A stretch of DNA of 64,000 nt from Anaeromyxobacter paludicola (GTDB taxonomy: Bacteria > Myxococcota > Myxococcia > Myxococcales > Anaeromyxobacteraceae), in assembly GCF_023169965.1 (NCBI RefSeq), contig NZ_AP025592.1, forward strand, positions 1,550,001 through 1,614,000. Direction: 5' to 3'. Each line of letters opens with the position of its first letter. Position 1 is the first letter of the stretch. Of this stretch, positions 1 through 64,000 are shown one piece after another. Both the position numbers and the translations under genes were made by a program. The notes below the pieces were generated by a model. The model was not told where the DNA came from. It ran no database searches and was given only the letters and a program-made list of their open reading frames with translations.

Positions 1-384
1 TCGTGGCTCGCCGATGAGGACGCCCTGCGCGCGCTCGCGGCCCGCCTCGACGAGATCGCGGTCTCGCCGCTCTACCTCGACGAGCAGCAGCGCGAGGAGC
101 AGTCGGCCCGCGCCGTCGCCGAGGCGGCCGAGGCCTGGCTCGACGCGCCCCGCCGCGCGCTGCTCGCGGCCCGGCTCCGCACGGTGGCCGATCACCTCGA
201 GCGGACCGGCCGCCCGGACGACGCGCGCGCCGCCGCCGCGGCCGCCCGCGCCCTCGAGGCCGGCCGGCCCGCCGCCGAGATCCCCTTCGCGCGCCTCCTC
301 GTCGAGAAGGCCTTCCCGGCCCGCCCCGAGGGCGGCGCGGGGACCGGCCGCGAGGCGCCGCTCATCGTCGGGCCGGGAGCCTGA
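1..384 (+). CDS. 3' end of an unidentified, Ala-rich helical protein (5' truncated)
   Basis: The reading frame is open from base 1 to a TGA at 382-384, so the gene begins before the window; about 127 codons are visible. The visible part is rich in Ala, Arg, Glu and Leu and looks all-helical, with stretches such as [17 protein letters not shown] and [12 protein letters not shown] see no signal peptide, membrane segment or metal motif. The next gene starts three bases after the stop, so it is probably the upstream member of the Nudix-AMMECR1-RseP operon. I do not recognise the family. An in-frame start inside this segment would give only a fragment, so a truncated long gene is the better reading. 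Confidence 0.6.
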
Positions 385-386
385 GC

Positions 387-809
387 GTGGCCGAGTACCG
401 GAACCCCACCCCCACCGTGGACCTGGTGGTGCTCCTGCCCGGCGATCGGGTGGTGCTGGTCGAGCGCAAGGGGGAGCCGCGCGGCTGGGCCCTCCCCGGC
501 GGCTTCGTGGACGAGGGCGAGTCGCTCGAGGCCGCCGCGGTGCGCGAGGCGCGCGAGGAGATCGGGCTCGAGGTGACGCTGGAGGAGCAGTTCCACGCCT
601 ACTCCGACCCGCGCCGCGATCCCCGCCGCCACACCGTGACCACGGTCTTCATCGGCCGGGCCGAGGGCGAGCCGGTCGGCGGCGACGACGCCGCGCAGGC
701 CCGCCCCTTCCCCTGGACGGCGCTCCCCTCGCCGCTCTGCTTCGACCACGCCGAGATCCTGGGGGACGTCCGGCGCTACCTCCTCACCGGGCAGCGGAGG
801 CGCCTGTGA
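387..809 (+). CDS. Nudix hydrolase
   Basis: A 140-residue protein with a full Nudix box at residues 39-61 (GG-F-V-D-EGES ... REAREEIGL), the Mg2+-binding signature of enzymes that cleave a nucleoside diphosphate linked to another moiety. Length is typical for a single-domain Nudix enzyme. The substrate cannot be told from sequence: ADP-ribose, 8-oxo-dGTP and NADH are all handled by such small members. The start is GTG, three bases after the stop of the upstream gene, and the stop overlaps the GTG start of the AMMECR1 gene (GTGA), so it is translated as part of an operon. Family assignment is certain; specificity is not. Confidence 0.9.
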
Positions 810-1366
810 TCGACCTCGTCCCCGAGGAGCGCGCCGCGCTCCTCCTCGTCGCCCGCGCCGCGCTGGCGCGGGCCCTCGGCGCTCCCGCCGACCCGCCCGC
901 CGCGCCCGGCCGGCTCGCCTCGCTGCGGGCCGGCGTCTTCGTGAGCTGGACGGTGGACGGCGAGCGGCGCGGCAGCCTCGGCGCCATCGCCCCCTCGGCC
1001 CCGCTCCTCGAGGAGACCGCCGCCATGGCGGTGCGCGCCGCCCTCGAGGACCCGCGCACCCCGCCCGTCACCGCGGCGGAGCTGCCGCGGGCCCGCTGCA
1101 CGGTCGCGCTCGCGGCCGCGCCGGAGCCGCTCGACGACCCGGGCCGGCTCGACCCGGCCCGCCAGGGCCTCTCGGTCACCCACGGCGACCACGCCGCCGT
1201 GCTGCTGCCGGCGGCGGCCGCGGGCCAGGGCTGGGGGGCCGCCGAGTACCTGAAGCACGCCTGCCTGCGCGCCGGGCTGCGCGCCGACGCCGCCGCGCTG
1301 CCCGGCACCCGGGTGCTCGCCTTCGAGGTGCTGGAGGTCGGGGACGTGATAGGAACTGCCGGATGA
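806..1366 (+). CDS. AMMECR1-domain protein (AmmeMemoRadiSam protein A type)
   Basis: A 186-residue protein matching the AMMECR1 fold: the family hallmark LRGCIG appears here as RRGSLGAI around residues 53-60, followed by GDHAAVLLP and a [16 protein letters not shown] region typical of the domain's C-terminal half. The bacterial family often travels with a Memo protein and a radical-SAM enzyme (the AmmeMemoRadiSam set); neither partner is in this window. The biochemical role is unknown. The GTG start at 806 overlaps the Nudix stop and its TGA overlaps the rseP ATG, so three genes are coupled. The replacement of the hallmark Cys-Ile by Ser-Leu is a departure from the usual motif. Confidence 0.8.
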
Positions 1367-2433
1367 TCCCTGCCGTGGCCCTCTCCGCGGCGGCGAGCTT
1401 CCTCGCCGTCGCGCTGGTCGTCGTCCTCGCGTTCTCCTTCCTCATCGTGATCCACGAGGCCGGCCACTTCGCCGTGGCCCGGGCGTGCGGGATGCGCGTC
1501 GAGCGCTTCAGCGTGGGGTACGGGCCGGTGGTCTGGTCCACCCGCCGGGGCGAGACCGAGTACGCCATCTCGATCCTGCCGTTCGGCGGCTACGTGAAGA
1601 TCGCCGGCATGGCGCCGGACGAGGAGATCGCGCCGGGCGACCCGGCCGCCTACTCGAACCAGCCCGCCTGGCGACGCTTCCTCGTCATCCTCACCGGCCC
1701 GGCCATGAACTACGTGGGCGCGGTGCTGCTCGCGTGGGCCATGATCGCGACCACCGGCATCCGCGAGCCCGACCCGGCGCCGGCGGTGGGCGAGGTGGTG
1801 GCCGGGAGCGCCGCCGAGCGCGCCGGGCTGCGCGAGGGCGATCGGATCGTGGCGGTGGACGGGGCGCCGGTCGGCTCGTGGGCGGCGCTGGTCTCGGCGG
1901 TGCAGGCCCGCCCCTCGCGGCCGGTCCGGCTGGACGTGGAGCGGGGCGGCGCGCCGCTCGCGCTCACCGCGGTGCCGGACGCGATCGGCGGCCGCGGCCG
2001 TCTCGGGCTCGGGCCGAGCATGCGGCTCGTCCGGGCCCCGCCGGCAGCGGCGCTGGGGCGCGGCCTCGCCCTCACCAACGCGCGGGCCGGCGACATCCTC
2101 GCCGGCCTGGGCCAGATGGTGAGCCGCAAGCAGCAGGCGGAGCTGCGGGGCCCGGTCGGCATCGCGCAGGAGATGGCGAAGAGCGCGCGGGCGGGGCTCG
2201 CCCCGTTCCTGTCGATGGTCTGGTTCATCTCCATCGTCCTCGCGCTCTTCAACCTGCTCCCCATCCCCGCGCTCGACGGCGGCCGGCTGGTCTTCCTGTG
2301 CTACGAGATCGTCACCCGGCGGCGGGTGGACGAGAAGGTGGAGAGCACCGTCCACCTGGTCGGCTTCATCGCCATCTTCGGCCTCATCCTCCTGACCGTC
2401 TTCGGCGACCTGGCGCGGCTCTTCCACCGATAG
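1363..2433 (+). CDS. rseP: RseP-type site-2 intramembrane metalloprotease
   Basis: A 356-residue inner-membrane zinc protease of family M50. The first membrane segment carries the zinc motif HEAGH (residues 31-35); the third zinc ligand is Asp305 in NLLPIPALDGG. Between them lies one PDZ domain (about 140-205), fewer than the two in E. coli RseP, as is common outside the gamma-proteobacteria. Membrane segments are visible at about 12-30, 105-130, 283-303 and 330-349. The family cleaves anti-sigma factors and leftover signal peptides. ATG overlaps the AMMECR1 stop (ATGA). In many bacteria rseP sits beside bamA, but here bamA is 34 kb away. Assignment as a site-2 protease is certain; orthology to RseP is very likely. 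Confidence 0.93.
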   Translation: MIPAVALSAAASFLAVALVVVLAFSFLIVIHEAGHFAVARACGMRVERFSVGYGPVVWSTRRGETEYAISILPFGGYVKIAGMAPDEEIAPGDPAAYSNQPAWRRFLVILTGPAMNYVGAVLLAWAMIATTGIREPDPAPAVGEVVAGSAAERAGLREGDRIVAVDGAPVGSWAALVSAVQARPSRPVRLDVERGGAPLALTAVPDAIGGRGRLGLGPSMRLVRAPPAAALGRGLALTNARAGDILAGLGQMVSRKQQAELRGPVGIAQEMAKSARAGLAPFLSMVWFISIVLALFNLLPIPALDGGRLVFLCYEIVTRRRVDEKVESTVHLVGFIAIFGLILLTVFGDLARLFHR

Positions 2434-2456
2434 CGCGACCCCCTCCGTCCCCTTCC

Positions 2457-2465
2457 TGCTATACT
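2457..2465 (+). promoter_or_regulatory. extended -10 promoter element of the zinc-ribbon thioredoxin gene
   Basis: TGC followed by TATACT (2460-2465) is an extended -10 element, conspicuous in a very GC-rich background. It lies 34 bases before the ATG at 2500, with a Shine-Dalgarno GAGGGG in between. No convincing -35 is visible. Confidence 0.6.
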
Positions 2466-2499
2466 GGCCGGCGGGGATGTGCTTCACGCGAGGGGACCC

Positions 2500-2931
2500 A
2501 TGCCAGTTTTCCGCTGCACCGCCTGCGGGGCGGTGAACCGCGTCGGCTCGCCGGCCGGCGGGAGCGAGTGCGCCCGCTGCAAGCGCGCGCTCGACGTGTC
2601 GGGCGCGCCGCAGGAGGTGGACGCCGCCTCGCTCGTCTCGGCCCTGCGCTCCTCGCCCGCCCCGGTGCTGGTGGACTTCTCCGCGGGCGAGGCGCCCGCC
2701 GAGCTGCGGCGCATCGCCCGGGACCAGGCGGGCGACCTGCTGGTGCTGACCGTGGACCCGGGCGCCGAGCCGGCCGCGGCGCGGGCCTACGACGTCGAGC
2801 GGTCCCCCACCTTCATCCTCTTCTCGCGCGGCGCCGAGGTGCGGCGCGCCGAGGCGCTGCCGCCGGAGGGCGAGCTCTTGCGCTGGTGCGAGGCGCCCGC
2901 GCGGCCCACGCAGGCGGCCCGCGCCGGTTAG
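2500..2931 (+). CDS. zinc-ribbon plus thioredoxin-fold protein lacking the catalytic cysteines
   Basis: A 143-residue protein. The N-terminus is a zinc ribbon (C6-x2-C9 and C24-x2-C27), the arrangement seen in thioredoxin 2 (TrxC). The rest has thioredoxin-fold landmarks: VLVDFSAG at 57-64, where thioredoxins have VDFWAxWCGPC, and the cis-proline loop SPTFILF at 102-108. The WCGPC active site is replaced by GEAP, so no redox Cys pair remains; it cannot be an ordinary disulfide reductase and may be a chaperone-like or binding protein. The ATG at 2500 is chosen over a GTG at 2479 because a GAGGGG ribosome site precedes it at the right distance. Domain assignment is from visible motifs only. Confidence 0.75.
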   Translation: MPVFRCTACGAVNRVGSPAGGSECARCKRALDVSGAPQEVDAASLVSALRSSPAPVLVDFSAGEAPAELRRIARDQAGDLLVLTVDPGAEPAAARAYDVERSPTFILFSRGAEVRRAEALPPEGELLRWCEAPARPTQAARAG

Positions 2932-2934
2932 AAT
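2929..2934 (+). promoter_or_regulatory. -10 element giving a leaderless moaDE transcript
   Basis: TAGAAT sits exactly six bases before the ATG of the MoaD-MoaE gene, overlapping the upstream stop codon region. The expected transcription start would fall on or next to the A of the ATG. No ribosome-binding site is present between them and no clear -35 is seen. Confidence 0.5.
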
Positions 2935-2940
2935 GGCCGC

Positions 2941-3597
2941 ATGAACCTCACCGTCCTCTTCTTCGCCGCCGCCCGGGAGGCCGCCGGGCTGGATCGCGAG
3001 ACCATCGTCCTGCCCGAGCCGGCCGACGTCGCCGCCCTGCGGCGCGCGCTCGCCGAGCGCCACCCCGCCCTGGCCCGGATCCTCCCCCGCTGCCGCATGG
3101 CGGCCGGCGAGGAGCTGGTCGAGGAGCACCACCCGCTCGCCGACGGGGCGGAGGTGGCCGTCATCCCGCCGGTCTCCGGCGGCGCCCCGCTCTTCCGCGT
3201 CCAGGACGCGCCCCTCTCGCTCGCCGAGGTGGTGGCCGCGGTCGCCTCGCCCGGGCGCGGGGCGGTGGTCACCTTCAGCGGCGACGTGCGCAGCGAGACG
3301 CGCGGCCGCCCGGTGGTCCGGCTCGAGTACGAGGCCTACCGCTCCATGGCCGAGAAGACGCTCGCCCGCATCGGCGCCCAGCTGGCCGAGGCGCACGGGG
3401 CCGTGCTCGCCATCGTCCACCGGGTGGGCGTGCTCCAGCCGGGAGAGTCGGCGGTGGTGATCGCGGCCGCCGCGCCGCACCGCACGCCGGCCTTCCGCGC
3501 CTGCGAGGAGGCCATCGAGCGGCTCAAGCGCGAGACGCCCATCTGGAAGCGCGAGGTCTTCGCGGACGGCACGGAGTGGGTGGGGCTCGGCCCCTGA
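2941..3597 (+). CDS. fused molybdopterin synthase, MoaD-MoaE
   Basis: A 218-residue single chain. Residues 1-81 are a ubiquitin-like MoaD small subunit ending in the hallmark Gly80-Gly81 (PPVSGG), whose C-terminal glycine is normally thiocarboxylated to donate sulfur. Residues 82-218 are a complete MoaE large subunit (VVTFSGDVRSETRG, YEAYRSMAEK, IVHRVGVLQPGE, PIWKREVF). Together they would convert precursor Z (cPMP) to molybdopterin. In the known mycobacterial fusion MoaX, cleavage after the Gly-Gly is needed for activity; the same would be expected here because a buried peptide bond blocks thiocarboxylation. No other moa genes are in the window. Confidence 0.92.
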   Translation: MNLTVLFFAAAREAAGLDRETIVLPEPADVAALRRALAERHPALARILPRCRMAAGEELVEEHHPLADGAEVAVIPPVSGGAPLFRVQDAPLSLAEVVAAVASPGRGAVVTFSGDVRSETRGRPVVRLEYEAYRSMAEKTLARIGAQLAEAHGAVLAIVHRVGVLQPGESAVVIAAAAPHRTPAFRACEEAIERLKRETPIWKREVFADGTEWVGLGP

Positions 3598-3616
3598 CCC
3601 GGCCCTCGGTCCGGGA

Positions 3617-3622
3617 TATCAT
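3617..3622 (+). promoter_or_regulatory. possible -10 element before the receiver gene
   Basis: TATCAT lies nine bases before the ATG at 3632, with a GGAGG ribosome site between. It fits the spacing seen at several other start codons in the window. It could also be chance. Confidence 0.35.
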
Positions 3623-3631
3623 GGAGGCCCG

Positions 3632-4000
3632 ATGAAGCTCCTCATCGCCGACGACGACCGGCTCATCCGGGCCATGCTCTCGGACATCCTCGCCGAGCTC
3701 GGGCACACGGTCGTGGCCGCCGCCGACGGCGAGGAGGCGGTGCGGCTCTACGAGGCCGAGCGGCCCGACGCGGTCATCCTCGACTTCCTCATGCCGCGCC
3801 TCTCCGGGCTCGACGCCCTCCAGGCCATGCGGCGCGGCGGCGCGCGGGTCCCGGCGGCGCTCCTCACCGCCATCAGCGACGACAGCGTGCGGGCGGTGGA
3901 CGGCGGCGACGCCCCCGACGCCTACCTCGAGAAGCCGTTCCGGCGCCGCACCATCGAGCGCGCGCTGGCCGAGCTGGCCCGGGCGGCGCGCGCCGGATGA
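3632..4000 (+). CDS. single-domain response regulator
   Basis: A 122-residue receiver domain with all key residues: the acidic cluster DDD (7-9), phospho-acceptor Asp51 in VILDFLMP, Thr79 and Lys101 in EKPF. There is no output domain. Its stop overlaps the ATG of the HD-GYP gene (ATGA), so the two are co-translated and this receiver probably acts on or with that protein. It is preceded by GGAGG eight bases from the ATG. The cognate kinase is not adjacent. Confidence 0.92.
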   Translation: MKLLIADDDRLIRAMLSDILAELGHTVVAAADGEEAVRLYEAERPDAVILDFLMPRLSGLDALQAMRRGGARVPAALLTAISDDSVRAVDGGDAPDAYLEKPFRRRTIERALAELARAARAG

Positions 4001-4947
4001 GGCTCTTCCGGGCCATCCTCGGGCTGATGCTCCTGTCGTCGGCCGTGCCGGTGGCGGTCCTGGGCGCGCTGCTCGCCACCCGCGCCGAGCTCGACGGCCT
4101 GGCCATCGGCGCGGGGGCGTTCTCGGTGGCGCTCTCGGTCGCGCTGTCGGCCTGGTTCGCCCGGCGGCTCACCCGCCCCGTGCGCGCCTGCGTCGCCGGC
4201 GCGCTCGAGATCGCGCGCGGCCGCTTCGGGCGCGAGGTCCCGGTGCAGGTCCGCAACGAGATCGGCGACCTCGCCTACACCTTCAACCACATGTCGCGCG
4301 AGCTCGCGAGCTACGACGCCGAGAACCACCGGCTCATCGCGGCGCTGGAGCGCGGCTACCTCGACACCCTCCGGAGCCTCGCCGGCGCCATCGACGCCAA
4401 GGACCCGTACACCCGCGGCCACAGCCAGCGCGTCGCCGACCTCTCGGTCGAGATCGGCCGGGAGCTCGGGCTCGACGGGCCGCAGCTGCGCCTCCTCGAG
4501 TACGGCGGCCTCCTGCACGACGTGGGCAAGATCGGCGTGGGCGAGCCCATCCTGCGCAAGGCCGGCCAGCTCACCGAGGAGGAGATGGCCGTCATGCGCG
4601 AGCACCCGGTGATCGGGGCGGAGATCGTGCGCGGCGTCGAGTTCCTGGCCGGCGCGCTGCCCGGCATCCGCTCGCACCACGAGCGCTGGGACGGGGGCGG
4701 CTACCCGGACCAGCTGGCGGGCGAGCAGATCCCGCTCGTGGCCCGCATCGTCTCGGCCGCCGACGTCTACGACGCCATGACCTCGGAGCGCCCGTACCAG
4801 CGGCCCCTCCCGCCCGCGACCGCCAGCGAGAAGGTGGCGAGCATGGCGGGGCGCCAGATCGACCCCCGCGTGGCCGCCGCCCTGGAGCGGGTCCTGCAAC
4901 GGCGCGAGACCGGCGGCGCGGCCGGCGAGCGGGAGGCGCGCGCGTGA
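3997..4947 (+). CDS. membrane HAMP / HD-GYP protein, probable c-di-GMP phosphodiesterase
   Basis: A 316-residue protein: two N-terminal membrane segments (about 5-27 and 33-54), a HAMP linker (55-110, with RLTRPV and NEIGDLAYTFNHM), then an HD-GYP domain (120-300). The metal and signature motifs are present: HDVGKIG at 174-180 and HHERWDGGGYP at 227-237, the usual GTGYP written GGGYP. HD-GYP domains hydrolyse c-di-GMP to GMP; a few act on cGAMP. There is no periplasmic sensor of any size, so input probably comes through the coupled receiver or the HAMP. The last 20 residues are a polar tail. Its stop overlaps the next GTG (GTGA). Confidence 0.9.
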   Translation: MRLFRAILGLMLLSSAVPVAVLGALLATRAELDGLAIGAGAFSVALSVALSAWFARRLTRPVRACVAGALEIARGRFGREVPVQVRNEIGDLAYTFNHMSRELASYDAENHRLIAALERGYLDTLRSLAGAIDAKDPYTRGHSQRVADLSVEIGRELGLDGPQLRLLEYGGLLHDVGKIGVGEPILRKAGQLTEEEMAVMREHPVIGAEIVRGVEFLAGALPGIRSHHERWDGGGYPDQLAGEQIPLVARIVSAADVYDAMTSERPYQRPLPPATASEKVASMAGRQIDPRVAAALERVLQRRETGGAAGEREARA

Positions 4948-5573
4948 CCCGGGCGGCCCTCCTCGACCTCGACGGCACGCTCATCGACTCGCGCGAGGAC
5001 CTCTGCCTCGCCGTGAACCACGCCCTCGGCGTGGTGGGGCTGCCGGCGCGCTCGCTCGAGGAGGTGACGAGCTTCGTCGGCGAGGGGGCCGCGAAGCTGG
5101 TGGCCCGGGCCGTCGCGCCGCGGACCGACCTCCTCGAGCCCGCCCTCGCGGCCTGGTGGGAGCACTACGAGGCCCACCTGCTCGACCGGACCCGCCTCTA
5201 CCCGGGCGTCGCCGAGGTCCTCGCCGGCGCGGGGCGCACCCTCGCCGTGCTCACCAACAAGCCGGGGCGGCTCGCCCGACGCATCCTCGACGGGCTCGGG
5301 GTCGGCGGCCGCTTCGCGGCGGTGGTCGGCGGGGACGAGGCGGCCCGGAAGCCCGATCCGGCCGGCGCGCTCGCGCTCCTGGCGAAGCTCGGCGCGTCGC
5401 CCGGCGACGCGGTCTTCGTGGGCGACAGCCGGGTGGACCTCGAGACGGCCCGCGCCGCCGGGATCCCCTTCGTGGCGGTCGGGTGGGGGCTCGTGCCCGA
5501 GGCGGCGCTGCGCGAGGCCGGCGCCGAGGTGATCGTGCACCGCGCCGCCGACCTCGCGCCCTGGCTGGCGTAG
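4944..5573 (+). CDS. gph: HAD-family phosphoglycolate phosphatase-like hydrolase
   Basis: A 209-residue HAD hydrolase with motif I DLDGTLIDS near residues 8-16, a C1-type cap (about 17-80), motif II in VLTNKPGR, the motif III lysine in ARKPDP, and motif IV GDSRVDLETA. The sequence and length fit the Gph/PGP group that dephosphorylates 2-phosphoglycolate, although close relatives act on other small phosphates, so the substrate is inferred. GTG start overlapping the HD-GYP stop. It is the last gene of the receiver/HD-GYP/Gph set; a metabolic link to c-di-GMP is not obvious. Confidence 0.82.
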   Translation: MTRAALLDLDGTLIDSREDLCLAVNHALGVVGLPARSLEEVTSFVGEGAAKLVARAVAPRTDLLEPALAAWWEHYEAHLLDRTRLYPGVAEVLAGAGRTLAVLTNKPGRLARRILDGLGVGGRFAAVVGGDEAARKPDPAGALALLAKLGASPGDAVFVGDSRVDLETARAAGIPFVAVGWGLVPEAALREAGAEVIVHRAADLAPWLA

Positions 5574-5655
5574 GCGTCGGCGCCCTCCGGCGCCGCCCTC
5601 CTCCGGACGGCCCGAAAACTCGACCGCCCCGGGCGCTCGTGCCACCCTCCCCCGC

Positions 5656-6015
5656 ATGCTCGCGCTCCTGAAGTGGCTCCTCGTCCTCGGCACCCTGGCG
5701 GCGCTCTTCGCGCTCGTCCCGGTGGACGGGAAGACGCTGCTCGAGCGCGCGGGAGCGCTCCACGCGCCCCAGGCGCACGCGCACGCGCGGGGCCACGCCC
5801 GCCCCGCCCCGGCGCCCGACGAGGCCGACGAGGAGGAGCCCAGCCCGGCGCCGCCCCGCCGGGAGCCGCCGGCGAAGCCCGCCCCCTCCCCGGCGTCGCC
5901 CTCCCCTGCGCGCCGCTCCGCCTCCGCCGCCCGGCCGAGCCCGCTCCCCCACGAGCAGCACAGCGCCTCCGACCACGCCGCGCTCGATCGCCTGGTGACC
6001 GAGCGGGCGCGCTAG
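5656..6015 (+). CDS. small membrane-anchored Pro/Ala-rich protein, unknown function
   Basis: A 119-residue protein: one hydrophobic segment (residues 4-21, LLKWLLVLGTLAALFALVPV), a short conserved-looking patch (VDGKTLLERAG), then a long low-complexity Pro/Ala/Arg/Glu tail. The single anchor with a disordered tail suggests a periplasm-facing or cytoplasm-facing tether, but I do not recognise it. The reality of the gene rests on the clear membrane segment and on filling the gap between gph and htrA. There is no strong ribosome site. It could be non-conserved. Confidence 0.5.
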   Translation: MLALLKWLLVLGTLAALFALVPVDGKTLLERAGALHAPQAHAHARGHARPAPAPDEADEEEPSPAPPRREPPAKPAPSPASPSPARRSASAARPSPLPHEQHSASDHAALDRLVTERAR

Positions 6016-6145
6016 CGATCTCCGCGGCGGCGCCATGCCCGGCGCCCGGCCCCCGGGCGGCCGCCAGCCGGGAGCCTTCACGGCTCCGCGCGGCGGCGCC
6101 GGCGCTCGGTTGTGCCCGGCCGCGGCCGCGCGCACCTTCTCACCG

Positions 6146-6165
6146 GGGATCGCCCTCGCGATCCC
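6146..6165. promoter_or_regulatory. perfect dyad just upstream of htrA
   Basis: GGGATCGC - CCTC - GCGATCCC is an 8-bp perfect inverted repeat with a 4-base loop. It ends four bases before the GGAGGTGGG ribosome site of the HtrA gene. It could be an operator or an mRNA hairpin controlling the start. The rest of the 162-base gap holds only a weaker hairpin (6071-6087). Confidence 0.45.
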
Positions 6166-6177
6166 GCAGGAGGTGGG

Positions 6178-7338
6178 ATGGTGCTCGGGGCGCTCCTCTT
6201 CGCGCTGGCGCTCGCGGCCGAGCCGCCGGCCGGCGCGGCCCCGCCGGAGGAGCCGCTCTTCAGCGAGCTCCACGGGGCCGCCCCGCGACCCCCCATCCCC
6301 GACCTGACCCGGCTCGTGAAGGCGGCCATGCCCGCGGTGGTGAGCGTCATCACCACCGCCCCGCCGGAGGCGCCCAAGGGCGGCGGGCCGGGCCAGGGCG
6401 CGCCCGAGGACCTCTTCGACCGGTACCACGACGGCGCGCCGAAGAAGGGGCTCGGCACCGGCTTCGTCATCCACCGCGACGGCTGGATCCTCACCAACGC
6501 GCACGTGGTGGAGGGCGCCGCGCAGGTGGAGGTGGACCTCGGCGAGGACGGCCAGCGCGTGCCGGCCCGGATCGTCGGCGCCGACGGGCCCACCGACGTG
6601 GCGCTCCTCAAGGTGGAGGTGCCGGAGCCGCTGCCGGTGGTGCCCCTCGGCGACTCCGACCGGGTGGAGATCGCCGAGTGGGCGCTGGTGCTCGGGAACC
6701 CCTTCGGCCTGAGCCACTCGGTGACCTTCGGGATCGTGAGCCACACCGGGCGGGACGACGTGTCGCCGGCCGGCCGCGAGGGCTTCTACGACTTCATCCA
6801 GACCGACGCCTCCATCAACCCCGGCAACTCCGGCGGCCCGGTCCTCAACCTGCGCGGGGAGGTGGTGGGCATCGCCACCGCCGTGAACGCCACCGGCCAG
6901 GGCATCGGCTTCGCCGTCCCCATCAACATGGCGAAGGAGATCCTGGGGCAGCTCCGCGCGCAGGGGAAGGTGGTGCGGAGCTGGCTCGGGGTCTCGGTGC
7001 GCGAGGTGTCGCGCGACCTCGCCCGGGCGGCGGGCCTGGGCGCCGAGCGGGGGGTGATGGTGACGAGCGTGGCCGAGGGCGGGCCGGGGGCGCGGGCCGG
7101 GCTGCGCGTGGGCGACGTCATCACCGGCTTCGGCGGGCGGGCGGTGCGCAACGCGGCGCGGCTGCGCTGGCAGGTGGCCACCGCGGGCGTGGGGCGGCGC
7201 GTGGCGCTCACCATCCGGCGCGGGAGGGACGAGGAGCGGGCGCTCGCCGTGCAGCTCACCCCGGCGCCGCCCGGCGAGGAGCGGGTCGCCGGAGCCAGGG
7301 CGCCGTCCCCGGGGCAGGAGGCCTCCGGCGGCGACTGA
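6178..7338 (+). CDS. HtrA/DegQ-type periplasmic serine protease with one PDZ domain
   Basis: A 386-residue secreted protease. A short hydrophobic N-terminus (residues 2-13) serves as signal peptide or anchor. The trypsin-like domain carries the catalytic triad His109 (TNAHVV), Asp140 (PTDVALLKV) and Ser218 (NPGNSGGPV). One PDZ domain follows (about 270-360). One PDZ domain puts it in the DegS/single-PDZ layout; there is no clear anchor of DegS length. HtrA proteases degrade or refold misfolded envelope proteins. The ATG at 6178 is preferred to an upstream start at 6112 because of the adjacent GGAGGTGGG and because it exposes the hydrophobic leader. The C-terminal tail is Pro/Gly/Arg-rich. Confidence 0.92.
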   Translation: MVLGALLFALALAAEPPAGAAPPEEPLFSELHGAAPRPPIPDLTRLVKAAMPAVVSVITTAPPEAPKGGGPGQGAPEDLFDRYHDGAPKKGLGTGFVIHRDGWILTNAHVVEGAAQVEVDLGEDGQRVPARIVGADGPTDVALLKVEVPEPLPVVPLGDSDRVEIAEWALVLGNPFGLSHSVTFGIVSHTGRDDVSPAGREGFYDFIQTDASINPGNSGGPVLNLRGEVVGIATAVNATGQGIGFAVPINMAKEILGQLRAQGKVVRSWLGVSVREVSRDLARAAGLGAERGVMVTSVAEGGPGARAGLRVGDVITGFGGRAVRNAARLRWQVATAGVGRRVALTIRRGRDEERALAVQLTPAPPGEERVAGARAPSPGQEASGGD

Positions 7339-7356
7339 GGGTCCGCGCAGGTCGGT

Positions 7357-7452
7357 CCCTCTCTCCAGGGTTGCCATTCGGCACGCGCTCGGGTGGGCGC
7401 CCTTGGGGCGCCGACCCTCTCTCCAGGGTTGCCATTCGGCACGCGCTCGGGT
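7357..7452 (+). repeat. 38-bp direct repeat, two copies 58 bp apart
   Basis: Copies at 7357-7394 and 7415-7452 appear identical over 38 bases and begin CCCTCTCCAGGGTTGCC-like text (CCCTCT, then CCAGGG TTGCCATTCGG). The 20-base spacer contains a GGCGCC-type hairpin. Only the second copy is followed by a plausible -10 box, so the pair looks like a tandem duplication of a promoter-proximal segment. Confidence 0.85.
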
Positions 7453-7457
7453 TATCT
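7429..7457 (+). promoter_or_regulatory. promoter of the zinc-knuckle gene
   Basis: TTGCCA (7429-7434), 17 bases, TTATCT (7452-7457), about 50 bases before the ATG at 7508. The -35 lies inside the second copy of the direct repeat. The first copy has the same -35 but no -10 after it. Confidence 0.5.
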
Positions 7458-7507
7458 AGCCGCCGCTGCGCCGCCTCAGGCGCGCGGTCAACCAACGAGT
7501 TCGAGAG

Positions 7508-7795
7508 ATGGCCGAGACCAAGACCAAGAAGAAGGCGCCCGCGCCCAAGGGCGGCGGCAAGAAGGCCTGCAAGATCGAGGGCTGCAAGCGGGCCTACCGC
7601 GCCAAGGGGTTCTGCTTCTTCCACTACGACCAGTGGCGCCGCGGCGAGCTGGAGAAGTTCCCCGGCCGCTACGACACCTGCAGCAAGGAAGGCTGCAAGA
7701 AGAAGGTCGTCGAGCACGGGCTCTGCCAGGAGCACTTCGACGCCTGGAAGAAGAGCCGCAAGGGCGCCAAGGCGGCCGAGGCCGCCGCGAGCTAG
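7508..7795 (+). CDS. small basic protein with two tandem C2CH zinc knuckles
   Basis: A 95-residue, lysine-rich protein. After a basic N-terminus come two copies of the pattern C-x4-C-x9/10-C-x2-H-(Y/F)-D-x-W: CKIEGCKRAYRAKGFCFFHY and CSKEGCKKKVVEHGLCQEHF. Cys and His spacing predicts one zinc ion per repeat; this C-x4-C...GxCxxH pattern is widespread in small bacterial and phage proteins and is often tied to nucleic-acid binding. Proteins of this kind are annotated in myxobacteria without a proven role. It has its own promoter and is followed by a good terminator, so it is a monocistronic unit and likely well expressed. Confidence 0.75.
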   Translation: MAETKTKKKAPAPKGGGKKACKIEGCKRAYRAKGFCFFHYDQWRRGELEKFPGRYDTCSKEGCKKKVVEHGLCQEHFDAWKKSRKGAKAAEAAAS

Positions 7796-7825
7796 CCTCA
7801 CCCCTCGCCAGCCCCGCAGCGCACG

Positions 7826-7859
7826 AACCCTCCCCCGCCAGCCGGGGCGAGGGTTTTCG
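7826..7859 (+). terminator. intrinsic terminator after the zinc-knuckle gene
   Basis: A GC-rich hairpin with AACCCTC-CCCCG on one arm and CGGGG-CGAGGGTT on the other, loop CCAGC, followed by TTTCGTGTT. It lies between convergent genes and may serve both strands. Confidence 0.75.
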
Positions 7860-7868
7860 TGTTCCGGC

Positions 7869-8630
7869 TCAGGGCGCGCGCAGGCGGCGCTCGACCGACT
7901 TCACCGCCGCCGCGAGCAGCTCCACCTCGCGCTGCGTGGGCTCGGCGCGCGCGAGCAGGCGGCGCAGGTCGGCCAGGATCTGCGTCGGGTTCTGCGGGTT
8001 GAGGTAGCCCGTCGCCGACAGGAGCGCCTCGAGCCGGCCGAAGAGCGCCTCGACGGTGGCGTGGCGCGCCGGCTCGGCCGGCGGCGGCGCGGCGAGCGGC
8101 GCCGAGGCGGCCTGCGAGAGCTCGTAGGAGAGCACCGCGACCGCCTGCGCCAGGTTCATCGAGTCGTAGGCCGGGCTCGTGGGGATGGTGCAGGCGGCCT
8201 GGCAGAGCTCGAGCTCCTCGTCGGAGAGCCCGCGGCGCTCCTCGCCGAAGAGGACCGCCACCGGCCCGGCCTCGCTGCGGCGGGCGACCTCGGCGGCGAG
8301 CTCGCGCGGGGTGAGCCGCGGCCGGCCCTCGAGCGCGCGGGAGGTGGTCCCGCAGACCCAGGTCGCCCCGGCGAGCGCCGCGCGGGCGTCGGGCGCGATC
8401 TCGGCCGCGTCGAGCAGGTCGCTCGCCCGCCGGGCGAGCACCCGGGCGCGGGCGAGCACGTCCTCGCGCCCGGTCGCCGCCCCCCCGCTCCGCGCGGGTC
8501 CGCTCCAGGAGGGCGGAGCCACGATCGCCAGGCGGGAGAGCCCGAAGTTCTTCATCGCCCGCGCCGCGGCGCCGATGTTGTCGGCGCTGGAGGGGCGATG
8601 CAGGACGAGGACGACGCGATCCGGGCGCAT
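7869..8630 (-). CDS. TrmJ/SpoU-family RNA 2'-O-methyltransferase
   Basis: A 253-residue SPOUT enzyme. Family motifs are visible: motif 1 in RPSSADNIGAAARAMKNFG, motif 2 in VLFGEERRGLSDEEL, motif 3 in IPTSPAYDSMNLAQAVAV, which form the knotted SAM site. The C-terminal extension (LFGRLEALLSATGYL ... RRLLARAEPTQREVELL) is characteristic of the TrmJ group, which methylates tRNA position 32. The start at 8630 (MRPDRVVLV) is preferred to 8648 because it gives the canonical N-terminus and because a -10-like TACTGT stands exactly six bases upstream. Target nucleotide is inferred. Confidence 0.87.
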   Translation of the reverse strand: MRPDRVVLVLHRPSSADNIGAAARAMKNFGLSRLAIVAPPSWSGPARSGGAATGREDVLARARVLARRASDLLDAAEIAPDARAALAGATWVCGTTSRALEGRPRLTPRELAAEVARRSEAGPVAVLFGEERRGLSDEELELCQAACTIPTSPAYDSMNLAQAVAVLSYELSQAASAPLAAPPPAEPARHATVEALFGRLEALLSATGYLNPQNPTQILADLRRLLARAEPTQREVELLAAAVKSVERRLRAP

Positions 8631-8636
8631 GGGCCG

Positions 8637-8642
8637 ACAGTA
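8637..8642 (-). promoter_or_regulatory. -10 element immediately before the trmJ-like start
   Basis: On the minus strand TACTGT is followed by six bases and the ATG at 8630, the same spacing as at 2929, 28038 and 63268. This implies a leaderless message. No -35 match is visible. Confidence 0.4.
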
Positions 8643-8689
8643 CCTCAAGGGGCTGGGAGATGGCGCTTCCCCTGCCGCGCCGGCCTCGT

Positions 8690-8695
8690 TAGCAT
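8690..8695 (+). promoter_or_regulatory. -10 element close to the purC start
   Basis: TAGCAT lies nine bases before the purC ATG, separated by a C-rich spacer with no Shine-Dalgarno. A start seven bases after the hexamer would leave a leader of two or three bases. Confidence 0.4.
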
Positions 8696-8704
8696 GCCTC
8701 CCCC

Positions 8705-9664
8705 ATGATCACCGAACCGCGCATCCGGGCCCAGCTGGCCCACACCCTCCGTGAATTCGACGCCCCCGCCCTCGGCACGCTCTACCGGGGCAAGGTCCGC
8801 GACAACTACTCGCAGGACGGCCGGATCGTGATGGTCACCACCGACCGCGTGAGCGCCTTCGACCACGTGCTCGGCACGATCCCGTTCAAGGGCGAGGTGC
8901 TCTCCCGCCTGACGCTCTTCTGGTTCGACAAGGTGAAGGACATCGCCCCGACCCACGTCCTCTCCTCGCCCGACCCGAGCGTCATGGTGGTGAAGCGGGC
9001 GCAGGCGCTGCCGGTCGAGATCGTGATCCGCGGCTACATCACCGGCTCGCTCTGGCGCGACTACCAGGCCGGCAAGGCCGGCGCCTACGGCATCGACTGG
9101 CCGGCGGGGCTCACCCGCGACCAGCGGCTCGCCGCGCCCATCATCACCCCGTCCACCAAGGCCGAGTACGGCAAGCACGACGAGCCCATCAGCGAGGCCG
9201 AGATCCTGCGGCAGGGGCTCGTCCCGAAGGACGTCTGGACCGAGGCGACCGCCGTGGCCCACCGGCTCTTCGCGCGCGGCCAGGAGTGGGCGCACCAGCG
9301 CGGGCTCATCCTCGTGGACACCAAGTACGAGATGGGGATCGCCGACGGGAAGCTGGTGGTCATCGACGAGATCCACACCCCCGACAGCTCCCGCTACTGG
9401 GTCGAGGCCTCCTACGCCGAGCGGTTCGCGCGCGGCGAGGAGCCGGAGATGCTCGACAAGGAGAACATCCGGCAGTGGCTCATCAAGGAGCACGGCTTCT
9501 CCGGCCAGGGCAAGCCGCCGCCGCTCTCCGACGACGTCCGGGTGATGCTGGCGCAGAAGTACATGGAGGCGTACGAGCGGCTCACCGGCGAGACGTTCGA
9601 GTCGGAGCCCGGCAGCGTGGACGCCCGCATCCGCAAGAACCTGGCGGCGGCGGGGCTGCTCTAG
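8705..9664 (+). CDS. purC: phosphoribosylaminoimidazole-succinocarboxamide synthase
   Basis: A 319-residue SAICAR synthetase, the purine-pathway enzyme that joins aspartate to CAIR using ATP. Signatures: LYRGKVRDNY near residues 26-35, VTTDRVSAFD, the family pattern around VIRGYITGSLWRDY, and the metal and substrate stretch ILVDTKYEMG followed by VVIDEIHTPDSSRY. The C-terminal part (about 230-319) is the longer form found in many proteobacteria and eukaryotes. It is the only plus-strand gene between 7.9 and 46 kb and is divergent from trmJ. Its product is used two steps before PurB, encoded convergently nearby. Confidence 0.97.
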   Translation: MITEPRIRAQLAHTLREFDAPALGTLYRGKVRDNYSQDGRIVMVTTDRVSAFDHVLGTIPFKGEVLSRLTLFWFDKVKDIAPTHVLSSPDPSVMVVKRAQALPVEIVIRGYITGSLWRDYQAGKAGAYGIDWPAGLTRDQRLAAPIITPSTKAEYGKHDEPISEAEILRQGLVPKDVWTEATAVAHRLFARGQEWAHQRGLILVDTKYEMGIADGKLVVIDEIHTPDSSRYWVEASYAERFARGEEPEMLDKENIRQWLIKEHGFSGQGKPPPLSDDVRVMLAQKYMEAYERLTGETFESEPGSVDARIRKNLAAAGLL

Positions 9665-9684
9665 GGCGCCGCGCGATCGCGCCG

Positions 9685-9725
9685 CCTCCCTCCCCCTCCC
9701 GCGCGACGCGGGAGCGGGGGAGGGG
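9685..9725 (+). terminator. GC-rich hairpin after purC
   Basis: Pyrimidine-rich CCTCC-CTCCCC-CTCCCGC pairs with GCGGGAG-CGGGGGAGGGG across a short loop. No T-run follows, so it may be a weak or factor-assisted terminator, or a copy of a palindromic repeat; the arm text resembles the second hairpin inside the kinase gene at 49273-49295. Confidence 0.45.
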
Positions 9726-9757
9726 CGCTCGCGGCCGGCGGCCCGGCGAGCCGGGCG

Positions 9758-10050
9758 CTACGCCCCGGGCTTCGCCGAGAGCCCGTGCACGCCGTGCGGA
9801 TCGTGGCAGCTGTTGCACGCCATGTTCGCGCCCGGGTCGTTCGGCTGGAGCGTGCCGTGGGCCGCCGGGTGGCAGCTCCGGCAGACCGTCACCACCTCGG
9901 CCCGCAGCCGGGGCTCGCCCGCGACGTGACAGCTGGCGCACCCCGGCGCCTCCGGCGGCGCGCCCGAGCCGCCCTGGGCCCCCGCGCCGCCGTGGGCGCA
10001 GGCGGCGAGCAGCGCCAGCGCCGCCGCCATCGCGGCTCCCGCGCCGCGGC

Positions 10051-10054
<4 letters not shown>
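9758..10054 (-). CDS. tri-heme c-type cytochrome lipoprotein
   Basis: A 98-residue secreted protein. The N-terminus is a lipoprotein signal with lipobox LAAC (Cys19). Three heme-attachment motifs follow: CASCH (39-43), CRSCH (58-62) and CNSCH (80-84), with extra His residues (66, 87, 90) as likely distal ligands; the last motif, NSCHDPHG, is the form seen in doubled-CXXCH cytochromes. It would be tethered to a periplasmic membrane face and carry electrons. Its ATG overlaps the purB stop (ATGA), so translation is coupled to a purine enzyme, an odd pairing. Multiheme cytochromes are a hallmark of Anaeromyxobacter. The electron partner is unknown. Confidence 0.85.
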
Positions 10055-11367
<1,313 letters not shown>

Positions 11368-11440
11368 CGGTCCTCCTCGGCCCCTCGGGCCCTGGCGCCC
11401 CGGGCGTGCGGGGCGCGGTGAACTTAGCAGATGGCGCGGG

Positions 11441-11884
11441 TCAGCGGCCGGTCGAGCCGAAGCCGCCGGCGCCCCGGTCCGAGCCCGCGAGCGCGTCGGC
11501 GAGCTCGAGCTCGGCCCGGACCACCGGGGCCACGACGAGCTGGGCGATCCGCTCCCCGCGCCGGACCTCGAACGGCGCCTGGCCCCAGTTCACCAGGATG
11601 ACGCCCACCTCGCCGCGGTAGTCGCTGTCGATGGTGCCCGGGGCGTTGACCATGCCGACGCCGTGCTTCAGCGCGAGCCCGGAGCGCGGGCGCACCTGGC
11701 CCTCGTAGCCGGCGGGGAGCTCGAGCCGGAGCCCGGTGGGCACGAGCCGCCGCTCCCCCGGCGCGAGGAGGCAGGCCTCGTCGGCGCGGAGGTCGAGGCC
11801 GGCGGAGCCCGCCGTCTGGTACGAGGGCAGCTCGAGCGGCTCGCCCCGGCCGGCGACGCGCTGGATCTTCACGGTGACGCTCAT
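11441..11884 (-). CDS. dut: deoxyuridine 5'-triphosphate nucleotidohydrolase
   Basis: A 147-residue trimeric dUTPase. All five family motifs are present in order: [38 protein letters not shown] and the C-terminal GGFGSTGR arm. It hydrolyses dUTP to dUMP and PPi, keeping uracil out of DNA and feeding dTMP synthesis. It follows pnp on the same strand after 97 bases that contain a GC hairpin (near 11961-11977) but no T-run, so readthrough from the rpsO-pnp unit is likely. Confidence 0.96.
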
Positions 11885-11981
11885 TCGGTCCTCTGGTCCG
11901 GCGGGGGCCGGATCGAAAGCGCCGCGCCAGGGCGGACCCGGGCGCGGCGCGCAAGCTCAGGGGCGGCGGGGCCGCCCTCCC

Positions 11982-14150
<2,169 letters not shown>

Positions 14151-14298
14151 GTACACCTCTTCAAGCGGGTTGACCGGCGCTCGCGCCGGGCGGCGGCGCC
14201 CGCGAGGTGCTTCAGTTCCTGACTGCAGCGCCCCTCCGGCGAGAGGCGATCCAATCGGAAACGGAAGCTCCTCCCTGAGGCGCCGCCTGGATGCGACA

Positions 14299-14325
14299 GC
14301 GCCCCGGCCTTGCGAGCCGGGGCGC
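14299..14325 (-). terminator. strong hairpin between rpsO and pnp
   Basis: A perfect 10-bp stem (GCGCCCCGGC pairing with GCCGGGGCGC) with a 7-base loop lies 12 bases after the rpsO stop. On the minus strand it is followed by TGTCGC rather than a U-run, so partial termination or RNase processing is more likely than full termination. The rest of the 187-base gap shows nothing else definite. Confidence 0.55.
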
Positions 14326-14337
14326 CGTGGCCTTCGA

Positions 14338-14607
14338 CTACTTGCGGATGCCGAGGCTGTCGATCAGCGCCTTGTAGCGGTTCTGGTCGACGGTGCGGAG
14401 GTAGTCGAGGAGCCGGCGCCGCTGGCCGACCAGCTTCAGCAGGCCGCGGCGGCTGTGGTGGTCCTTCTTGTGGGTCTTGAAGTGCTCGGTCAGGTAGGTG
14501 ATCCGCTCGGTGAGCAGGGCGACCTGGACCTCGGGGGACCCGGTGTCGCTGTCGTGACGGCGGAACTTCTGGACGAGCTCGGACTTCTTCTCCTGGACCA
14601 ACGCCAT
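14338..14607 (-). CDS. rpsO: 30S ribosomal protein S15
   Basis: An 89-residue protein with the complete S15 pattern ([48 protein letters not shown]). It binds the central domain of 16S rRNA early in small-subunit assembly. The ATG at 14607 gives the standard length and follows GAAAGGAAG; an upstream in-frame GTG at 14664 would add 19 atypical residues and is rejected. It has its own promoter in the truB-rpsO gap and is followed by pnp, the usual order. Confidence 0.98.
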
Positions 14608-14696
14608 AGATGCTTCCTTTCGGGTGACCGCCAGGACCGTCGCTGGGGCGAAGGCGCGCGCCACGGGCGACAGTGCGGGCGGGAGTGAGGGGTGTG

Positions 14697-14726
14697 TTAC
14701 TAAGCGATCCGGGGGCTTGCCGTCAA
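14697..14726 (-). promoter_or_regulatory. rpsO promoter
   Basis: On the minus strand TTGACG (14721-14726) overlaps the truB stop codon; 18 bases later comes TAGTAA (14697-14702). This gives a leader of about 80 bases before rpsO, room for S15 autoregulation. Confidence 0.6.
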
Positions 14727-15625
14727 TTCGTTCCTTGGAGCACCCGCACCGGCTTGAGCCTCCCGCCGGACGGCTCGCACACCGCCAGCACCTCGCCCCC
14801 CGGTCCCAGCGCCACCGAGTACCCCGGAGGCACCTCCGGCAAAGGGAGGAGGCGACCGTGGCGCAGATCGCGCGCCTCCCCCTCGGAGAGCCGGACGGCC
14901 GGCAGGAAGCCGAGCGCCGCCTCGAGCGGCACCAGCCGGGCGGCGAGGGCGGCGGGGGTCTCGCGCCCGAGCCGCTCCGCCTCCTCGAGGGGGATGGACT
15001 GCTCGAGCCGGAACGGGCCGGCCGCGGTGCGCCGCAGCGCGGCGAGGTGCGCCGGCAGCCCGAGCGCGCGGCCGAGATCGACCGCCAGGGTGCGGACGTA
15101 GGTGCCCTTCCCGCAGGCGACCCGGAGGCGGGCCATCGCCCGCCCCTCCCGCGGCGGCTCGAACCCGAGGAGCTCGAGGGCGTCCACGCGGACGGTGCGC
15201 GGCTCGCGCGCGACCTCCTCGCCCCGGCGGGCCGACTCGTGGAGCCGGCGCCCGTCCACCCGGACCGCGGAGTACATCGGCGGCACCTGGCGGAGCTCGC
15301 CGACGAAGGCCGGCAGCGCGGCGCGCACCCGGGCCTCGTCGAGGCCGGCGGGGTCGCGCACCTCGACCAGCTCGCCCTCGGCGTCCTCGGTGGTGGTGGA
15401 GGCGCCGAAGGCGACCAGGGCCTCGTAGGCCTTGTCGCCCTCCATGAGGAAGCGCTGCAGCTTGACCGCCTCGCCGAGGCAGACCCCCAGCACGCCGGTG
15501 GCCGCCGGGTCGAGGGTGCCGGTGTGACCGGCCTTCTCGCGCCCGAAGAGGCGCGACACCCGGCGCACCACGTCGAAGCTCGTGGGGCCGGCGGGCTTGT
15601 CGACGACGAGGACGCCGGTGGTCAC
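14723..15625 (-). CDS. truB: tRNA pseudouridine(55) synthase
   Basis: A 300-residue pseudouridine synthase. The catalytic Asp lies in [13 protein letters not shown] (about residue 39), preceded by the [11 protein letters not shown] motif and followed by [18 protein letters not shown] and the [18 protein letters not shown] block. It makes psi-55 in the T-loop of tRNAs and acts as a tRNA chaperone. A PUA-like C-terminal part (about 240-300) is present. The GTG start lies eight bases after the rbfA stop. It is part of the rimP-nusA-infB-rbfA-truB operon, whose gene order is widely conserved. Confidence 0.96.
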
Positions 15626-15633
15626 GGGCGCGC

Positions 15634-15999
15634 CTACTTCTTCCAGCCTTCCTTCTCGGAGACTTCCCGGAGGAGCCGGTCGATCTTGTCCCCCTCCTCG
15701 ATGCTCTCGTCGTACGAGAAGCGGAGGTTCGGGACGAGGCGCAGCTTGAGGTTCCGCGCCACCTCGCGCTTGAGGTAGCCGGCGGCGGCGGCGAGGCCGG
15801 CCATGGTCTGCTTCTTCACCGGCTCGTCGCCGTGGACGGAGACGTAGACGGTGCAGTCGCGCAGGTCGGGCGACATCTTGGCGCCGGTGACGGTGATGAA
15901 GCCGCCGATGCGCGGGTCCTTGAGTCCCCGCGCGATGAGCGCCGAGACCTCCCGCTGGACGTCGTGGGCCACGCGGGCCGGGCGGTCGTGGGTGCTCAT
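15634..15999 (-). CDS. rbfA: ribosome-binding factor A
   Basis: A 121-residue KH-type fold protein that binds the 30S subunit late in maturation and under cold conditions. Recognisable by RPARVAHDVQREVSALI at the N-terminus, the DPRIGGFITVTGAKMSPDLRD segment and LRLVPNLRFSYDESIEEGD towards the C-terminus. Length is standard. The ATG overlaps the ylxP stop (ATGA). Confidence 0.95.
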   Translation of the reverse strand: MSTHDRPARVAHDVQREVSALIARGLKDPRIGGFITVTGAKMSPDLRDCTVYVSVHGDEPVKKQTMAGLAAAAGYLKREVARNLKLRLVPNLRFSYDESIEEGDKIDRLLREVSEKEGWKK

Positions 16000-16379
16000 G
16001 GGTTCTCGTCCTTGTCCCAGTCCTCTTCCATGGCCTCGGCCTCCGCCTCGGCCAGGGTCCGCGCGCCGCCCTGCCCCAGCGAATCGCCGTAGCTCGCGAT
16101 CTCGAGGACCCGATCGATGATCTGCACCTGCCCGCCGTGCATGGAGCCGACGAAGTCGGCCACCTTGTCGAGGGTCTCGTTCACGAAGGCGTGGTCGTTG
16201 CCGACGGCGGCGACGCCGACCACGCTGCGCTGCCAGAGGTCGTTGTCCCCGACCTCCGCCACCGACACGTTGAACCTGGCCTTCACCCGGTCGATGGCCG
16301 AGCGGAGGAGGTGGCGCTTGGACTTCAGCGAGCCGGGCTCGGGCAGGTAGAGCGTCAGCCGCAGGATGCCCACGAACAT
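15996..16379 (-). CDS. ylxP: YlxP-like DUF503 protein
   Basis: A 127-residue protein of the DUF503 family, identified by LTLYLPEPGSLKSKRHLLRS and RFNVSVAEVGDNDLWQRS, and by its position between infB and rbfA, which is the usual one in Gram-positive and myxobacterial genomes. The role is not settled; the location suggests translation or ribosome maturation. The last 20 residues are very acidic (AEAEAMEEDWDKDE), longer than the core family. Translation is coupled to rbfA. Confidence 0.85.
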   Translation of the reverse strand: MFVGILRLTLYLPEPGSLKSKRHLLRSAIDRVKARFNVSVAEVGDNDLWQRSVVGVAAVGNDHAFVNETLDKVADFVGSMHGGQVQIIDRVLEIASYGDSLGQGGARTLAEAEAEAMEEDWDKDENP

Positions 16380-16400
16380 GACGCCCTACCTCTCTCTCGC

Positions 16401-16419
16401 GCCGGCCGCCGGCGGCCGG

Positions 16420-16420
<1 letters not shown>
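16401..16420. other. 20-bp perfect palindrome at the infB stop
   Basis: A loopless palindrome, GCCGGCCGCC followed by its complement GGCGGCCGGC, ends on the first base of the infB stop codon. In RNA it would form a tight hairpin between infB and ylxP and may slow ribosomes or protect the mRNA end. There is no U-run. Confidence 0.5.
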
Positions 16421-19170
<2,750 letters not shown>

Positions 19171-19181
19171 GAACCCGTCTC

Positions 19182-19455
19182 CTAATCCTTACGCCAACTT
19201 CCCGTCAACTGTCCGCGGAGCAGGTCGCCGTCGACGACCACTGCCCGCCGGAAGGCCCGCCCGAACGCCTTCCGCTTCAGCGCCCGCTCCAGGCACGCCG
19301 GGGCGGGGTGCAACCAGGCGCCCCGCCCCCCCGAGCGCCGGCGGTCGATCGCGACCGCCTCCCCCGCCACCACCAGCCGGACCAGCTCCGCGCTGGGGGC
19401 CTTGCCACCGCACCCGACGCAGGTGCGCTCGGGGCGGACCGCCCCGGCGCCCCCG

Positions 19456-19484
<29 letters not shown>
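19182..19484 (-). CDS. ylxR: YlxR-family (DUF448) RNA-binding protein
   Basis: A 100-residue basic protein with the family signature RTCVGCGGKAPSAELVRLV (about residues 19-37) and the basic C-terminal ALKRKAFGRAFRRAV. YlxR proteins in this operon position are proposed nucleoid- or RNA-binding regulators. The ATG at 19484 makes a 29-base overlap with the end of nusA; the first 17 residues are not conserved-looking, so a shorter start is possible. Operon position between nusA and infB is classical. Confidence 0.87.
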
Positions 19485-21111
<1,627 letters not shown>

Positions 21112-21116
21112 CACGT

Positions 21117-21638
21117 CTACTCCTTCTTGTGCAGGTCGGCCTCGAAGTCGTACTCGAGGTTGGCCTTCGCGATCTTCTCGTGCGGGATCCGGTGGAGCTG
21201 TCCGTCCACGTCCACCTCGACCATCCCGTCGCGGAAGCCGCGCAGCGTTCCGGTCCAGTTCTTCCGGGGCCCGACGCCGGGGGCGGCCGGCGCGGTCTCC
21301 ACCGGCCCGTAGGTCTTCACGTGCACGCGCTCGCCGGCGAAGCGCTCGAAGTCCTTCGGCTTCCGCAGCGGCCGGTTCACCCCGGGCGAGGAGACCTCGA
21401 GCGCGTAGGCCGGCTCGATGACGTCCTCGACGTCGAGGATGGGCTCCACGGTCCGGGACGCGGCCTGGCAGTCGTCGATGGTGACGCCGCCCGCCTTGTC
21501 GATGTAGAGGCGCAGGACCCAGGCGCCGCCCTCGCGCTGCCACTCCACCTCGACGAGCTCGTAGCCGTCGGCCTCGAGCACGGGCTCGACGACGCGGCGG
21601 ACCTGCTCGACGGTGGACTCGGAGCCGATGGCGGACAT
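21117..21638 (-). CDS. rimP: ribosome maturation factor RimP
   Basis: A 173-residue protein needed for late 30S assembly. Features: VVEPVLEADGYELVEVEWQREG at the N-terminus, DKAGGVTIDDCQAASRTVEPIL and LEVSSPGVNRPLRKPKDFERF, then the Sm-like C-terminal barrel (TGTLRGFRDGMVEVDVDG). The ATG at 21638 gives the family length; the open frame extends upstream to 21803 but those residues run through the promoter and attenuator. First gene of the operon. Confidence 0.96.
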   Translation of the reverse strand: MSAIGSESTVEQVRRVVEPVLEADGYELVEVEWQREGGAWVLRLYIDKAGGVTIDDCQAASRTVEPILDVEDVIEPAYALEVSSPGVNRPLRKPKDFERFAGERVHVKTYGPVETAPAAPGVGPRKNWTGTLRGFRDGMVEVDVDGQLHRIPHEKIAKANLEYDFEADLHKKE

Positions 21639-21645
21639 GTTTCCA

Positions 21646-21681
21646 GAAAAAGAAAAAAGTGGGCGCTGCCGCTGCCCACTT
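21646..21681 (-). terminator. intrinsic terminator/attenuator in the rimP-nusA leader
   Basis: On the minus strand AAGTGGGC pairs perfectly with GCCCACTT (loop of 9) and runs straight into TTTTTTCTTTTTC. The RNA 3' end would fall only about 8-10 bases before the rimP ATG. It is the clearest intrinsic terminator in the window, yet it stands between the promoter and the first gene, so it must act as an attenuator. A second hairpin (CCGGGC/GCCCGG, 21689-21703) lies just upstream and could be part of an alternative fold. Confidence 0.85.
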
Positions 21682-21719
21682 TCGTAACCGGGCGAGGCCC
21701 GGGGCGAAAATGTGCGGTG

Positions 21720-21748
21720 TAGGTAACAAATACACGCCGCCCGGTCAA
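21720..21748 (-). promoter_or_regulatory. promoter of the rimP-nusA-infB operon
   Basis: On the minus strand TTGACC (21743-21748), a 17-base spacer, then TACCTA (21720-21725). The -35 is good and the -10 is weak. The predicted leader is about 75 bases and contains the attenuator. Confidence 0.55.
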
Positions 21749-21855
21749 GGAATGCCGGATTGCGCCTCCGGGGGAGCCCGGGCGCGGCGGCACCGCCGGT
21801 CACGGCCGGTCCGGGGCCGGCCGGCGGGCGCCGGCGACCCCCGTCCCCGCGACGG

Positions 21856-22371
21856 CTAGAGCCGGACCTGCACCTCGTAGCGCCGGTTCCTCGCCTTCTT
21901 GGCGGGCGTGTCGTCGGGCTTCACCAGCGGCCGCTCCGACCCGACCCCGACGGCGGTGATGTCGCCGGACGGAACGCCCTTCGCGGCGAGCTCCTTCTTC
22001 ATCCGCTCGGCGCGGCGCTGCGACAGCTCCCGGTTATGGGCGGCGCTGCCCGAGGTGTCGGTGTGGCCGGACACCTCGAACTTGAAGTTCTCGACCCCGG
22101 CCGACTGCAGCCGCCTCTTCGCGTCCACGAGCGCGCTGGCGAGCCGCTTCGCCTTGGGGTCGCAGCCGGGGGCGAGCTCGTCGGAGTCGGTCTTGAACGA
22201 GCACTGGTTCTTCCGGCTCTCGGCGAGCAGCCGCTTGTTGAGCTCCTTCTCCAGCTTCCCGACGGCCGCGCCGCCGACCGCCTTCTTGCCGAGCTCCCAG
22301 GCGGTCTGGGCGCGGGAGGTGGCGGGGATCGCGGCGAGGGCGAGCAGGGCGGCGAGGGCGAGGCGGGTCAT
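21856..22371 (-). CDS. OmpA-like peptidoglycan-binding protein
   Basis: A 171-residue secreted protein: signal peptide (residues 1-21, ending SRA-QTA), a short helical spacer, then an OmpA C-terminal domain (about 60-171) with FEVSGHTDTSGSAAHNREL, the signature SQRRAERMKKELAAKGV, and NRRYEV. This domain grips diaminopimelate of peptidoglycan. There is no beta-barrel and no lipobox, so it is a soluble periplasmic OmpA-fold protein. Two Cys (57 and 70) flank the domain start and may form a disulfide. AGGAG lies upstream of the ATG and a TAGACT -10-like box at 22410-22415. Confidence 0.87.
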   Translation of the reverse strand: MTRLALAALLALAAIPATSRAQTAWELGKKAVGGAAVGKLEKELNKRLLAESRKNQCSFKTDSDELAPGCDPKAKRLASALVDAKRRLQSAGVENFKFEVSGHTDTSGSAAHNRELSQRRAERMKKELAAKGVPSGDITAVGVGSERPLVKPDDTPAKKARNRRYEVQVRL

Positions 22372-22409
22372 GGGGGGTCTCCTGGATCGGCGCGGAAGGG
22401 CCGGAGAAG

Positions 22410-22415
22410 TCTAGC
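22410..22415 (-). promoter_or_regulatory. possible -10 of the OmpA-like gene
   Basis: TAGACT on the minus strand, 38 bases before the ATG. The -35 region is not convincing. Confidence 0.35.
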
Positions 22416-22454
22416 GACCGCCGCGGGCGCCCTGGAGGGGACCCGAAGGGGGGA

Positions 22455-23075
22455 TCAGCTCCGGGCCGGCTCCGGCGGGACCGGGTGATCCGGGAGGTGC
22501 GCCACCACGTCCGACACGCTGCCGGGGGCGCGCAGCGCGGCGATCACCTCGGGGAGTGGCTCGGCCCAGACCGAGCGCGAGTCCCACTCGCCCGGCCCGG
22601 TCGCGGCGTAGGCGAGCCGCTCGTGGGGCGGGTCGAACCGGGCGTCGAGCCAGAGCTTGTTGCCCCGCGGGTCGAGCCGGTACCAGCCCACGCCCGGCAG
22701 GTCCACCGCGGCGAGGCCGTGGAGCGAGAAGGTGCCGTTCCGGTTGGCGAGCCGCTGGTAGCTGAAGCCGGCCTTGAGCCCGCTGGCCCGCAGGAGGGCC
22801 ACGAGGAGGTGGCTCTTCGCGAAGCAGAGGCCGGTGCCGGCGGCGAGCACCTCGGAGGCGGCGCAGGTCACCTGCTCGTCGCCGGCGTCCACGCTGTGCC
22901 GGAGCCGGTCGCGCACGTGCTCGAAGCAGCGGCGCGCCACCTCCACCGGGCCGGCGGCGCCGGCGGCGAGCTCGCGCGCCAGGGCGAGGACGGCGGGCGC
23001 GTGCCAGTCCACCACCGGCGTGGCGCGCAGGTAGGCGCTGCCCTCCCCCTCCCCGGCCGGCGGCGCGCCGCTCAC
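22455..23075 (-). CDS. transglutaminase-like cysteine protease-fold protein
   Basis: A 206-residue cytoplasmic protein with the transglutaminase-core triad: Cys in GTGLCFAKSHLLVALLRASG, His in FSLHGLAAVDLPG and Asp in WYRLDPRGN. Prokaryotic members act as peptidases or amidases as well as cross-linkers. The GTG at 23075 is chosen because it overlaps the tlyA stop (GTGA); an upstream start at 23108 would add 11 unremarkable residues. No signal peptide. The C-terminus is Pro-rich. The substrate is unknown; the gene order dxs-tlyA-this suggests only co-expression. Confidence 0.78.
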   Translation of the reverse strand: MSGAPPAGEGEGSAYLRATPVVDWHAPAVLALARELAAGAAGPVEVARRCFEHVRDRLRHSVDAGDEQVTCAASEVLAAGTGLCFAKSHLLVALLRASGLKAGFSYQRLANRNGTFSLHGLAAVDLPGVGWYRLDPRGNKLWLDARFDPPHERLAYAATGPGEWDSRSVWAEPLPEVIAALRAPGSVSDVVAHLPDHPVPPEPARS

Positions 23076-23821
23076 GGCCGCCCCGCGAGCCGCAGGCCGA
23101 GCAGCCACTCGCGGTTCCCGGCGGGGCCCTCGATGGGCGACTCGGCGTGGCCGAGCACCTCGAACCCGAGCGCCCCGGCCGCGGCGGCCACCGCCTCGAG
23201 CGCCTCGCGCCGCTTCGCCTCGTCGCGCACCACGCCGCCCTTCCCCACCTCGCCCTTGCCGACCTCGAACTGCGGCTTCACGAGCAGGATGGCCTCCCCG
23301 CCGTCGGCCAGGATCGCGCGCACGGCGGGCAGCACGAGCTTGAGCGAGATGAACGAGAGGTCGCCCACCGCCAGGTCCACCCGCTCGCCGAGCGCCTCCG
23401 CGGTGAGGTGCCGCGCGTTCTCGCGCTCGCGCACCACCACCCGGGGATCGTTGCGGACCTTCGGGTGAAGCTGGCCGTAGCCCACGTCCACGGCGTACAC
23501 CTTGCGGGCGCCGCGCTGCAGGAGCAAGTCGGTGAAGCCGCCGGTGGAGGCCCCGAGGTCGGCGCAGACCTTGCCGCGCGGGTCCACCGGGAACGCCGCG
23601 AGCCCCTTCTCCAGCTTGAGCGCGCCGCGCGAGACGTACCGCTGCGGCGCGGCGTCGCCCTTGATCCGGAGCGGCAGGTCCGGGTCCACCAGCGCGCCGG
23701 GCTTGTCCACCCGGGCCTCGCCCGCGACCACCGCGCCCGCCATCACCAGGGCCTGGGCCCGGGTCCGGGACTCGGCGAGCCCGCGCTCCACCAGCAGGAG
23801 GTCGATGCGCTGCTTCTTCAC
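23072..23821 (-). CDS. tlyA: TlyA-family rRNA 2'-O-methyltransferase (S4 + FtsJ-like)
   Basis: A 249-residue protein: an N-terminal S4 RNA-binding domain (QRIDLLLVERGLAESRTRAQAL, 1-60) and a Rossmann methylase (KVCADLGASTGGFTDLLLQRGA SAM motif; AVDVGYGQLH; DLSFISLKLVLP; KPQFEVGKGEVGKGGVV). TlyA enzymes methylate ribose C1409 of 16S and often C1920 of 23S rRNA, which affects capreomycin sensitivity; some are called hemolysins for historical reasons. GTG start overlapping the dxs stop (GTGA... on the minus strand). It has the long-type N-terminal S4 arm. Confidence 0.92.
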   Translation of the reverse strand: MKKQRIDLLLVERGLAESRTRAQALVMAGAVVAGEARVDKPGALVDPDLPLRIKGDAAPQRYVSRGALKLEKGLAAFPVDPRGKVCADLGASTGGFTDLLLQRGARKVYAVDVGYGQLHPKVRNDPRVVVRERENARHLTAEALGERVDLAVGDLSFISLKLVLPAVRAILADGGEAILLVKPQFEVGKGEVGKGGVVRDEAKRREALEAVAAAAGALGFEVLGHAESPIEGPAGNREWLLGLRLAGRP

Positions 23822-25728
23822 GCGACGGTGCGCTTCGCCCGGTCGCCGAGGAGGGCGCGGCAGGCGCGCGCCACGCCCTGCGCGTCGAGGCCGTACGCGG
23901 CGCGCTGCTTGCCGGCGTCGCCGTGGGTGACGAACTCGTCGGGCAGGCCGAGCCGGGTGACCTGGAGCCCGGGCAGGAGCTTCGCGCGCTCGAACGCCTC
24001 GAGGCAGGCGGCGCCGAAGCCGCCCTCGAGGCAGCCCTCCTCCAGGGTGACCACGCGCTTCGCGGTCCGGGCGAGCCCGCAGAGCAGCTCCTCGTCGAGC
24101 GGCTTCACGAAGCGGGCGTCCACCACCGCGACCGAGATCCCCTCCGCCTCGAGCTCGTCGGCGGCGGTGAGGGCGGCGGCGAGGGGGGTGCCGATCGAGG
24201 CCACGAGCACGTCGGGCCGGGCCCCGCCCTGCCGGACCACCCGCCCCTTGCCGAGCGGGAGCACCTTCGGCGCCGGATCGAGCTGCACGCCGACCCCGGA
24301 GCCGCGCGGGAAGCGGAAGGCGGCGGGGCCGTCGTGGGCGAGGGCGGTGGCGAGCATGTGGCGCAGCTCGTTCTCGTCCGACGGCGCCATCACCACGAGG
24401 TTCGGGACGCAGCGCAGGTAGGCGAGGTCGAACGCGCCCTGGTGCGTCTTGCCGTCCGCGCCCACCAGGCCGCCGCGGTCGAGGGCGAAGGTGACCGGCA
24501 GCTTCTGCAGCGCCACGTCGTGGATGATCTGGTCGTAGGCCCGCTGCAGGAAGGTGGAGTAGATGGCGACCACGGGCCGGACGCCCTCGCAGGCGAGCCC
24601 GGCGGCGAAGGTCACCGCGTGCTGCTCGGCGATGCCGACGTCGTAGGTGCGCTCCGGGAACCGGTGCTTCGCCTTGATGAGCCCGGTCCCCTCGAGCATG
24701 GCGGCGGTGATGGCGACCACCCGCTTGTCCTGCTCCATCTGCTCGCAGAGCGCCTCGGCGAACAGGTCGGTGTAGGCCTTCACGGCCGGCTTCTTGGCCA
24801 CGCTCTTGCCGGTGGCGATGTCGAAGAAGGAGAGGCCGTGGCCGCGGGTGGCGGCGTCGCTCTCGGCCGGGCGGTAGCCCTTGCCCTTCATGGTGACGGC
24901 GTGCACCAGCACCGGGCCGTCGCAGGTGAGGAGCTTCTTGAAGGTCTCGACCAGCCCCACCACGTCGTGCCCGTCCACCGGCCCGACGTACTGGAACCCG
25001 AGCCCCTCGAAGAGGATGCCCGGGGTGACGAGCGCCTTGGTCGCGTTGATGGCGTGGCGGATGACCTTGATGGCCTCCGGCCCCTTCGGCACCACCGTGA
25101 GGACGTCCTTCACGGTGCGGCGCCAGCGGTTGAAGGTGCGCGAGGCGAACTTCTTCGAGAACCACTCCGAGAGCGCGCCCACGTTGGGCGAGATCGACAT
25201 CTCGTTGTCGTTGAGCACGACGAGCAGGTCGCGCCCGAGGTAGCCGGCCTGGTTGAGCCCCTCGAACGCCACGCCGCCGGTGAGGGCGCCGTCACCGACG
25301 AGGGCGACCACCTTGCCGGCCTGCCCGTTCATGCGGCGCGCCTCGAGGATGCCGAGGCCGGCGCTGATGGCGGTGGAGGCGTGGCCCACGCCGAAGGCGT
25401 CGTGGGGCGACTCGTGCCGCTCCGGGAAGCCGGCCAGCCCGCCCTCGGTGCGGATGGTCTGGAACGCCTCGCGGCGGCCGGTGAGGAGCTTGTGCGCGTA
25501 GGCCTGGTGGCCGACGTCGAACACGATGCTGTCCACCGGGGAGTTGAGGACGTAGTGGAGCGCCACGTTGAGCTCGACGGCGCCGAGCGACGCGCCGAGG
25601 TGGCCGCCGTTCCTGGCGCAGGTGGCGATGATCTCGTCGCGGATCTCCTGGCAGAGCCGGGGGAGGTCGGCGGGCTTGAGCCGCTTCAGGTCGAGCGGGG
25701 AGTCGATGCGATCGAGCAGGCGGGTCAT
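23818..25728 (-). CDS. dxs: 1-deoxy-D-xylulose-5-phosphate synthase
   Basis: A 636-residue thiamine-diphosphate enzyme starting the MEP isoprenoid pathway from pyruvate and glyceraldehyde 3-phosphate. The ThDP motif GDGALTGGVAFEGLNQAG ... LNDNEMSI is near residues 150-185, and the transketolase pyrimidine-binding domain has DVGIAEQHAVTFAAGLA. GVGHASTAISAGLG and DRGGLVGADGKTHQGAFD are family hallmarks. A 132-base gap upstream holds a promoter-like pair and a dyad. Downstream tlyA overlaps. The typical ispA neighbour is absent here. Confidence 0.97.
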   Translation of the reverse strand: MTRLLDRIDSPLDLKRLKPADLPRLCQEIRDEIIATCARNGGHLGASLGAVELNVALHYVLNSPVDSIVFDVGHQAYAHKLLTGRREAFQTIRTEGGLAGFPERHESPHDAFGVGHASTAISAGLGILEARRMNGQAGKVVALVGDGALTGGVAFEGLNQAGYLGRDLLVVLNDNEMSISPNVGALSEWFSKKFASRTFNRWRRTVKDVLTVVPKGPEAIKVIRHAINATKALVTPGILFEGLGFQYVGPVDGHDVVGLVETFKKLLTCDGPVLVHAVTMKGKGYRPAESDAATRGHGLSFFDIATGKSVAKKPAVKAYTDLFAEALCEQMEQDKRVVAITAAMLEGTGLIKAKHRFPERTYDVGIAEQHAVTFAAGLACEGVRPVVAIYSTFLQRAYDQIIHDVALQKLPVTFALDRGGLVGADGKTHQGAFDLAYLRCVPNLVVMAPSDENELRHMLATALAHDGPAAFRFPRGSGVGVQLDPAPKVLPLGKGRVVRQGGARPDVLVASIGTPLAAALTAADELEAEGISVAVVDARFVKPLDEELLCGLARTAKRVVTLEEGCLEGGFGAACLEAFERAKLLPGLQVTRLGLPDEFVTHGDAGKQRAAYGLDAQGVARACRALLGDRAKRTVA

Positions 25729-25783
25729 GGGGTGCCCTCCGGATTCCGGGTCCCGCCGGGTCGGCGCGGGCCGCGAGGCACAC

Positions 25784-25814
25784 CTTCTACCACGGGGTGC
25801 CTGGACATTTTCAA
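25784..25814 (-). promoter_or_regulatory. possible dxs promoter
   Basis: On the minus strand TTGAAA (25809-25814), then 19 bases, then TGGTAGAAG, an extended -10 (hexamer 25784-25789). The spacer is long. The -35 sits inside the dyad at 25808-25827. Confidence 0.4.
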
Positions 25815-25827
25815 TGCTCGTTGAAAA
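25808..25827. promoter_or_regulatory. AT-rich dyad, candidate operator
   Basis: TTTTCAA - TGCTCG - TTGAAAA: 7-bp perfect arms, six-base centre, unusually AT-rich for this genome. It overlaps the possible -35 of dxs. It could also contribute to termination of the upstream receiver gene. Confidence 0.5.
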
Positions 25828-25844
25828 CCGGGGCGTCCCGCCCC
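25823..25844 (-). terminator. terminator-like hairpin after the receiver gene
   Basis: On the minus strand GGGGCG pairs with CGCCCC (loop GGA) and is followed by GGTTTTC. A short but plausible intrinsic terminator separating the xseAB-receiver unit from dxs. Confidence 0.5.
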
Positions 25845-25860
25845 GCGTGGGCGCCGCGCG

Positions 25861-26277
25861 CTAGGCGGGGGTCGCGAGGCCGGCCGCCCGCTGGTCGAGG
25901 ATCTCGCGGATGCGGGCGATGAGCCGGTCCATGTCGAGCGGCTTCGGGAAGTAGTCGATGGCCCCCGCCTCCATGCCGGCCCGCTCGTCCTCCACGCTCT
26001 TGCGGGCCGAGATGAAGATGACCGGGATGTCGGTGAAGCCGGCGTTCTTCTTGATGGCCCGGCAGAGCTCGAACCCGTCGATCCAGCTCATCATGACGTC
26101 GAGCAGGATCACGTCGGGCCGATCGACGTGCATGGCCGAGATGAGCCGCAGGCCGTTGGCGGCCTGGGACACCTCGAAGCCCTCCAGCTCCAGCGCGAGC
26201 GTGAGCATCTCGCGGGTGTCCCGGTCGTCGTCCACGATGATGACCTTGGGCCTGCTCATGGGAGCCTCGGTCGTCAT
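25861..26277 (-). CDS. single-domain response regulator in the xseAB-dxs cluster
   Basis: A 138-residue receiver: acidic DDD near residues 16-18, phospho-Asp in [17 protein letters not shown] (about 59), and the Lys in FPKPLD. No output domain. The motif [13 protein letters not shown] is typical of the PleD/CheY-like type. The ATG at 26277 overlaps the xseB stop (ATGA), so it is translationally coupled to exonuclease VII. This place is usually taken by ispA in proteobacteria. No kinase is adjacent. A downstream ATG at 26259 ([12 protein letters not shown]) is an alternative start. Confidence 0.9.
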
Positions 26278-26555
26278 CCGTTGCCCTTGCCCGCGGCCTC
26301 GAGCGGGACCGCCTCCTCCCCGCCGTCGGCGTTGCGCACCAGGACCTCCACCCGCCGCTCCGCCTCGTCGAGCTTGCGGCTCGCCTCGCGCGCCAGGCGG
26401 ACGCCCTCGGCGAACTTCTCGATCGACGCCTCGAGCGGCAGGCTGCCGGACTCGAGCTCGCCCACCACCTGCTCGAGCCGCGCCACCAGCGCGTCGTACG
26501 CCTCGCCGGCCTGACTGTCGTCCTTCGCGTTCGGGCGTTCGCTGGTCGGGCTCAA
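26274..26555 (-). CDS. xseB: exonuclease VII small subunit
   Basis: A 93-residue helical protein with the XseB core ([35 protein letters not shown]). It partners XseA to degrade single-stranded DNA. Start is TTG, supported by a good GGAGGA four bases away and by standard length; no ATG or GTG fits. It lies 21 bases after xseA and overlaps the receiver gene. The C-terminal tail (about 75-93) is longer than in E. coli. Confidence 0.92.
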
Positions 26556-26576
26556 GCTTCCTCCGGTTGCGTTGAC

Positions 26577-28031
26577 CTAATCACGAGTGGAACCCCGTTC
26601 AACCGAGGCGGTCTTCCCCGGCCCGCTTCCGGGTTCCCCGGCGCGCGACCGGCCCGGCAACGGATCGCTTCCTGCATCGACCCCGGTCACCACCACGTCG
26701 AGCCAGCCCTCGGACAGCGCCAGACGCAGCGCGTCACCGGCGGCCGCCTCGCCGCTGCGCCGGAGCACCCGGTCCTGCGCGAGTGCAAGAGCGAAGCCGC
26801 GCTTCAGCACCTCCGCCACGTTGGCCGGAGCGAGCCGGGACTTCAGCCTTTCCAGCCGGAGCTCCTCGCGACGGAAGGTGGCGGCCTGCCACGAACCGAG
26901 GCGGCGCGTGGCGGCCTCTGCCCGGGACGCGAGCAGGCGGAGGCGTGCCCGCGGCTCCTGGCGCTGGAGCCGGCCCCGCAGGGACTCCTGCCGCTGCCGC
27001 TCCTCCCGGAGCCGCTCGCGGACGCTCCCCTCCCCGGCGCGCAGCAGATCCTCGAGCCGGTGGCGCTGCTCGGAGAGAAGGTGCTTCGGATCGGAGAGCT
27101 CCGCCTTGAGCGCCCGCAGCTCGCGCCGCCGCCCCGCCACCGCCTCGCCCGCCGCCCGCGTGAGCCTGGCGCGGAGCGCGCGGAGCCCGGCCTCGAGCTC
27201 GTCCTTCACCGGCGCGACCAGCTCGGCGGCGTGCGTCGGCGTGGCGGCCCGCACGTCGGCGACCAGGTCGGCCACGGTGACGTCGATCTCGTGCCCGACC
27301 GCGCTCACCACCGGCACCGGGCAGGCGGCGAGCGCCCGCGCCAGCCGCTCGTCGTTGAACTCGAAGAGATCCTCCTGCGACCCGCCGCCGCGGGTGACGA
27401 CGATGACGTCCACCCCGGCTCGGCAGAGCCCCTTCACCGCGGCGGTCACGGTGGCCGCCGCCCCCGCCCCCTGCACCCGGCAGGGCGCCACCAGCACCGG
27501 CAGCCCCGGGAAGCGGGCGTGCAGGACGCGGAGGAAGTCCTTGAGCGCCGCGGCGGTGGGGCTGGTGGCCACCCCCACCCGGCGGGGCAGGAACGGGAGC
27601 GCGCGCTTGCGGGCCGGGTCGAGGAGCCCCTCGGCGAGGAGCCGCTCCTTGAGCTGCTGGAGCAGGAGCGCCTGCGCGCCCGCGCCCCGCGGCTCGAGCT
27701 CGTTCACGACGAGCTGGTACTTGCCGTGGGGCGGGTAGATCTCGACGAAGCCGCGCGCCAGCACCTCCTGCCCGTCCTTGGGCGCGAACGGGAGCCGCCG
27801 GGCCGCCGACGCCCAGACCACCGCGTTGACGCAGGCGCCCTCGTCCTTGAGCGAGAAGTAGAGGTGGCCGCTCGACTGCCGGCGCAGGTTCGCCACCTCG
27901 CCCGAGACCCAGACGTCCTTGAAGCGCGGCTCGACCGCGACCCGCAGCGCCCGCGTCAGCTCGGACACCGAGATCGCGCGCGGCTTCACCTGCGCGAAGA
28001 GATCGCCCGTCTCGCCTGCCCTGGCCGCCAC
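26577..28031 (-). CDS. xseA: exonuclease VII large subunit
   Basis: A 484-residue protein: N-terminal OB fold ([24 protein letters not shown], about 40-105), the catalytic domain with [19 protein letters not shown] and [35 protein letters not shown], then long coiled-coil helices (about 275-400) that bind XseB. It cuts single-stranded DNA from both ends. GTG start; the stretch before it carries TAGGGT six bases upstream. The C-terminal 45 residues are low-complexity Gly/Ser/Pro/Arg. Confidence 0.95.
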
Positions 28032-28037
28032 CCCTGG

Positions 28038-28043
28038 ACCCTA
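28038..28043 (-). promoter_or_regulatory. -10-like hexamer six bases before the xseA start
   Basis: TAGGGT on the minus strand, six bases, then GTG. It matches the spacing found before moaDE, trmJ and the 63-kb regulator, but the hexamer itself is a poor consensus match. Confidence 0.25.
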
Positions 28044-28057
28044 CCGCGCCGGTCCGA

Positions 28058-28834
28058 CTAGCGCTGCCCCGCGGCGCGCCGGCCGGCCCGGGCGGGCGCG
28101 CGCAGCTCGAGGAGGGTGGAGAGGAGGGCGTCCATGTCCTCCTGCGAGCGGAGCCGCCACCGGGCCTTCGAGGCGCCCGGGCCGACGCGCACGCCCTCGA
28201 CCCGCGGGGGGCCGAGCGCGAACACGTCCTCGTCGGTCACGTCGTCCCCGCAGAAGATGGCCTGCGCGCTCCCGGTCTCCTTCAGGAGCCGGCGGACCGC
28301 GTCGCCCTTGTTCGGGAAGCTCGCCGGGACGCAGTTGAGGACGTGCTTGCCGTGCACCAGCCGGGCGCCGTCGAGGCCGGCCGCGGCGGCGTGCACCGCC
28401 TCCTCCACCCGGCGCCACTGCCGCTTCAGCCCGTAGTGGATCGAGAGCGTCGAGACCTTGTCCTCGATGAAGTAGCCGTCCACTCCCTCGAGCGCGGCCT
28501 CGAGCGCGCCGACCCAGCGCCGGACGCGGGCCACGGTGGCCCGGGGGACCTCGCGGGCGCAGCCGTGCTCGAAGCCGTGGTTGCCGACCACGGTGGCGCA
28601 GGCGCCGGACACGAAGGCGGCGGCGTCCTTCCAGGCGCGGCCGGAGACCACCGCCACCGGGTAGCGCTCCGCCAGCGCCGCGAGGAGCCGCTTGGTGCCC
28701 GGGCGCATGTGGGCGCCCTGCGGGGTGCGGGCGAGCGGCGCGAGGCAGCCGTCGTAGTCGAAGGCGACGAGGAGCCTGCCCTCCGCCAGGCGGCGGAGCT
28801 CGGGCAGGTGGCGCGAGGCGAGGATGTCCAGCAT
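28058..28834 (-). CDS. otsB: trehalose-6-phosphate phosphatase
   Basis: A 258-residue HAD-superfamily enzyme. Motif I is FDYDGCLAPLA (about 24-34), with VSGRAWKD, VGNHGFEHG and the GDDVTDEDVFAL motif IV. It removes phosphate from trehalose-6-phosphate to give trehalose. A synthase (otsA) is not in the window, so the substrate must come from a distant gene or a fused enzyme. It starts 37 bases after hemH; GGAAGG precedes the ATG. Coupling to haem genes appears positional only. Confidence 0.92.
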   Translation of the reverse strand: MLDILASRHLPELRRLAEGRLLVAFDYDGCLAPLARTPQGAHMRPGTKRLLAALAERYPVAVVSGRAWKDAAAFVSGACATVVGNHGFEHGCAREVPRATVARVRRWVGALEAALEGVDGYFIEDKVSTLSIHYGLKRQWRRVEEAVHAAAAGLDGARLVHGKHVLNCVPASFPNKGDAVRRLLKETGSAQAIFCGDDVTDEDVFALGPPRVEGVRVGPGASKARWRLRSQEDMDALLSTLLELRAPARAGRRAAGQR

Positions 28835-28871
28835 GGTGCGGTCCTTCCAGGGGCGAAGCGGGGCGGTGGGG

Positions 28872-29831
28872 CTAGGCGGCGCGGGCGCCCGCGGCGAGCC
28901 CCTGGCGGACCACGTCGGCGAGGGCCTCGACGAAGGCCGGCCGCGTGCCGAGCGCCGGCACGCGCCAGTAGCCGGCGGCGCCGGCCTCCTCTGCCGCGGC
29001 CCGCGCCAGGATGTCGAGATCGTAGAGGGTCTCGAGGTGCTCGGAGACGAAGGCGACGGGGACGGTCACCACCGCCTTGCCGTGGGCGTGCTCGCGGAGG
29101 AAGTCGATGGTGTCGGGCCCGAGCCACTTCACCGGCCCGACGCGGCTCTGGTAGGTGACCTGGTACGAGCCCGCCACCCCGGCGCGCTCGGCGGCGCCGC
29201 GCGAGGAGATCTCGACGTAGTCGGGGTACGGGTCGCCCTTCTTCACCTGGCTCATGGGCAGCCCGTGGGCGCTGAACACCACGAGCAGCTTCTCCCGGAG
29301 CTCGGGCGGGACGATCGCCAGGGTCTCGGAGAGCGCCGCCGCGGAGGCGTCCAGGTAGCCGGGGTGGTCGTGGTAGGTGCAGACCTCGGCGAGGGGCAGC
29401 TCGCGCGGCCAGCGCCGGCGCAGCTCCTCGAGCGAGCTGCGGGTGGTGGCGTTGGCCCACTGCGGGTAGAGCGGCAGGGCGACCGCCTGCGTGGCGCCGG
29501 CGGCGAGCGCCTCGGCGACGCCCTCGGCGGTGTCGGGGTGGCCACAGCGCATCGCGAGGTGGCAGCTGAAGTCGGGGCCGAGGGCCGCCTCGAGCGCCCG
29601 CGCCTGCGCCTGCGTCCCCTCGACGAGGGGCGAGCGGCCGCCGATGAGCTGGTACTTCTCCGCCGAGGACGGGGCGCGGAAGTGGCTGATGAGCTTCGCG
29701 AGCAGCCGCCGCACCGGGCCGAGCGGGATCGACAGCACGGCCGGGTCGCTGAAGAGGTCGTACAGGTAAGGCTCGACCTCGTCGAGGCTCCGCGGCCCGC
29801 CCAGGTTCATCAGGAAGACCGCGGTCTTCAT
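28872..29831 (-). CDS. hemH: ferrochelatase
   Basis: A 319-residue class I ferrochelatase-fold enzyme. VFLMNLGGPRSLDEVEPYL at the start, catalytic His in VVFSAHGLPMSQV, the acidic face SEHLETLYDLD. It inserts iron into porphyrin. There are no Cys residues arranged for a [2Fe-2S] cluster at the C-terminus. The ATG abuts the hemN stop with no gap, so the pair is coupled. Members of this family in organisms using the coproporphyrin branch insert iron into coproporphyrin III; with HemN present, which makes protoporphyrinogen IX, the protoporphyrin route is favoured. Confidence 0.96.
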   Translation of the reverse strand: MKTAVFLMNLGGPRSLDEVEPYLYDLFSDPAVLSIPLGPVRRLLAKLISHFRAPSSAEKYQLIGGRSPLVEGTQAQARALEAALGPDFSCHLAMRCGHPDTAEGVAEALAAGATQAVALPLYPQWANATTRSSLEELRRRWPRELPLAEVCTYHDHPGYLDASAAALSETLAIVPPELREKLLVVFSAHGLPMSQVKKGDPYPDYVEISSRGAAERAGVAGSYQVTYQSRVGPVKWLGPDTIDFLREHAHGKAVVTVPVAFVSEHLETLYDLDILARAAAEEAGAAGYWRVPALGTRPAFVEALADVVRQGLAAGARAA

Positions 29832-31211
29832 CTACACCGTCCTCGAGAAGGTGGTCTTCTGGCCGGCGTGCTTCGGCAGGTAGGCGTCGAAGAGCATCGC
29901 CACGTTCCGGACCAGCAGCCGCCCGAGCGGCGTCACCGAGAGGAGGTCGCCGTCGAAGGTGACGAGCCCGTCGGCCTGGAGCTCCTTCACCCCGGTCTGG
30001 AGCGAGGCCTCGATGGTCTGGCGCGCCTCGGCGCCGAACTTCTCGGCGATCTCGCGCAGGTCGAGCCGGAAGAGGCACATGACCCGGTTGATGGTGAACC
30101 GGCGGAGCACGTCGTCGGCGGTCTGCACCGTGCCCTTCTGGACCGGGAGCTTGCCGGCCTCGACGAGATCGCCCCAGTCCTTGAGCCGGTGGGCGTTCTG
30201 GGCGTAGCAGCCGCCGACGTCGGAGATCGACGTCATGCCGAAGGCGACGGTCTCGTCGGCGTGGCGGGTGGTGTAGCCCTGGAAGTTGCGGGTGAGGTAG
30301 CCCTCGTCCTGCGCCCGCGCCAGCTCGTCCGACTCGAGCGCGAAGTGGTCGAGGCCGATCTGCCGGTAGCCGGCGTTGCCGAAGGTCTCGGCGGCGGTGA
30401 GGAAGAGCTGCACCCGCTGCTCGGTGGTGGGGAGCTCGGAGACCGGCAGGAGCTTCTGGTGCGGCTTCGCCCAGGGCACGTGCGCGTACCCGAACACCGC
30501 CATGCGGTCGGGGTGGATGGCGAGGATCCGCTCGAGCGTGTGCCGCCAGCTGTCGAGCGTCTGGAACGGCAGGCCGTAGATGAGGTCGAGGTTCACGCCC
30601 TCGAAGCCGTTGTCCCGGGCCGCCTGCACGAGGTCGGCGGTCTCCTTCTCGGTCTGGATCCGGCCGACCGCCTGCTGGACGCGGGGCTCGAAGTCCTGCA
30701 CGCCCATGGAGATGCGGTTGAACCCGAGCCTGGCGAGGAGCTCCACCTGGGCCCGGCTGGTGATGGCCGGATCGACCTCGATCGACTGCTCCGCCTCCTT
30801 CGGCACGTGGAAGTGCTTCGTGAGGATGTCGTGGCAGCGCTGCAGCTGCTTCAGGTCGAGGAAGGTGGGGGTGCCGCCGCCCCAGTGGAGCTGCGTCACC
30901 TCGCGCCGGTGCGGGAGGCGCGCGGCCACCAGCGCCACCTCCTTCTCGAGCACGTCGAGGTAGCCGTCGGGGCGCGTGCGATCGTGGGTCGCGATGACGT
31001 TGCAGCCGCAGAACCGGCACATCTCGCGGCAGAACGGCAGGTGGACGTAGATCGAGACCGGGCCGCCCTGCGCGTCGGCGCGGGCGAGGTGCTCCTCGTA
31101 CGCCTGCGCGCCGAAGGCCTCGGTCCACTCCGGCGCCGTGGGGTAGCTCGTGTAGCGCGGGCCGGGCCGGTCGTACTTCTTGATGAGCTCCAACGGCGGG
31201 ATCTGGATCAC
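29832..31211 (-). CDS. hemN: oxygen-independent coproporphyrinogen III dehydrogenase
   Basis: A 459-residue radical-SAM enzyme. The cluster motif CREMCRFCGC (about residues 61-70) holds the three Cys (CxxxCxxC) and the fourth HemN-type Cys. GGGTPTFL, the HWGGGTPTFLDLKQL stretch and the C-terminal domain (FGMTSISDVGGCYAQN; FRLDLREIAEKFG) are HemN hallmarks, as opposed to HemW. It decarboxylates two propionates without oxygen, suiting an anaerobic or facultative life. GTG start overlapping the hemE stop (GTGA). Confidence 0.97.
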   Translation of the reverse strand: MIQIPPLELIKKYDRPGPRYTSYPTAPEWTEAFGAQAYEEHLARADAQGGPVSIYVHLPFCREMCRFCGCNVIATHDRTRPDGYLDVLEKEVALVAARLPHRREVTQLHWGGGTPTFLDLKQLQRCHDILTKHFHVPKEAEQSIEVDPAITSRAQVELLARLGFNRISMGVQDFEPRVQQAVGRIQTEKETADLVQAARDNGFEGVNLDLIYGLPFQTLDSWRHTLERILAIHPDRMAVFGYAHVPWAKPHQKLLPVSELPTTEQRVQLFLTAAETFGNAGYRQIGLDHFALESDELARAQDEGYLTRNFQGYTTRHADETVAFGMTSISDVGGCYAQNAHRLKDWGDLVEAGKLPVQKGTVQTADDVLRRFTINRVMCLFRLDLREIAEKFGAEARQTIEASLQTGVKELQADGLVTFDGDLLSVTPLGRLLVRNVAMLFDAYLPKHAGQKTTFSRTV

Positions 31212-32269
31212 GCGCGCTCCTGGTTCACCGGCCAGCCGTGCACCAGGTCGACCAGCGCCTTGACGTTCTCCGGCGGGGTCGGCGGCTGGATGCCGTGGCC
31301 GAGGTTGAAGATGTAACCGGGCTCGGAGCCCGCGGCTTCCAGGAGCGCCTTCGCCCGGGCGAGCAGCGTCTCCTTGGGGCCGAGGAGGAGCGTGGAGTCG
31401 AGGTTGCCCTGGACCGCGACGCCGGGGAGCTGGCGGCGGGCCTCGGCGAGCGGGATGCGCCAGTCGAAGCCGACCACGTCGTAGCCGAGCCGGGACAGCG
31501 GCTGCAGGTGGGTGCTGGTCCCGGTCGAGAAGATGATCGAGGGCACGCCGAGCGGGCGCATCGCCTCGGCGATGCGGGCGAGGTACGGGAAGCTGAACTC
31601 CTCCAGGTCCTCGCGCGAGAGCTCGCCGAGCCAGCTCTCGAAGATCTGGACCGCCTGGGCGCCGGCCGACACCTGGGCCTGGAGCTGCACGATGGCCGCC
31701 TCGGTCAGCTTGTCGAAGAGGGCGTGGGCCGCCGCCGGGTCGGCGTAGAGCATCGTCTTGAGCCGGGTGAAGCCCTGGCTCCCGCCCTCGACCGCGTAGC
31801 TCGCGACCGTGAACGGGCCGCCCACGAAGCCGATGAGCGGCACGCGGTCGGCGAGGACGCGCCGGATGGCCTTCACGCCGTCGAGGACGTAGGGCAGGTC
31901 CTTCACCGGATCGGGGACGCGCAGGGCGTCGATGGCGGCGCGGTCGCGGACCGGGTTGCCGATCTTCGGCCCGCCGTCGCCCTTGCCCTTCTCGCCCTTC
32001 TCGAACGAGAGGTCGAGGCCCATGGCCGGCAGCGCCACGAGGATGTCGGAGAAGAGGATGGCGGCGTCGAAGCCGAACTCGTCGATGGGCGCCGCGGTGA
32101 CCTGGGCGATGAGCTCCGGCGAGCGGCAGAGCTCGAGGAAGCTCACCTTCTGCCGCACGGCGCGGTAGCTCGCCTGGTAGCGCCCGGCCTGGCGCATGAG
32201 CCAGACGGGGAGGCGATCGACGGGTTCGCGGCGGCAGGCCTTGAGGAAGCGATGGGCGGTCGGGCTCAT
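31208..32269 (-). CDS. hemE: uroporphyrinogen decarboxylase
   Basis: A 353-residue UroD. N-terminal LPVWLMRQAGRYQASYRAVR and the FSDILVALPAMGLDLSF segment (catalytic Asp), FVGGPFTVASYAVEGG, and NLGHGIQPPTPPENVKALV at the end are diagnostic. It removes four carboxylates from uroporphyrinogen III. First gene of hemE-hemN-hemH. An alternative in-frame ATG lies 12 bases upstream at 32281; 32269 is taken because it follows the -10-like TAGAAT by ten bases and gives the standard N-terminus. Confidence 0.96.
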   Translation of the reverse strand: MSPTAHRFLKACRREPVDRLPVWLMRQAGRYQASYRAVRQKVSFLELCRSPELIAQVTAAPIDEFGFDAAILFSDILVALPAMGLDLSFEKGEKGKGDGGPKIGNPVRDRAAIDALRVPDPVKDLPYVLDGVKAIRRVLADRVPLIGFVGGPFTVASYAVEGGSQGFTRLKTMLYADPAAAHALFDKLTEAAIVQLQAQVSAGAQAVQIFESWLGELSREDLEEFSFPYLARIAEAMRPLGVPSIIFSTGTSTHLQPLSRLGYDVVGFDWRIPLAEARRQLPGVAVQGNLDSTLLLGPKETLLARAKALLEAAGSEPGYIFNLGHGIQPPTPPENVKALVDLVHGWPVNQERA

Positions 32270-32279
32270 TGGGCCGCGC

Positions 32280-32285
32280 ATTCTA
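32280..32285 (-). promoter_or_regulatory. -10 element of the hemENH operon
   Basis: TAGAAT on the minus strand ten bases before the hemE ATG at 32269. A start seven bases downstream of the hexamer leaves about three untranslated bases. No -35 match. Confidence 0.45.
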
Positions 32286-32340
32286 CCCGACCGGGCCGGC
32301 GCGCGCATCACGAGCGAGCGGGCGCGCGCCCGGGCTCCCC

Positions 32341-32628
32341 CTAACCGAGCGCCGCCTCGACCGCCGCGGCCGACCGCCCCTCCACCCGCAGGGTCTTCCG
32401 CCGGCCGGTGTCGCCCCGCAGGAGGACGACGTCCGCCTTCCGCACCGAGAGCGCGTCGGCCAGGAACTCGACGAGCGCCCGGTTGGCCTCCCCGTCCACG
32501 GGCGGCGCGGCGAGCTGCACCTTGAGCCGGCCGTCGTGCTCGCCGGCGGCGCGCGTGCGCGAGGCGCGGGGCTGCACCAGCACCTCGAGGACGGCGCCCC
32601 CGGGCGCGTCTCGCACCCAGGCCGCCAC
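32341..32628 (-). CDS. DUF167 / YggU-family protein
   Basis: A 95-residue protein with the DUF167 signature ([60 protein letters not shown]). The fold is known, the function is not; in other bacteria it sits near yggT or proC. GTG start, three bases after the lpxI stop, so it is the last gene of the outer-membrane cluster. Length is standard. Confidence 0.85.
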
Positions 32629-32631
32629 CGC

Positions 32632-33432
32632 CTAGAGCCCCACCACCGCCACCCGGGCGCGGTCGGCGTCGCGCACCAGGGCCTCGCGGTCCATGACCAG
32701 CGTCGCCCCGGCCTCGACCGCGAGCACCGCGGCCCCGACCTCGGCGAGGACGGCCACCGTGTCGGGCCCGACCGCCGGCAGGTCGAAGCGCCGGTCCTGG
32801 CCCGGCTTGACCGCCTTCACCACCACCGCGCCGCCCTTGGCGAGCGCGCCGCCGCGGCGGATGCAGGCGTCGGTGCCCTCGATGGCCTCCACCGCCAGGG
32901 CCGCCCTGCCCTTCACCACCACCGTCTGGCCGAGGTCGAGGCGGCCCACCGCCCGCGCCAGCTCGAGGCCGTAGCGGGCGTCCTCCCACTGCTCCGGGGT
33001 CGGGCTGCGCCGGCCGAGCACGCCCGCGGGCGCCAGCCGGTCGGCGAGGAACGGCGCCGGGTCCACCACCGGCAGCCCCTCCGCCTCGAGGTGGGCGGCG
33101 ATGCCGCGCAGGAGGCTGTCGTCGCCGCGGACCGCCACCCGCGCCACCACGCCGAGGAGCGCCGCGTCCGGCAGGGCGTCGCGGAAGAAGCGGGCCTTCG
33201 GGACCCCGCCCAGCATCACCGCCGAGCCGGCGCCGCCCTGGCGCAGCGCCGAGACGATCCGGCCGAGCTGCCCCAGCTTCACCCAGGTGAGCCCGTCCAC
33301 CGCGCCCTCGAGGGCCGGGTCGGTGATCGACTGGAAGGCGGTCGCCACCACCCGGTGGCCGGCGCGCCGCGCGCTCTCCGCGAAGAGGATGGGAAAGCGG
33401 CCGCTGCCGGCGATGAGGCCGAGGGTCGCCAC
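32632..33432 (-). CDS. lpxI: UDP-2,3-diacylglucosamine pyrophosphatase LpxI
   Basis: A 266-residue protein of the LpxI (former DUF1009) family, which replaces LpxH in many alpha- and delta-type lineages and hydrolyses UDP-2,3-diacylglucosamine to lipid X. Signatures: LGLIAGSGRFPILFAESARR at the start, VMLGGVPKARFF, RGDDSLLRGIAAHLEAEG, and the C-terminal catalytic region VVVKAVKPGQDRRFDLPAVGPDTV. It lies immediately downstream of lpxA, the canonical place for lpxI. GTG start. Confidence 0.95.
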   Translation of the reverse strand: MATLGLIAGSGRFPILFAESARRAGHRVVATAFQSITDPALEGAVDGLTWVKLGQLGRIVSALRQGGAGSAVMLGGVPKARFFRDALPDAALLGVVARVAVRGDDSLLRGIAAHLEAEGLPVVDPAPFLADRLAPAGVLGRRSPTPEQWEDARYGLELARAVGRLDLGQTVVVKGRAALAVEAIEGTDACIRRGGALAKGGAVVVKAVKPGQDRRFDLPAVGPDTVAVLAEVGAAVLAVEAGATLVMDREALVRDADRARVAVVGL

Positions 33433-33435
33433 GCG

Positions 33436-34209
33436 CTACCTCGTGACGCCGCGGCGCGAGCCCTCGAGGAAGGCGACCAGGTGGGCGATCTCGGGCTCGG
33501 CGCCCATCTCGGCCCGGAGCTCGCCGAGCGCCTCCTCGAGCTTGAGCTTGCTGCGGAAGAGCTTCCGGTAGGCGGCCCGGATCCGGCCGCCCTGGGCCTC
33601 GGTGAAGCCGGCGCGCTGGAGCCCCACGGTGTTGAGCCCGGCCAGCCGCGCCCGGTCGCCCTGGACGGTGCAGTAGGGCGGCACGTCCATCACCACCACC
33701 GAGCCGGCGGCGAGGAAGGCGTAGCGCCCGAGCCGGACGAACTGGTGGACCCCGGAGAGCCCGCCCAGGATGACGTGGTCCTCCAGCACCACGTGACCGG
33801 CGAGCGCCACCGAGTTGGCGAGGATGCACCCGTCGCCCACCTGGCAGTCGTGGGCCACGTGGGCGTTGGCCATGAAGAGGCAGCCCGAGCCGATGCGGGT
33901 GACCCCGCCGCCCCCGGCGGTGCCGACGTGCGCGGTGGTGAACTCGCGGAACTGGTTCCGGTCGCCGACGACGAGCTTCGTCGGCTCGCCGCCGTACTTG
34001 AGGTCCTGCGGGATCTGGCCGAGGACGGCGTGCGGGAAGACGCGGTTTCCCGCGCCGAGGACGGTGTCGCCCTCGATCACGGCGTGGGCGCCGATCCGGC
34101 AGTCCGGGCCGAGCCGGACCTGCGGCCCGATCACCGCGTACGGCCCCACCTCGCAGGAGGGGTGCACCTCGGCCCCGGGGGCCACGACCGCCGTGGGGTG
34201 GATGGCCAT
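33436..34209 (-). CDS. lpxA: UDP-N-acetylglucosamine acyltransferase
   Basis: A 257-residue left-handed parallel beta-helix enzyme, first step of lipid A synthesis. Hexapeptide repeats run from residue 1 to about 190, with VFPHAVLGQIPQDLKYGGEP, the catalytic His in ANAHVAHDCQVGDGC (about 125), and the C-terminal helical domain. Acyl-chain length cannot be judged from sequence alone. It follows fabZ by 24 bases. Confidence 0.97.
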   Translation of the reverse strand: MAIHPTAVVAPGAEVHPSCEVGPYAVIGPQVRLGPDCRIGAHAVIEGDTVLGAGNRVFPHAVLGQIPQDLKYGGEPTKLVVGDRNQFREFTTAHVGTAGGGGVTRIGSGCLFMANAHVAHDCQVGDGCILANSVALAGHVVLEDHVILGGLSGVHQFVRLGRYAFLAAGSVVVMDVPPYCTVQGDRARLAGLNTVGLQRAGFTEAQGGRIRAAYRKLFRSKLKLEEALGELRAEMGAEPEIAHLVAFLEGSRRGVTR

Positions 34210-34233
34210 CGCAGCGCTCCTCGCCGGCGCCCG

Positions 34234-34698
34234 CTAGGCGCCCTTGTCGGCCAGCATCGCCATGAACTCGGCCTCGGCCACCACCTCGCCGTCCACCCGG
34301 GCGGTGCCCTTCTCCTTCCAGACCGCGCCCTTGCCGCGCACGACCTCGATGGTGAGCTCGAGCCGGTCGCCCGGCACCACCGGCTTGCGGAAGCGCGCGC
34401 CGTCGATGCCCATGAGGTAGGTGACCTTGTTCGCGAACTCCCCCTCCATCGACTTCATGGCGAGGAGCGCCGCGGCCTGGGCCATCGCCTCGAGGATGAG
34501 CACGCCCGGCATCACCGGGTGGCCGGGGAAGTGCCCCTCGAAGAAGGGCTCGTTCATGGTGACCGACTTCCAGGCCGTGAGCGACTTCATCGGCTCGAAG
34601 GCGACCACCCGGTCCACCAGCAGGAACGGATAGCGGTGGGGCAGCAGCTTCTGGATCTCGCGCACGTCGAGGACGGCGGCCTGCTTCGCCTTGCTCAT
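34234..34698 (-). CDS. fabZ: (3R)-hydroxyacyl-ACP dehydratase
   Basis: A 154-residue hot-dog dehydratase with LLPHRYPFLLVDRVV and the catalytic loop FEGHFPGHPVMPGVLILEAMAQ (His and Glu). It competes with LpxA/LpxD for hydroxyacyl-ACP, explaining its place between lpxD and lpxA. The ATG at 34698 overlaps the lpxD stop (ATGA). The long frame spanning 34234-38706 is mostly bamA/lpxD shadow and is not one protein. Confidence 0.97.
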   Translation of the reverse strand: MSKAKQAAVLDVREIQKLLPHRYPFLLVDRVVAFEPMKSLTAWKSVTMNEPFFEGHFPGHPVMPGVLILEAMAQAAALLAMKSMEGEFANKVTYLMGIDGARFRKPVVPGDRLELTIEVVRGKGAVWKEKGTARVDGEVVAEAEFMAMLADKGA

Positions 34699-35753
34699 GT
34701 CTTCTCGGTTTCCTCTGCGGCCGGCCCGGCCGCCTTCTCGAGCGCCTTCACGCGCCGGGAGAGCTCGTCGAGGCGCCGGAGCAGCGCCTCCTCGCGCATC
34801 CAGCGGCGCTGCGGGCGGGCCGGGTAGCCGCCCCAGGTCTCGCCGGCGGGGATGTCGTTCATCACGCCCGACTGGGCGAGCAGCGTGGCGCGGTCGCCGA
34901 CCTGGAGGTGCCCCGCGAGCCCGACCTGGCCGGCCAGCACCACCCCCTGCCCGAGCTTCGTCGAGCCGGAGATCCCGACCTGGGCGCAGAGGATCGAGAG
35001 CGGACCCACCTGCACGTTGTGGGCGATCTGGACCAGGTTGTCGATCTTGCTCCCGCGCCCCACCACGGTGGAGCCGAGGGTGGCGCGGTCCACGCAGGAG
35101 TTGGCGCCGAGCTCGACGTCGTCCTCGACCACCGCGTTGCCGGCCTGGGGGACCTTGTAGTGGCGCGGGCCGGAGCCGTCCTCGCCCACCGGGTCGAAGG
35201 CGAAGCCGAAGCCGTCGGCGCCGATCACCACCCCGGGCTGGAGGACGCAGCGGCTCCCGACCACGCAGCGCTCGCGGACGTTGACGTTGGCGTAGAGGAC
35301 GCAGTCCTCGCCGACCCGGGCCTCGGCCCCGAGCACCACGCCGGGGAAGAGGATGCTGCGCGCGCCGACCTCGGCGCCCGGGCCGACGCAGGCGAACGGC
35401 ATCACCTGCGCCGACGGGTGGACGTGGGCCGAGGGGTGGACCGCCGCCTGCGGGGCGATCTCCGGGACCGGCTCGCGGGGCGGGTGGAAGAGCGTGGAGA
35501 TGCGCGCGAACGCGAGGTACGCGTTCTTCACCCGCAGCACGGTGCGCCCGGCGGGCGCCGCCGCCCCGGGCTCGAGCACCACCGCGCCGGCCCGGGAGGC
35601 CTCGAAGGCCTCCCGGTAGCGGGGGTTCGAGAAGAACGAGAGGTCGGCCGGGCCGGCCGTCTCGAGGGGCGCCACGCGCTCGACGCGCAGCGCCCCGTCG
35701 CCCTGCACCTCGCCGCCCACGCGCGCGGCGAGCTCCGCGAGCAGGAAGGTCAC
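34695..35753 (-). CDS. lpxD: UDP-3-O-(3-hydroxyacyl)glucosamine N-acyltransferase
   Basis: A 352-residue enzyme of lipid A assembly: N-terminal uridine-binding domain (1-100, with LSFFSNPRYREAFEASRAG), a left-handed beta-helix of hexapeptide repeats (about 105-320) with catalytic His in NLVQIAHNVQVG, and a C-terminal helix. GTG start 12 bases after skp. Together with LpxA and LpxI it gives the first, third and fourth steps; lpxC and lpxB are elsewhere. Confidence 0.96.
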   Translation of the reverse strand: MTFLLAELAARVGGEVQGDGALRVERVAPLETAGPADLSFFSNPRYREAFEASRAGAVVLEPGAAAPAGRTVLRVKNAYLAFARISTLFHPPREPVPEIAPQAAVHPSAHVHPSAQVMPFACVGPGAEVGARSILFPGVVLGAEARVGEDCVLYANVNVRERCVVGSRCVLQPGVVIGADGFGFAFDPVGEDGSGPRHYKVPQAGNAVVEDDVELGANSCVDRATLGSTVVGRGSKIDNLVQIAHNVQVGPLSILCAQVGISGSTKLGQGVVLAGQVGLAGHLQVGDRATLLAQSGVMNDIPAGETWGGYPARPQRRWMREEALLRRLDELSRRVKALEKAAGPAAEETEKT

Positions 35754-35765
35754 GGGCGGCCTCCG

Positions 35766-36332
35766 CTACTTCTTCTTGCCGTTCGGCTTCTTGGCCGAGG
35801 CGGCCGGGGAGCCGCCCTTGTGGCGGGCGTTGTACTTGCGGACGAGCTCGTTCGTGAGGTCGTACTGCGGCGGCGCGTAGATGAGGCCGGAGTCGGTCTT
35901 CTCGAAGACCATGGTGAAGCCCTCCGACTCGGCCATCTCGCGGATGATGGCGTTCATCTTCTCGAAGATGCCGCGCGTCATCTCGCGCTCGCGCTCCGAG
36001 AGCTCCTTCTGCAGGTTCACGTAGGTGCCCTGCACGTCGGCGAGCTTGCGGTCGAACTCGGCCTGCTTCTCCCGCTTGGCCGTGTCCGACATGACCACCT
36101 GCTGCTTGTCGTAGTCGGCCTTGAGCCGCTTCAGCTCCTCCTGCTTCTCGTCGAGCGTCTTCTGCTTCTGGTCGAACTCCCGCTTGAGCTGGGCCTTGGC
36201 GGCCTTGCCGTCCTCGACCTCGTTGAGGGCGCGCTGGAGATCGACGAAGCCGATCTTGACGTCGGCGGCGGCCGGCGCGGCGTAGAGCGCGGCGGCGAAG
36301 GCGAGGGCGGCGGGGATGGCGATGCGTCTCAT
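35766..36332 (-). CDS. skp: OmpH/Skp-like periplasmic chaperone
   Basis: A 188-residue secreted protein: signal peptide (1-22, ending AAPAAA), KIGFVDLQRALNEVEDG, then about 90 residues of charged coiled-coil (FDQKQKTLDEKQEELKRL and following) that form Skp tentacles, and the base strand MVFEKTDSGLIYAPPQYDLT. The Lys-rich C-terminal tail is longer than in E. coli. It shields unfolded outer-membrane proteins on the way to BamA, encoded just upstream. Confidence 0.92.
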   Translation of the reverse strand: MRRIAIPAALAFAAALYAAPAAADVKIGFVDLQRALNEVEDGKAAKAQLKREFDQKQKTLDEKQEELKRLKADYDKQQVVMSDTAKREKQAEFDRKLADVQGTYVNLQKELSEREREMTRGIFEKMNAIIREMAESEGFTMVFEKTDSGLIYAPPQYDLTNELVRKYNARHKGGSPAASAKKPNGKKK

Positions 36333-36356
36333 GGAGTCCTCCGTGATGCGGGTCGG

Positions 36357-38738
36357 CTAGAAGAAGTTGCCGATGGTGAACTGGAAGTCGCTCGAGGAGT
36401 CGATCCAGTTGCCGGTGAGCCCGTCCCTGCGGCGGTTGAGCGGGAAGCCCCACTCGAAGCGGAGCGGGCCGATGGGGCTCATCCAGCGCAGGCCGAAGCC
36501 GACCGACTTGTAGAGCGAGAGCCCGACGTTGGGGTCGGACCACTGGCCCGAGCCGAAGGTGTTCCCCATGTCGAAGAACACGACGCCGCGCACGCCGACC
36601 TTCTCGAGCAGCGGGATCTCGAGCTCGGAGTTGAGGATGAGCTGCTTGTTCCCGCCCACCGACACCCCGGTGAGCTCGGCGTCGGGGCGCGGGGTGGCGC
36701 CCGCCAGCACCTGCGGCGAGATGGAGAGCAGGCGGTAGCCGCGGACCGAGTTGATGCCGCCGAGGTAGTAGAGCTCGGAGACCGGCACCGGGTGGGCGTC
36801 GTCCCAGTTGCGGATGTACCCGGCGGTCAGCTTGAGCCGCCCGACGACGCCCGCGAACAGCGGGTGGTAGTAGCGGGACTCGAAGGTGTAGCGGCTGAAG
36901 AGGTTCACCCGGCTGCCGAACACCGCCTCGGGGGCGAGCGCCGGCGGGGCGAACTCGGCCGACAGCGACTCGTAGTAGCCGCTCGACGGGAAGAGCCGGT
37001 CGTTGCGCTTGTCCCACTGCAGCGAGAGGCGCAGGGCGCTGGTGGTGCCGGAGCGGTAGCGGTTCGCGAGCAGGATGTCGGTGAAGGTCGGCGTGACCGA
37101 CACGAACTCGTTCGTGTAGGTCGCGAAGAGGCGCATGTCCTCCAGGTTCCGCGCGAACTTCCACCAGGGCGCGAGCCCGGCGAGCTCGTAGCCCCAGGTC
37201 AGCGTGCCGCCGACCGCCTTGCGGGTGAAGGTGGAGTAGATGCCCTCGGTGGCGTAGAGGTCGAAGGCGAAGGTCCAGCGGGTGTCGAGGAAGTAGGGCT
37301 CGACGAACTGGATCTGGCCGAGCTGCCGGATCGACGAGTACTGGATCTGCAGCGAGAGCGTCTGGCCCCAGCCGAAGAAGTTGTTCTGGGAGATCTGGCC
37401 GGTGAGGATGAAGTTCTCGTAGGACGAGAAGCCGGCGCCCACCTGGAACGTGCCGGTGGAGCGCTCCTTCACCTCGACGGTGGCGACGATCTTGTCGTCG
37501 GCGCTGCCCTTCTTGGTGGTGATCTCCACCTTCTCGAAGTAGCCGAGCGCGTTGACGCGCTGCTTCGAGACGTTGATCCCGGTGCCGCTGAAGAGGTCGC
37601 CCTCGTAGATGCGCAGCTCGCGCCGGATGACCTTGTCGCGGGTCTTGGCGTTGCCGACGATCTCGATCCGCTCGAAGTAGGTCTTCTGGCCGGGCTGGAC
37701 GTCGTAGGTGAGGTCGATGACCTTGGTGTCGGCGTGGACGTTCGTGACCGGGTTCACGTTCACGTACGCGTAGCCGAGGTCCTTGTAGACGTCCTGCAGG
37801 TTCTGGATGTCCTTCGCCACCTTGGAGCGGGCGAAGATCATCCCCGGCCTGACCTGCACCACCTTCTCGAGCAGCGGGGTCTGATCGAGCAGCTCGCCCG
37901 AGAAGTCCACCTTGCCCGCCGAGAACTGGTCGCCCTCGTCCACGTGGAGCGAGATGTAGAGCCACTTCTTGTCGGGGCTGATCTGGACCGCGGGCTTCCC
38001 CACCTTGGCGTAGAGGTAGCCCTTGTCGCCGTAGATGAACTGGATCGCCTGCAGGTCGCGCTGGAACGCCTCCTCCTTGTAGTTCCCCATGGAGTTGAGG
38101 AACGAGAGGTAGCCGCCCTCCTGCGTCTGCATGTACGGGGTGATCTCGTCCTTGGCGACGTGGGCGTTGCCGAGGATGTTCACCTGCCGGACCTGGACCT
38201 TGGCGTGCTCGTTCACGACGAACACGACGTTGGTCTGGTTGTCGGGCTGCGGGTCGAGCCGCCAGGTCACCTCGGCGAGGTAGAAGCCCTTCTCGACGTA
38301 CTTCTCCTGGATCTTCTTCTGCGACTTGCGGACCAGGTTGAGGTCGAGGATGGCGAACGGCTTGATCTCCGAGGCCTCCTTGACGAGGTCGTCGGCCGAG
38401 ATCTCGTCGGCGCCCTCGACCTTCACCTCGCGGACCGCCGGCTTCTCGACGACGCGGAACACCAGCGTCGGGCGCTCGGCGCCGCCCTGCTCCTCGACGG
38501 TCACGTCGGAGAAGAAGCCGAGCTTCATCACCGAGCGGATGTCCTCGTCCACCTTCTTGAGGTCGAGCGGCTCGCCGGCCTTCTGCGAGATCACCGCCTT
38601 CACGGCGTCGATCTCGACGCGGCGGTTGCCCTCGACCTGGACGGCCTGGACGGTGGGCTCGTCCCCCTGCGCGGCGCGGGCCGCGGGCGGACACACGAGG
38701 AGGCACAGCGCGGCCAGGGCGAGGAGGGGGCGGCTCAC
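36357..38738 (-). CDS. bamA: outer-membrane protein assembly factor BamA
   Basis: A 793-residue Omp85 protein: signal peptide ([21 protein letters not shown]), five POTRA domains (about 30-420), and a 16-strand beta-barrel ending in Phe (FQFTIGNFF), with the VRGYRL motif in loop 6. It folds outer-membrane beta-barrels. Start: an open frame also reaches a TTG at 38777 overlapping the lolD stop, but that TTG is the -35 of a promoter; the GTG at 38738 gives a textbook signal peptide and is preferred. Followed by skp after 24 bases. Confidence 0.95.
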
Positions 38739-38748
38739 GAAGCCGCGA

Positions 38749-38773
38749 AATCTAGTGGAAAGGCGCTGAAAGC

Positions 38774-38777
<4 letters not shown>
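38749..38777 (-). promoter_or_regulatory. bamA promoter with near-leaderless start
   Basis: On the minus strand TTGAGC (38772-38777), exactly 17 bases, TAGATT (38749-38754), then ten bases and GTG at 38738. A start about seven bases after the -10 leaves a leader of about three bases. The -35 overlaps the lolD stop. Confidence 0.65.
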
Positions 38778-39471
<694 letters not shown>

Positions 39472-39472
<1 letters not shown>

Positions 39473-41472
39473 CACTCGCTCCGGAGCCCCTCGACCGGCT
39501 GCAGCCGGGCGGCCTTGGTGGCGGGGTAGATGGTGGCGAGGTAGGAGAGGCCCATCGCGGCGAGCGCCACGAAGGCGAACTGGGCCGGGTCCACCAGCAC
39601 CGGGAGGTTCGAGATGTAGTAGACCTCCGGATCGAGCGGGATGCCCACCTTCTCCACCAGCAGGCAGGTGCCGTAGCCGAGGAGCAGGCCGAAGGCGGTC
39701 CCGACCGCGCCGATGATGAGCCCCTCGGCGACGAAGATCCGCATCACGCTCGAGAGGCCCGCCCCCATGCTCTTCAGCACCGCGATCTCGCGGGTCTTCT
39801 CGAGCACCAGCATGATGAGGGTGGCGACGATGATGAAGCTCGCCACGAGCACGATGAACCCGAGGATCACCGCCATCACCACCTTCTCCATCATCAGCGC
39901 GGAGAAGAGGTTGCGGTTCATCTCGCCCCAGTCCTTCACCCGGTACGGGTAGCCCTCGAGCGCGGCCAGCACGCGGCGGGTGACCGGCCGGGCGGCGTCC
40001 ACGTTCCGCACCTTGAGCTCGAGCCCGGTGATCGCGTCGCCGGCGCCGAAGAAGCGCTGCGCCGCCCCGAGGTCGAGGTAGGCGAACTTGGAGTCGTACT
40101 CGTACATCCCGCTGTAGAAGACCCCGGCCACGCGGAAGGGGCGGCTCTTGGGCTGCGGGCCGGCCGGTCCGAGGTCGCCGAGCGGGGAGATGACGTTCAC
40201 CACGTCGCCCACGAAGACCCGCAGCGAGCGGGCCAGCTCGCGGCCGATGACGATGCCGGGGACGGGCTCGCCGCCGGGGGCGGCGGCCGGCGCCTCGCCC
40301 GTGCCCGGCTTGCGCGGGAGCGGCGGCTCCTCGGCGCGGGCGCCGCCGGCGGGCCGCGCCGGGGCGGGGGCCCCCGCGGCGGCCCGCTCCGGCGCGCGCT
40401 GCTCCAGCTCGTCGAAGGGGCGGTCCTTGCCGGGCGGCGGGATCCGGTCGGGGTGGGCGAGCCAGTCGAGCCGCCCCTCCTCGAGCTTCCGCGGCCAGTC
40501 GGTCACGGTGCCCACCGTGGCCGGGTCCACGCCCTTGAGCACCGCGCCGGTCAGGTTCTGGCCGGCGGAGAGCATGACCTCCTCGTAGAGGAAGGGGGTC
40601 GCGGCGGCCACGCCCGGCACGCCCAGCACCGTCCCGCGGACCTCCCGCCAGCCGGTGAACTCGTTCTGACCGCCGTACTTCATCACCATGCCGTGGGCGT
40701 TCTGGCCCAGGATCTTGGACTTGAGGTCGGCCTCGAACCCGCTCATGACCGAGAGCACCACGGTGAGCGCCCAGACGCCGATGGCGACGCCGCCGATCGA
40801 GATGAGCGTCATGAGGAGCGTGGCGGGCATGCGCCGGCGCCAGGCCTCCTCGCCGCGGCGCCGGGCGGCCCGCTCGCGCCGGTCCTGCCAGATCGACCAG
40901 CCGAGGAACGCGAGCAGCCCGGGCACGAGCCCGGTCACCACCATCCCGAAGAGCGCCAGGAGGGTGCGGGTCGAGAGGCGCAGGTGGCTCTTCGCGACGA
41001 AGAGCTCGTAGGAGAGCGAGGGATCGAAGCGCCCCGAGCCGGTGGCGAGGTAGGCGAGCGTGGCGCCCACGAAGGTGGCGGTGGCGGAGCCGGCGGCCGC
41101 GAGCAGGAGCCCGAGGACCAGCACGAGCTTCCCCTGCGCCTCCCACGCCGCGAGCACGCCGCCGCGCAGCCCCACCCCGGCCCCGAGCACCGGCCCGAGC
41201 TCGAGCGCGAGCAGGAGCAGGGCCGCCGCGGTGATCTCGTAGAACGCGAGCCGCCGGCCGGCCGCGGCCGCCGCGGCGCCGAGCGCGCCGGCGACGAGCG
41301 CCCCGGCCAGCGCCGCGAGGGCGGCGGCCACCCCGCCGGGCAGGCCGAGCCGGTCGGCGAGCAGCGCCTGGGCGACCAGCGCCGCGAACGGGGCGCCCAC
41401 CACGCCGAGCGCGGCGAGGCAGAAGGCGCGGCCGGAGAAGACCGGCGGGACCGCTCGCGGCGCGGCGCTCAC
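39472..41472 (-). CDS. lolC: LolC/E-type permease with a large N-terminal extension
   Basis: A 666-residue membrane protein. The usual Lol permease starts near [13 protein letters not shown] (154) and has [25 protein letters not shown], a periplasmic domain, and three C-terminal membrane segments ([68 protein letters not shown]) ending in [15 protein letters not shown]. Before residue 154 there are four hydrophobic segments (about 17-40, 48-72, 78-100, 115-143) and a fifth at 168-195 within an insertion. The periplasmic domain has a Pro/Ala-rich insert (about 335-395). GTG start; canonical LolC is about 400 residues. Only one permease gene is present, so it may form a homodimer with LolD. Confidence 0.88.
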
Positions 41473-41476
41473 TCCG

Positions 41477-43018
41477 CTAGTCCCGGTTCTTGAGCAGCGG
41501 GAAGAGGATGACGTCGCGGATGGACGGGGAGTCGGTGAGGAGCATGGCGAGCCGGTCGATCCCGATCCCCTCCCCCGCCGTCGGGGGCATGCCGTGCTCG
41601 AGCGCCCGGACGAAGTCCTCGTCGTAGGGCATCGCCTCCTCGTCGCCCTGCGCCTTGGCCTTCACCTGCGCCTCGAAGCGGGCGCGCTGGTCGTCGGGGT
41701 CGTTGAGCTCGCTGAAGGCGTTCGCGAGCTCCATCCCGGCGGCGAAGAGCTCGAAGCGGTCCACGAGCCGCGGGTCGGCGTCGCGCCGGCGCGAGAGCGG
41801 GCTCGTCTCGATGGGGAAGTCCACCACGAACGCCGGCCGATCCTTGGGCAGCTCCGCCTCGGCGAACACCTCGAAGGCGATGGCGATCGCCTCGCCCGGC
41901 GAGCGGCGCGCGGCCTGCTCCAGCTTCCAGGCCCCCTCCTTCTCGTTCTCCCGGGCGGCGGCGCGGGCCACCGCCTCGGCGAGCCCCTTGCCGGCGAGGG
42001 CGTCCTCCGGCGTGAGCCCGAGCGCCCTGGCGCCGAGCTCGAGCATCGAGAAGCGGGGGAACGGCGGGGTGAAGTCGATCTCCTGGCCCTGGAAGGTCAC
42101 CTTGGCCGAGCCGGTCACGTCCACCGCGAGCCGGTGCAGGAGCTCCTCGGTGAGCCGGATGAGGTCCTCGTGGGTGGCGTAGGCCTGGTAGAACTCGATG
42201 CTGGTGAACTCGGGGTTGTGGCGCCGGTCGATCCCCTCGTTCCGGAAGATGCGGCCGATCTCGTAGACGCGCTCGAGCCCGCCCACCACCAGCCGCTTGA
42301 GGTGCAGCTCGGTGGCGATGCGGAGCTTGAGGTCGAGGTCGAGGGCGTTGTGGTGCGTCTCGAAGGGCCGGGCCGCGGCGCCGCCCGCCTCCTCCGGCTT
42401 GTGGAGGGTCGGGGTCTCCACCTCGAGGTAGCCCCGCGCGTCGAGGAAGCGGCGGATGCCGGAGACGATGGCGGCGCGCTTGCGGAAGGTCGCGGCGACC
42501 CCCGGCGTCACCACGAGGTCCACGTACCGCTGGCGGTAGCGCTGCTCGACGTCGCTGAGGCCGTGCCACTTCTCCGGCAGCGGGCGCACCGACTTGGTGA
42601 GGAGGGTGAAGGCGCGGGCCTCCACGGTGAGCTCGCCGGTCTTGGTCCGGGTGGCCGGGCCCTCGGCGAGCACGAGGTCGCCGACGTCGAGGAGCTTGAA
42701 GATCTCGAAGCCCCGCTCGCCGACCTTGTCCTTCTTCACCCAGACCTGGATCTCGCCCGAGCGATCGGCGACCCGGAGGAAGGCCGCCTTCCCGAAGCTG
42801 CGGACCGCGAGCACGCGCCCCGCGACCGACCAGTCCCCGGGGTCCTTCGCGATCTCGTCCGCGGGGGCGTCGCCGTAGCGCGCGTGGAGGTCGGCCGCCA
42901 CGTTCCGCGGCGCCTGCCCGTTGCCGAACGGGTTCACGCCCAGGGCCCGGAGCGCCTCGGCCTTCTTCTGCCGCTGCGCGATGATCTCCCGCTCGGTGCT
43001 GCCCAGCTCTTCGGCCAT
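41477..43018 (-). CDS. lysS: lysyl-tRNA synthetase, class II
   Basis: A 513-residue class IIb synthetase: N-terminal OB-fold anticodon-binding domain (about 55-160), then the catalytic core with motif 1 (RRFLDARGYLEVETPTLH), motif 2 (RVYEIGRIFRNEGIDRRHNPEFTS) and motif 3 (GEGIGIDRLAMLLT). An insertion of about 60 residues (340-395) lies between motifs 2 and 3 and is charged. First gene of the run into lolC, lolD and bamA; four bases separate it from lolC. Promoter is clear. Confidence 0.96.
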   Translation of the reverse strand: MAEELGSTEREIIAQRQKKAEALRALGVNPFGNGQAPRNVAADLHARYGDAPADEIAKDPGDWSVAGRVLAVRSFGKAAFLRVADRSGEIQVWVKKDKVGERGFEIFKLLDVGDLVLAEGPATRTKTGELTVEARAFTLLTKSVRPLPEKWHGLSDVEQRYRQRYVDLVVTPGVAATFRKRAAIVSGIRRFLDARGYLEVETPTLHKPEEAGGAAARPFETHHNALDLDLKLRIATELHLKRLVVGGLERVYEIGRIFRNEGIDRRHNPEFTSIEFYQAYATHEDLIRLTEELLHRLAVDVTGSAKVTFQGQEIDFTPPFPRFSMLELGARALGLTPEDALAGKGLAEAVARAAARENEKEGAWKLEQAARRSPGEAIAIAFEVFAEAELPKDRPAFVVDFPIETSPLSRRRDADPRLVDRFELFAAGMELANAFSELNDPDDQRARFEAQVKAKAQGDEEAMPYDEDFVRALEHGMPPTAGEGIGIDRLAMLLTDSPSIRDVILFPLLKNRD

Positions 43019-43069
43019 CTTATTGTCGATCTCCGGCGCCCGCCCGGGGCGCCCGCAGAAGCCGCGGGC

Positions 43070-43098
43070 AGGCTAGTCGGGAGAGCGGGCTGCGTCAA
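43070..43098 (-). promoter_or_regulatory. lysS promoter
   Basis: On the minus strand TTGACG (43093-43098), 17 bases, TAGCCT (43070-43075), giving a leader of about 45 bases with a small hairpin (43051-43069). The best sigma-70-type match in the window. Confidence 0.7.
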
Positions 43099-43130
43099 CG
43101 CGCGCCGCGCCGGCCGGGCGCGCCCGCGGC

Positions 43131-43203
43131 GCGCCACCTCGGACCGCCGGGCGGGGGCGAGGTGGCGCCCGCCGCCGCGAGGAGGGGGCGGCTGCCCCGC
43201 CCC
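43131..43203 (-). terminator. paired hairpins downstream of the GH57 gene
   Basis: Immediately after the GH57 stop GGGGCGG/CCGCCCC (43185-43203) forms a stem, followed by an 11-bp perfect stem GCGCCACCTCG/CGAGGTGGCGC (43131-43168). No U-run. They isolate the glycogen genes from lysS. Confidence 0.5.
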
Positions 43204-44808
43204 TCAGCGCTCCGGCCGGTACACGGCGAAGTCGAGCTCGGGGAAGAGGTTGTCCTTCCCCTCCGCGTACGACAGCCACTGCGGGTCGATGCTCCCGGCC
43301 CGGAGCTGGTCGTGCAGGCGGGTGAACCGGAGCAGGTGCTCCTTGGTGCGCCGGATGGCGTAGTCCACCATGGTGCCGGTCTTCATGATGAAGGCCCAGT
43401 CGGAGGACTGCGCGAGGAGCAGCTCGCGCGCGGCCTGGTCGAGGGCGCGGCGCTCGAGCGGCGTCGGCTCCCGGTAGTCGCGGGCGAGGGCGATCATCCG
43501 CTCCGCCGCCTTGTGCAGGTGGCGGTAGATCCAGTCGTTCGAGCCGTCGAGCCAGACCCCGGCGTAGCCGCCGGCGCCCCAGGAGCAGAGCGGCGGGGTG
43601 GCCACCTGCTGCTCCGGGTTCTCCCGGAGGTAGTCGCCGGGCGTGGCGAGCCGGAAGACGCGCTGGTCGTAGGCCACCTTCCGGATGAGGAAGTCGAGGA
43701 ACATCGGCCCCTCGTACCACCAGTGGCCGTAGAGCTCGGCGTCGTACGGGGAGACGACGATGGGGCGCACGCCGGCCATCCGCGACGACAGGTGCTCGAT
43801 CTGCCGCTCGCGGTTGAACATGAAGTTGCCGGCGTGGGCGGCGGCCCGCTCGCGCGCGACGTGCGGGCTGTAGGGCTCCTTGTGCGCGGTCTTGCCGGTG
43901 ATGCGGAAGTACTTGATGCCCACGTTCTTCCGCTGCCCGGTGGGCTGCACGTACTTCTTCACGTACTCGAAGTCGAGGTCCCAGCCGATGTCCCGGTAGA
44001 ACTCGCGGTAGTCGGGGTCGCCCGGGTAGCCCGACTCGGCGCTCCAGACCTGCATCGAGGACTCGGGGTCGCGCCCGAACGCGGCCGGCCCGGTGCCGGT
44101 GTAGACCGGCGCGTAGACGCCGTAGCGGGGCCGCGGGGTGGCGTCGGTGATCCCGTGGGTGTCCACGAAGAAGAAGCGGATGTTCTGCTCCGCCAGGAAC
44201 TGGTCGGCGCCGGGGAAGTAGCCGCACTCGGGCAGCCAGATGCCGGCCGGGTCGCGGCCGAAGTGGCGCCGGTGGTGCGCCGCCGCCACCGCCACCTGGG
44301 CGCGGCAGGCCTCCGGGTACATCTGCATCAGCGGCAGGAAGCCGTGGGTGGCGCCGCAGGTGACGAGCTCCAGCCGGCCGGCGTCCTCGAGCCGCTTGAA
44401 GGCGGAGACGAGGTCGCGCTTGTAGCGGTCGTTGAAGAGGTGCGCCAGCTCGCGGAACTCGGCCTGGTAGTGGAGCGCCAGCGGGTGGAACGTGGGATCG
44501 TTCCGGGTCCGGTGGACCTCCTTGTCGCACAGCTCGCAGAGGCTCTCGAGCCGCCGCGCGTAGCGCGACATGAGCAGCTCGTCGCGCAGCATCGCCACCA
44601 GCGGCGGCGACATCGTCATCGAGACGCGGAACGGGATCCCCTCGTCGGTGGCGCGGTCGAAGACCCGCAGCAGCGGGAGGTAGGTCTCGCTGATGGCCTC
44701 GTAGAGCCAGTCCTCCTCGAGGAAGTCCTCGTACTCCGGGTGACGAACGAAGGGGAGGTGCGCGTGGAGGTGGATCGAGAGGTACCCGAGCACGTCGTGA
44801 CCCGGCAT
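43204..44808 (-). CDS. GH57 1,4-alpha-glucan branching enzyme
   Basis: A 534-residue glycoside hydrolase of family 57 with N-terminal HLHAHLPFVRHPEYED, the catalytic nucleophile Glu194 in WLPECGYFPG, and the acid Asp356 in SPYDAELYGHWWYEGP. The C-terminal helical region (WGAGGYAGVWLDGSNDWIYRHL, then SSDWAFIMKTGTMVDYAIRRT) matches the branching-enzyme subgroup (Thermococcus TK1436-like) rather than amylases. It would make alpha-1,6 branches in glycogen. Three bases separate it from the DUF4912 gene. No signal peptide, so cytoplasmic. Confidence 0.9.
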   Translation of the reverse strand: MPGHDVLGYLSIHLHAHLPFVRHPEYEDFLEEDWLYEAISETYLPLLRVFDRATDEGIPFRVSMTMSPPLVAMLRDELLMSRYARRLESLCELCDKEVHRTRNDPTFHPLALHYQAEFRELAHLFNDRYKRDLVSAFKRLEDAGRLELVTCGATHGFLPLMQMYPEACRAQVAVAAAHHRRHFGRDPAGIWLPECGYFPGADQFLAEQNIRFFFVDTHGITDATPRPRYGVYAPVYTGTGPAAFGRDPESSMQVWSAESGYPGDPDYREFYRDIGWDLDFEYVKKYVQPTGQRKNVGIKYFRITGKTAHKEPYSPHVARERAAAHAGNFMFNRERQIEHLSSRMAGVRPIVVSPYDAELYGHWWYEGPMFLDFLIRKVAYDQRVFRLATPGDYLRENPEQQVATPPLCSWGAGGYAGVWLDGSNDWIYRHLHKAAERMIALARDYREPTPLERRALDQAARELLLAQSSDWAFIMKTGTMVDYAIRRTKEHLLRFTRLHDQLRAGSIDPQWLSYAEGKDNLFPELDFAVYRPER

Positions 44809-44811
44809 CGG

Positions 44812-46065
44812 CTAGATCCCCTCTCCGCCCCAGGGGCCGTTGGGGGAGCCGGGCGAGGAGGGCCGCCCGCCCATCCCGCCCGCGCCGCTCGATCCGCTGC
44901 CGCCCCAGGTCTTGCCCGGGCCGAAGCGCGACCAGTCGGAGAGGCGCGCCAGCTGCGCCCGGAGATCGGGCGAGAAGGCGCCGCCGGCCACCGACTGGCG
45001 CAGCCAGCGGATGAGCGACTCGCCCCAGGGGATCCGCGCGAAGCGGTCGTCCAGGATGGGCGACGGGCCGAAGGGCGGGAGCAGCACGTCGTTCGAGGGC
45101 TGCGACAGCGCCCGCTCCTGGCCGCGGCGGTCGAGCAGGTGCACCTCGGCGCGGTAGACGCGGCCCGGCTCGAGGTCGTGGACGTAGAAGCTGCGCGACT
45201 CGAGCGCGAACTCCATCGTGCGCACCCGGTCCCAGCCGCCGTCGGCGCGCTGGCCGAACACCCAGAGCTGCGCCCGCGCCGACTCGAGGCCGTGGAAGGC
45301 CGCGGCGAGGGTGTCGTGGTTGTAGTCCCAGTAGAGGAAGAGGGTCCTGGGATCGCGCGGCAGGGCCACGAAGGCGTCGTCGCCGTAGCTCCAGGGCAGC
45401 TCGCCCAGCCCCTCGTCGTAGGCCGGGTGCGGCGCCGGGGCGGGCTCGTCGCCGGCGGGGGCGCGGGCGCGGAGCACGTCCTCCTCCTCCGCGGCCTCCT
45501 CGGCGGCCTGGTCCTCGAGGTCCTCGGCGTCGAGCGCCGCGCCGGGCCGGGCCTTCTTGCGCGACCGCTCCAGCGCCCCCTCGGTCATGGGGTGCGGCGA
45601 CTTCTTGGCCTCGGCCTCGCCGCGCACCCGGGCGACGAAGTAGCTCTCCGGATCGGGCTCCTCCTCGCCGCGCGCCGCCGCCACCACCGCGCGCGCGCCG
45701 GCCACCGCGGCCGCGGCCGCCGCCTCGGCGGTCTCGCGGAGGGTCTGCACGGCGCGCCCGGCGCGCTGCGCCGCCCGGCCGGCCTTGCCGGCCGGCTTCT
45801 TCTTCGCGCCGGCCTCCCGCTTCTCCCGCGCGGCCTTGCGCGCACGCTCGGCGCCGCCCTGCGCCTCCTCCACCACCTTCTGGGTGGCCCGGGCGGCGCG
45901 GCCGGTGGCGCGCTTGACCGTGTCGGCCGCCTTCCCAGCTTTCTTCTCCGCCGCCTCGAGCGCGGCCACGAGCTCACTCTTCGTCAACTTGGAGTACCCG
46001 CGGCCGAGCGCCTTGCGCGCCAGAGCGCGAAGCGCCTGCACCGTCATGTTCTTGAAGTCGGCCAT
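44812..46065 (-). CDS. SAP/Rho-N plus DUF4912 protein
   Basis: A 417-residue protein. N-terminus: a Rho-N/SAP-like helix-turn-helix (MTVQALRALARKALGRGYSKLTKSELVAAL in parts, residues 6-37), often nucleic-acid binding. Then an Ala/Lys-rich histone-like tail (40-140), an acidic stretch (180-205), a DUF4912 domain (about 230-360, LPWSYGDDAFVALPRDPRTLFLYWD, FYVHDLEPGRVYRAEVHLLD), and a Gly/Pro-rich end. DUF4912 proteins commonly sit next to GH57 enzymes, as here, with a three-base gap. Function is unknown; a carbohydrate- or glycogen-linked role is inferred from context. ATG at 46065; a TACAAA -10-like box lies about 55 bases upstream. Confidence 0.8.
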   Translation of the reverse strand: MADFKNMTVQALRALARKALGRGYSKLTKSELVAALEAAEKKAGKAADTVKRATGRAARATQKVVEEAQGGAERARKAAREKREAGAKKKPAGKAGRAAQRAGRAVQTLRETAEAAAAAAVAGARAVVAAARGEEEPDPESYFVARVRGEAEAKKSPHPMTEGALERSRKKARPGAALDAEDLEDQAAEEAAEEEDVLRARAPAGDEPAPAPHPAYDEGLGELPWSYGDDAFVALPRDPRTLFLYWDYNHDTLAAAFHGLESARAQLWVFGQRADGGWDRVRTMEFALESRSFYVHDLEPGRVYRAEVHLLDRRGQERALSQPSNDVLLPPFGPSPILDDRFARIPWGESLIRWLRQSVAGGAFSPDLRAQLARLSDWSRFGPGKTWGGSGSSGAGGMGGRPSSPGSPNGPWGGEGI

Positions 46066-46118
46066 GGACCACCCGTTCAAAGCAGCCACCCTCCGCAGCG
46101 TCGGGTCGAGAGTGGACG

Positions 46119-46124
46119 TTTGTA
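46119..46124 (-). promoter_or_regulatory. possible -10 of the DUF4912-GH57 pair
   Basis: TACAAA on the minus strand, leaving a leader of about 45 bases before the ATG at 46065. No clear -35. Confidence 0.35.
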
Positions 46125-46235
46125 CCCCGCGCGCGCCGATCCCGCCTGTGCTTTCTTCGTGCCGCCGCGGTGACGCCACGATCGGGTGCGCGCACCCGCC
46201 GAGAATCCCCGCCGCACCCCCGCCGTCGTTCACCG

Positions 46236-46241
46236 TACAAT
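46236..46241 (+). promoter_or_regulatory. -10 of the Omp85-DUF4390-ntrY operon
   Basis: TACAAT seven bases before the ATG at 46249, and overlapping an alternative ATG at 46240. Leaderless or nearly so. Divergent from the DUF4912 gene; the 183-base gap holds no other clear signal. Confidence 0.45.
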
Positions 46242-46248
46242 GGCCCGG

Positions 46249-47646
46249 ATGCGGCTCACCCTGCCGGCGGCGCTCTCGCTCGCCCTCCTCACCGCGCTCC
46301 CGGTCGCGGCGCGACCCCAGGATGCCGCGGCGCCCTCCGTGCCCGCAACCGAGGCAGCGCCCCGCTACCTCGTCGAGCGCATCGACCTCGAGGGGCTGGA
46401 GGAGACGCGGGCCTCCGAGGTCCGCCGCCGCCTGCTGATCCGGCCGGGCGAGCTGCTCGACGAGGGGCGCGTGCTCCTCTCGCGCTTGCGGCTTTTGCAG
46501 CTCGGGTGGTTTTCCCGGGTGGAGAGCCGGGTGGAGCGGGGCAGCGCGCGCGGGCAGGTGGTCCTCGTGTTCCAGCTCGTCGAGCGCAACACGCTCGTCG
46601 TCTCGGACCTGTTCCTCGGCTCGACCCCGGCCCAGCGGCTCTACGGCGGGCTCGGGCTCACCGAGCAGAACTTCCTGGGGATGGGGCTCGGGCTCTCCGG
46701 CGCCGCGGTGTACGGCGGGGCCCCGGCGGAGCTCCCCGGGGCCCCGCACCGCTTCTCGGCGCGGGCGTCGCTCTACGACGCCGACCTGGAGCTCGGCGGG
46801 CTCCCCACCCTCGTGGCCGGCGTCACCGGCCTCTGGATCCGCGGCGACGAGCTCTCCTGCACCGACCCCGGCTGCGACGCCTTCGACGGCCACCTCGAGC
46901 GCGCGCCCCGCCTGCGTTACGAGCGGCTCGGGGGCGAGGTCAGCCTGGGCATCCGCCCTGGCCCCTTCGAGCGGCTGCTCGGGGGGCTCCGGCTCGAGCG
47001 GGTCGACGGATCGTTCCTGCCGGGCGCGGCGGGACCGGCCCAGGTGGGCACGCCGCCGGCGCTCCGGCTCGGCGGCTCGGCGCTCGTCGCCTTCACCGGC
47101 ACCTACGAGCGGGACACCCGCGACGACCTCTTCTTCCCGGCGGGCGGCGGGCGCTTCGCCGCCCAGGTCACCTTCTCGTCGCCGGCGGTCGGCAGCGACT
47201 ACGAGTACAGCCGGTGGCTGCTGCAGCTCGAGAAGGACCTCTCGCTGCCGCGGGGGCACGGCCTGCGGCTGGTGGCCGCGGCCGGCGCGGTGCAGGGCGA
47301 CGCCCCGTTCTTCGAGCGCTTCTACGCCGCCGACTGGGCCTACTTCAGCGTCGGCCCGGCGCTGGGCCGGGCGCTCGAGCTCAACTTCTCCACCGACTCG
47401 CGCTACGACGCGCTCCTCGCCATGGGCGGCGCCGAGTACGCGGTCCCGCTCTGGCGCTCGGAGGGGATCTTCCGGCGCGGCTACCTCGCGCTCGGGGCGC
47501 GGGCCGTCTGGAGCGCCGCGCGCTCGCGGGCCGGGCGCGACCCGCTCTCCTCCACGCCCCTCTCGGCCGACGCGGCCCTGAGGCTCGACACGCCGGTGGG
47601 CAGCTTCAACGTCTCGCTCGCCTACGCGCTCGACAACTTCCTGTGA
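46249..47646 (+). CDS. Omp85/BamA-like outer-membrane protein with one POTRA domain
   Basis: A 465-residue secreted protein: signal peptide ([21 protein letters not shown]), one POTRA-like domain (about 35-115, [24 protein letters not shown] and [15 protein letters not shown]), then a beta-barrel ending [20 protein letters not shown] and [10 protein letters not shown] are Omp85 barrel features. It lacks the five POTRAs of BamA, so it may be a TamA- or patatin-type translocase or an outer-membrane porin for a small substrate. The loop-6 VRGY motif is not seen in clear form. Start at 46249 or 46240. GTGA overlap with the next gene. Confidence 0.8.
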
Positions 47647-48305
47647 CCCGCCGGCACCGCGCGCGGGCGGCGGCCGCCCTCCTCCTCTGCGCCCTCGCCG
47701 GCGCGGGCGCGCGCGCCCTGGCGGCGGCCGGCGGCGAGGTCGAGGTGGAGCGCCGCACCGGCCGGCTCCTCGCCGGGGCCGACCTCGCGCCGGCCTTCCC
47801 GCCCGACCTCGGCCGGCACCTCGCGAGCGGGCTCACCAACGTGATCGCGATCCACGCGGCGCTCCTCCCCGAGCGCGGCGGGGAGCCGCTGGCGCTCGAC
47901 GGGCGCGAGATCGACGTCCTCTACGACGTCTGGGAGGAGACCTACGGCGTCACCGTGAAGGACCGGGCCCACCCGCGGGGCGAGCGGCGGGTCTTCGCCG
48001 ACGCCGCGCGGCTGCGGGAGTTCCTCGCCGACGCCCGCGGGCTCGACCTCGGGCCGGCGGCGGCGCTGGGGGGCGGCGCCTTCGTGGTGCAGCTCCGCGT
48101 CGAGGTGAACCCGGTCTCGAAGGAGCTGCTGGAGCGGACGCGCGAGTTCATCTCGAACCCGAGCTCGAGCCGGGTGGGCGGCGGCCCCTCGCGCAGCGTC
48201 CTCGGCGCGATGGCGAGCTACCTGCTCCAGCGCGCCGACCCGGGCTCCGACGTCCGCTTCTTCCAGAGCCGGCCGTTCACCGCGCGCGAGGTGCCGGCGC
48301 GATGA
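47643..48305 (+). CDS. DUF4390 protein
   Basis: A 220-residue secreted protein with a signal peptide (1-28, [15 protein letters not shown]). The body ([43 protein letters not shown]) fits DUF4390, a family commonly encoded directly upstream of an NtrY-like kinase in beta-proteobacteria and Myxococcota; the same order is present here. It may be a periplasmic input or partner for the kinase. Function unknown. GTG start overlapping the Omp85 stop; stop overlaps the kinase ATG (ATGA). Confidence 0.72.
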
Positions 48306-49894
48306 GGCTGCGGGCGCCGCTCTCGCGCTTCGAGGCGCGCATCGTGGTCGCGCTCGTGATCGCGGCGGTGCTGCCGCTCCTGGCGGCGCTCTGGCTCGCC
48401 GACCGGCTGGTGGCCGAGAACCTGGCGGTGGGGCTGAACCCGCGCGTGGTGGACCGGCTGCAGGCCATCCCGGCGCTCTACCGGGACCTCTTCCAGGCCC
48501 GCAAGCAGCTCTACGCGGCCGAGGCGCGCGAGGTGCTGCGCGGGCTGCCGGCCGAGCGCGGCGCGCTCGCGGGCTACCTCGAGGCGGCCGTGGCCCGCAC
48601 CCCGCGGCTCCGGCGCGCCGCGGTCCTCGGCCCGGGCGGCGAGGTGCTGGCCGAGGCGGAGAAGCAGGCCGCGGAGGAGTGGGAGTGGCGGGCGGCCCCG
48701 GCGCGCGTCGCGCTCCCGGGCGGCGGCGCGCTCGAGTGCACCTTCGCCATCGAGGCCCGCTACTTCGCCGAGCTCGACGAGGGGCGCGAGCTCGCCGAGG
48801 TGGTGCAGGGGGCGGAGGCGCTGCGGGCCGACATCCGGCGCTCCTACGTGAGGGCCTTCGGGGCGCTGCTCCTCGGCTGGGCGCTCGCCGCCGGCCTCGC
48901 CGGGCTCTGGCTGGCGCGGCGCACCACCCGGCGCATCTCCGACCTCGTGCGCGCGGTGGGCGAGCTGGCCCGCGGCAACCTCGAGGTGCAGGTCGATCCC
49001 GGCACCGCCGCCGACGAGGTCTCGTCGCTCGCCCGCGCCTTCAACGCCATGGTGCGCGAGGTGCGGGAGAGCCGCGACCGGATCGTCTACCTCGAGAAGA
49101 TCTCCGGCTGGCAGGAGGTGGCGCGCCGGCTGGCGCACGAGATCAAGAACCCGCTCACGCCGATCCAGCTCGCGTTCCAGCAGCTCGAGGCCAAGTGGGG
49201 GGAGCGCATGGCGCACCTGGCCGCCCCTCCCCCGCCCTCCCCGCCCGAGCGGGGAGGGAGCCCTCCGGCTCCCCTCTCCCGCGAAGCGGGGGAGGCCCAG
49301 GGAGAGGCCGCGGCGGACGCGGAGTTCGACCGGCTCCTGCGCGACGCCGGCGAGATCGTGCGCGAGGAGGTGAGCACGCTGCGCCGCCTCACCGAGGACT
49401 TCTCCGCCTTCGCGAAGCTGCCCGAGGTCCGGCCGGAGCCGGCCGACCTCTCCGAGGTGGTCGCCGAGTTCCTGCGCACCTCCCCCCAGCTCTCGGAGGA
49501 GGCGGAGGTGACGTTCGCCGCCGCGGGCGAGCCCTGCCCGGTGGCCCTCGACCGGACCCTCTTCCGCCGCGCCCTCGCGAACCTCACCAAGAACGCCGTC
49601 GAGGCCTCCCGCCCGGCGCGGGCCCGGCTCGACCTCGCGGTGCGCCGCCAGGGCGGCCGCGCGCTCCTCACCGTGGCCGACCGCGGCCCGGGCATCCCGC
49701 CCGCGGCGCTGCCCCGGGTGTTCGACCCCTACTTCACCACCAAGCAGGACGGCACCGGGCTCGGGCTCGCCATCGTGAAGAAGATCGTCCTCCAGCACGG
49801 GGGCGAGATCGCCGCCTCCCCCCGGACCGGCGGCGGCGCGGCCTTCGAGGTGCGCCTGCCCCTCGCCGCGCCCCTCGACAGCGGCCCGAAGTGA
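48302..49894 (+). CDS. NtrY-like sensor histidine kinase
   Basis: A 530-residue kinase: membrane segments at about 13-32 and 180-202 bound a periplasmic sensor of 145 residues, then HAMP (200-255), a DHp domain with phospho-acceptor His279 in [13 protein letters not shown], and an ATPase domain with [10 protein letters not shown] (N box), DRGPGIP (G1) and [12 protein letters not shown] (G2). The DHp hairpin carries an in-frame palindromic insertion (residues about 312-332). ATG overlaps the DUF4390 stop. An adjacent NtrX is missing; the next genes are unrelated. Confidence 0.93.
49235..49295. repeat. in-frame palindromic repeat inside the kinase gene
   Basis: Two adjacent hairpins: CCCTCCCCG/CGGGGAGGG (49235-49258) and CCTCTCCCGC/GCGGGGGAGG with one mismatch (49273-49295), joined by 14 bases. 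They encode about [19 protein letters not shown] in the kinase, residues between the two DHp helices. The second hairpin resembles the intergenic hairpin at 9685-9725. Composition and layout recall REP-type elements. Confidence 0.75.
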
Positions 49895-49934
49895 TGGTTC
49901 CATCCTGGCCCCCTTGCTCCGGAGGAGCCGACCG

Positions 49935-50507
49935 TTGGCCGAAGCCCTGAAGAAGGAAGCCCCCGCTCCCGCCCCCGCCGCCGCGGCCCCTGCCAGGGAT
50001 CGCTGGACGCAGTGGGTGGCGCTCACCACCACCGTGCTCGCGGTCTGCGCCGCCATCTCGGCGCTGAAGGGCGGCTCGTACTCGACCAGGGTGCAGCTCG
50101 CCACCACCGAGGAGTCGAACCGCTGGTCGCACTACCAGTCCAAGAGCATCAAGGACCACGGGCGCGCGGTCGAGAAGGACCTGCTCGAGGTGCTCCGGCT
50201 CCAGGCCCGCGACCCCGAGGCGGCCCGCGCCGTGGACGCCCGGATCGCGGCGGCCAAGGACGAGATCGCCCGCTACAAGAAGGAGGAGGCGGAGATCAAG
50301 GCCGAGGCGGAGCGGGTGAAGGCCGAGGAGACCGGCTACAAGCGCCACGGCGCGCAGTTCGGGCTCGCGGTGATGCTCCTCCAGATCGCCATCATGCTGA
50401 ACTCCATCGGCGCGCTCATGAAGAAGCCGCTGATGTGGGGCGTCGGGCTGCTCTTCGGCTCGGCGGGCCTCGCCTACATGCTGAACGGCTTCTTCCTCTG
50501 GTTCTGA
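49935..50507 (+). CDS. DUF4337-like membrane protein
   Basis: A 190-residue protein with an N-terminal Pro/Ala tail, one membrane segment (about 26-46, WVALTTTVLAVCAAISALKGG), a charged coiled coil (65-140), then two C-terminal membrane segments (AVMLLQIAIMLNSIGAL and MWGVGLLFGSAGLAYMLNGFFLWF). This topology and sequence fit DUF4337. The TTG start is preferred because GGAGGAG lies seven bases before it; a TTG 21 bases earlier is in frame but has no ribosome site. Function unknown. Confidence 0.68.
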   Translation: MAEALKKEAPAPAPAAAAPARDRWTQWVALTTTVLAVCAAISALKGGSYSTRVQLATTEESNRWSHYQSKSIKDHGRAVEKDLLEVLRLQARDPEAARAVDARIAAAKDEIARYKKEEAEIKAEAERVKAEETGYKRHGAQFGLAVMLLQIAIMLNSIGALMKKPLMWGVGLLFGSAGLAYMLNGFFLWF

Positions 50508-50521
50508 ACAGGAGAACGAAC

Positions 50522-51289
50522 GTGGACACCTCCCTCTCTGGCAAGACCGTCCTCGTCACCGGCGCCAGCGCCGGCTTCGGCCGCGCCTGCGCCGAGCGCT
50601 TCGCCCGCGCCGGCGCGAAGCTCGTGCTGGTCGGGCGGCGGGGCGAGCGGCTCGAGGCGCTGAAGGAGGCGCTCGCGGTCCCGGCCCTCACCGCCGTGCT
50701 CGACGTGCGCGACCGCGCCGCCGTGGAGCGGTTCGCCGCCTCGCTGCCGCCCGAGTTCGCCGAGGTGGAGGTGCTCGTGAACAACGCCGGCCTGGCGCTC
50801 GGGCTCGAGCCGGCGCACCAGGCCTCCCTCGAGGACTGGGAGCAGATGCTCGACACCAACTGCCGCGGGCTCTTCGTGCTCACCCGCTCGATCCTCCCGG
50901 GCATGGTGGCGCGCGGCCGCGGGCACGTGGTCAACATCGGCTCGGTGGCCGCCAGCTACCCCTACCCCGGCGGCAACGTCTACGGCGCCACCAAGGCCTT
51001 CGTCCACCAGTTCAGCCAGAACCTCAAGTCGGACCTCGCCGGCACCGGGGTGCGCGTCACCGTCATCGAGCCCGGCATGGCCGAGACCGAGTTCTCGGTG
51101 GTCCGCATGAAGGGCGACGCCGAGAAGGCGAAGGCGGTCTACGCCGGCATGCAGCCCCTCACCGCCGAGGACATCGCCGAGACCGTCTTCTGGTGCGCGA
51201 CCCGCCCGGCCCACGTGAACGTGAACGTGGTGGAGCTCATGCCGCAGGCGCAGGGCTTCGGGCCGTTCATCGTGAAGCGGCAGGGGTAG
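50522..51289 (+). CDS. short-chain dehydrogenase/reductase, YdfG-like
   Basis: A 255-residue SDR with the cofactor loop VTGASAGFGRACAERFA, NNAGLALGLEP, the catalytic Ser in NIGSVAASYPYPGG, Tyr-x3-Lys in VYGATKAF, and the C-terminal NVNVVELMPQAQ. It fits the YdfG / serine 3-dehydrogenase group, NADP-dependent on 3-hydroxy acids. GTG start 14 bases after the DUF4337 stop, with GGAG. Convergent with bcsC after a 15-base gap. Confidence 0.9.
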   Translation: MDTSLSGKTVLVTGASAGFGRACAERFARAGAKLVLVGRRGERLEALKEALAVPALTAVLDVRDRAAVERFAASLPPEFAEVEVLVNNAGLALGLEPAHQASLEDWEQMLDTNCRGLFVLTRSILPGMVARGRGHVVNIGSVAASYPYPGGNVYGATKAFVHQFSQNLKSDLAGTGVRVTVIEPGMAETEFSVVRMKGDAEKAKAVYAGMQPLTAEDIAETVFWCATRPAHVNVNVVELMPQAQGFGPFIVKRQG

Positions 51290-51304
51290 CGCCGGCGCGG
51301 GCGA

Positions 51305-54300
51305 TCAGCGGCTGCCGCCGTAGCGCAGCAGCAGCCCGCCCACGCCCTCCTGGTACTCCGGCGCCTGCTGGAAGGCGGCCGTGGCCCGCACCTCGAAGCC
51401 GCCGCCGAACCGCGCCCCCAGGCCGGCCCGCGCCTCGAAGACGAAGCCGCTCACCTGCTGGCCGCGGTAGGTCGCGGAGGTGTCCACCCCGGTGGGCGGC
51501 GCGAGGCCGGGCACGGCCGGGAACACCGGGGTCTCGCGCTCCTCGAACCACTCGGCGCCCGGGGCGGCCACGAGCTCCCACCGGACGGCGCCCTGGTCGC
51601 GCCGCCAGCCGACCGGGAGCGTGCCGCGAAGGAAGCGCTGCGGCGAGAAGTAGCCGCCGTGCCCGAGGGTGAAGAAGCGGAGGTCGTCGTCGAACCGCAT
51701 CCCGGTGCCCTCGACGCCGACCGAGAGCGCGCCGAGCGGGCCCTGGGCGAGCGTCACCCGGACCCCGGCCCCGGCCATGGCGCGCCGGTTCTCGCGCACC
51801 TCCGAGCCCACCAGCCGGTCGTACGCGCCGTACCCGTAGGCGCGGACCGGCCCGAGCTCCAGCCCGAGCTCGAGCCGCCCGCCCTCGGTCACCACCCCGC
51901 CCCAGGTCCGCCCGGTCACGAGGTCCCGGATGCCGGCGTAGGAGAGGAGGCTGTCGGTCACCGGGCGGCGCGCCCCCGCGACCGCGATCCGCACCGGCCC
52001 GAAGGCGTGGCGGAGCTCGAGGCTCCCCACCACGGTCTGCGCGGGGAAGCCGAGCGGGGTGGCGCCGACCTCCGCCGAGATCGCCCGCCCCTCGTACCCG
52101 AGGCTGGGGGCGACGCCGTAGGCCCGCAACGTCCCGCTCGCCCCCGCCCCCCGGCCGAAGCGGGTGGTCGCGTCGTTGGCCACGCTGCCGGCCTCGAGCT
52201 CCACCCCGGTGGCCCGGAGGAAGGCGAACCCGCGATGGCCGAGGGCGAGCTCGGCCGTCGCGATCTCGTCGGCCTCGGTGAGCGCGCCGAGACCGCCCTC
52301 CCCCTGCCGGGCGCGGATCCGGCCCATCCCCTCCAGGCCCGAGCGGTGCCGCGCGCGGACGAGCTCCTCCTCGCGATCGATCTGCTGCCTCGTCGCGGCG
52401 GCCGCCTCGGGGTCGAGCGGCTCCGGCGGAGGACGCTCCGGGCCGGGCGGCAGGCGGGTCCGGCCCGGGCCGATGGGCACGTCGGCGGCGGCGCGCCCCG
52501 CTACCCGAGGCGGGAGCGCGTCGGCGAGGGCTCGCGCCCGCAGCAGGGCGTCCATGGCGGCGGGGTCGTCGCCCTCGGCCGCGGCGGCGCGCCCGGCGAG
52601 GAGCTGCAGCCGCGCGTCCCCGGGCGCGCGGCGCACCCCGTCCTCGGCGAGGTCGCGCGCCGCGCGCCGATCGCCGGTGGCGAGCGCCGCGTCCACCGCG
52701 CCCCGGCGCGCCTCCGCGTCGCCCGGGTCGAGCGCGAGGGCGCGCTCGAAGGCCTCGCGGGCCCGGTCCGGATCGCCCGGCGCGAGGTTCCGCCCCCGGG
52801 CGTCGAGCACCCGCGGGTCCTCCGGGTAATCGTGCAGCACCGGCGCGAGGGCGGCCGCGGCGCCGGCCGGGTCGCCCGTCTCGCGCCGGCGATCCGAGAG
52901 CCGGACCGCGCGCGACACCCGCAGGTCGCGGAGCCAGCGTCGCTCGTCGCGGCCGAGCCCCGGCTCCCCGGCGAGCCCCTCGAGCAGGGGCCCCGCCTCG
53001 GCGTCCTCACCGATCTCGACGAGCAGCGCCGCGAGCTGCAGCCGCAGCGACGGCGCGTTCGGCGGCGAGGCCTCGACGGCGCGCCGGAGCACCCCGATCC
53101 CGCGCCGCCGCTCCCCGAGGTCCGACCAGGCGCGCGCGATGGGGGCCGCGAGCCTCGGCTCCTCGGCCACCTCGCGCTCGAGCTCGAGGAGCTCGGCGAT
53201 CGCCTCCGGCCGCCCGCCCCGCCGGGCTCGGGCCACGAGCGCCGGCACCCGCACCCGCACCTCGAGGTCGTGGCGGAGGCGGACGAGCCCGGGGTCGGTG
53301 CGCGAGGCGGGCAGCGCGGAGAGCACGTCGAGGGCCCGCGCGCTCTCGCCCTGCGCGGCGAGGAGCCGCGCCTCCAGGACCCGCGCCTCCGGCAGCCCCG
53401 GCGCCGCGCGCAGGAGCGCGCCCACCACCGGCTCGGCGCCGCGCGAGTCGCCCCCGTCGAGCAGCGCGGCCGCGAGATCGTGCAGGACCCAGGCGTCGGA
53501 GGGGTCGTCGCGCCGGGCCGCCTCGAGCTCGGCCTCGGCCCCGGCGAGGTCGCGCTCGGCGCGGCGGCGCGCGGCGCGCTGCCGGCCCGCCTCGGCCCGG
53601 AGCCAGCCCGGGCGGAAGGCCCGCTCGGGCGCCACCGCGAGGAGCGCCTCGTTGCTCCGGATCGCCTCCTCGAACCGGCGCTCCTGGACGAGGCTCGCCG
53701 TGAGGCCGCGCAACGCCCCCGGCTGCCGCGGCTGCTCCCGCAGCACCCGCTCGTACCGCTCGCGCGCCGCGGCCCGGTCTCCGGCCGCGAGGTCGAGGTC
53801 GCCGAGGGCCAGCTCGGCGTTCCAGCGCTCCCGCGGGGGCGCCCGGTCGCGGGCCGAGAGGAGGGTGCGCCGCGCGAGGGGCGCGTCGCCGCGCTCGCGG
53901 GCCCGGCCCGCCTCCTCGAGGAGCGACCAGAACGCGACGCTGCGCAGGCCGTCCTCCCAGAGGTCCGGCCGTCGCGGGGCGAGCGCGCGCGACCGCTCCA
54001 GGGCCGCCCGCGCCCGGTCGAGGTCGCCCTGCCGCTGCGCCGCCGCCGCCTCGCGCTGCGCCAGGATGGCGAGCCCGAGGCGCGACTCCGGGTCCTCCGG
54101 CGTGCGGCCGAAGATGCGCCGGGCGGTGCCGGCGTCGCCCCGATCCAGCGCGGCGAAGCCCTCGCGCCGCTGCAGCGACCGCTCGCGCGCGCGCACCAGG
54201 GCGAGCCCCCGGCGCCCCTCCGGCGTGTCCCCCACCTCCGAGAAGAGCCGGGTGGCGGTGGCGAGGTCGCCCTTGTCGAGCGCCGCGAAGCCCTCGGCGG

Positions 54301-55093
54301 CGACCCCCGCCCGCCGCGCGCGCTCGAGGGCGCGGGCCACCTCGGCGTCGCGCGGGTGGCGCCGCAGGTACTCGCGCAGGAGCGGCGCGTCGGCGGCGGA
54401 GGCCCCGAGCCAGAGGAGCGCCTCGCGCCAGGCCCGCCCCGCCTCCTTCGCGACGGTCGGGTCGCGCGACAGCGCCGCGAGCTGCCCGATCCCCTCGCGC
54501 CGCGACGGCTCGCGGTAGGTCAGGATCCTCGCCAGGGCGAGCCGGACCCGCGCCTCCCCCGGCACCCGCGCCGCGAGCCGCTCCAGGCCGGCGCGCGCCT
54601 CCTCCCAGCCGCCGGGCGTGCCGGCCACGGTGTCGTAGTACTCGAGGGCGAGGTCGGCGGGCGGCCCCGCCTCGCCGAAGAGGGCGCGGTAGCGGGCCAC
54701 CCCCTCGTCGAGCCGCCCCCGGTGCGCCAGCCGGCGGGCGGCGGCGAGCAGCGGGGGCAGGCGCGGGCCGAGCTCCACCTCCCGGCGGAGCGCCGGCAGC
54801 TCGGGGTGCCGCGGCGCCACGCGCGCGAGGTGGGCCAGCGCCTCGCGGGCCTGCGCCGCGCGCCCGGCCCGGGCGTCGAGGCCGCCCACCGCGGCGAGGG
54901 CGTCGGGCTGGTCCGGATCGGCGGCGAGCACCGCCCGCCAGGCCTGCTCGGCCTCCTCGCCCCGGGCGCGCGACTGCCAGTACCAGGCGTTCCGGACGAG
55001 ACCGCGCACCTCGGCCGGATCGGCCGCAGCCATGGCTGCCGCCGGCCCGAGCAGCAGAGCCGCGAGGGCGCAGCTCAGCGCGGCCCGGCGCAC
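51305..55093 (-). CDS. bcsC: cellulose synthase outer-membrane TPR protein BcsC
   Basis: A 1262-residue secreted protein: signal peptide (RRAALSCALAALLLGPAAAMA), about 1000 residues of tetratricopeptide repeats (helical pairs such as AEQAWRAVLAADPDQPDALAAVG through to the mid-900s), then a C-terminal beta-barrel of about 300 residues with FFTLGHGGYFSPQRFLRG, a BcsC hallmark. It forms the outer-membrane exit for cellulose. The GTG at 55093 overlaps the end of bcsZ; a GTG two codons upstream is equally possible. There is no clear T-run terminator after it. Confidence 0.92.
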   Translation of the reverse strand: MRRAALSCALAALLLGPAAAMAAADPAEVRGLVRNAWYWQSRARGEEAEQAWRAVLAADPDQPDALAAVGGLDARAGRAAQAREALAHLARVAPRHPELPALRREVELGPRLPPLLAAARRLAHRGRLDEGVARYRALFGEAGPPADLALEYYDTVAGTPGGWEEARAGLERLAARVPGEARVRLALARILTYREPSRREGIGQLAALSRDPTVAKEAGRAWREALLWLGASAADAPLLREYLRRHPRDAEVARALERARRAGVAAEGFAALDKGDLATATRLFSEVGDTPEGRRGLALVRARERSLQRREGFAALDRGDAGTARRIFGRTPEDPESRLGLAILAQREAAAAQRQGDLDRARAALERSRALAPRRPDLWEDGLRSVAFWSLLEEAGRARERGDAPLARRTLLSARDRAPPRERWNAELALGDLDLAAGDRAAARERYERVLREQPRQPGALRGLTASLVQERRFEEAIRSNEALLAVAPERAFRPGWLRAEAGRQRAARRRAERDLAGAEAELEAARRDDPSDAWVLHDLAAALLDGGDSRGAEPVVGALLRAAPGLPEARVLEARLLAAQGESARALDVLSALPASRTDPGLVRLRHDLEVRVRVPALVARARRGGRPEAIAELLELEREVAEEPRLAAPIARAWSDLGERRRGIGVLRRAVEASPPNAPSLRLQLAALLVEIGEDAEAGPLLEGLAGEPGLGRDERRWLRDLRVSRAVRLSDRRRETGDPAGAAAALAPVLHDYPEDPRVLDARGRNLAPGDPDRAREAFERALALDPGDAEARRGAVDAALATGDRRAARDLAEDGVRRAPGDARLQLLAGRAAAAEGDDPAAMDALLRARALADALPPRVAGRAAADVPIGPGRTRLPPGPERPPPEPLDPEAAAATRQQIDREEELVRARHRSGLEGMGRIRARQGEGGLGALTEADEIATAELALGHRGFAFLRATGVELEAGSVANDATTRFGRGAGASGTLRAYGVAPSLGYEGRAISAEVGATPLGFPAQTVVGSLELRHAFGPVRIAVAGARRPVTDSLLSYAGIRDLVTGRTWGGVVTEGGRLELGLELGPVRAYGYGAYDRLVGSEVRENRRAMAGAGVRVTLAQGPLGALSVGVEGTGMRFDDDLRFFTLGHGGYFSPQRFLRGTLPVGWRRDQGAVRWELVAAPGAEWFEERETPVFPAVPGLAPPTGVDTSATYRGQQVSGFVFEARAGLGARFGGGFEVRATAAFQQAPEYQEGVGGLLLRYGGSR

Positions 55094-56235
55094 GGCCACC
55101 CCCACGCCGGCGCGAGCCGGCCCTCCGCGTCGAAGGCGTACCGGCCCTCGGCGAAGCCCTGGCCGAAGAGCGCCAGGTTCTGGTCGTAGTAGGCCGGCGG
55201 CGTCCCGTAGAGCCCGTCGCGCAGCGCCGACGCGAGCCGCGCCTCCAGCTCCGGACGCAGCGCCGGCCGCTCGGTCGCGGCGAGCGGCAGGAGCGCCGCG
55301 TAGAAGCCAGGCGGCGCCGCGCCCTGGCCGCGCAGCGAGCCCGCGTCCACCCGCTCCGGGAGCGCCCCGCGCTCGGCCAGGATCCGGAGCAGGCCCGCCG
55401 TGGCGGTCGCGAGCGCCCGCCGGTCGGGGTCGCCGGGCGGGAGGAGCCCGATCCAGAGGTAGGCGCGGATGGCGTCGTAGCTCCCGGTCCGCCCCTTCAC
55501 CGGATCGGCCAGGAGGCCGGCGCCGGGCCGGTAGAGGGCCCAGTCCGGCACCACGCCCCGCGGGGCGCTCTCGGGCACGAGCCGCAGCGCGCTCGCGAGC
55601 ACCGCCCGCCACGGCCCCCGCGGAGCGGCCGCCGCGGCGCGCCTGAGGAGCTGCGGCGGGAGGTAGCTCGGGTTGAGCCGCCAGCCCCGGCCGCGGTCGA
55701 GGGCGAAGCCCCTCGGGCCGGGCAGGAGCGTCGGCCCGAGCGCGGGGAGGCGCGCCACCTCGCGCTCGGCGATGCGCGCCAGCAGCCCGCGCCCGAGCGC
55801 GTCGTAGCGCGGCTCCGCCCAGAGCCGCCCCGCCTCGAGGAGCGCGTACGCCATCCAGAGGTCGGCGTCGCTCGCCGAGTTCGGGTCGAGGATCCCCCAG
55901 CCGCCGTCGCGCCGCTGCCCCCAGGCCCAGGCCGGGAGCCGCTCCGGCAGCTTCCCGCCGGCGAGGTTGTCGGCGGTCCAGCGGAGGAGCCGCTGGAACA
56001 GCCCCGGGTCGTCGGCGACCAGCGAGAAGAAGAGCGCGTAGGCCTGCCCCTCGGAGGTGGTCCGGTCGCGCGCGGTCCGGTCGATGACCCGCCCGTCCTC
56101 CGAGACGAAGGCCCGGACGTAGCGCGACCAGAGCGGCCACTCGGGCGCGGCGGCGCGGCACGGCGCGCCGGCCCCCTGCGCCGCCGCGGCGGCCGCGAGG
56201 GCGAGGGCGCCCGCCGCCAGCGCGGCCCGGGCCAT
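55075..56235 (-). CDS. bcsZ: cellulase BcsZ, glycoside hydrolase family 8
   Basis: A 386-residue secreted GH8 endoglucanase: signal peptide (MARAALAAGALALAAAAAAQG), catalytic Glu in TTSEGQAYALFFSL (about residue 60), WAWGQRRDGGWGILDPNSASDADLWMAYALLEA with the Asp, and the SYDAIRAYLWIGL region. It trims stray glucan in the periplasm and is needed for optimal export. The ATG overlaps the bcsB stop by one base (TGATG) and its C-terminus overlaps the bcsC start. Confidence 0.92.
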   Translation of the reverse strand: MARAALAAGALALAAAAAAQGAGAPCRAAAPEWPLWSRYVRAFVSEDGRVIDRTARDRTTSEGQAYALFFSLVADDPGLFQRLLRWTADNLAGGKLPERLPAWAWGQRRDGGWGILDPNSASDADLWMAYALLEAGRLWAEPRYDALGRGLLARIAEREVARLPALGPTLLPGPRGFALDRGRGWRLNPSYLPPQLLRRAAAAAPRGPWRAVLASALRLVPESAPRGVVPDWALYRPGAGLLADPVKGRTGSYDAIRAYLWIGLLPPGDPDRRALATATAGLLRILAERGALPERVDAGSLRGQGAAPPGFYAALLPLAATERPALRPELEARLASALRDGLYGTPPAYYDQNLALFGQGFAEGRYAFDAEGRLAPAWGWPCAGPR

Positions 56236-58403
56236 CACGGCCGGCCTCCCCCGGGGGCGAGCCGCGCCTGCATCCGCTCCGAGAGGAGCCGCCGCAGCTC
56301 GGCCGAGAGCAGCCACCCCCCGGCCAGCAGGATCGGGGTGAGGAGGAGCCAGTGGCCGGCGAAGAACCAGCGCACGCGATCGACGGGGCCGAGCCGGCCG
56401 GCGGTGAAGCCGGGGCCGAGGCGGAACATGAAGCGGCGCCCGCCCGAGAGGAGGAGGAGGTCGTTCCCGGACGGCTCGCGCCCCTCCGCGTAGCCCAGGA
56501 AGTCGCGCCAGGGCGGGAGCGGACGTCCGGTCACCCGCACCGCGCAGCGCCCGGCCGAGGCCGGCGACTCGATGCCCATGATCGCCCCGAGCGCGCCGCC
56601 GCCGGCGAGGACCGCCCGGGCGCGGCGCCGGTCGAGGATCGGGCCGAGCCCTCCCGTGAGCTCGAGGAGCGCGCGGCGCGCGCGGGCCGGGCGGAGCCGC
56701 GGGGCGCCCTCGCCGAGCTCGACCGGCCACCGTCCGGCCCAGCGCGCCGCGAGCTCGTGCTCCCCGGCGGCGCCCACGAGGAGCAGGTCCTTCCCGGCGA
56801 GCGCGGCGTCGCCGGGGTCGCCGGCGACGTAGGTGGCGCGGGTCCCGGCGCGCCCCGTCACCTGCGCGAGCCCGGCCGCGAGGGTGAGCGCCGCCGAGAG
56901 CTCGGGCGCGCCGGGCCGCGCCGGCAGGACCACCGCCGTCTCGCCCAGGTCGGGGACCCGCGTGAACGGGTAGCCGTCGTAGGCGAAGGTCGCGACGTCG
57001 GGCAGGGCGGCGAAGTGGCGCAGCCCCTCGAGGTGGAGGACCGAGTCGCCGGAGACGGCGACCCGCGCGCCCGCGGCCGGGGCGTCGCCGGACGGCTCGG
57101 GGTACTTCACGTGCAGCAGGAGCTCGTTGTAGCCGCGCAGCTGCTGGCGGGGGATCCGCAGCCGCGTCCAGCGGGTCGCCGGCCCCGGGCCGTCCGGCGG
57201 CGGGAGCGCGGCGACGTAGAAGCCGTTGAGCTCGAGGTCGAGCCGCGGCGGGGCGGTCCCCTCCGGCACCCGCTCCTGCCAGCCCAGGTCCACCTCGACC
57301 GCGTCTGCCGGCCAGACCGCCAGGTCCGGCGGGAGGCGGAACCGGACCGGGAGCGTGGCCGAGGTGGCGCCGTCGTGCGCCGGCGTGCCGCCGAGCGGGA
57401 AGTCGCGGAACGGCACGGCGCGGCCGGCGGGGAGCCACCAGGGGGCGGAGTACGGCGCGGCCGGGGGGGCGGGGGGCGCGGGGGCGAGGTGGGCCTCGCG
57501 GCCGACGAGCCGCGGCGGGCGCGCGGCGAGCGCCTCCGCGGCCCGCGCCAGCTCCGCCGGCGTGCGGCCGCCGACCACCAGGAGCTTCGCGTTCGAGCCG
57601 GGGTGGCCGGGGTGGTCGGCCATGCGGACGGCGGGGCCGTCGAGCGGGTCGAGCCCGAGCGCACGCGCCTGCCCGGGGTCGTCGAGGAGGACCACCGCGC
57701 GGCCGTCCGGGATCCGGCCCACCTGCGCCTCGACGCTCACCGCGAGGGGCGCGTCGAGCGCCATCCAGCTCGCGACCAGCGCCGCCGCCCGGATCCGCGC
57801 CGCGGTGGCCGGGGCCGGGAGCGCGAGCGGGACCACCGCCGCGCGGTCGAAGGCGCGGTCGATGAAGGGGACCGGCAGGAGCGCGAGGTCGTCCGGGAGC
57901 GGCGCCGGGACCGACTCGAGCGCCACCTCGACCGAGGCGACCGCGTCCCAGGCGCTCCGCCGCGCCATGGGACGCCCCGCGCCGTCGAGGAGCCGCAGCG
58001 AGAGCCCGTTGCGGGCCGCCAGCCGGCCGGCCTCGGCGGTGAGCGTCCGGACCGCCCCGGGCTCGACCGGCACGAGCCCCAGCCGCTCGTCGTCGACCAC
58101 CACTTCCAGGGCGCGCGGCGGCTCCGCCCCGGGCCCGGGCGACGCGGCGAAGGCGACCGTGATCCGCGCGCCGGCGGGATCCTCGTCGGCGCGGGTGGCG
58201 AAGGAGAGGTCGAGGCGCCCCGCGCGCGGGGGCGGCTGGGCCTCGGCGGGACGGACCGAGCGCACGGTGCGGACGATCGGGCGCGGCGGCTCGGCCCGCT
58301 GCTGCGCCGCCGCCGCGCAGGCCGCGAGCGCGCCCGCCAGCGCCGCCAGGGCGCGCCGCCGGGCGCCGGGGCTCCGGAACCGGTGGGGCGCGGCGGTCGT
58401 CAC
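56235..58403 (-). CDS. bcsB: cellulose synthase periplasmic subunit BcsB
   Basis: A 722-residue periplasmic protein anchored by a C-terminal helix (VRWFFAGHWLLLTPILLAGGWLLS). Two alternating carbohydrate-binding and flavodoxin-like modules fill the centre (VGGRTPAELARAAEALAA, LNGFYVAALPPPDGPG, YPEPSGDAP, VAGDPGDAALAGKDLLLVGA). The signal region lies near residues 15-35. It guides the nascent glucan from BcsA across the periplasm. GTG start overlapping the bcsA stop (GTGA). Confidence 0.9.
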   Translation of the reverse strand: MTTAAPHRFRSPGARRRALAALAGALAACAAAAQQRAEPPRPIVRTVRSVRPAEAQPPPRAGRLDLSFATRADEDPAGARITVAFAASPGPGAEPPRALEVVVDDERLGLVPVEPGAVRTLTAEAGRLAARNGLSLRLLDGAGRPMARRSAWDAVASVEVALESVPAPLPDDLALLPVPFIDRAFDRAAVVPLALPAPATAARIRAAALVASWMALDAPLAVSVEAQVGRIPDGRAVVLLDDPGQARALGLDPLDGPAVRMADHPGHPGSNAKLLVVGGRTPAELARAAEALAARPPRLVGREAHLAPAPPAPPAAPYSAPWWLPAGRAVPFRDFPLGGTPAHDGATSATLPVRFRLPPDLAVWPADAVEVDLGWQERVPEGTAPPRLDLELNGFYVAALPPPDGPGPATRWTRLRIPRQQLRGYNELLLHVKYPEPSGDAPAAGARVAVSGDSVLHLEGLRHFAALPDVATFAYDGYPFTRVPDLGETAVVLPARPGAPELSAALTLAAGLAQVTGRAGTRATYVAGDPGDAALAGKDLLLVGAAGEHELAARWAGRWPVELGEGAPRLRPARARRALLELTGGLGPILDRRRARAVLAGGGALGAIMGIESPASAGRCAVRVTGRPLPPWRDFLGYAEGREPSGNDLLLLSGGRRFMFRLGPGFTAGRLGPVDRVRWFFAGHWLLLTPILLAGGWLLSAELRRLLSERMQARLAPGGGRP

Positions 58404-60604
58404 GTGCGGCTCCCGGCCGCGAGCGGCGTGGGGGTGGGCCGGAGCGCGGCCCGCGCGGTGAGCGAGAGCATCCGCCCCACCCCGGCCGCGCCGCGGGCGG
58501 CGATCCGGGCCAGCGTGGCGATGGGCCGCTCGGGCCGCAGCGCGCGCCGGACGTCGAGCCAGGGCTCGGGGCGGGAGAACATGGCCCGGACCAGCTCCGA
58601 CTCGCGGGCGAGGTCGAGCGGGGCGAAGCGCAGGCGCACCCAGGCCCCCTCGTCCGCCACCACGAACGCCGGCAGCGGCGGCCCGGGTAGCGCGCCGTCG
58701 GGCGCGGCGAGCGCCACCGCGGCGCGGGCGCGGGCGGGGAGCCCGCCGGCCCGCCACGGCATCTCGAGCCGGAGCCCGCCGCGCGAGAGGTCCACCGCCT
58801 CGCACGCCACGGGGGCGTGCCCCGCGACGGAGAGCACCGCCGGCAGCCGCGCCGGCACGCGCGGGCTCGCCCGCACCTGGCGGCGCTCGCACGCGGCCCC
58901 CAGGCAGGCGGCGAGGACCACGAGGTTGTGGAGGACCCAGGCCAGGTTGATGGCGAGCGCGTCCCAGTCCCCGGCGGAGGTCCAGAGCCGCCAGCCGCCG
59001 GCGACGAGGGCCGCGCCGTTCAGCCCGGCGAGCGCGAGGTAGGGCCAGGCGATGGCGGCGTCGAAGTAGGGCGCCTCGATCCGGCCGCCCTTGGCGGTCA
59101 CGTTGAAGCGGCCGGCGGCGGGCGCGAGGAGCGCCACCGTGGTCGGCACGGCGAGGTAGCAGGCGAGCGCGGTCTCGTAGACCTCGGACCAGAAGGAGTG
59201 GCGGAAGCGGCCGTGGAGCCGGGCGCTGGCGGCGGTCGAGTGGACGAGGTGGGGCAGGCCGTAGGCCAGCGCCGCGAGCGGCAGCGCGTTGAACACGTGC
59301 CGGCCGAAGAGGAGGTAGGCGAGCGGCACGGTGAGGAACACCAGCCGGGGGACGCCGGAGAAGAAGTGCAGCATGGCGGCGAGGTACGAGAGCCGCTGGC
59401 CGGGGCGCAGCCCGGGGCCGAGGAGCGGGTTGTCGATCCGGAAGAGCTGCGCCATGCCGCGCGCCCAGCGGATCCGCTGCCCGACGTGCGCCGACAGGCT
59501 CTCGGTGGAGAGCCCCGCGGCCCGCGGGAGGTCGAGGTAGGCGCTGCGCCAGCCGCGCCGGTGCATCTTGAGCGCGGTGTGCGCGTCCTCGGTGACGGTC
59601 TCGACGGCGATGCCGCCCACGTCGGCGAGGGCGGCCCGCCGCAGCAGCGCGCAGGAGCCGCAGAAGAAGCTGGCGTTCCAGGTGTCGAGGCCGCGCTGGA
59701 TGACGCCGTAGAAGAGCTCGTGCTCGGCCGGCACGCTCGCCGGCAACCCGAGGTTCCGGGTGAACGGATCCGGCGAGTAGAACTCGTGCGGCGTCTGCAC
59801 CAGCGCGAGCCCGGGGTCCTCGAGGAAGCCGCCGGCGGTGTCCGCCAGGAACGAGCGCGCCGGGACGTGGTCGCAGTCGAACACGGCCACGAGCTCGCCC
59901 GAGGTGAGCGCGAGCGCGTGATTCAGGTTGCCGGCCTTGGCGTGGGCGTTTTCGTCGCGGGTCAGGTAGGCGACCCCGGCCTCGGCGGCGAAGGCCCGGA
60001 ACGCGGGGCGGCGCCCGTCGTCGAGGAGGTGGACCCGGAGGCGCCCGCGCGGCCAGTCGAGGGCGCGGGCGGCGAGCACCGTGCCGCGGACCACCTCGAG
60101 CGGCTCGTCGTAGGTGGGGATGAAGACGTCCACCGTCGGCCAGCGGGAGCGATCCGGCGGGAGCGGCGCCGGCGCCCGCGGGAGCGGCGCGATCGACTGC
60201 CCGTAGGCGAGCAGGAGCATCGCCCCGGCGTAGAGCTCGGCCGCGAGCAGCACGAGCCCGAGCACGCCGTCGAGGCTCGGCTCGAGCGCGACGGTGCTCG
60301 TCACCCGCCACCAGAAGTAGCGCGCGGTCGCCGCGGTCGAGAGGACCACCAGGAAGGCGGGCGAGGCGCTCCTCGCGGCGGCGAGGCCGAGCGCGAAGGT
60401 GGCGAGCGCGAGCGAGGCCTGGGAGCGGAGGTCGAGCGGGGTCACCACCACCAGCGCGAGCAGCCCGGCGCCGGCCGCCGCGAGCGCCAGCCGGACACCC
60501 GCCCGCGCCGCCCGCCCTGGGCCGGCGAGGCGCGGGAGCGCAGGCCGGGCCGCGCCGGCGGCCTCGGGTCGATTCACGGGTGGTGCGGCTCTCGCGGTGT
60601 GCAC
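58400..60604 (-). CDS. bcsA: cellulose synthase catalytic subunit with PilZ domain, BcsA
   Basis: A protein of about 734 residues. Membrane helices at the N-terminus, then a GT2 domain with FIPTYDEPLEV, the D-x-D motif FDCDH, TED (VTEDAHTALKMH) and Q-x-x-R-W in GQRIRWARGMAQLF, more membrane helices, and a C-terminal PilZ domain with ERRQVRASPRVPARLP (RxxxR) and DLSRGGLRLEMP. PilZ binds c-di-GMP to open the active site. UDP-glucose is the donor. The start is uncertain: GTG at 60604 is chosen, GTG at 60577 is also possible; an open frame to 60691 is less likely. Confidence 0.92.
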   Translation of the reverse strand: MHTARAAPPVNRPEAAGAARPALPRLAGPGRAARAGVRLALAAAGAGLLALVVVTPLDLRSQASLALATFALGLAAARSASPAFLVVLSTAATARYFWWRVTSTVALEPSLDGVLGLVLLAAELYAGAMLLLAYGQSIAPLPRAPAPLPPDRSRWPTVDVFIPTYDEPLEVVRGTVLAARALDWPRGRLRVHLLDDGRRPAFRAFAAEAGVAYLTRDENAHAKAGNLNHALALTSGELVAVFDCDHVPARSFLADTAGGFLEDPGLALVQTPHEFYSPDPFTRNLGLPASVPAEHELFYGVIQRGLDTWNASFFCGSCALLRRAALADVGGIAVETVTEDAHTALKMHRRGWRSAYLDLPRAAGLSTESLSAHVGQRIRWARGMAQLFRIDNPLLGPGLRPGQRLSYLAAMLHFFSGVPRLVFLTVPLAYLLFGRHVFNALPLAALAYGLPHLVHSTAASARLHGRFRHSFWSEVYETALACYLAVPTTVALLAPAAGRFNVTAKGGRIEAPYFDAAIAWPYLALAGLNGAALVAGGWRLWTSAGDWDALAINLAWVLHNLVVLAACLGAACERRQVRASPRVPARLPAVLSVAGHAPVACEAVDLSRGGLRLEMPWRAGGLPARARAAVALAAPDGALPGPPLPAFVVADEGAWVRLRFAPLDLARESELVRAMFSRPEPWLDVRRALRPERPIATLARIAARGAAGVGRMLSLTARAALRPTPTPLAAGSRT

Positions 60605-60725
60605 GGTCCGGCCCCATGGCCCGTCTCCGCGCCACACGCTAGGTACGAACCCGGCGCGCGGGAACCCGAGCGGCGCGGCCGCGGCAGGCACCCGAGCGGG
60701 ACCCCGCCCCGCCGGCGGCCCCTGC

Positions 60726-60731
60726 TACAAC
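60726..60731 (+). promoter_or_regulatory. possible -10 of the metallo-hydrolase gene
   Basis: TGCTACAAC, an extended -10-like element with hexamer TACAAC, 27 bases before the ATG at 60759. GGAGG lies between. No clear -35. The gap to bcsA holds nothing else definite. Confidence 0.45.
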
Positions 60732-60758
60732 CCCGCCTCCACCCTTCCCGGAGGATCG

Positions 60759-61565
60759 ATGAAGCACCTCGCCGCCCTCGCGCTCGCCGCCGCCCTCGCC
60801 GCGCCCCCCGCGCTCGCCCAGGAGTCGTCCGGCAAGACGGAGCTCACCTGGTACGGCCACGCCGCCTTCACCGTCCGCACGCCCAAGGGCTTCGTCCTCG
60901 CCATCGACCCCTGGCTCTCGAACCCGGCCGACCCGGTCAAGGACGCGGCGGCGAAGCTCGGCAAGGTGGACGCCGTGCTCGTCACCCACGGTCACTCGGA
61001 CCACGTCGGCGACGCGGTCGCCATCGGCCGCCGCACGCACGCGAAGCTGGTCGCGAGCTTCGAGCTCGCGAGGCAGCTCGCCCTGGCCGGCTACCCGGAG
61101 GAGCAGGCCGGGATGGCCACGAGCGGGAACATGGGCGGGACCATCGTCCTCTCCGACGAGGTCTCGGTGACCATCGTCCCGGCGGTCCACAGCTCCGGCT
61201 TCTCGCCCGACGGGAAGAGCGCGGCGGTGTACGGCGGGAACCCGGTCGGCTTCGTCATCCGGGTGAAGGGCGGCCCGACGCTCTACCACACCGGCGACAC
61301 CGACGTGTTCGGCGACATGAAGCTCGTCGGGGCGCGCTGGCCGGTGGACGTGATGCTCGCCTGCATCGGCGGCCACTTCACGATGGACCCGGAGGGCGCC
61401 GCCACCGCGGCCGGGCTCGTGGGCGCGAAGGCGATCGTGCCCATGCACTTCGGCACCTTCCCCATCCTCGAGGGCACCCCGGCCGCGCTCGAGAAGGCCA
61501 TCGCCGCCCAGGGCGGGCAGACGAAGGTCCTCGTGATGAAGCCGGGCGAGACGCGGAGGCTCTAG
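60759..61565 (+). CDS. secreted UPF0173-type metal-dependent hydrolase
   Basis: A 268-residue metallo-beta-lactamase-fold protein: signal peptide (1-20, LAALALAAALAAPPALA), ELTWYGHAAFTVRTPKGFVLAIDPW, zinc motif THGHSDHVGD, HTGDTDVFGDM and MHFGTFP. This is the UPF0173 (YtkL/UlaG-like) group, usually cytoplasmic; a signal peptide is unusual. ATG with GGAGGATCG. The TAG stop is followed in the same frame by the GH5-like gene. Confidence 0.88.
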   Translation: MKHLAALALAAALAAPPALAQESSGKTELTWYGHAAFTVRTPKGFVLAIDPWLSNPADPVKDAAAKLGKVDAVLVTHGHSDHVGDAVAIGRRTHAKLVASFELARQLALAGYPEEQAGMATSGNMGGTIVLSDEVSVTIVPAVHSSGFSPDGKSAAVYGGNPVGFVIRVKGGPTLYHTGDTDVFGDMKLVGARWPVDVMLACIGGHFTMDPEGAATAAGLVGAKAIVPMHFGTFPILEGTPAALEKAIAAQGGQTKVLVMKPGETRRL

Positions 61566-61691
61566 ACGGCCGGGCCCGATCGTGTCCGCGGCGCGGTCGC
61601 CGCCCTGGCGCTCGCCGCGGTCGCCTGCGCCCGGGCGCCCGGCGGGCCGGGGCCGCTCCCGGCCGCGGCCGTCGCGCCGGCGCGCGCCGAG

Positions 61692-63272
61692 GTGAACCGC
61701 CGGCTGGAGCTGCGGGTCCCGGCGCCGCCCGGCCTGGACGCGGGCGCGGTCCAGGTCGAGGTGACCGAGCCCGGCGGGCGGACCTACGCGCTGCCGGCGT
61801 TCCAGGCGGGCGGCGAGCTCCTCGCCCGGGTGCGGCCGCGCGCGGCCGGGCCGCACCGCTACCGGCTGGTGGCGGCGCCGCCCGGCGGACCGCCCCGGGC
61901 GCTCGCGGAGGGCACCTTCGACGTAGCCGGCGGGGGGGCCCCGGGGCCGGTGGGGCGCAGCCCGGCCGACCCGCACGCCCTCGCCCGGGCCGACGGCCGC
62001 GACTTCGTCCCGCTGGGCGAGAACCGGTTCAACGTCTACGATCCGTCGTGGCAGGGGGGCGCGAGCGCGGCCAGCTACGTCGCGGCCATGGCGGCGCACG
62101 GCATGAACACGCTGCGGGTGTTCGTCTTCACCGGCTGCCCCCGCGCGCCGCCGCGCGACCCGCAGCCCGGCTGCCTCGAGCCCGCGCTCGGGTCCTTCGA
62201 CGAGGCGGCCGCGCGCGACTACGACCGGATCTTCGAGGCGGCGGAGGCGAGCGGCGTGCAGGTGATCCTCTCCGTCTTCGCGGTCGGCTTCACGCCGGGC
62301 GACGCCTGGAAGGGCTGGGAGGACAACCCCTACAGCGCCGCCCGCGGCGGCCCGGCCGCCACCCCGCGCGACTTCTTCGACGACCCCCGGGCGCGCGCGC
62401 TGGCGGCCCGCCGGCTCCGCTACGTCGCGGCGCGCTGGGGCTACTCGACCTCGCTCCTCGCGGTGGACCTCCTCAACGAGCCGGAGTGGGACGGCGCCAT
62501 CCCGGAGGACGCCTGGATCCCCTGGGCGCACGCCATGGGCGAGACCTGGCGGCGCCTCGATCCCTACGGACACCTCGTCACCGCGGGGCCGGTGGGGCTC
62601 CACTGGAACGTGCAGCGGGACGAGCGCGCCTGGTGGGCCGACCCGGTGGACGACGTCGTGCAGTGGCACCGGTACGGCAAGGACGTCTACGAGGTGCACG
62701 CGCTCGAGCGGGCGCTCTGCGACACCGTCGAGGACACCCGCCGCTACGAGCGGCCGGTGCTGGTGGGCGAGTTCGCCTACGGGGGCGAGCCCAAGCCGGC
62801 CTACGACCACACCCACGTCGGCATCTGGAGCGCCGTCTTCTGCGGGGCGGGGGTGCTCGCCCACAGCGCGCCACCCTTCAACGAAGATTCGGACGAGCCG
62901 ATGACGCCCGAGCGCGGCCGCCACTTCCGCGCCCTCGCCGACTTCCTCGCCGCGCTCGGCGAGCGCGCCCCGCTGCTCCCGGCGGCGGCCGAGGCCGAGG
63001 CGCCGCCCGGGCTGCGCGCCCACGCGGTGGCCCGCGGCGCGCGGCGGGCGCTCTGGCTCCTCGCGCCGGCGAAAGGGTACGGCGAGCCGGTGCGGGGCGC
63101 GCGCGTGCGGCTGCCCCTGCCCGAAGGCCGCTGGCGGGTGCGCTGGGTGGACGACCTCACCGGCGCCGAGCTCGGGCGGGAGGAGGTCCGCGCCGCCGGC
63201 GGCCCCGCCCTGCTCCGCCCCCCGCCGTTCCGGCGACACGCCGCCGCCGTCCTGGAGCGCGACCCCCTATAA
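61692..63272 (+). CDS. DUF5060 / GH5-like glycoside hydrolase (start region defective)
   Basis: A protein of at least 526 residues: an N-terminal Ig-like DUF5060-type domain (1-90), a (beta/alpha)8 glycosidase with acid/base Glu263 in [10 protein letters not shown] and nucleophile Glu360 in [11 protein letters not shown], and a small beta C-terminal domain. It should hydrolyse a beta-glucan or related glycan. The GTG at 61692 is the first usable start, but the frame upstream (61566-61691) is open and encodes RVRGAVAALALAAVAC, a lipoprotein signal and lipobox, with no ATG, GTG or TTG. A GTG at 61582 is one base out of frame, so a single-base loss or a sequencing error near 61585 is likely. Confidence 0.8.
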
Positions 63273-63273
63273 T
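63268..63273 (+). promoter_or_regulatory. -10 of the NtrC-type regulator, leaderless
   Basis: A perfect TATAAT six bases before the ATG at 63280, inside the end of the upstream gene. No ribosome-binding site fits in between. No -35 match. Confidence 0.55.
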
Positions 63274-63279
63274 CCGGCC

Positions 63280-64000
<721 letters not shown>

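Follow-up and report, generated by a model that had tools for sequence, protein, structure and literature searches.

In Anaeromyxobacter paludicola the rimP-nusA-infB operon is probably controlled by an attenuator of the rimP-leader type with a built-in antiterminator, in which a kinetic race between two RNA folds would be shifted to termination by NusA. The terminator is of a known type, and the competing fold seems to be a new element. The initial annotation of the window, the whole stretch of 64,000 nucleotides analysed here, had placed an attenuator with NusA feedback between a promoter and this operon; that proposal agrees with our findings and is sound, and, the idea having been published for other bacteria, it is not new. 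The features of the locus are as follows.

21856-22371, minus strand: OmpA-family gene adjoining the leader upstream, ending at 21856
21720..21748, minus strand: promoter-like TTGACC-N17-TACCTA with TGn before the second hexamer, a candidate promoter
21713..21713, minus strand: putative transcription start, the A of ACATTTTCG, placed by spacing 7 nt past the second hexamer
21705..21712, minus strand: antiterminator 5' arm CATTTTCG, pairing with the shared arm and invariant in 23/23 family loci
21688..21702, minus strand: inner hairpin CCGGGC-CTC-GCCCGG, around which the antiterminator helix closes in folding
21677..21684, minus strand: shared arm CGAAAGTG, the antiterminator 3' arm, overlapping the terminator 5' arm
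21656..21682, minus strand: putative intrinsic terminator hairpin AAAGTGGGC / GCCCACTTT with a GGGc...gCCC core
21647..21655, minus strand: interrupted U-tract TTTCTTTTT
21117..21638, minus strand: rimP (Pfam RimP_N 3.4e-29, RimP C-terminal domain 6.9e-13)
19456..21111, minus strand: nusA (Pfam NusA_N, S1, NusA-like KH; start taken from the reading frame)
19182..19484, minus strand: ylxR (Pfam YlxR)
16420..19170, minus strand: infB (Pfam IF-2, IF2_N)

On the minus strand the hexamers TTGACC (21748-21743) and TACCTA (21725-21720) are separated by a 17-nt spacer; the first is a fair -35 (5/6 to TTGACA), the second is poor (2/6 to TATAAT), and a sigma-70 consensus scan of 12000-31000 returned no site at its thresholds, this one included. 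TTGAC lies 36-39 nt ahead of CATTTT in all 23 family loci. After TACCTA come ACATTTTCG, the CCGGGC/GCCCGG hairpin, CGAAAGTGGGC-loop-GCCCACTTT, TTTCTTTTT, 8 bases and the rimP ATG at 21638, which gives a predicted leader of about 75 nt, with no ATG for a leader peptide when inspected by eye. The 74-nt leader has a folding energy of -31.2 kcal/mol (z = -3.4), and none of 200 shuffles was equally stable. As the OmpA-like gene upstream has the same orientation, with its end at 21856, the leader hairpin could in principle be its terminator; we consider this hardly credible and rejected it on the absence of the gene elsewhere and the conservation of the leader. By tblastn the gene was found in one of 30 loci, the window's own, and in none of the other 29, where the upstream DNA searched ran from ~225 to 1500 nt, whereas the leader is present in 23/23 family loci; besides, the conserved promoter-like sequence intervenes between the gene and the hairpin. 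The leader element therefore goes with the downstream operon.

The arms of the terminator hairpin, AAAGTGGGC at 21682-21674 and GCCCACTTT at 21664-21656, form 9 bp around a loop of 9; the hairpin of the initial annotation is present, with a stem one pair longer than had been written. The base of the stem is AAA/TTT, that is weak A-U pairs; 17 nt separate the stem end at 21656 from the ATG at 21638, and 8 nt separate the end of the U-tract from it. Its description as the strongest intrinsic terminator holds roughly: a hairpin-plus-T score of 30.6 makes it second in the 64 kb, the top score of 34.2 belonging to a plus-strand site at 45775 whose tail is poor, and of six Markov-shuffled windows one scored higher than the hairpin, at 34.6. 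A terminator scan of 12000-31000 did not list the hairpin, whose loop of 9 exceeds the limit of 8, and gave 2 terminator-like sites against 5.3 in shuffles. Given the second rank, the higher score in one Markov window and the miss by the consensus scan, the single sequence is not decisive; it is weak evidence for an attenuator, and conservation of the predicted element is what settles its reality.

Of the 24 family genomes, the own one included, 23 yielded RimP, and CATTTTCG, CGAAAGTGGGC and GCCCACTTTT are present in all 23 family leaders. In the order, 138 of the 145 genomes yielded RimP, and 134 had a single match each to a covariance model of 50 leaders, these leaders themselves matching by construction. 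The proposed layout of promoter-like sequence, leader, predicted terminator and rimP is thereby confirmed, and the check on whether the hairpin is kept in relatives was borne out (23/23 family loci, 134/145 order genomes). All but one of the 134 matches lie before rimP, the remaining one directly before nusA; 132 are on the same strand 6-150 nt before the RimP match, and in G068 the match precedes a rimP that was matched only over residues 51-169. There was no second match at E <= 0.01 in any order genome, with stricter search filters applied above 40 genomes, and a regulon of several such leaders was ruled out by the single match per genome in 134/145. RimP-bearing order genomes without a model match numbered 4/138 (G054, G126, G158 and G159). 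In G126 (L236/L058) nusA lies next to rimP, but the searches gave neither leader nor terminator, and rimP seems to start soon after a promoter-like sequence; G158 (L061), G054 (L062) and G159, at 2.1-2.7 Mb, are small for the order, and the leaders L061 and L062 keep, by reading, a G+C-rich hairpin with a T-run. G125 has kept the terminator and has no 5' arm.

The competing fold arises from the very beginning of the predicted transcript, whose first bases CAUUUUCG can pair with CGAAAGUG through 8 pairs, one of them G-U. Since the strand CGAAAGUG overlaps the terminator arm AAAGUGGGC, the full antiterminator and terminator helices are mutually exclusive; partial forms of the two can coexist in folding. 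The initial annotation had suggested an upstream hairpin at 21689-21703 as the competitor; that hairpin is real, its coordinates one base off (21702-21688), and as a competitor on its own it was ruled out, as it coexists with the terminator in folding, the rival fold being the helix CAUUUUCG/CGAAAGUG that encloses it. By eye the inner hairpin carries one C-G to G-C change between the own genus and other genera in alignment A1, which leaves out L026 for its duplicated hairpin. This leader (genome G004) has two tandem copies of the inner hairpin, which widen the gap between the antiterminator arms from ~20 to ~40 nt.

Folding the window RNA at increasing lengths gave a computed order of events, with an antiterminator probability of 1.00 at 38-52 nt, 0.82 at 54 nt, 0.38 at 56 nt and ~0.15 from 60 nt on. 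The full-length leader favours the terminator at equilibrium, so that a switch would need kinetics or a factor. RNAalifold predicted the terminator on whole leaders, and the antiterminator helix once the leaders had been trimmed to the stretch bounded by the 5' arm and the shared arm, a trimming that favours the helix. Two conserved helices that share one arm and exclude each other make up a terminator/antiterminator switch, which may be used as such in cells.

Covariation was assessed on alignment A2 of 50 order leaders, comprising 9/23 family loci (for redundancy) and 41/47 other order loci. The omitted leaders are two lacking a terminator (L039, L058), one lacking the 5' arm (L057), two that have diverged (L061, L062) and one that the pattern missed (L055); omission of L057, L061 and L062 biases A2 towards the antiterminator. 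In the antiterminator helix 92.4% of cells are paired and 58 are double-changed, with a score of 0.313; controls in which the partner was slid by 1 to 3 columns reached at most 62.2% paired, 10 double-changed cells and a score of 0.101, a comparison in which the antiterminator has an advantage, its structure being derived from the same sequences. None of 500 shuffles reached the helix in paired percentage, double-changed cells or score. Pairs with change on both sides were 4 against 3.4 in shuffles (196/500 reach 4), and further pair types were 17 against 14.1 (13/500 reach 17). Two of the five covariation measures do not stand out above the shuffles, and the main reading does not rest on these two. 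The 58 double-changed cells are confined to the last four pairs (20, 18, 6 and 14), while the first six pairs never change on both sides; many of the double-changed cells represent one length shift common to related genomes. The lengths of the pyrimidine run in the 5' arm and of the purine run in the shared arm vary together, 4+3 in 27 loci and 5+4 in 21, with 5 loci in other combinations and 17/70 not parsed; family f24 contains both run lengths (L028 vs L040 and L041). The terminator helix over the same 50 leaders is 99.8% paired, yet nearly invariant. The elements, their conservation and the covariation of the competing helix are shown by the sequences themselves.

Each leader was also truncated after the terminator 5' arm and folded against 100 mononucleotide shuffles of its upstream sequence. 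At p <= 0.05 this test was passed by 20/23 family leaders and 22/44 other order leaders, where the poor score of L026 is due to a folded span of 45 nt that excludes its 5' arm, and L034 went unscored despite its hairpin. Elsewhere in the phylum our own scan found a terminator-like hairpin in 26/40 leaders, and 2/26 passed at p <= 0.05, a rough figure as the chosen hairpin is distant in several leaders outside the order (L205, L206, L223). In L215 and L218, by eye, CAUUUAG may pair with CUAAGUG. This distribution bears on a rival reading, in which the leader has a plain rimP-leader terminator and the upstream helix, no antiterminator, serves at the 5' end to shield the mRNA or to make polymerase pause. 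A highly conserved helix at the predicted 5' end would suit such a role, as would the scarcity of the helix among hairpin-bearing leaders elsewhere in the phylum; however, the helix pairs with a strand that the terminator needs, this overlap is kept across the order, and a protective hairpin has no evident reason for sharing a terminator arm, and we regard this reading as unlikely.

Signs of the element were also looked for beyond the phylum. A collection-wide pattern scan gave at least 119 stretches, most of them by rough estimate chance or repeats, and tblastn with the window RimP and NusA, which would miss divergent RimPs, found rimP in 17 among the matches listed. In 15 of these 17 the element lies just before rimP on the same strand, 14 being assigned to the order and one (L190) to a Desulfocapsa MAG; also among the matches listed, the element of L088 (a Nitrospina MAG) is ~5 kb from rimP and that of L171 (Butyrivibrio) is on the opposite strand. 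Further matches listed fall on several contigs of single genomes, with a palindromic pattern: L087, L096, L099, L107 and L121 in one Gammaproteobacteria MAG, L076, L085 and L150-L152 in one Pacebacteria MAG, and L077, L105 and L133 in one Lysobacteraceae genome, and these might be akin to dispersed repeats. A search of 59 genomes from the phylum to which the Desulfocapsa genome G194 belongs gave RimP in 52, and 30 leaders were examined; counted by eye, and with two leaders identical, 24/30 had the hairpin, 19 of those with GTGGG, and 7/24 passed the antiterminator test. Two leaders of that phylum have a tRNA gene shortly before rimP (L239 at 361-433, L243 at 1331-1402), which may be likened to metY before rimP in E. 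coli, as stated in a source excerpt. Overall, other phyla share the terminator core, whereas a strong antiterminator is mainly found in this order, with scattered signs outside.

Among known systems the closest is the rimP-leader named by Naville & Gautheret 2010 (PMC2965389), which in the passages of that paper drawn on here has a GGGc...gCCC terminator and U-stretch 4-130 nt before rimP in rimP-nusA-infB, with NusA proposed as effector; rimP is there ranked first among genes predicted to be under attenuation control. The window element lies before rimP-nusA-infB, has a GTGGGC...GCCCAC stem followed by a T-tract, and its stem ends 17 nt from the ATG, within the 4-130 nt. It fits the definition of a rimP-leader and has an antiterminator in addition. 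In those passages an antiterminator is not visible in the general form, except for a tandem form in several Gammaproteobacteria (PMC2965389), whereas here a covarying antiterminator at the predicted 5' end recurs across the order. The tandem form likewise precedes this operon, and the cited passages (PMC2965389) ascribe to it an antiterminator as well as an upstream CCCg...cGGG terminator; the present leader, in contrast, has one terminator, its upstream hairpin having by reading no U-run. The Rfam model RF01770 (rimP) probably stands for the tandem form, as it matched only E. coli among 14 controls. At a gathering score of 47 bits RF01770 was found in 0/39 phylum genomes, the E. coli control matching, and in the window there was no match in 19000-23500 at E <= 5. 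A known Rfam family was ruled out, Rfam at gathering scores on seven loci giving two tRNAs only. A search of titles and abstract starts of open-licence papers on rimP/nusA leaders, attenuation, antiterminators and Myxococcus returned nothing on this group.

An attenuator of the B. subtilis nusA operon (ylxS) was reportedly described by Mondal et al. 2016. Excerpts of two papers state that B. subtilis NusA represses its own operon through an intrinsic terminator in the leader (the review PMC12288461, and PMC6200986); the present leader likewise has such a terminator, for which dependence on NusA would be expected, and these excerpts mention no antiterminator, unlike the case here. According to the portion of PMC8060035 used, terminators of B. 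subtilis dependent on NusA and those dependent on NusG both have distal U-tract interruptions, and terminal A-U/G-U stem pairs are found chiefly in NusG-dependent ones. The present terminator resembles these: its stem has a weakly paired base (AAA/TTT) and its U-tract is interrupted, the latter in 23/23 family loci, the two features sought in a NusA-dependent attenuator. RNA-seq of S. agalactiae gbs0413-gbs0418 is described, in the extract of PMC4448216 consulted, as giving a short leader transcript that ends at a predicted terminator before rimP-nusA-infB, with NusA feedback proposed and termination 31 nt from the start site; 31 nt is probably too short for the folding seen here.

As NusA feedback has been reported or proposed for these other leaders of the operon, it argues against a reading in which the same two folds sense another signal, be it RimP, IF2, a ribosomal protein or nucleotide levels at the initial T-run. 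The 5' arm is kept beyond what pairing needs, with U-G in 43/50 leaders where C-G would do, which such a signal could explain; we nevertheless hold it to be rather improbable. Initiation slippage at the T-run was considered as well, with evidence neither for nor against. RimP as the signal is further disfavoured by genome G073 (98% complete, 1% contamination), where the leader has remained at nusA-infB while rimP lies elsewhere. Its leader at C10:25663-25732 lies 70 nt before the match of its sole NusA at C10:25802 with no rimP between them, and its sole RimP is on contig C153, where a terminator scan found none. Contig C10 alone shows the leader directly before nusA. This argues that in G073, one genome whose rimP contig could be misplaced, the leader serves nusA-infB rather than rimP, a hint that the leader serves NusA (or IF2) and not RimP.

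In the NusA-governed attenuator that we favour, the first nucleotides CAUUUUCG would pair with CGAAAGUG on emergence, around the inner hairpin, and the resulting helix would mask the terminator 5' arm in its lower part and leave the GGC of its GGGC end unpaired. The emerging GCCC would nucleate at this free GGC and displace the antiterminator, so forming the terminator over the interrupted U-tract, and stop or escape would be decided by a race of strand displacement against elongation. NusA made from the operon would slow polymerase and help weak terminator hairpins to close, with more termination at high NusA and more readthrough at low NusA. More tentatively, and with clearly less confidence than in the attenuator itself, we suggest an order-wide, ligand-free kinetic switch in which the antiterminator is made by the first nucleotides of the transcript, a free toehold lets the terminator invade it, and polymerase speed, hence the NusA carried, is what the outcome reports; the element might then belong to nusA and not to rimP, as is suggested by the single genome whose rimP is displaced.

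The general rimP-leader, with no antiterminator visible in the excerpted account (PMC2965389), had left open how readthrough is set. Here the opposing helix is short, fixed in place and supported by covariation, so that control could be tested by point changes within ~75 nt. The leader would thereby offer a small natural system for measuring the effect of NusA on a race between two RNA folds.
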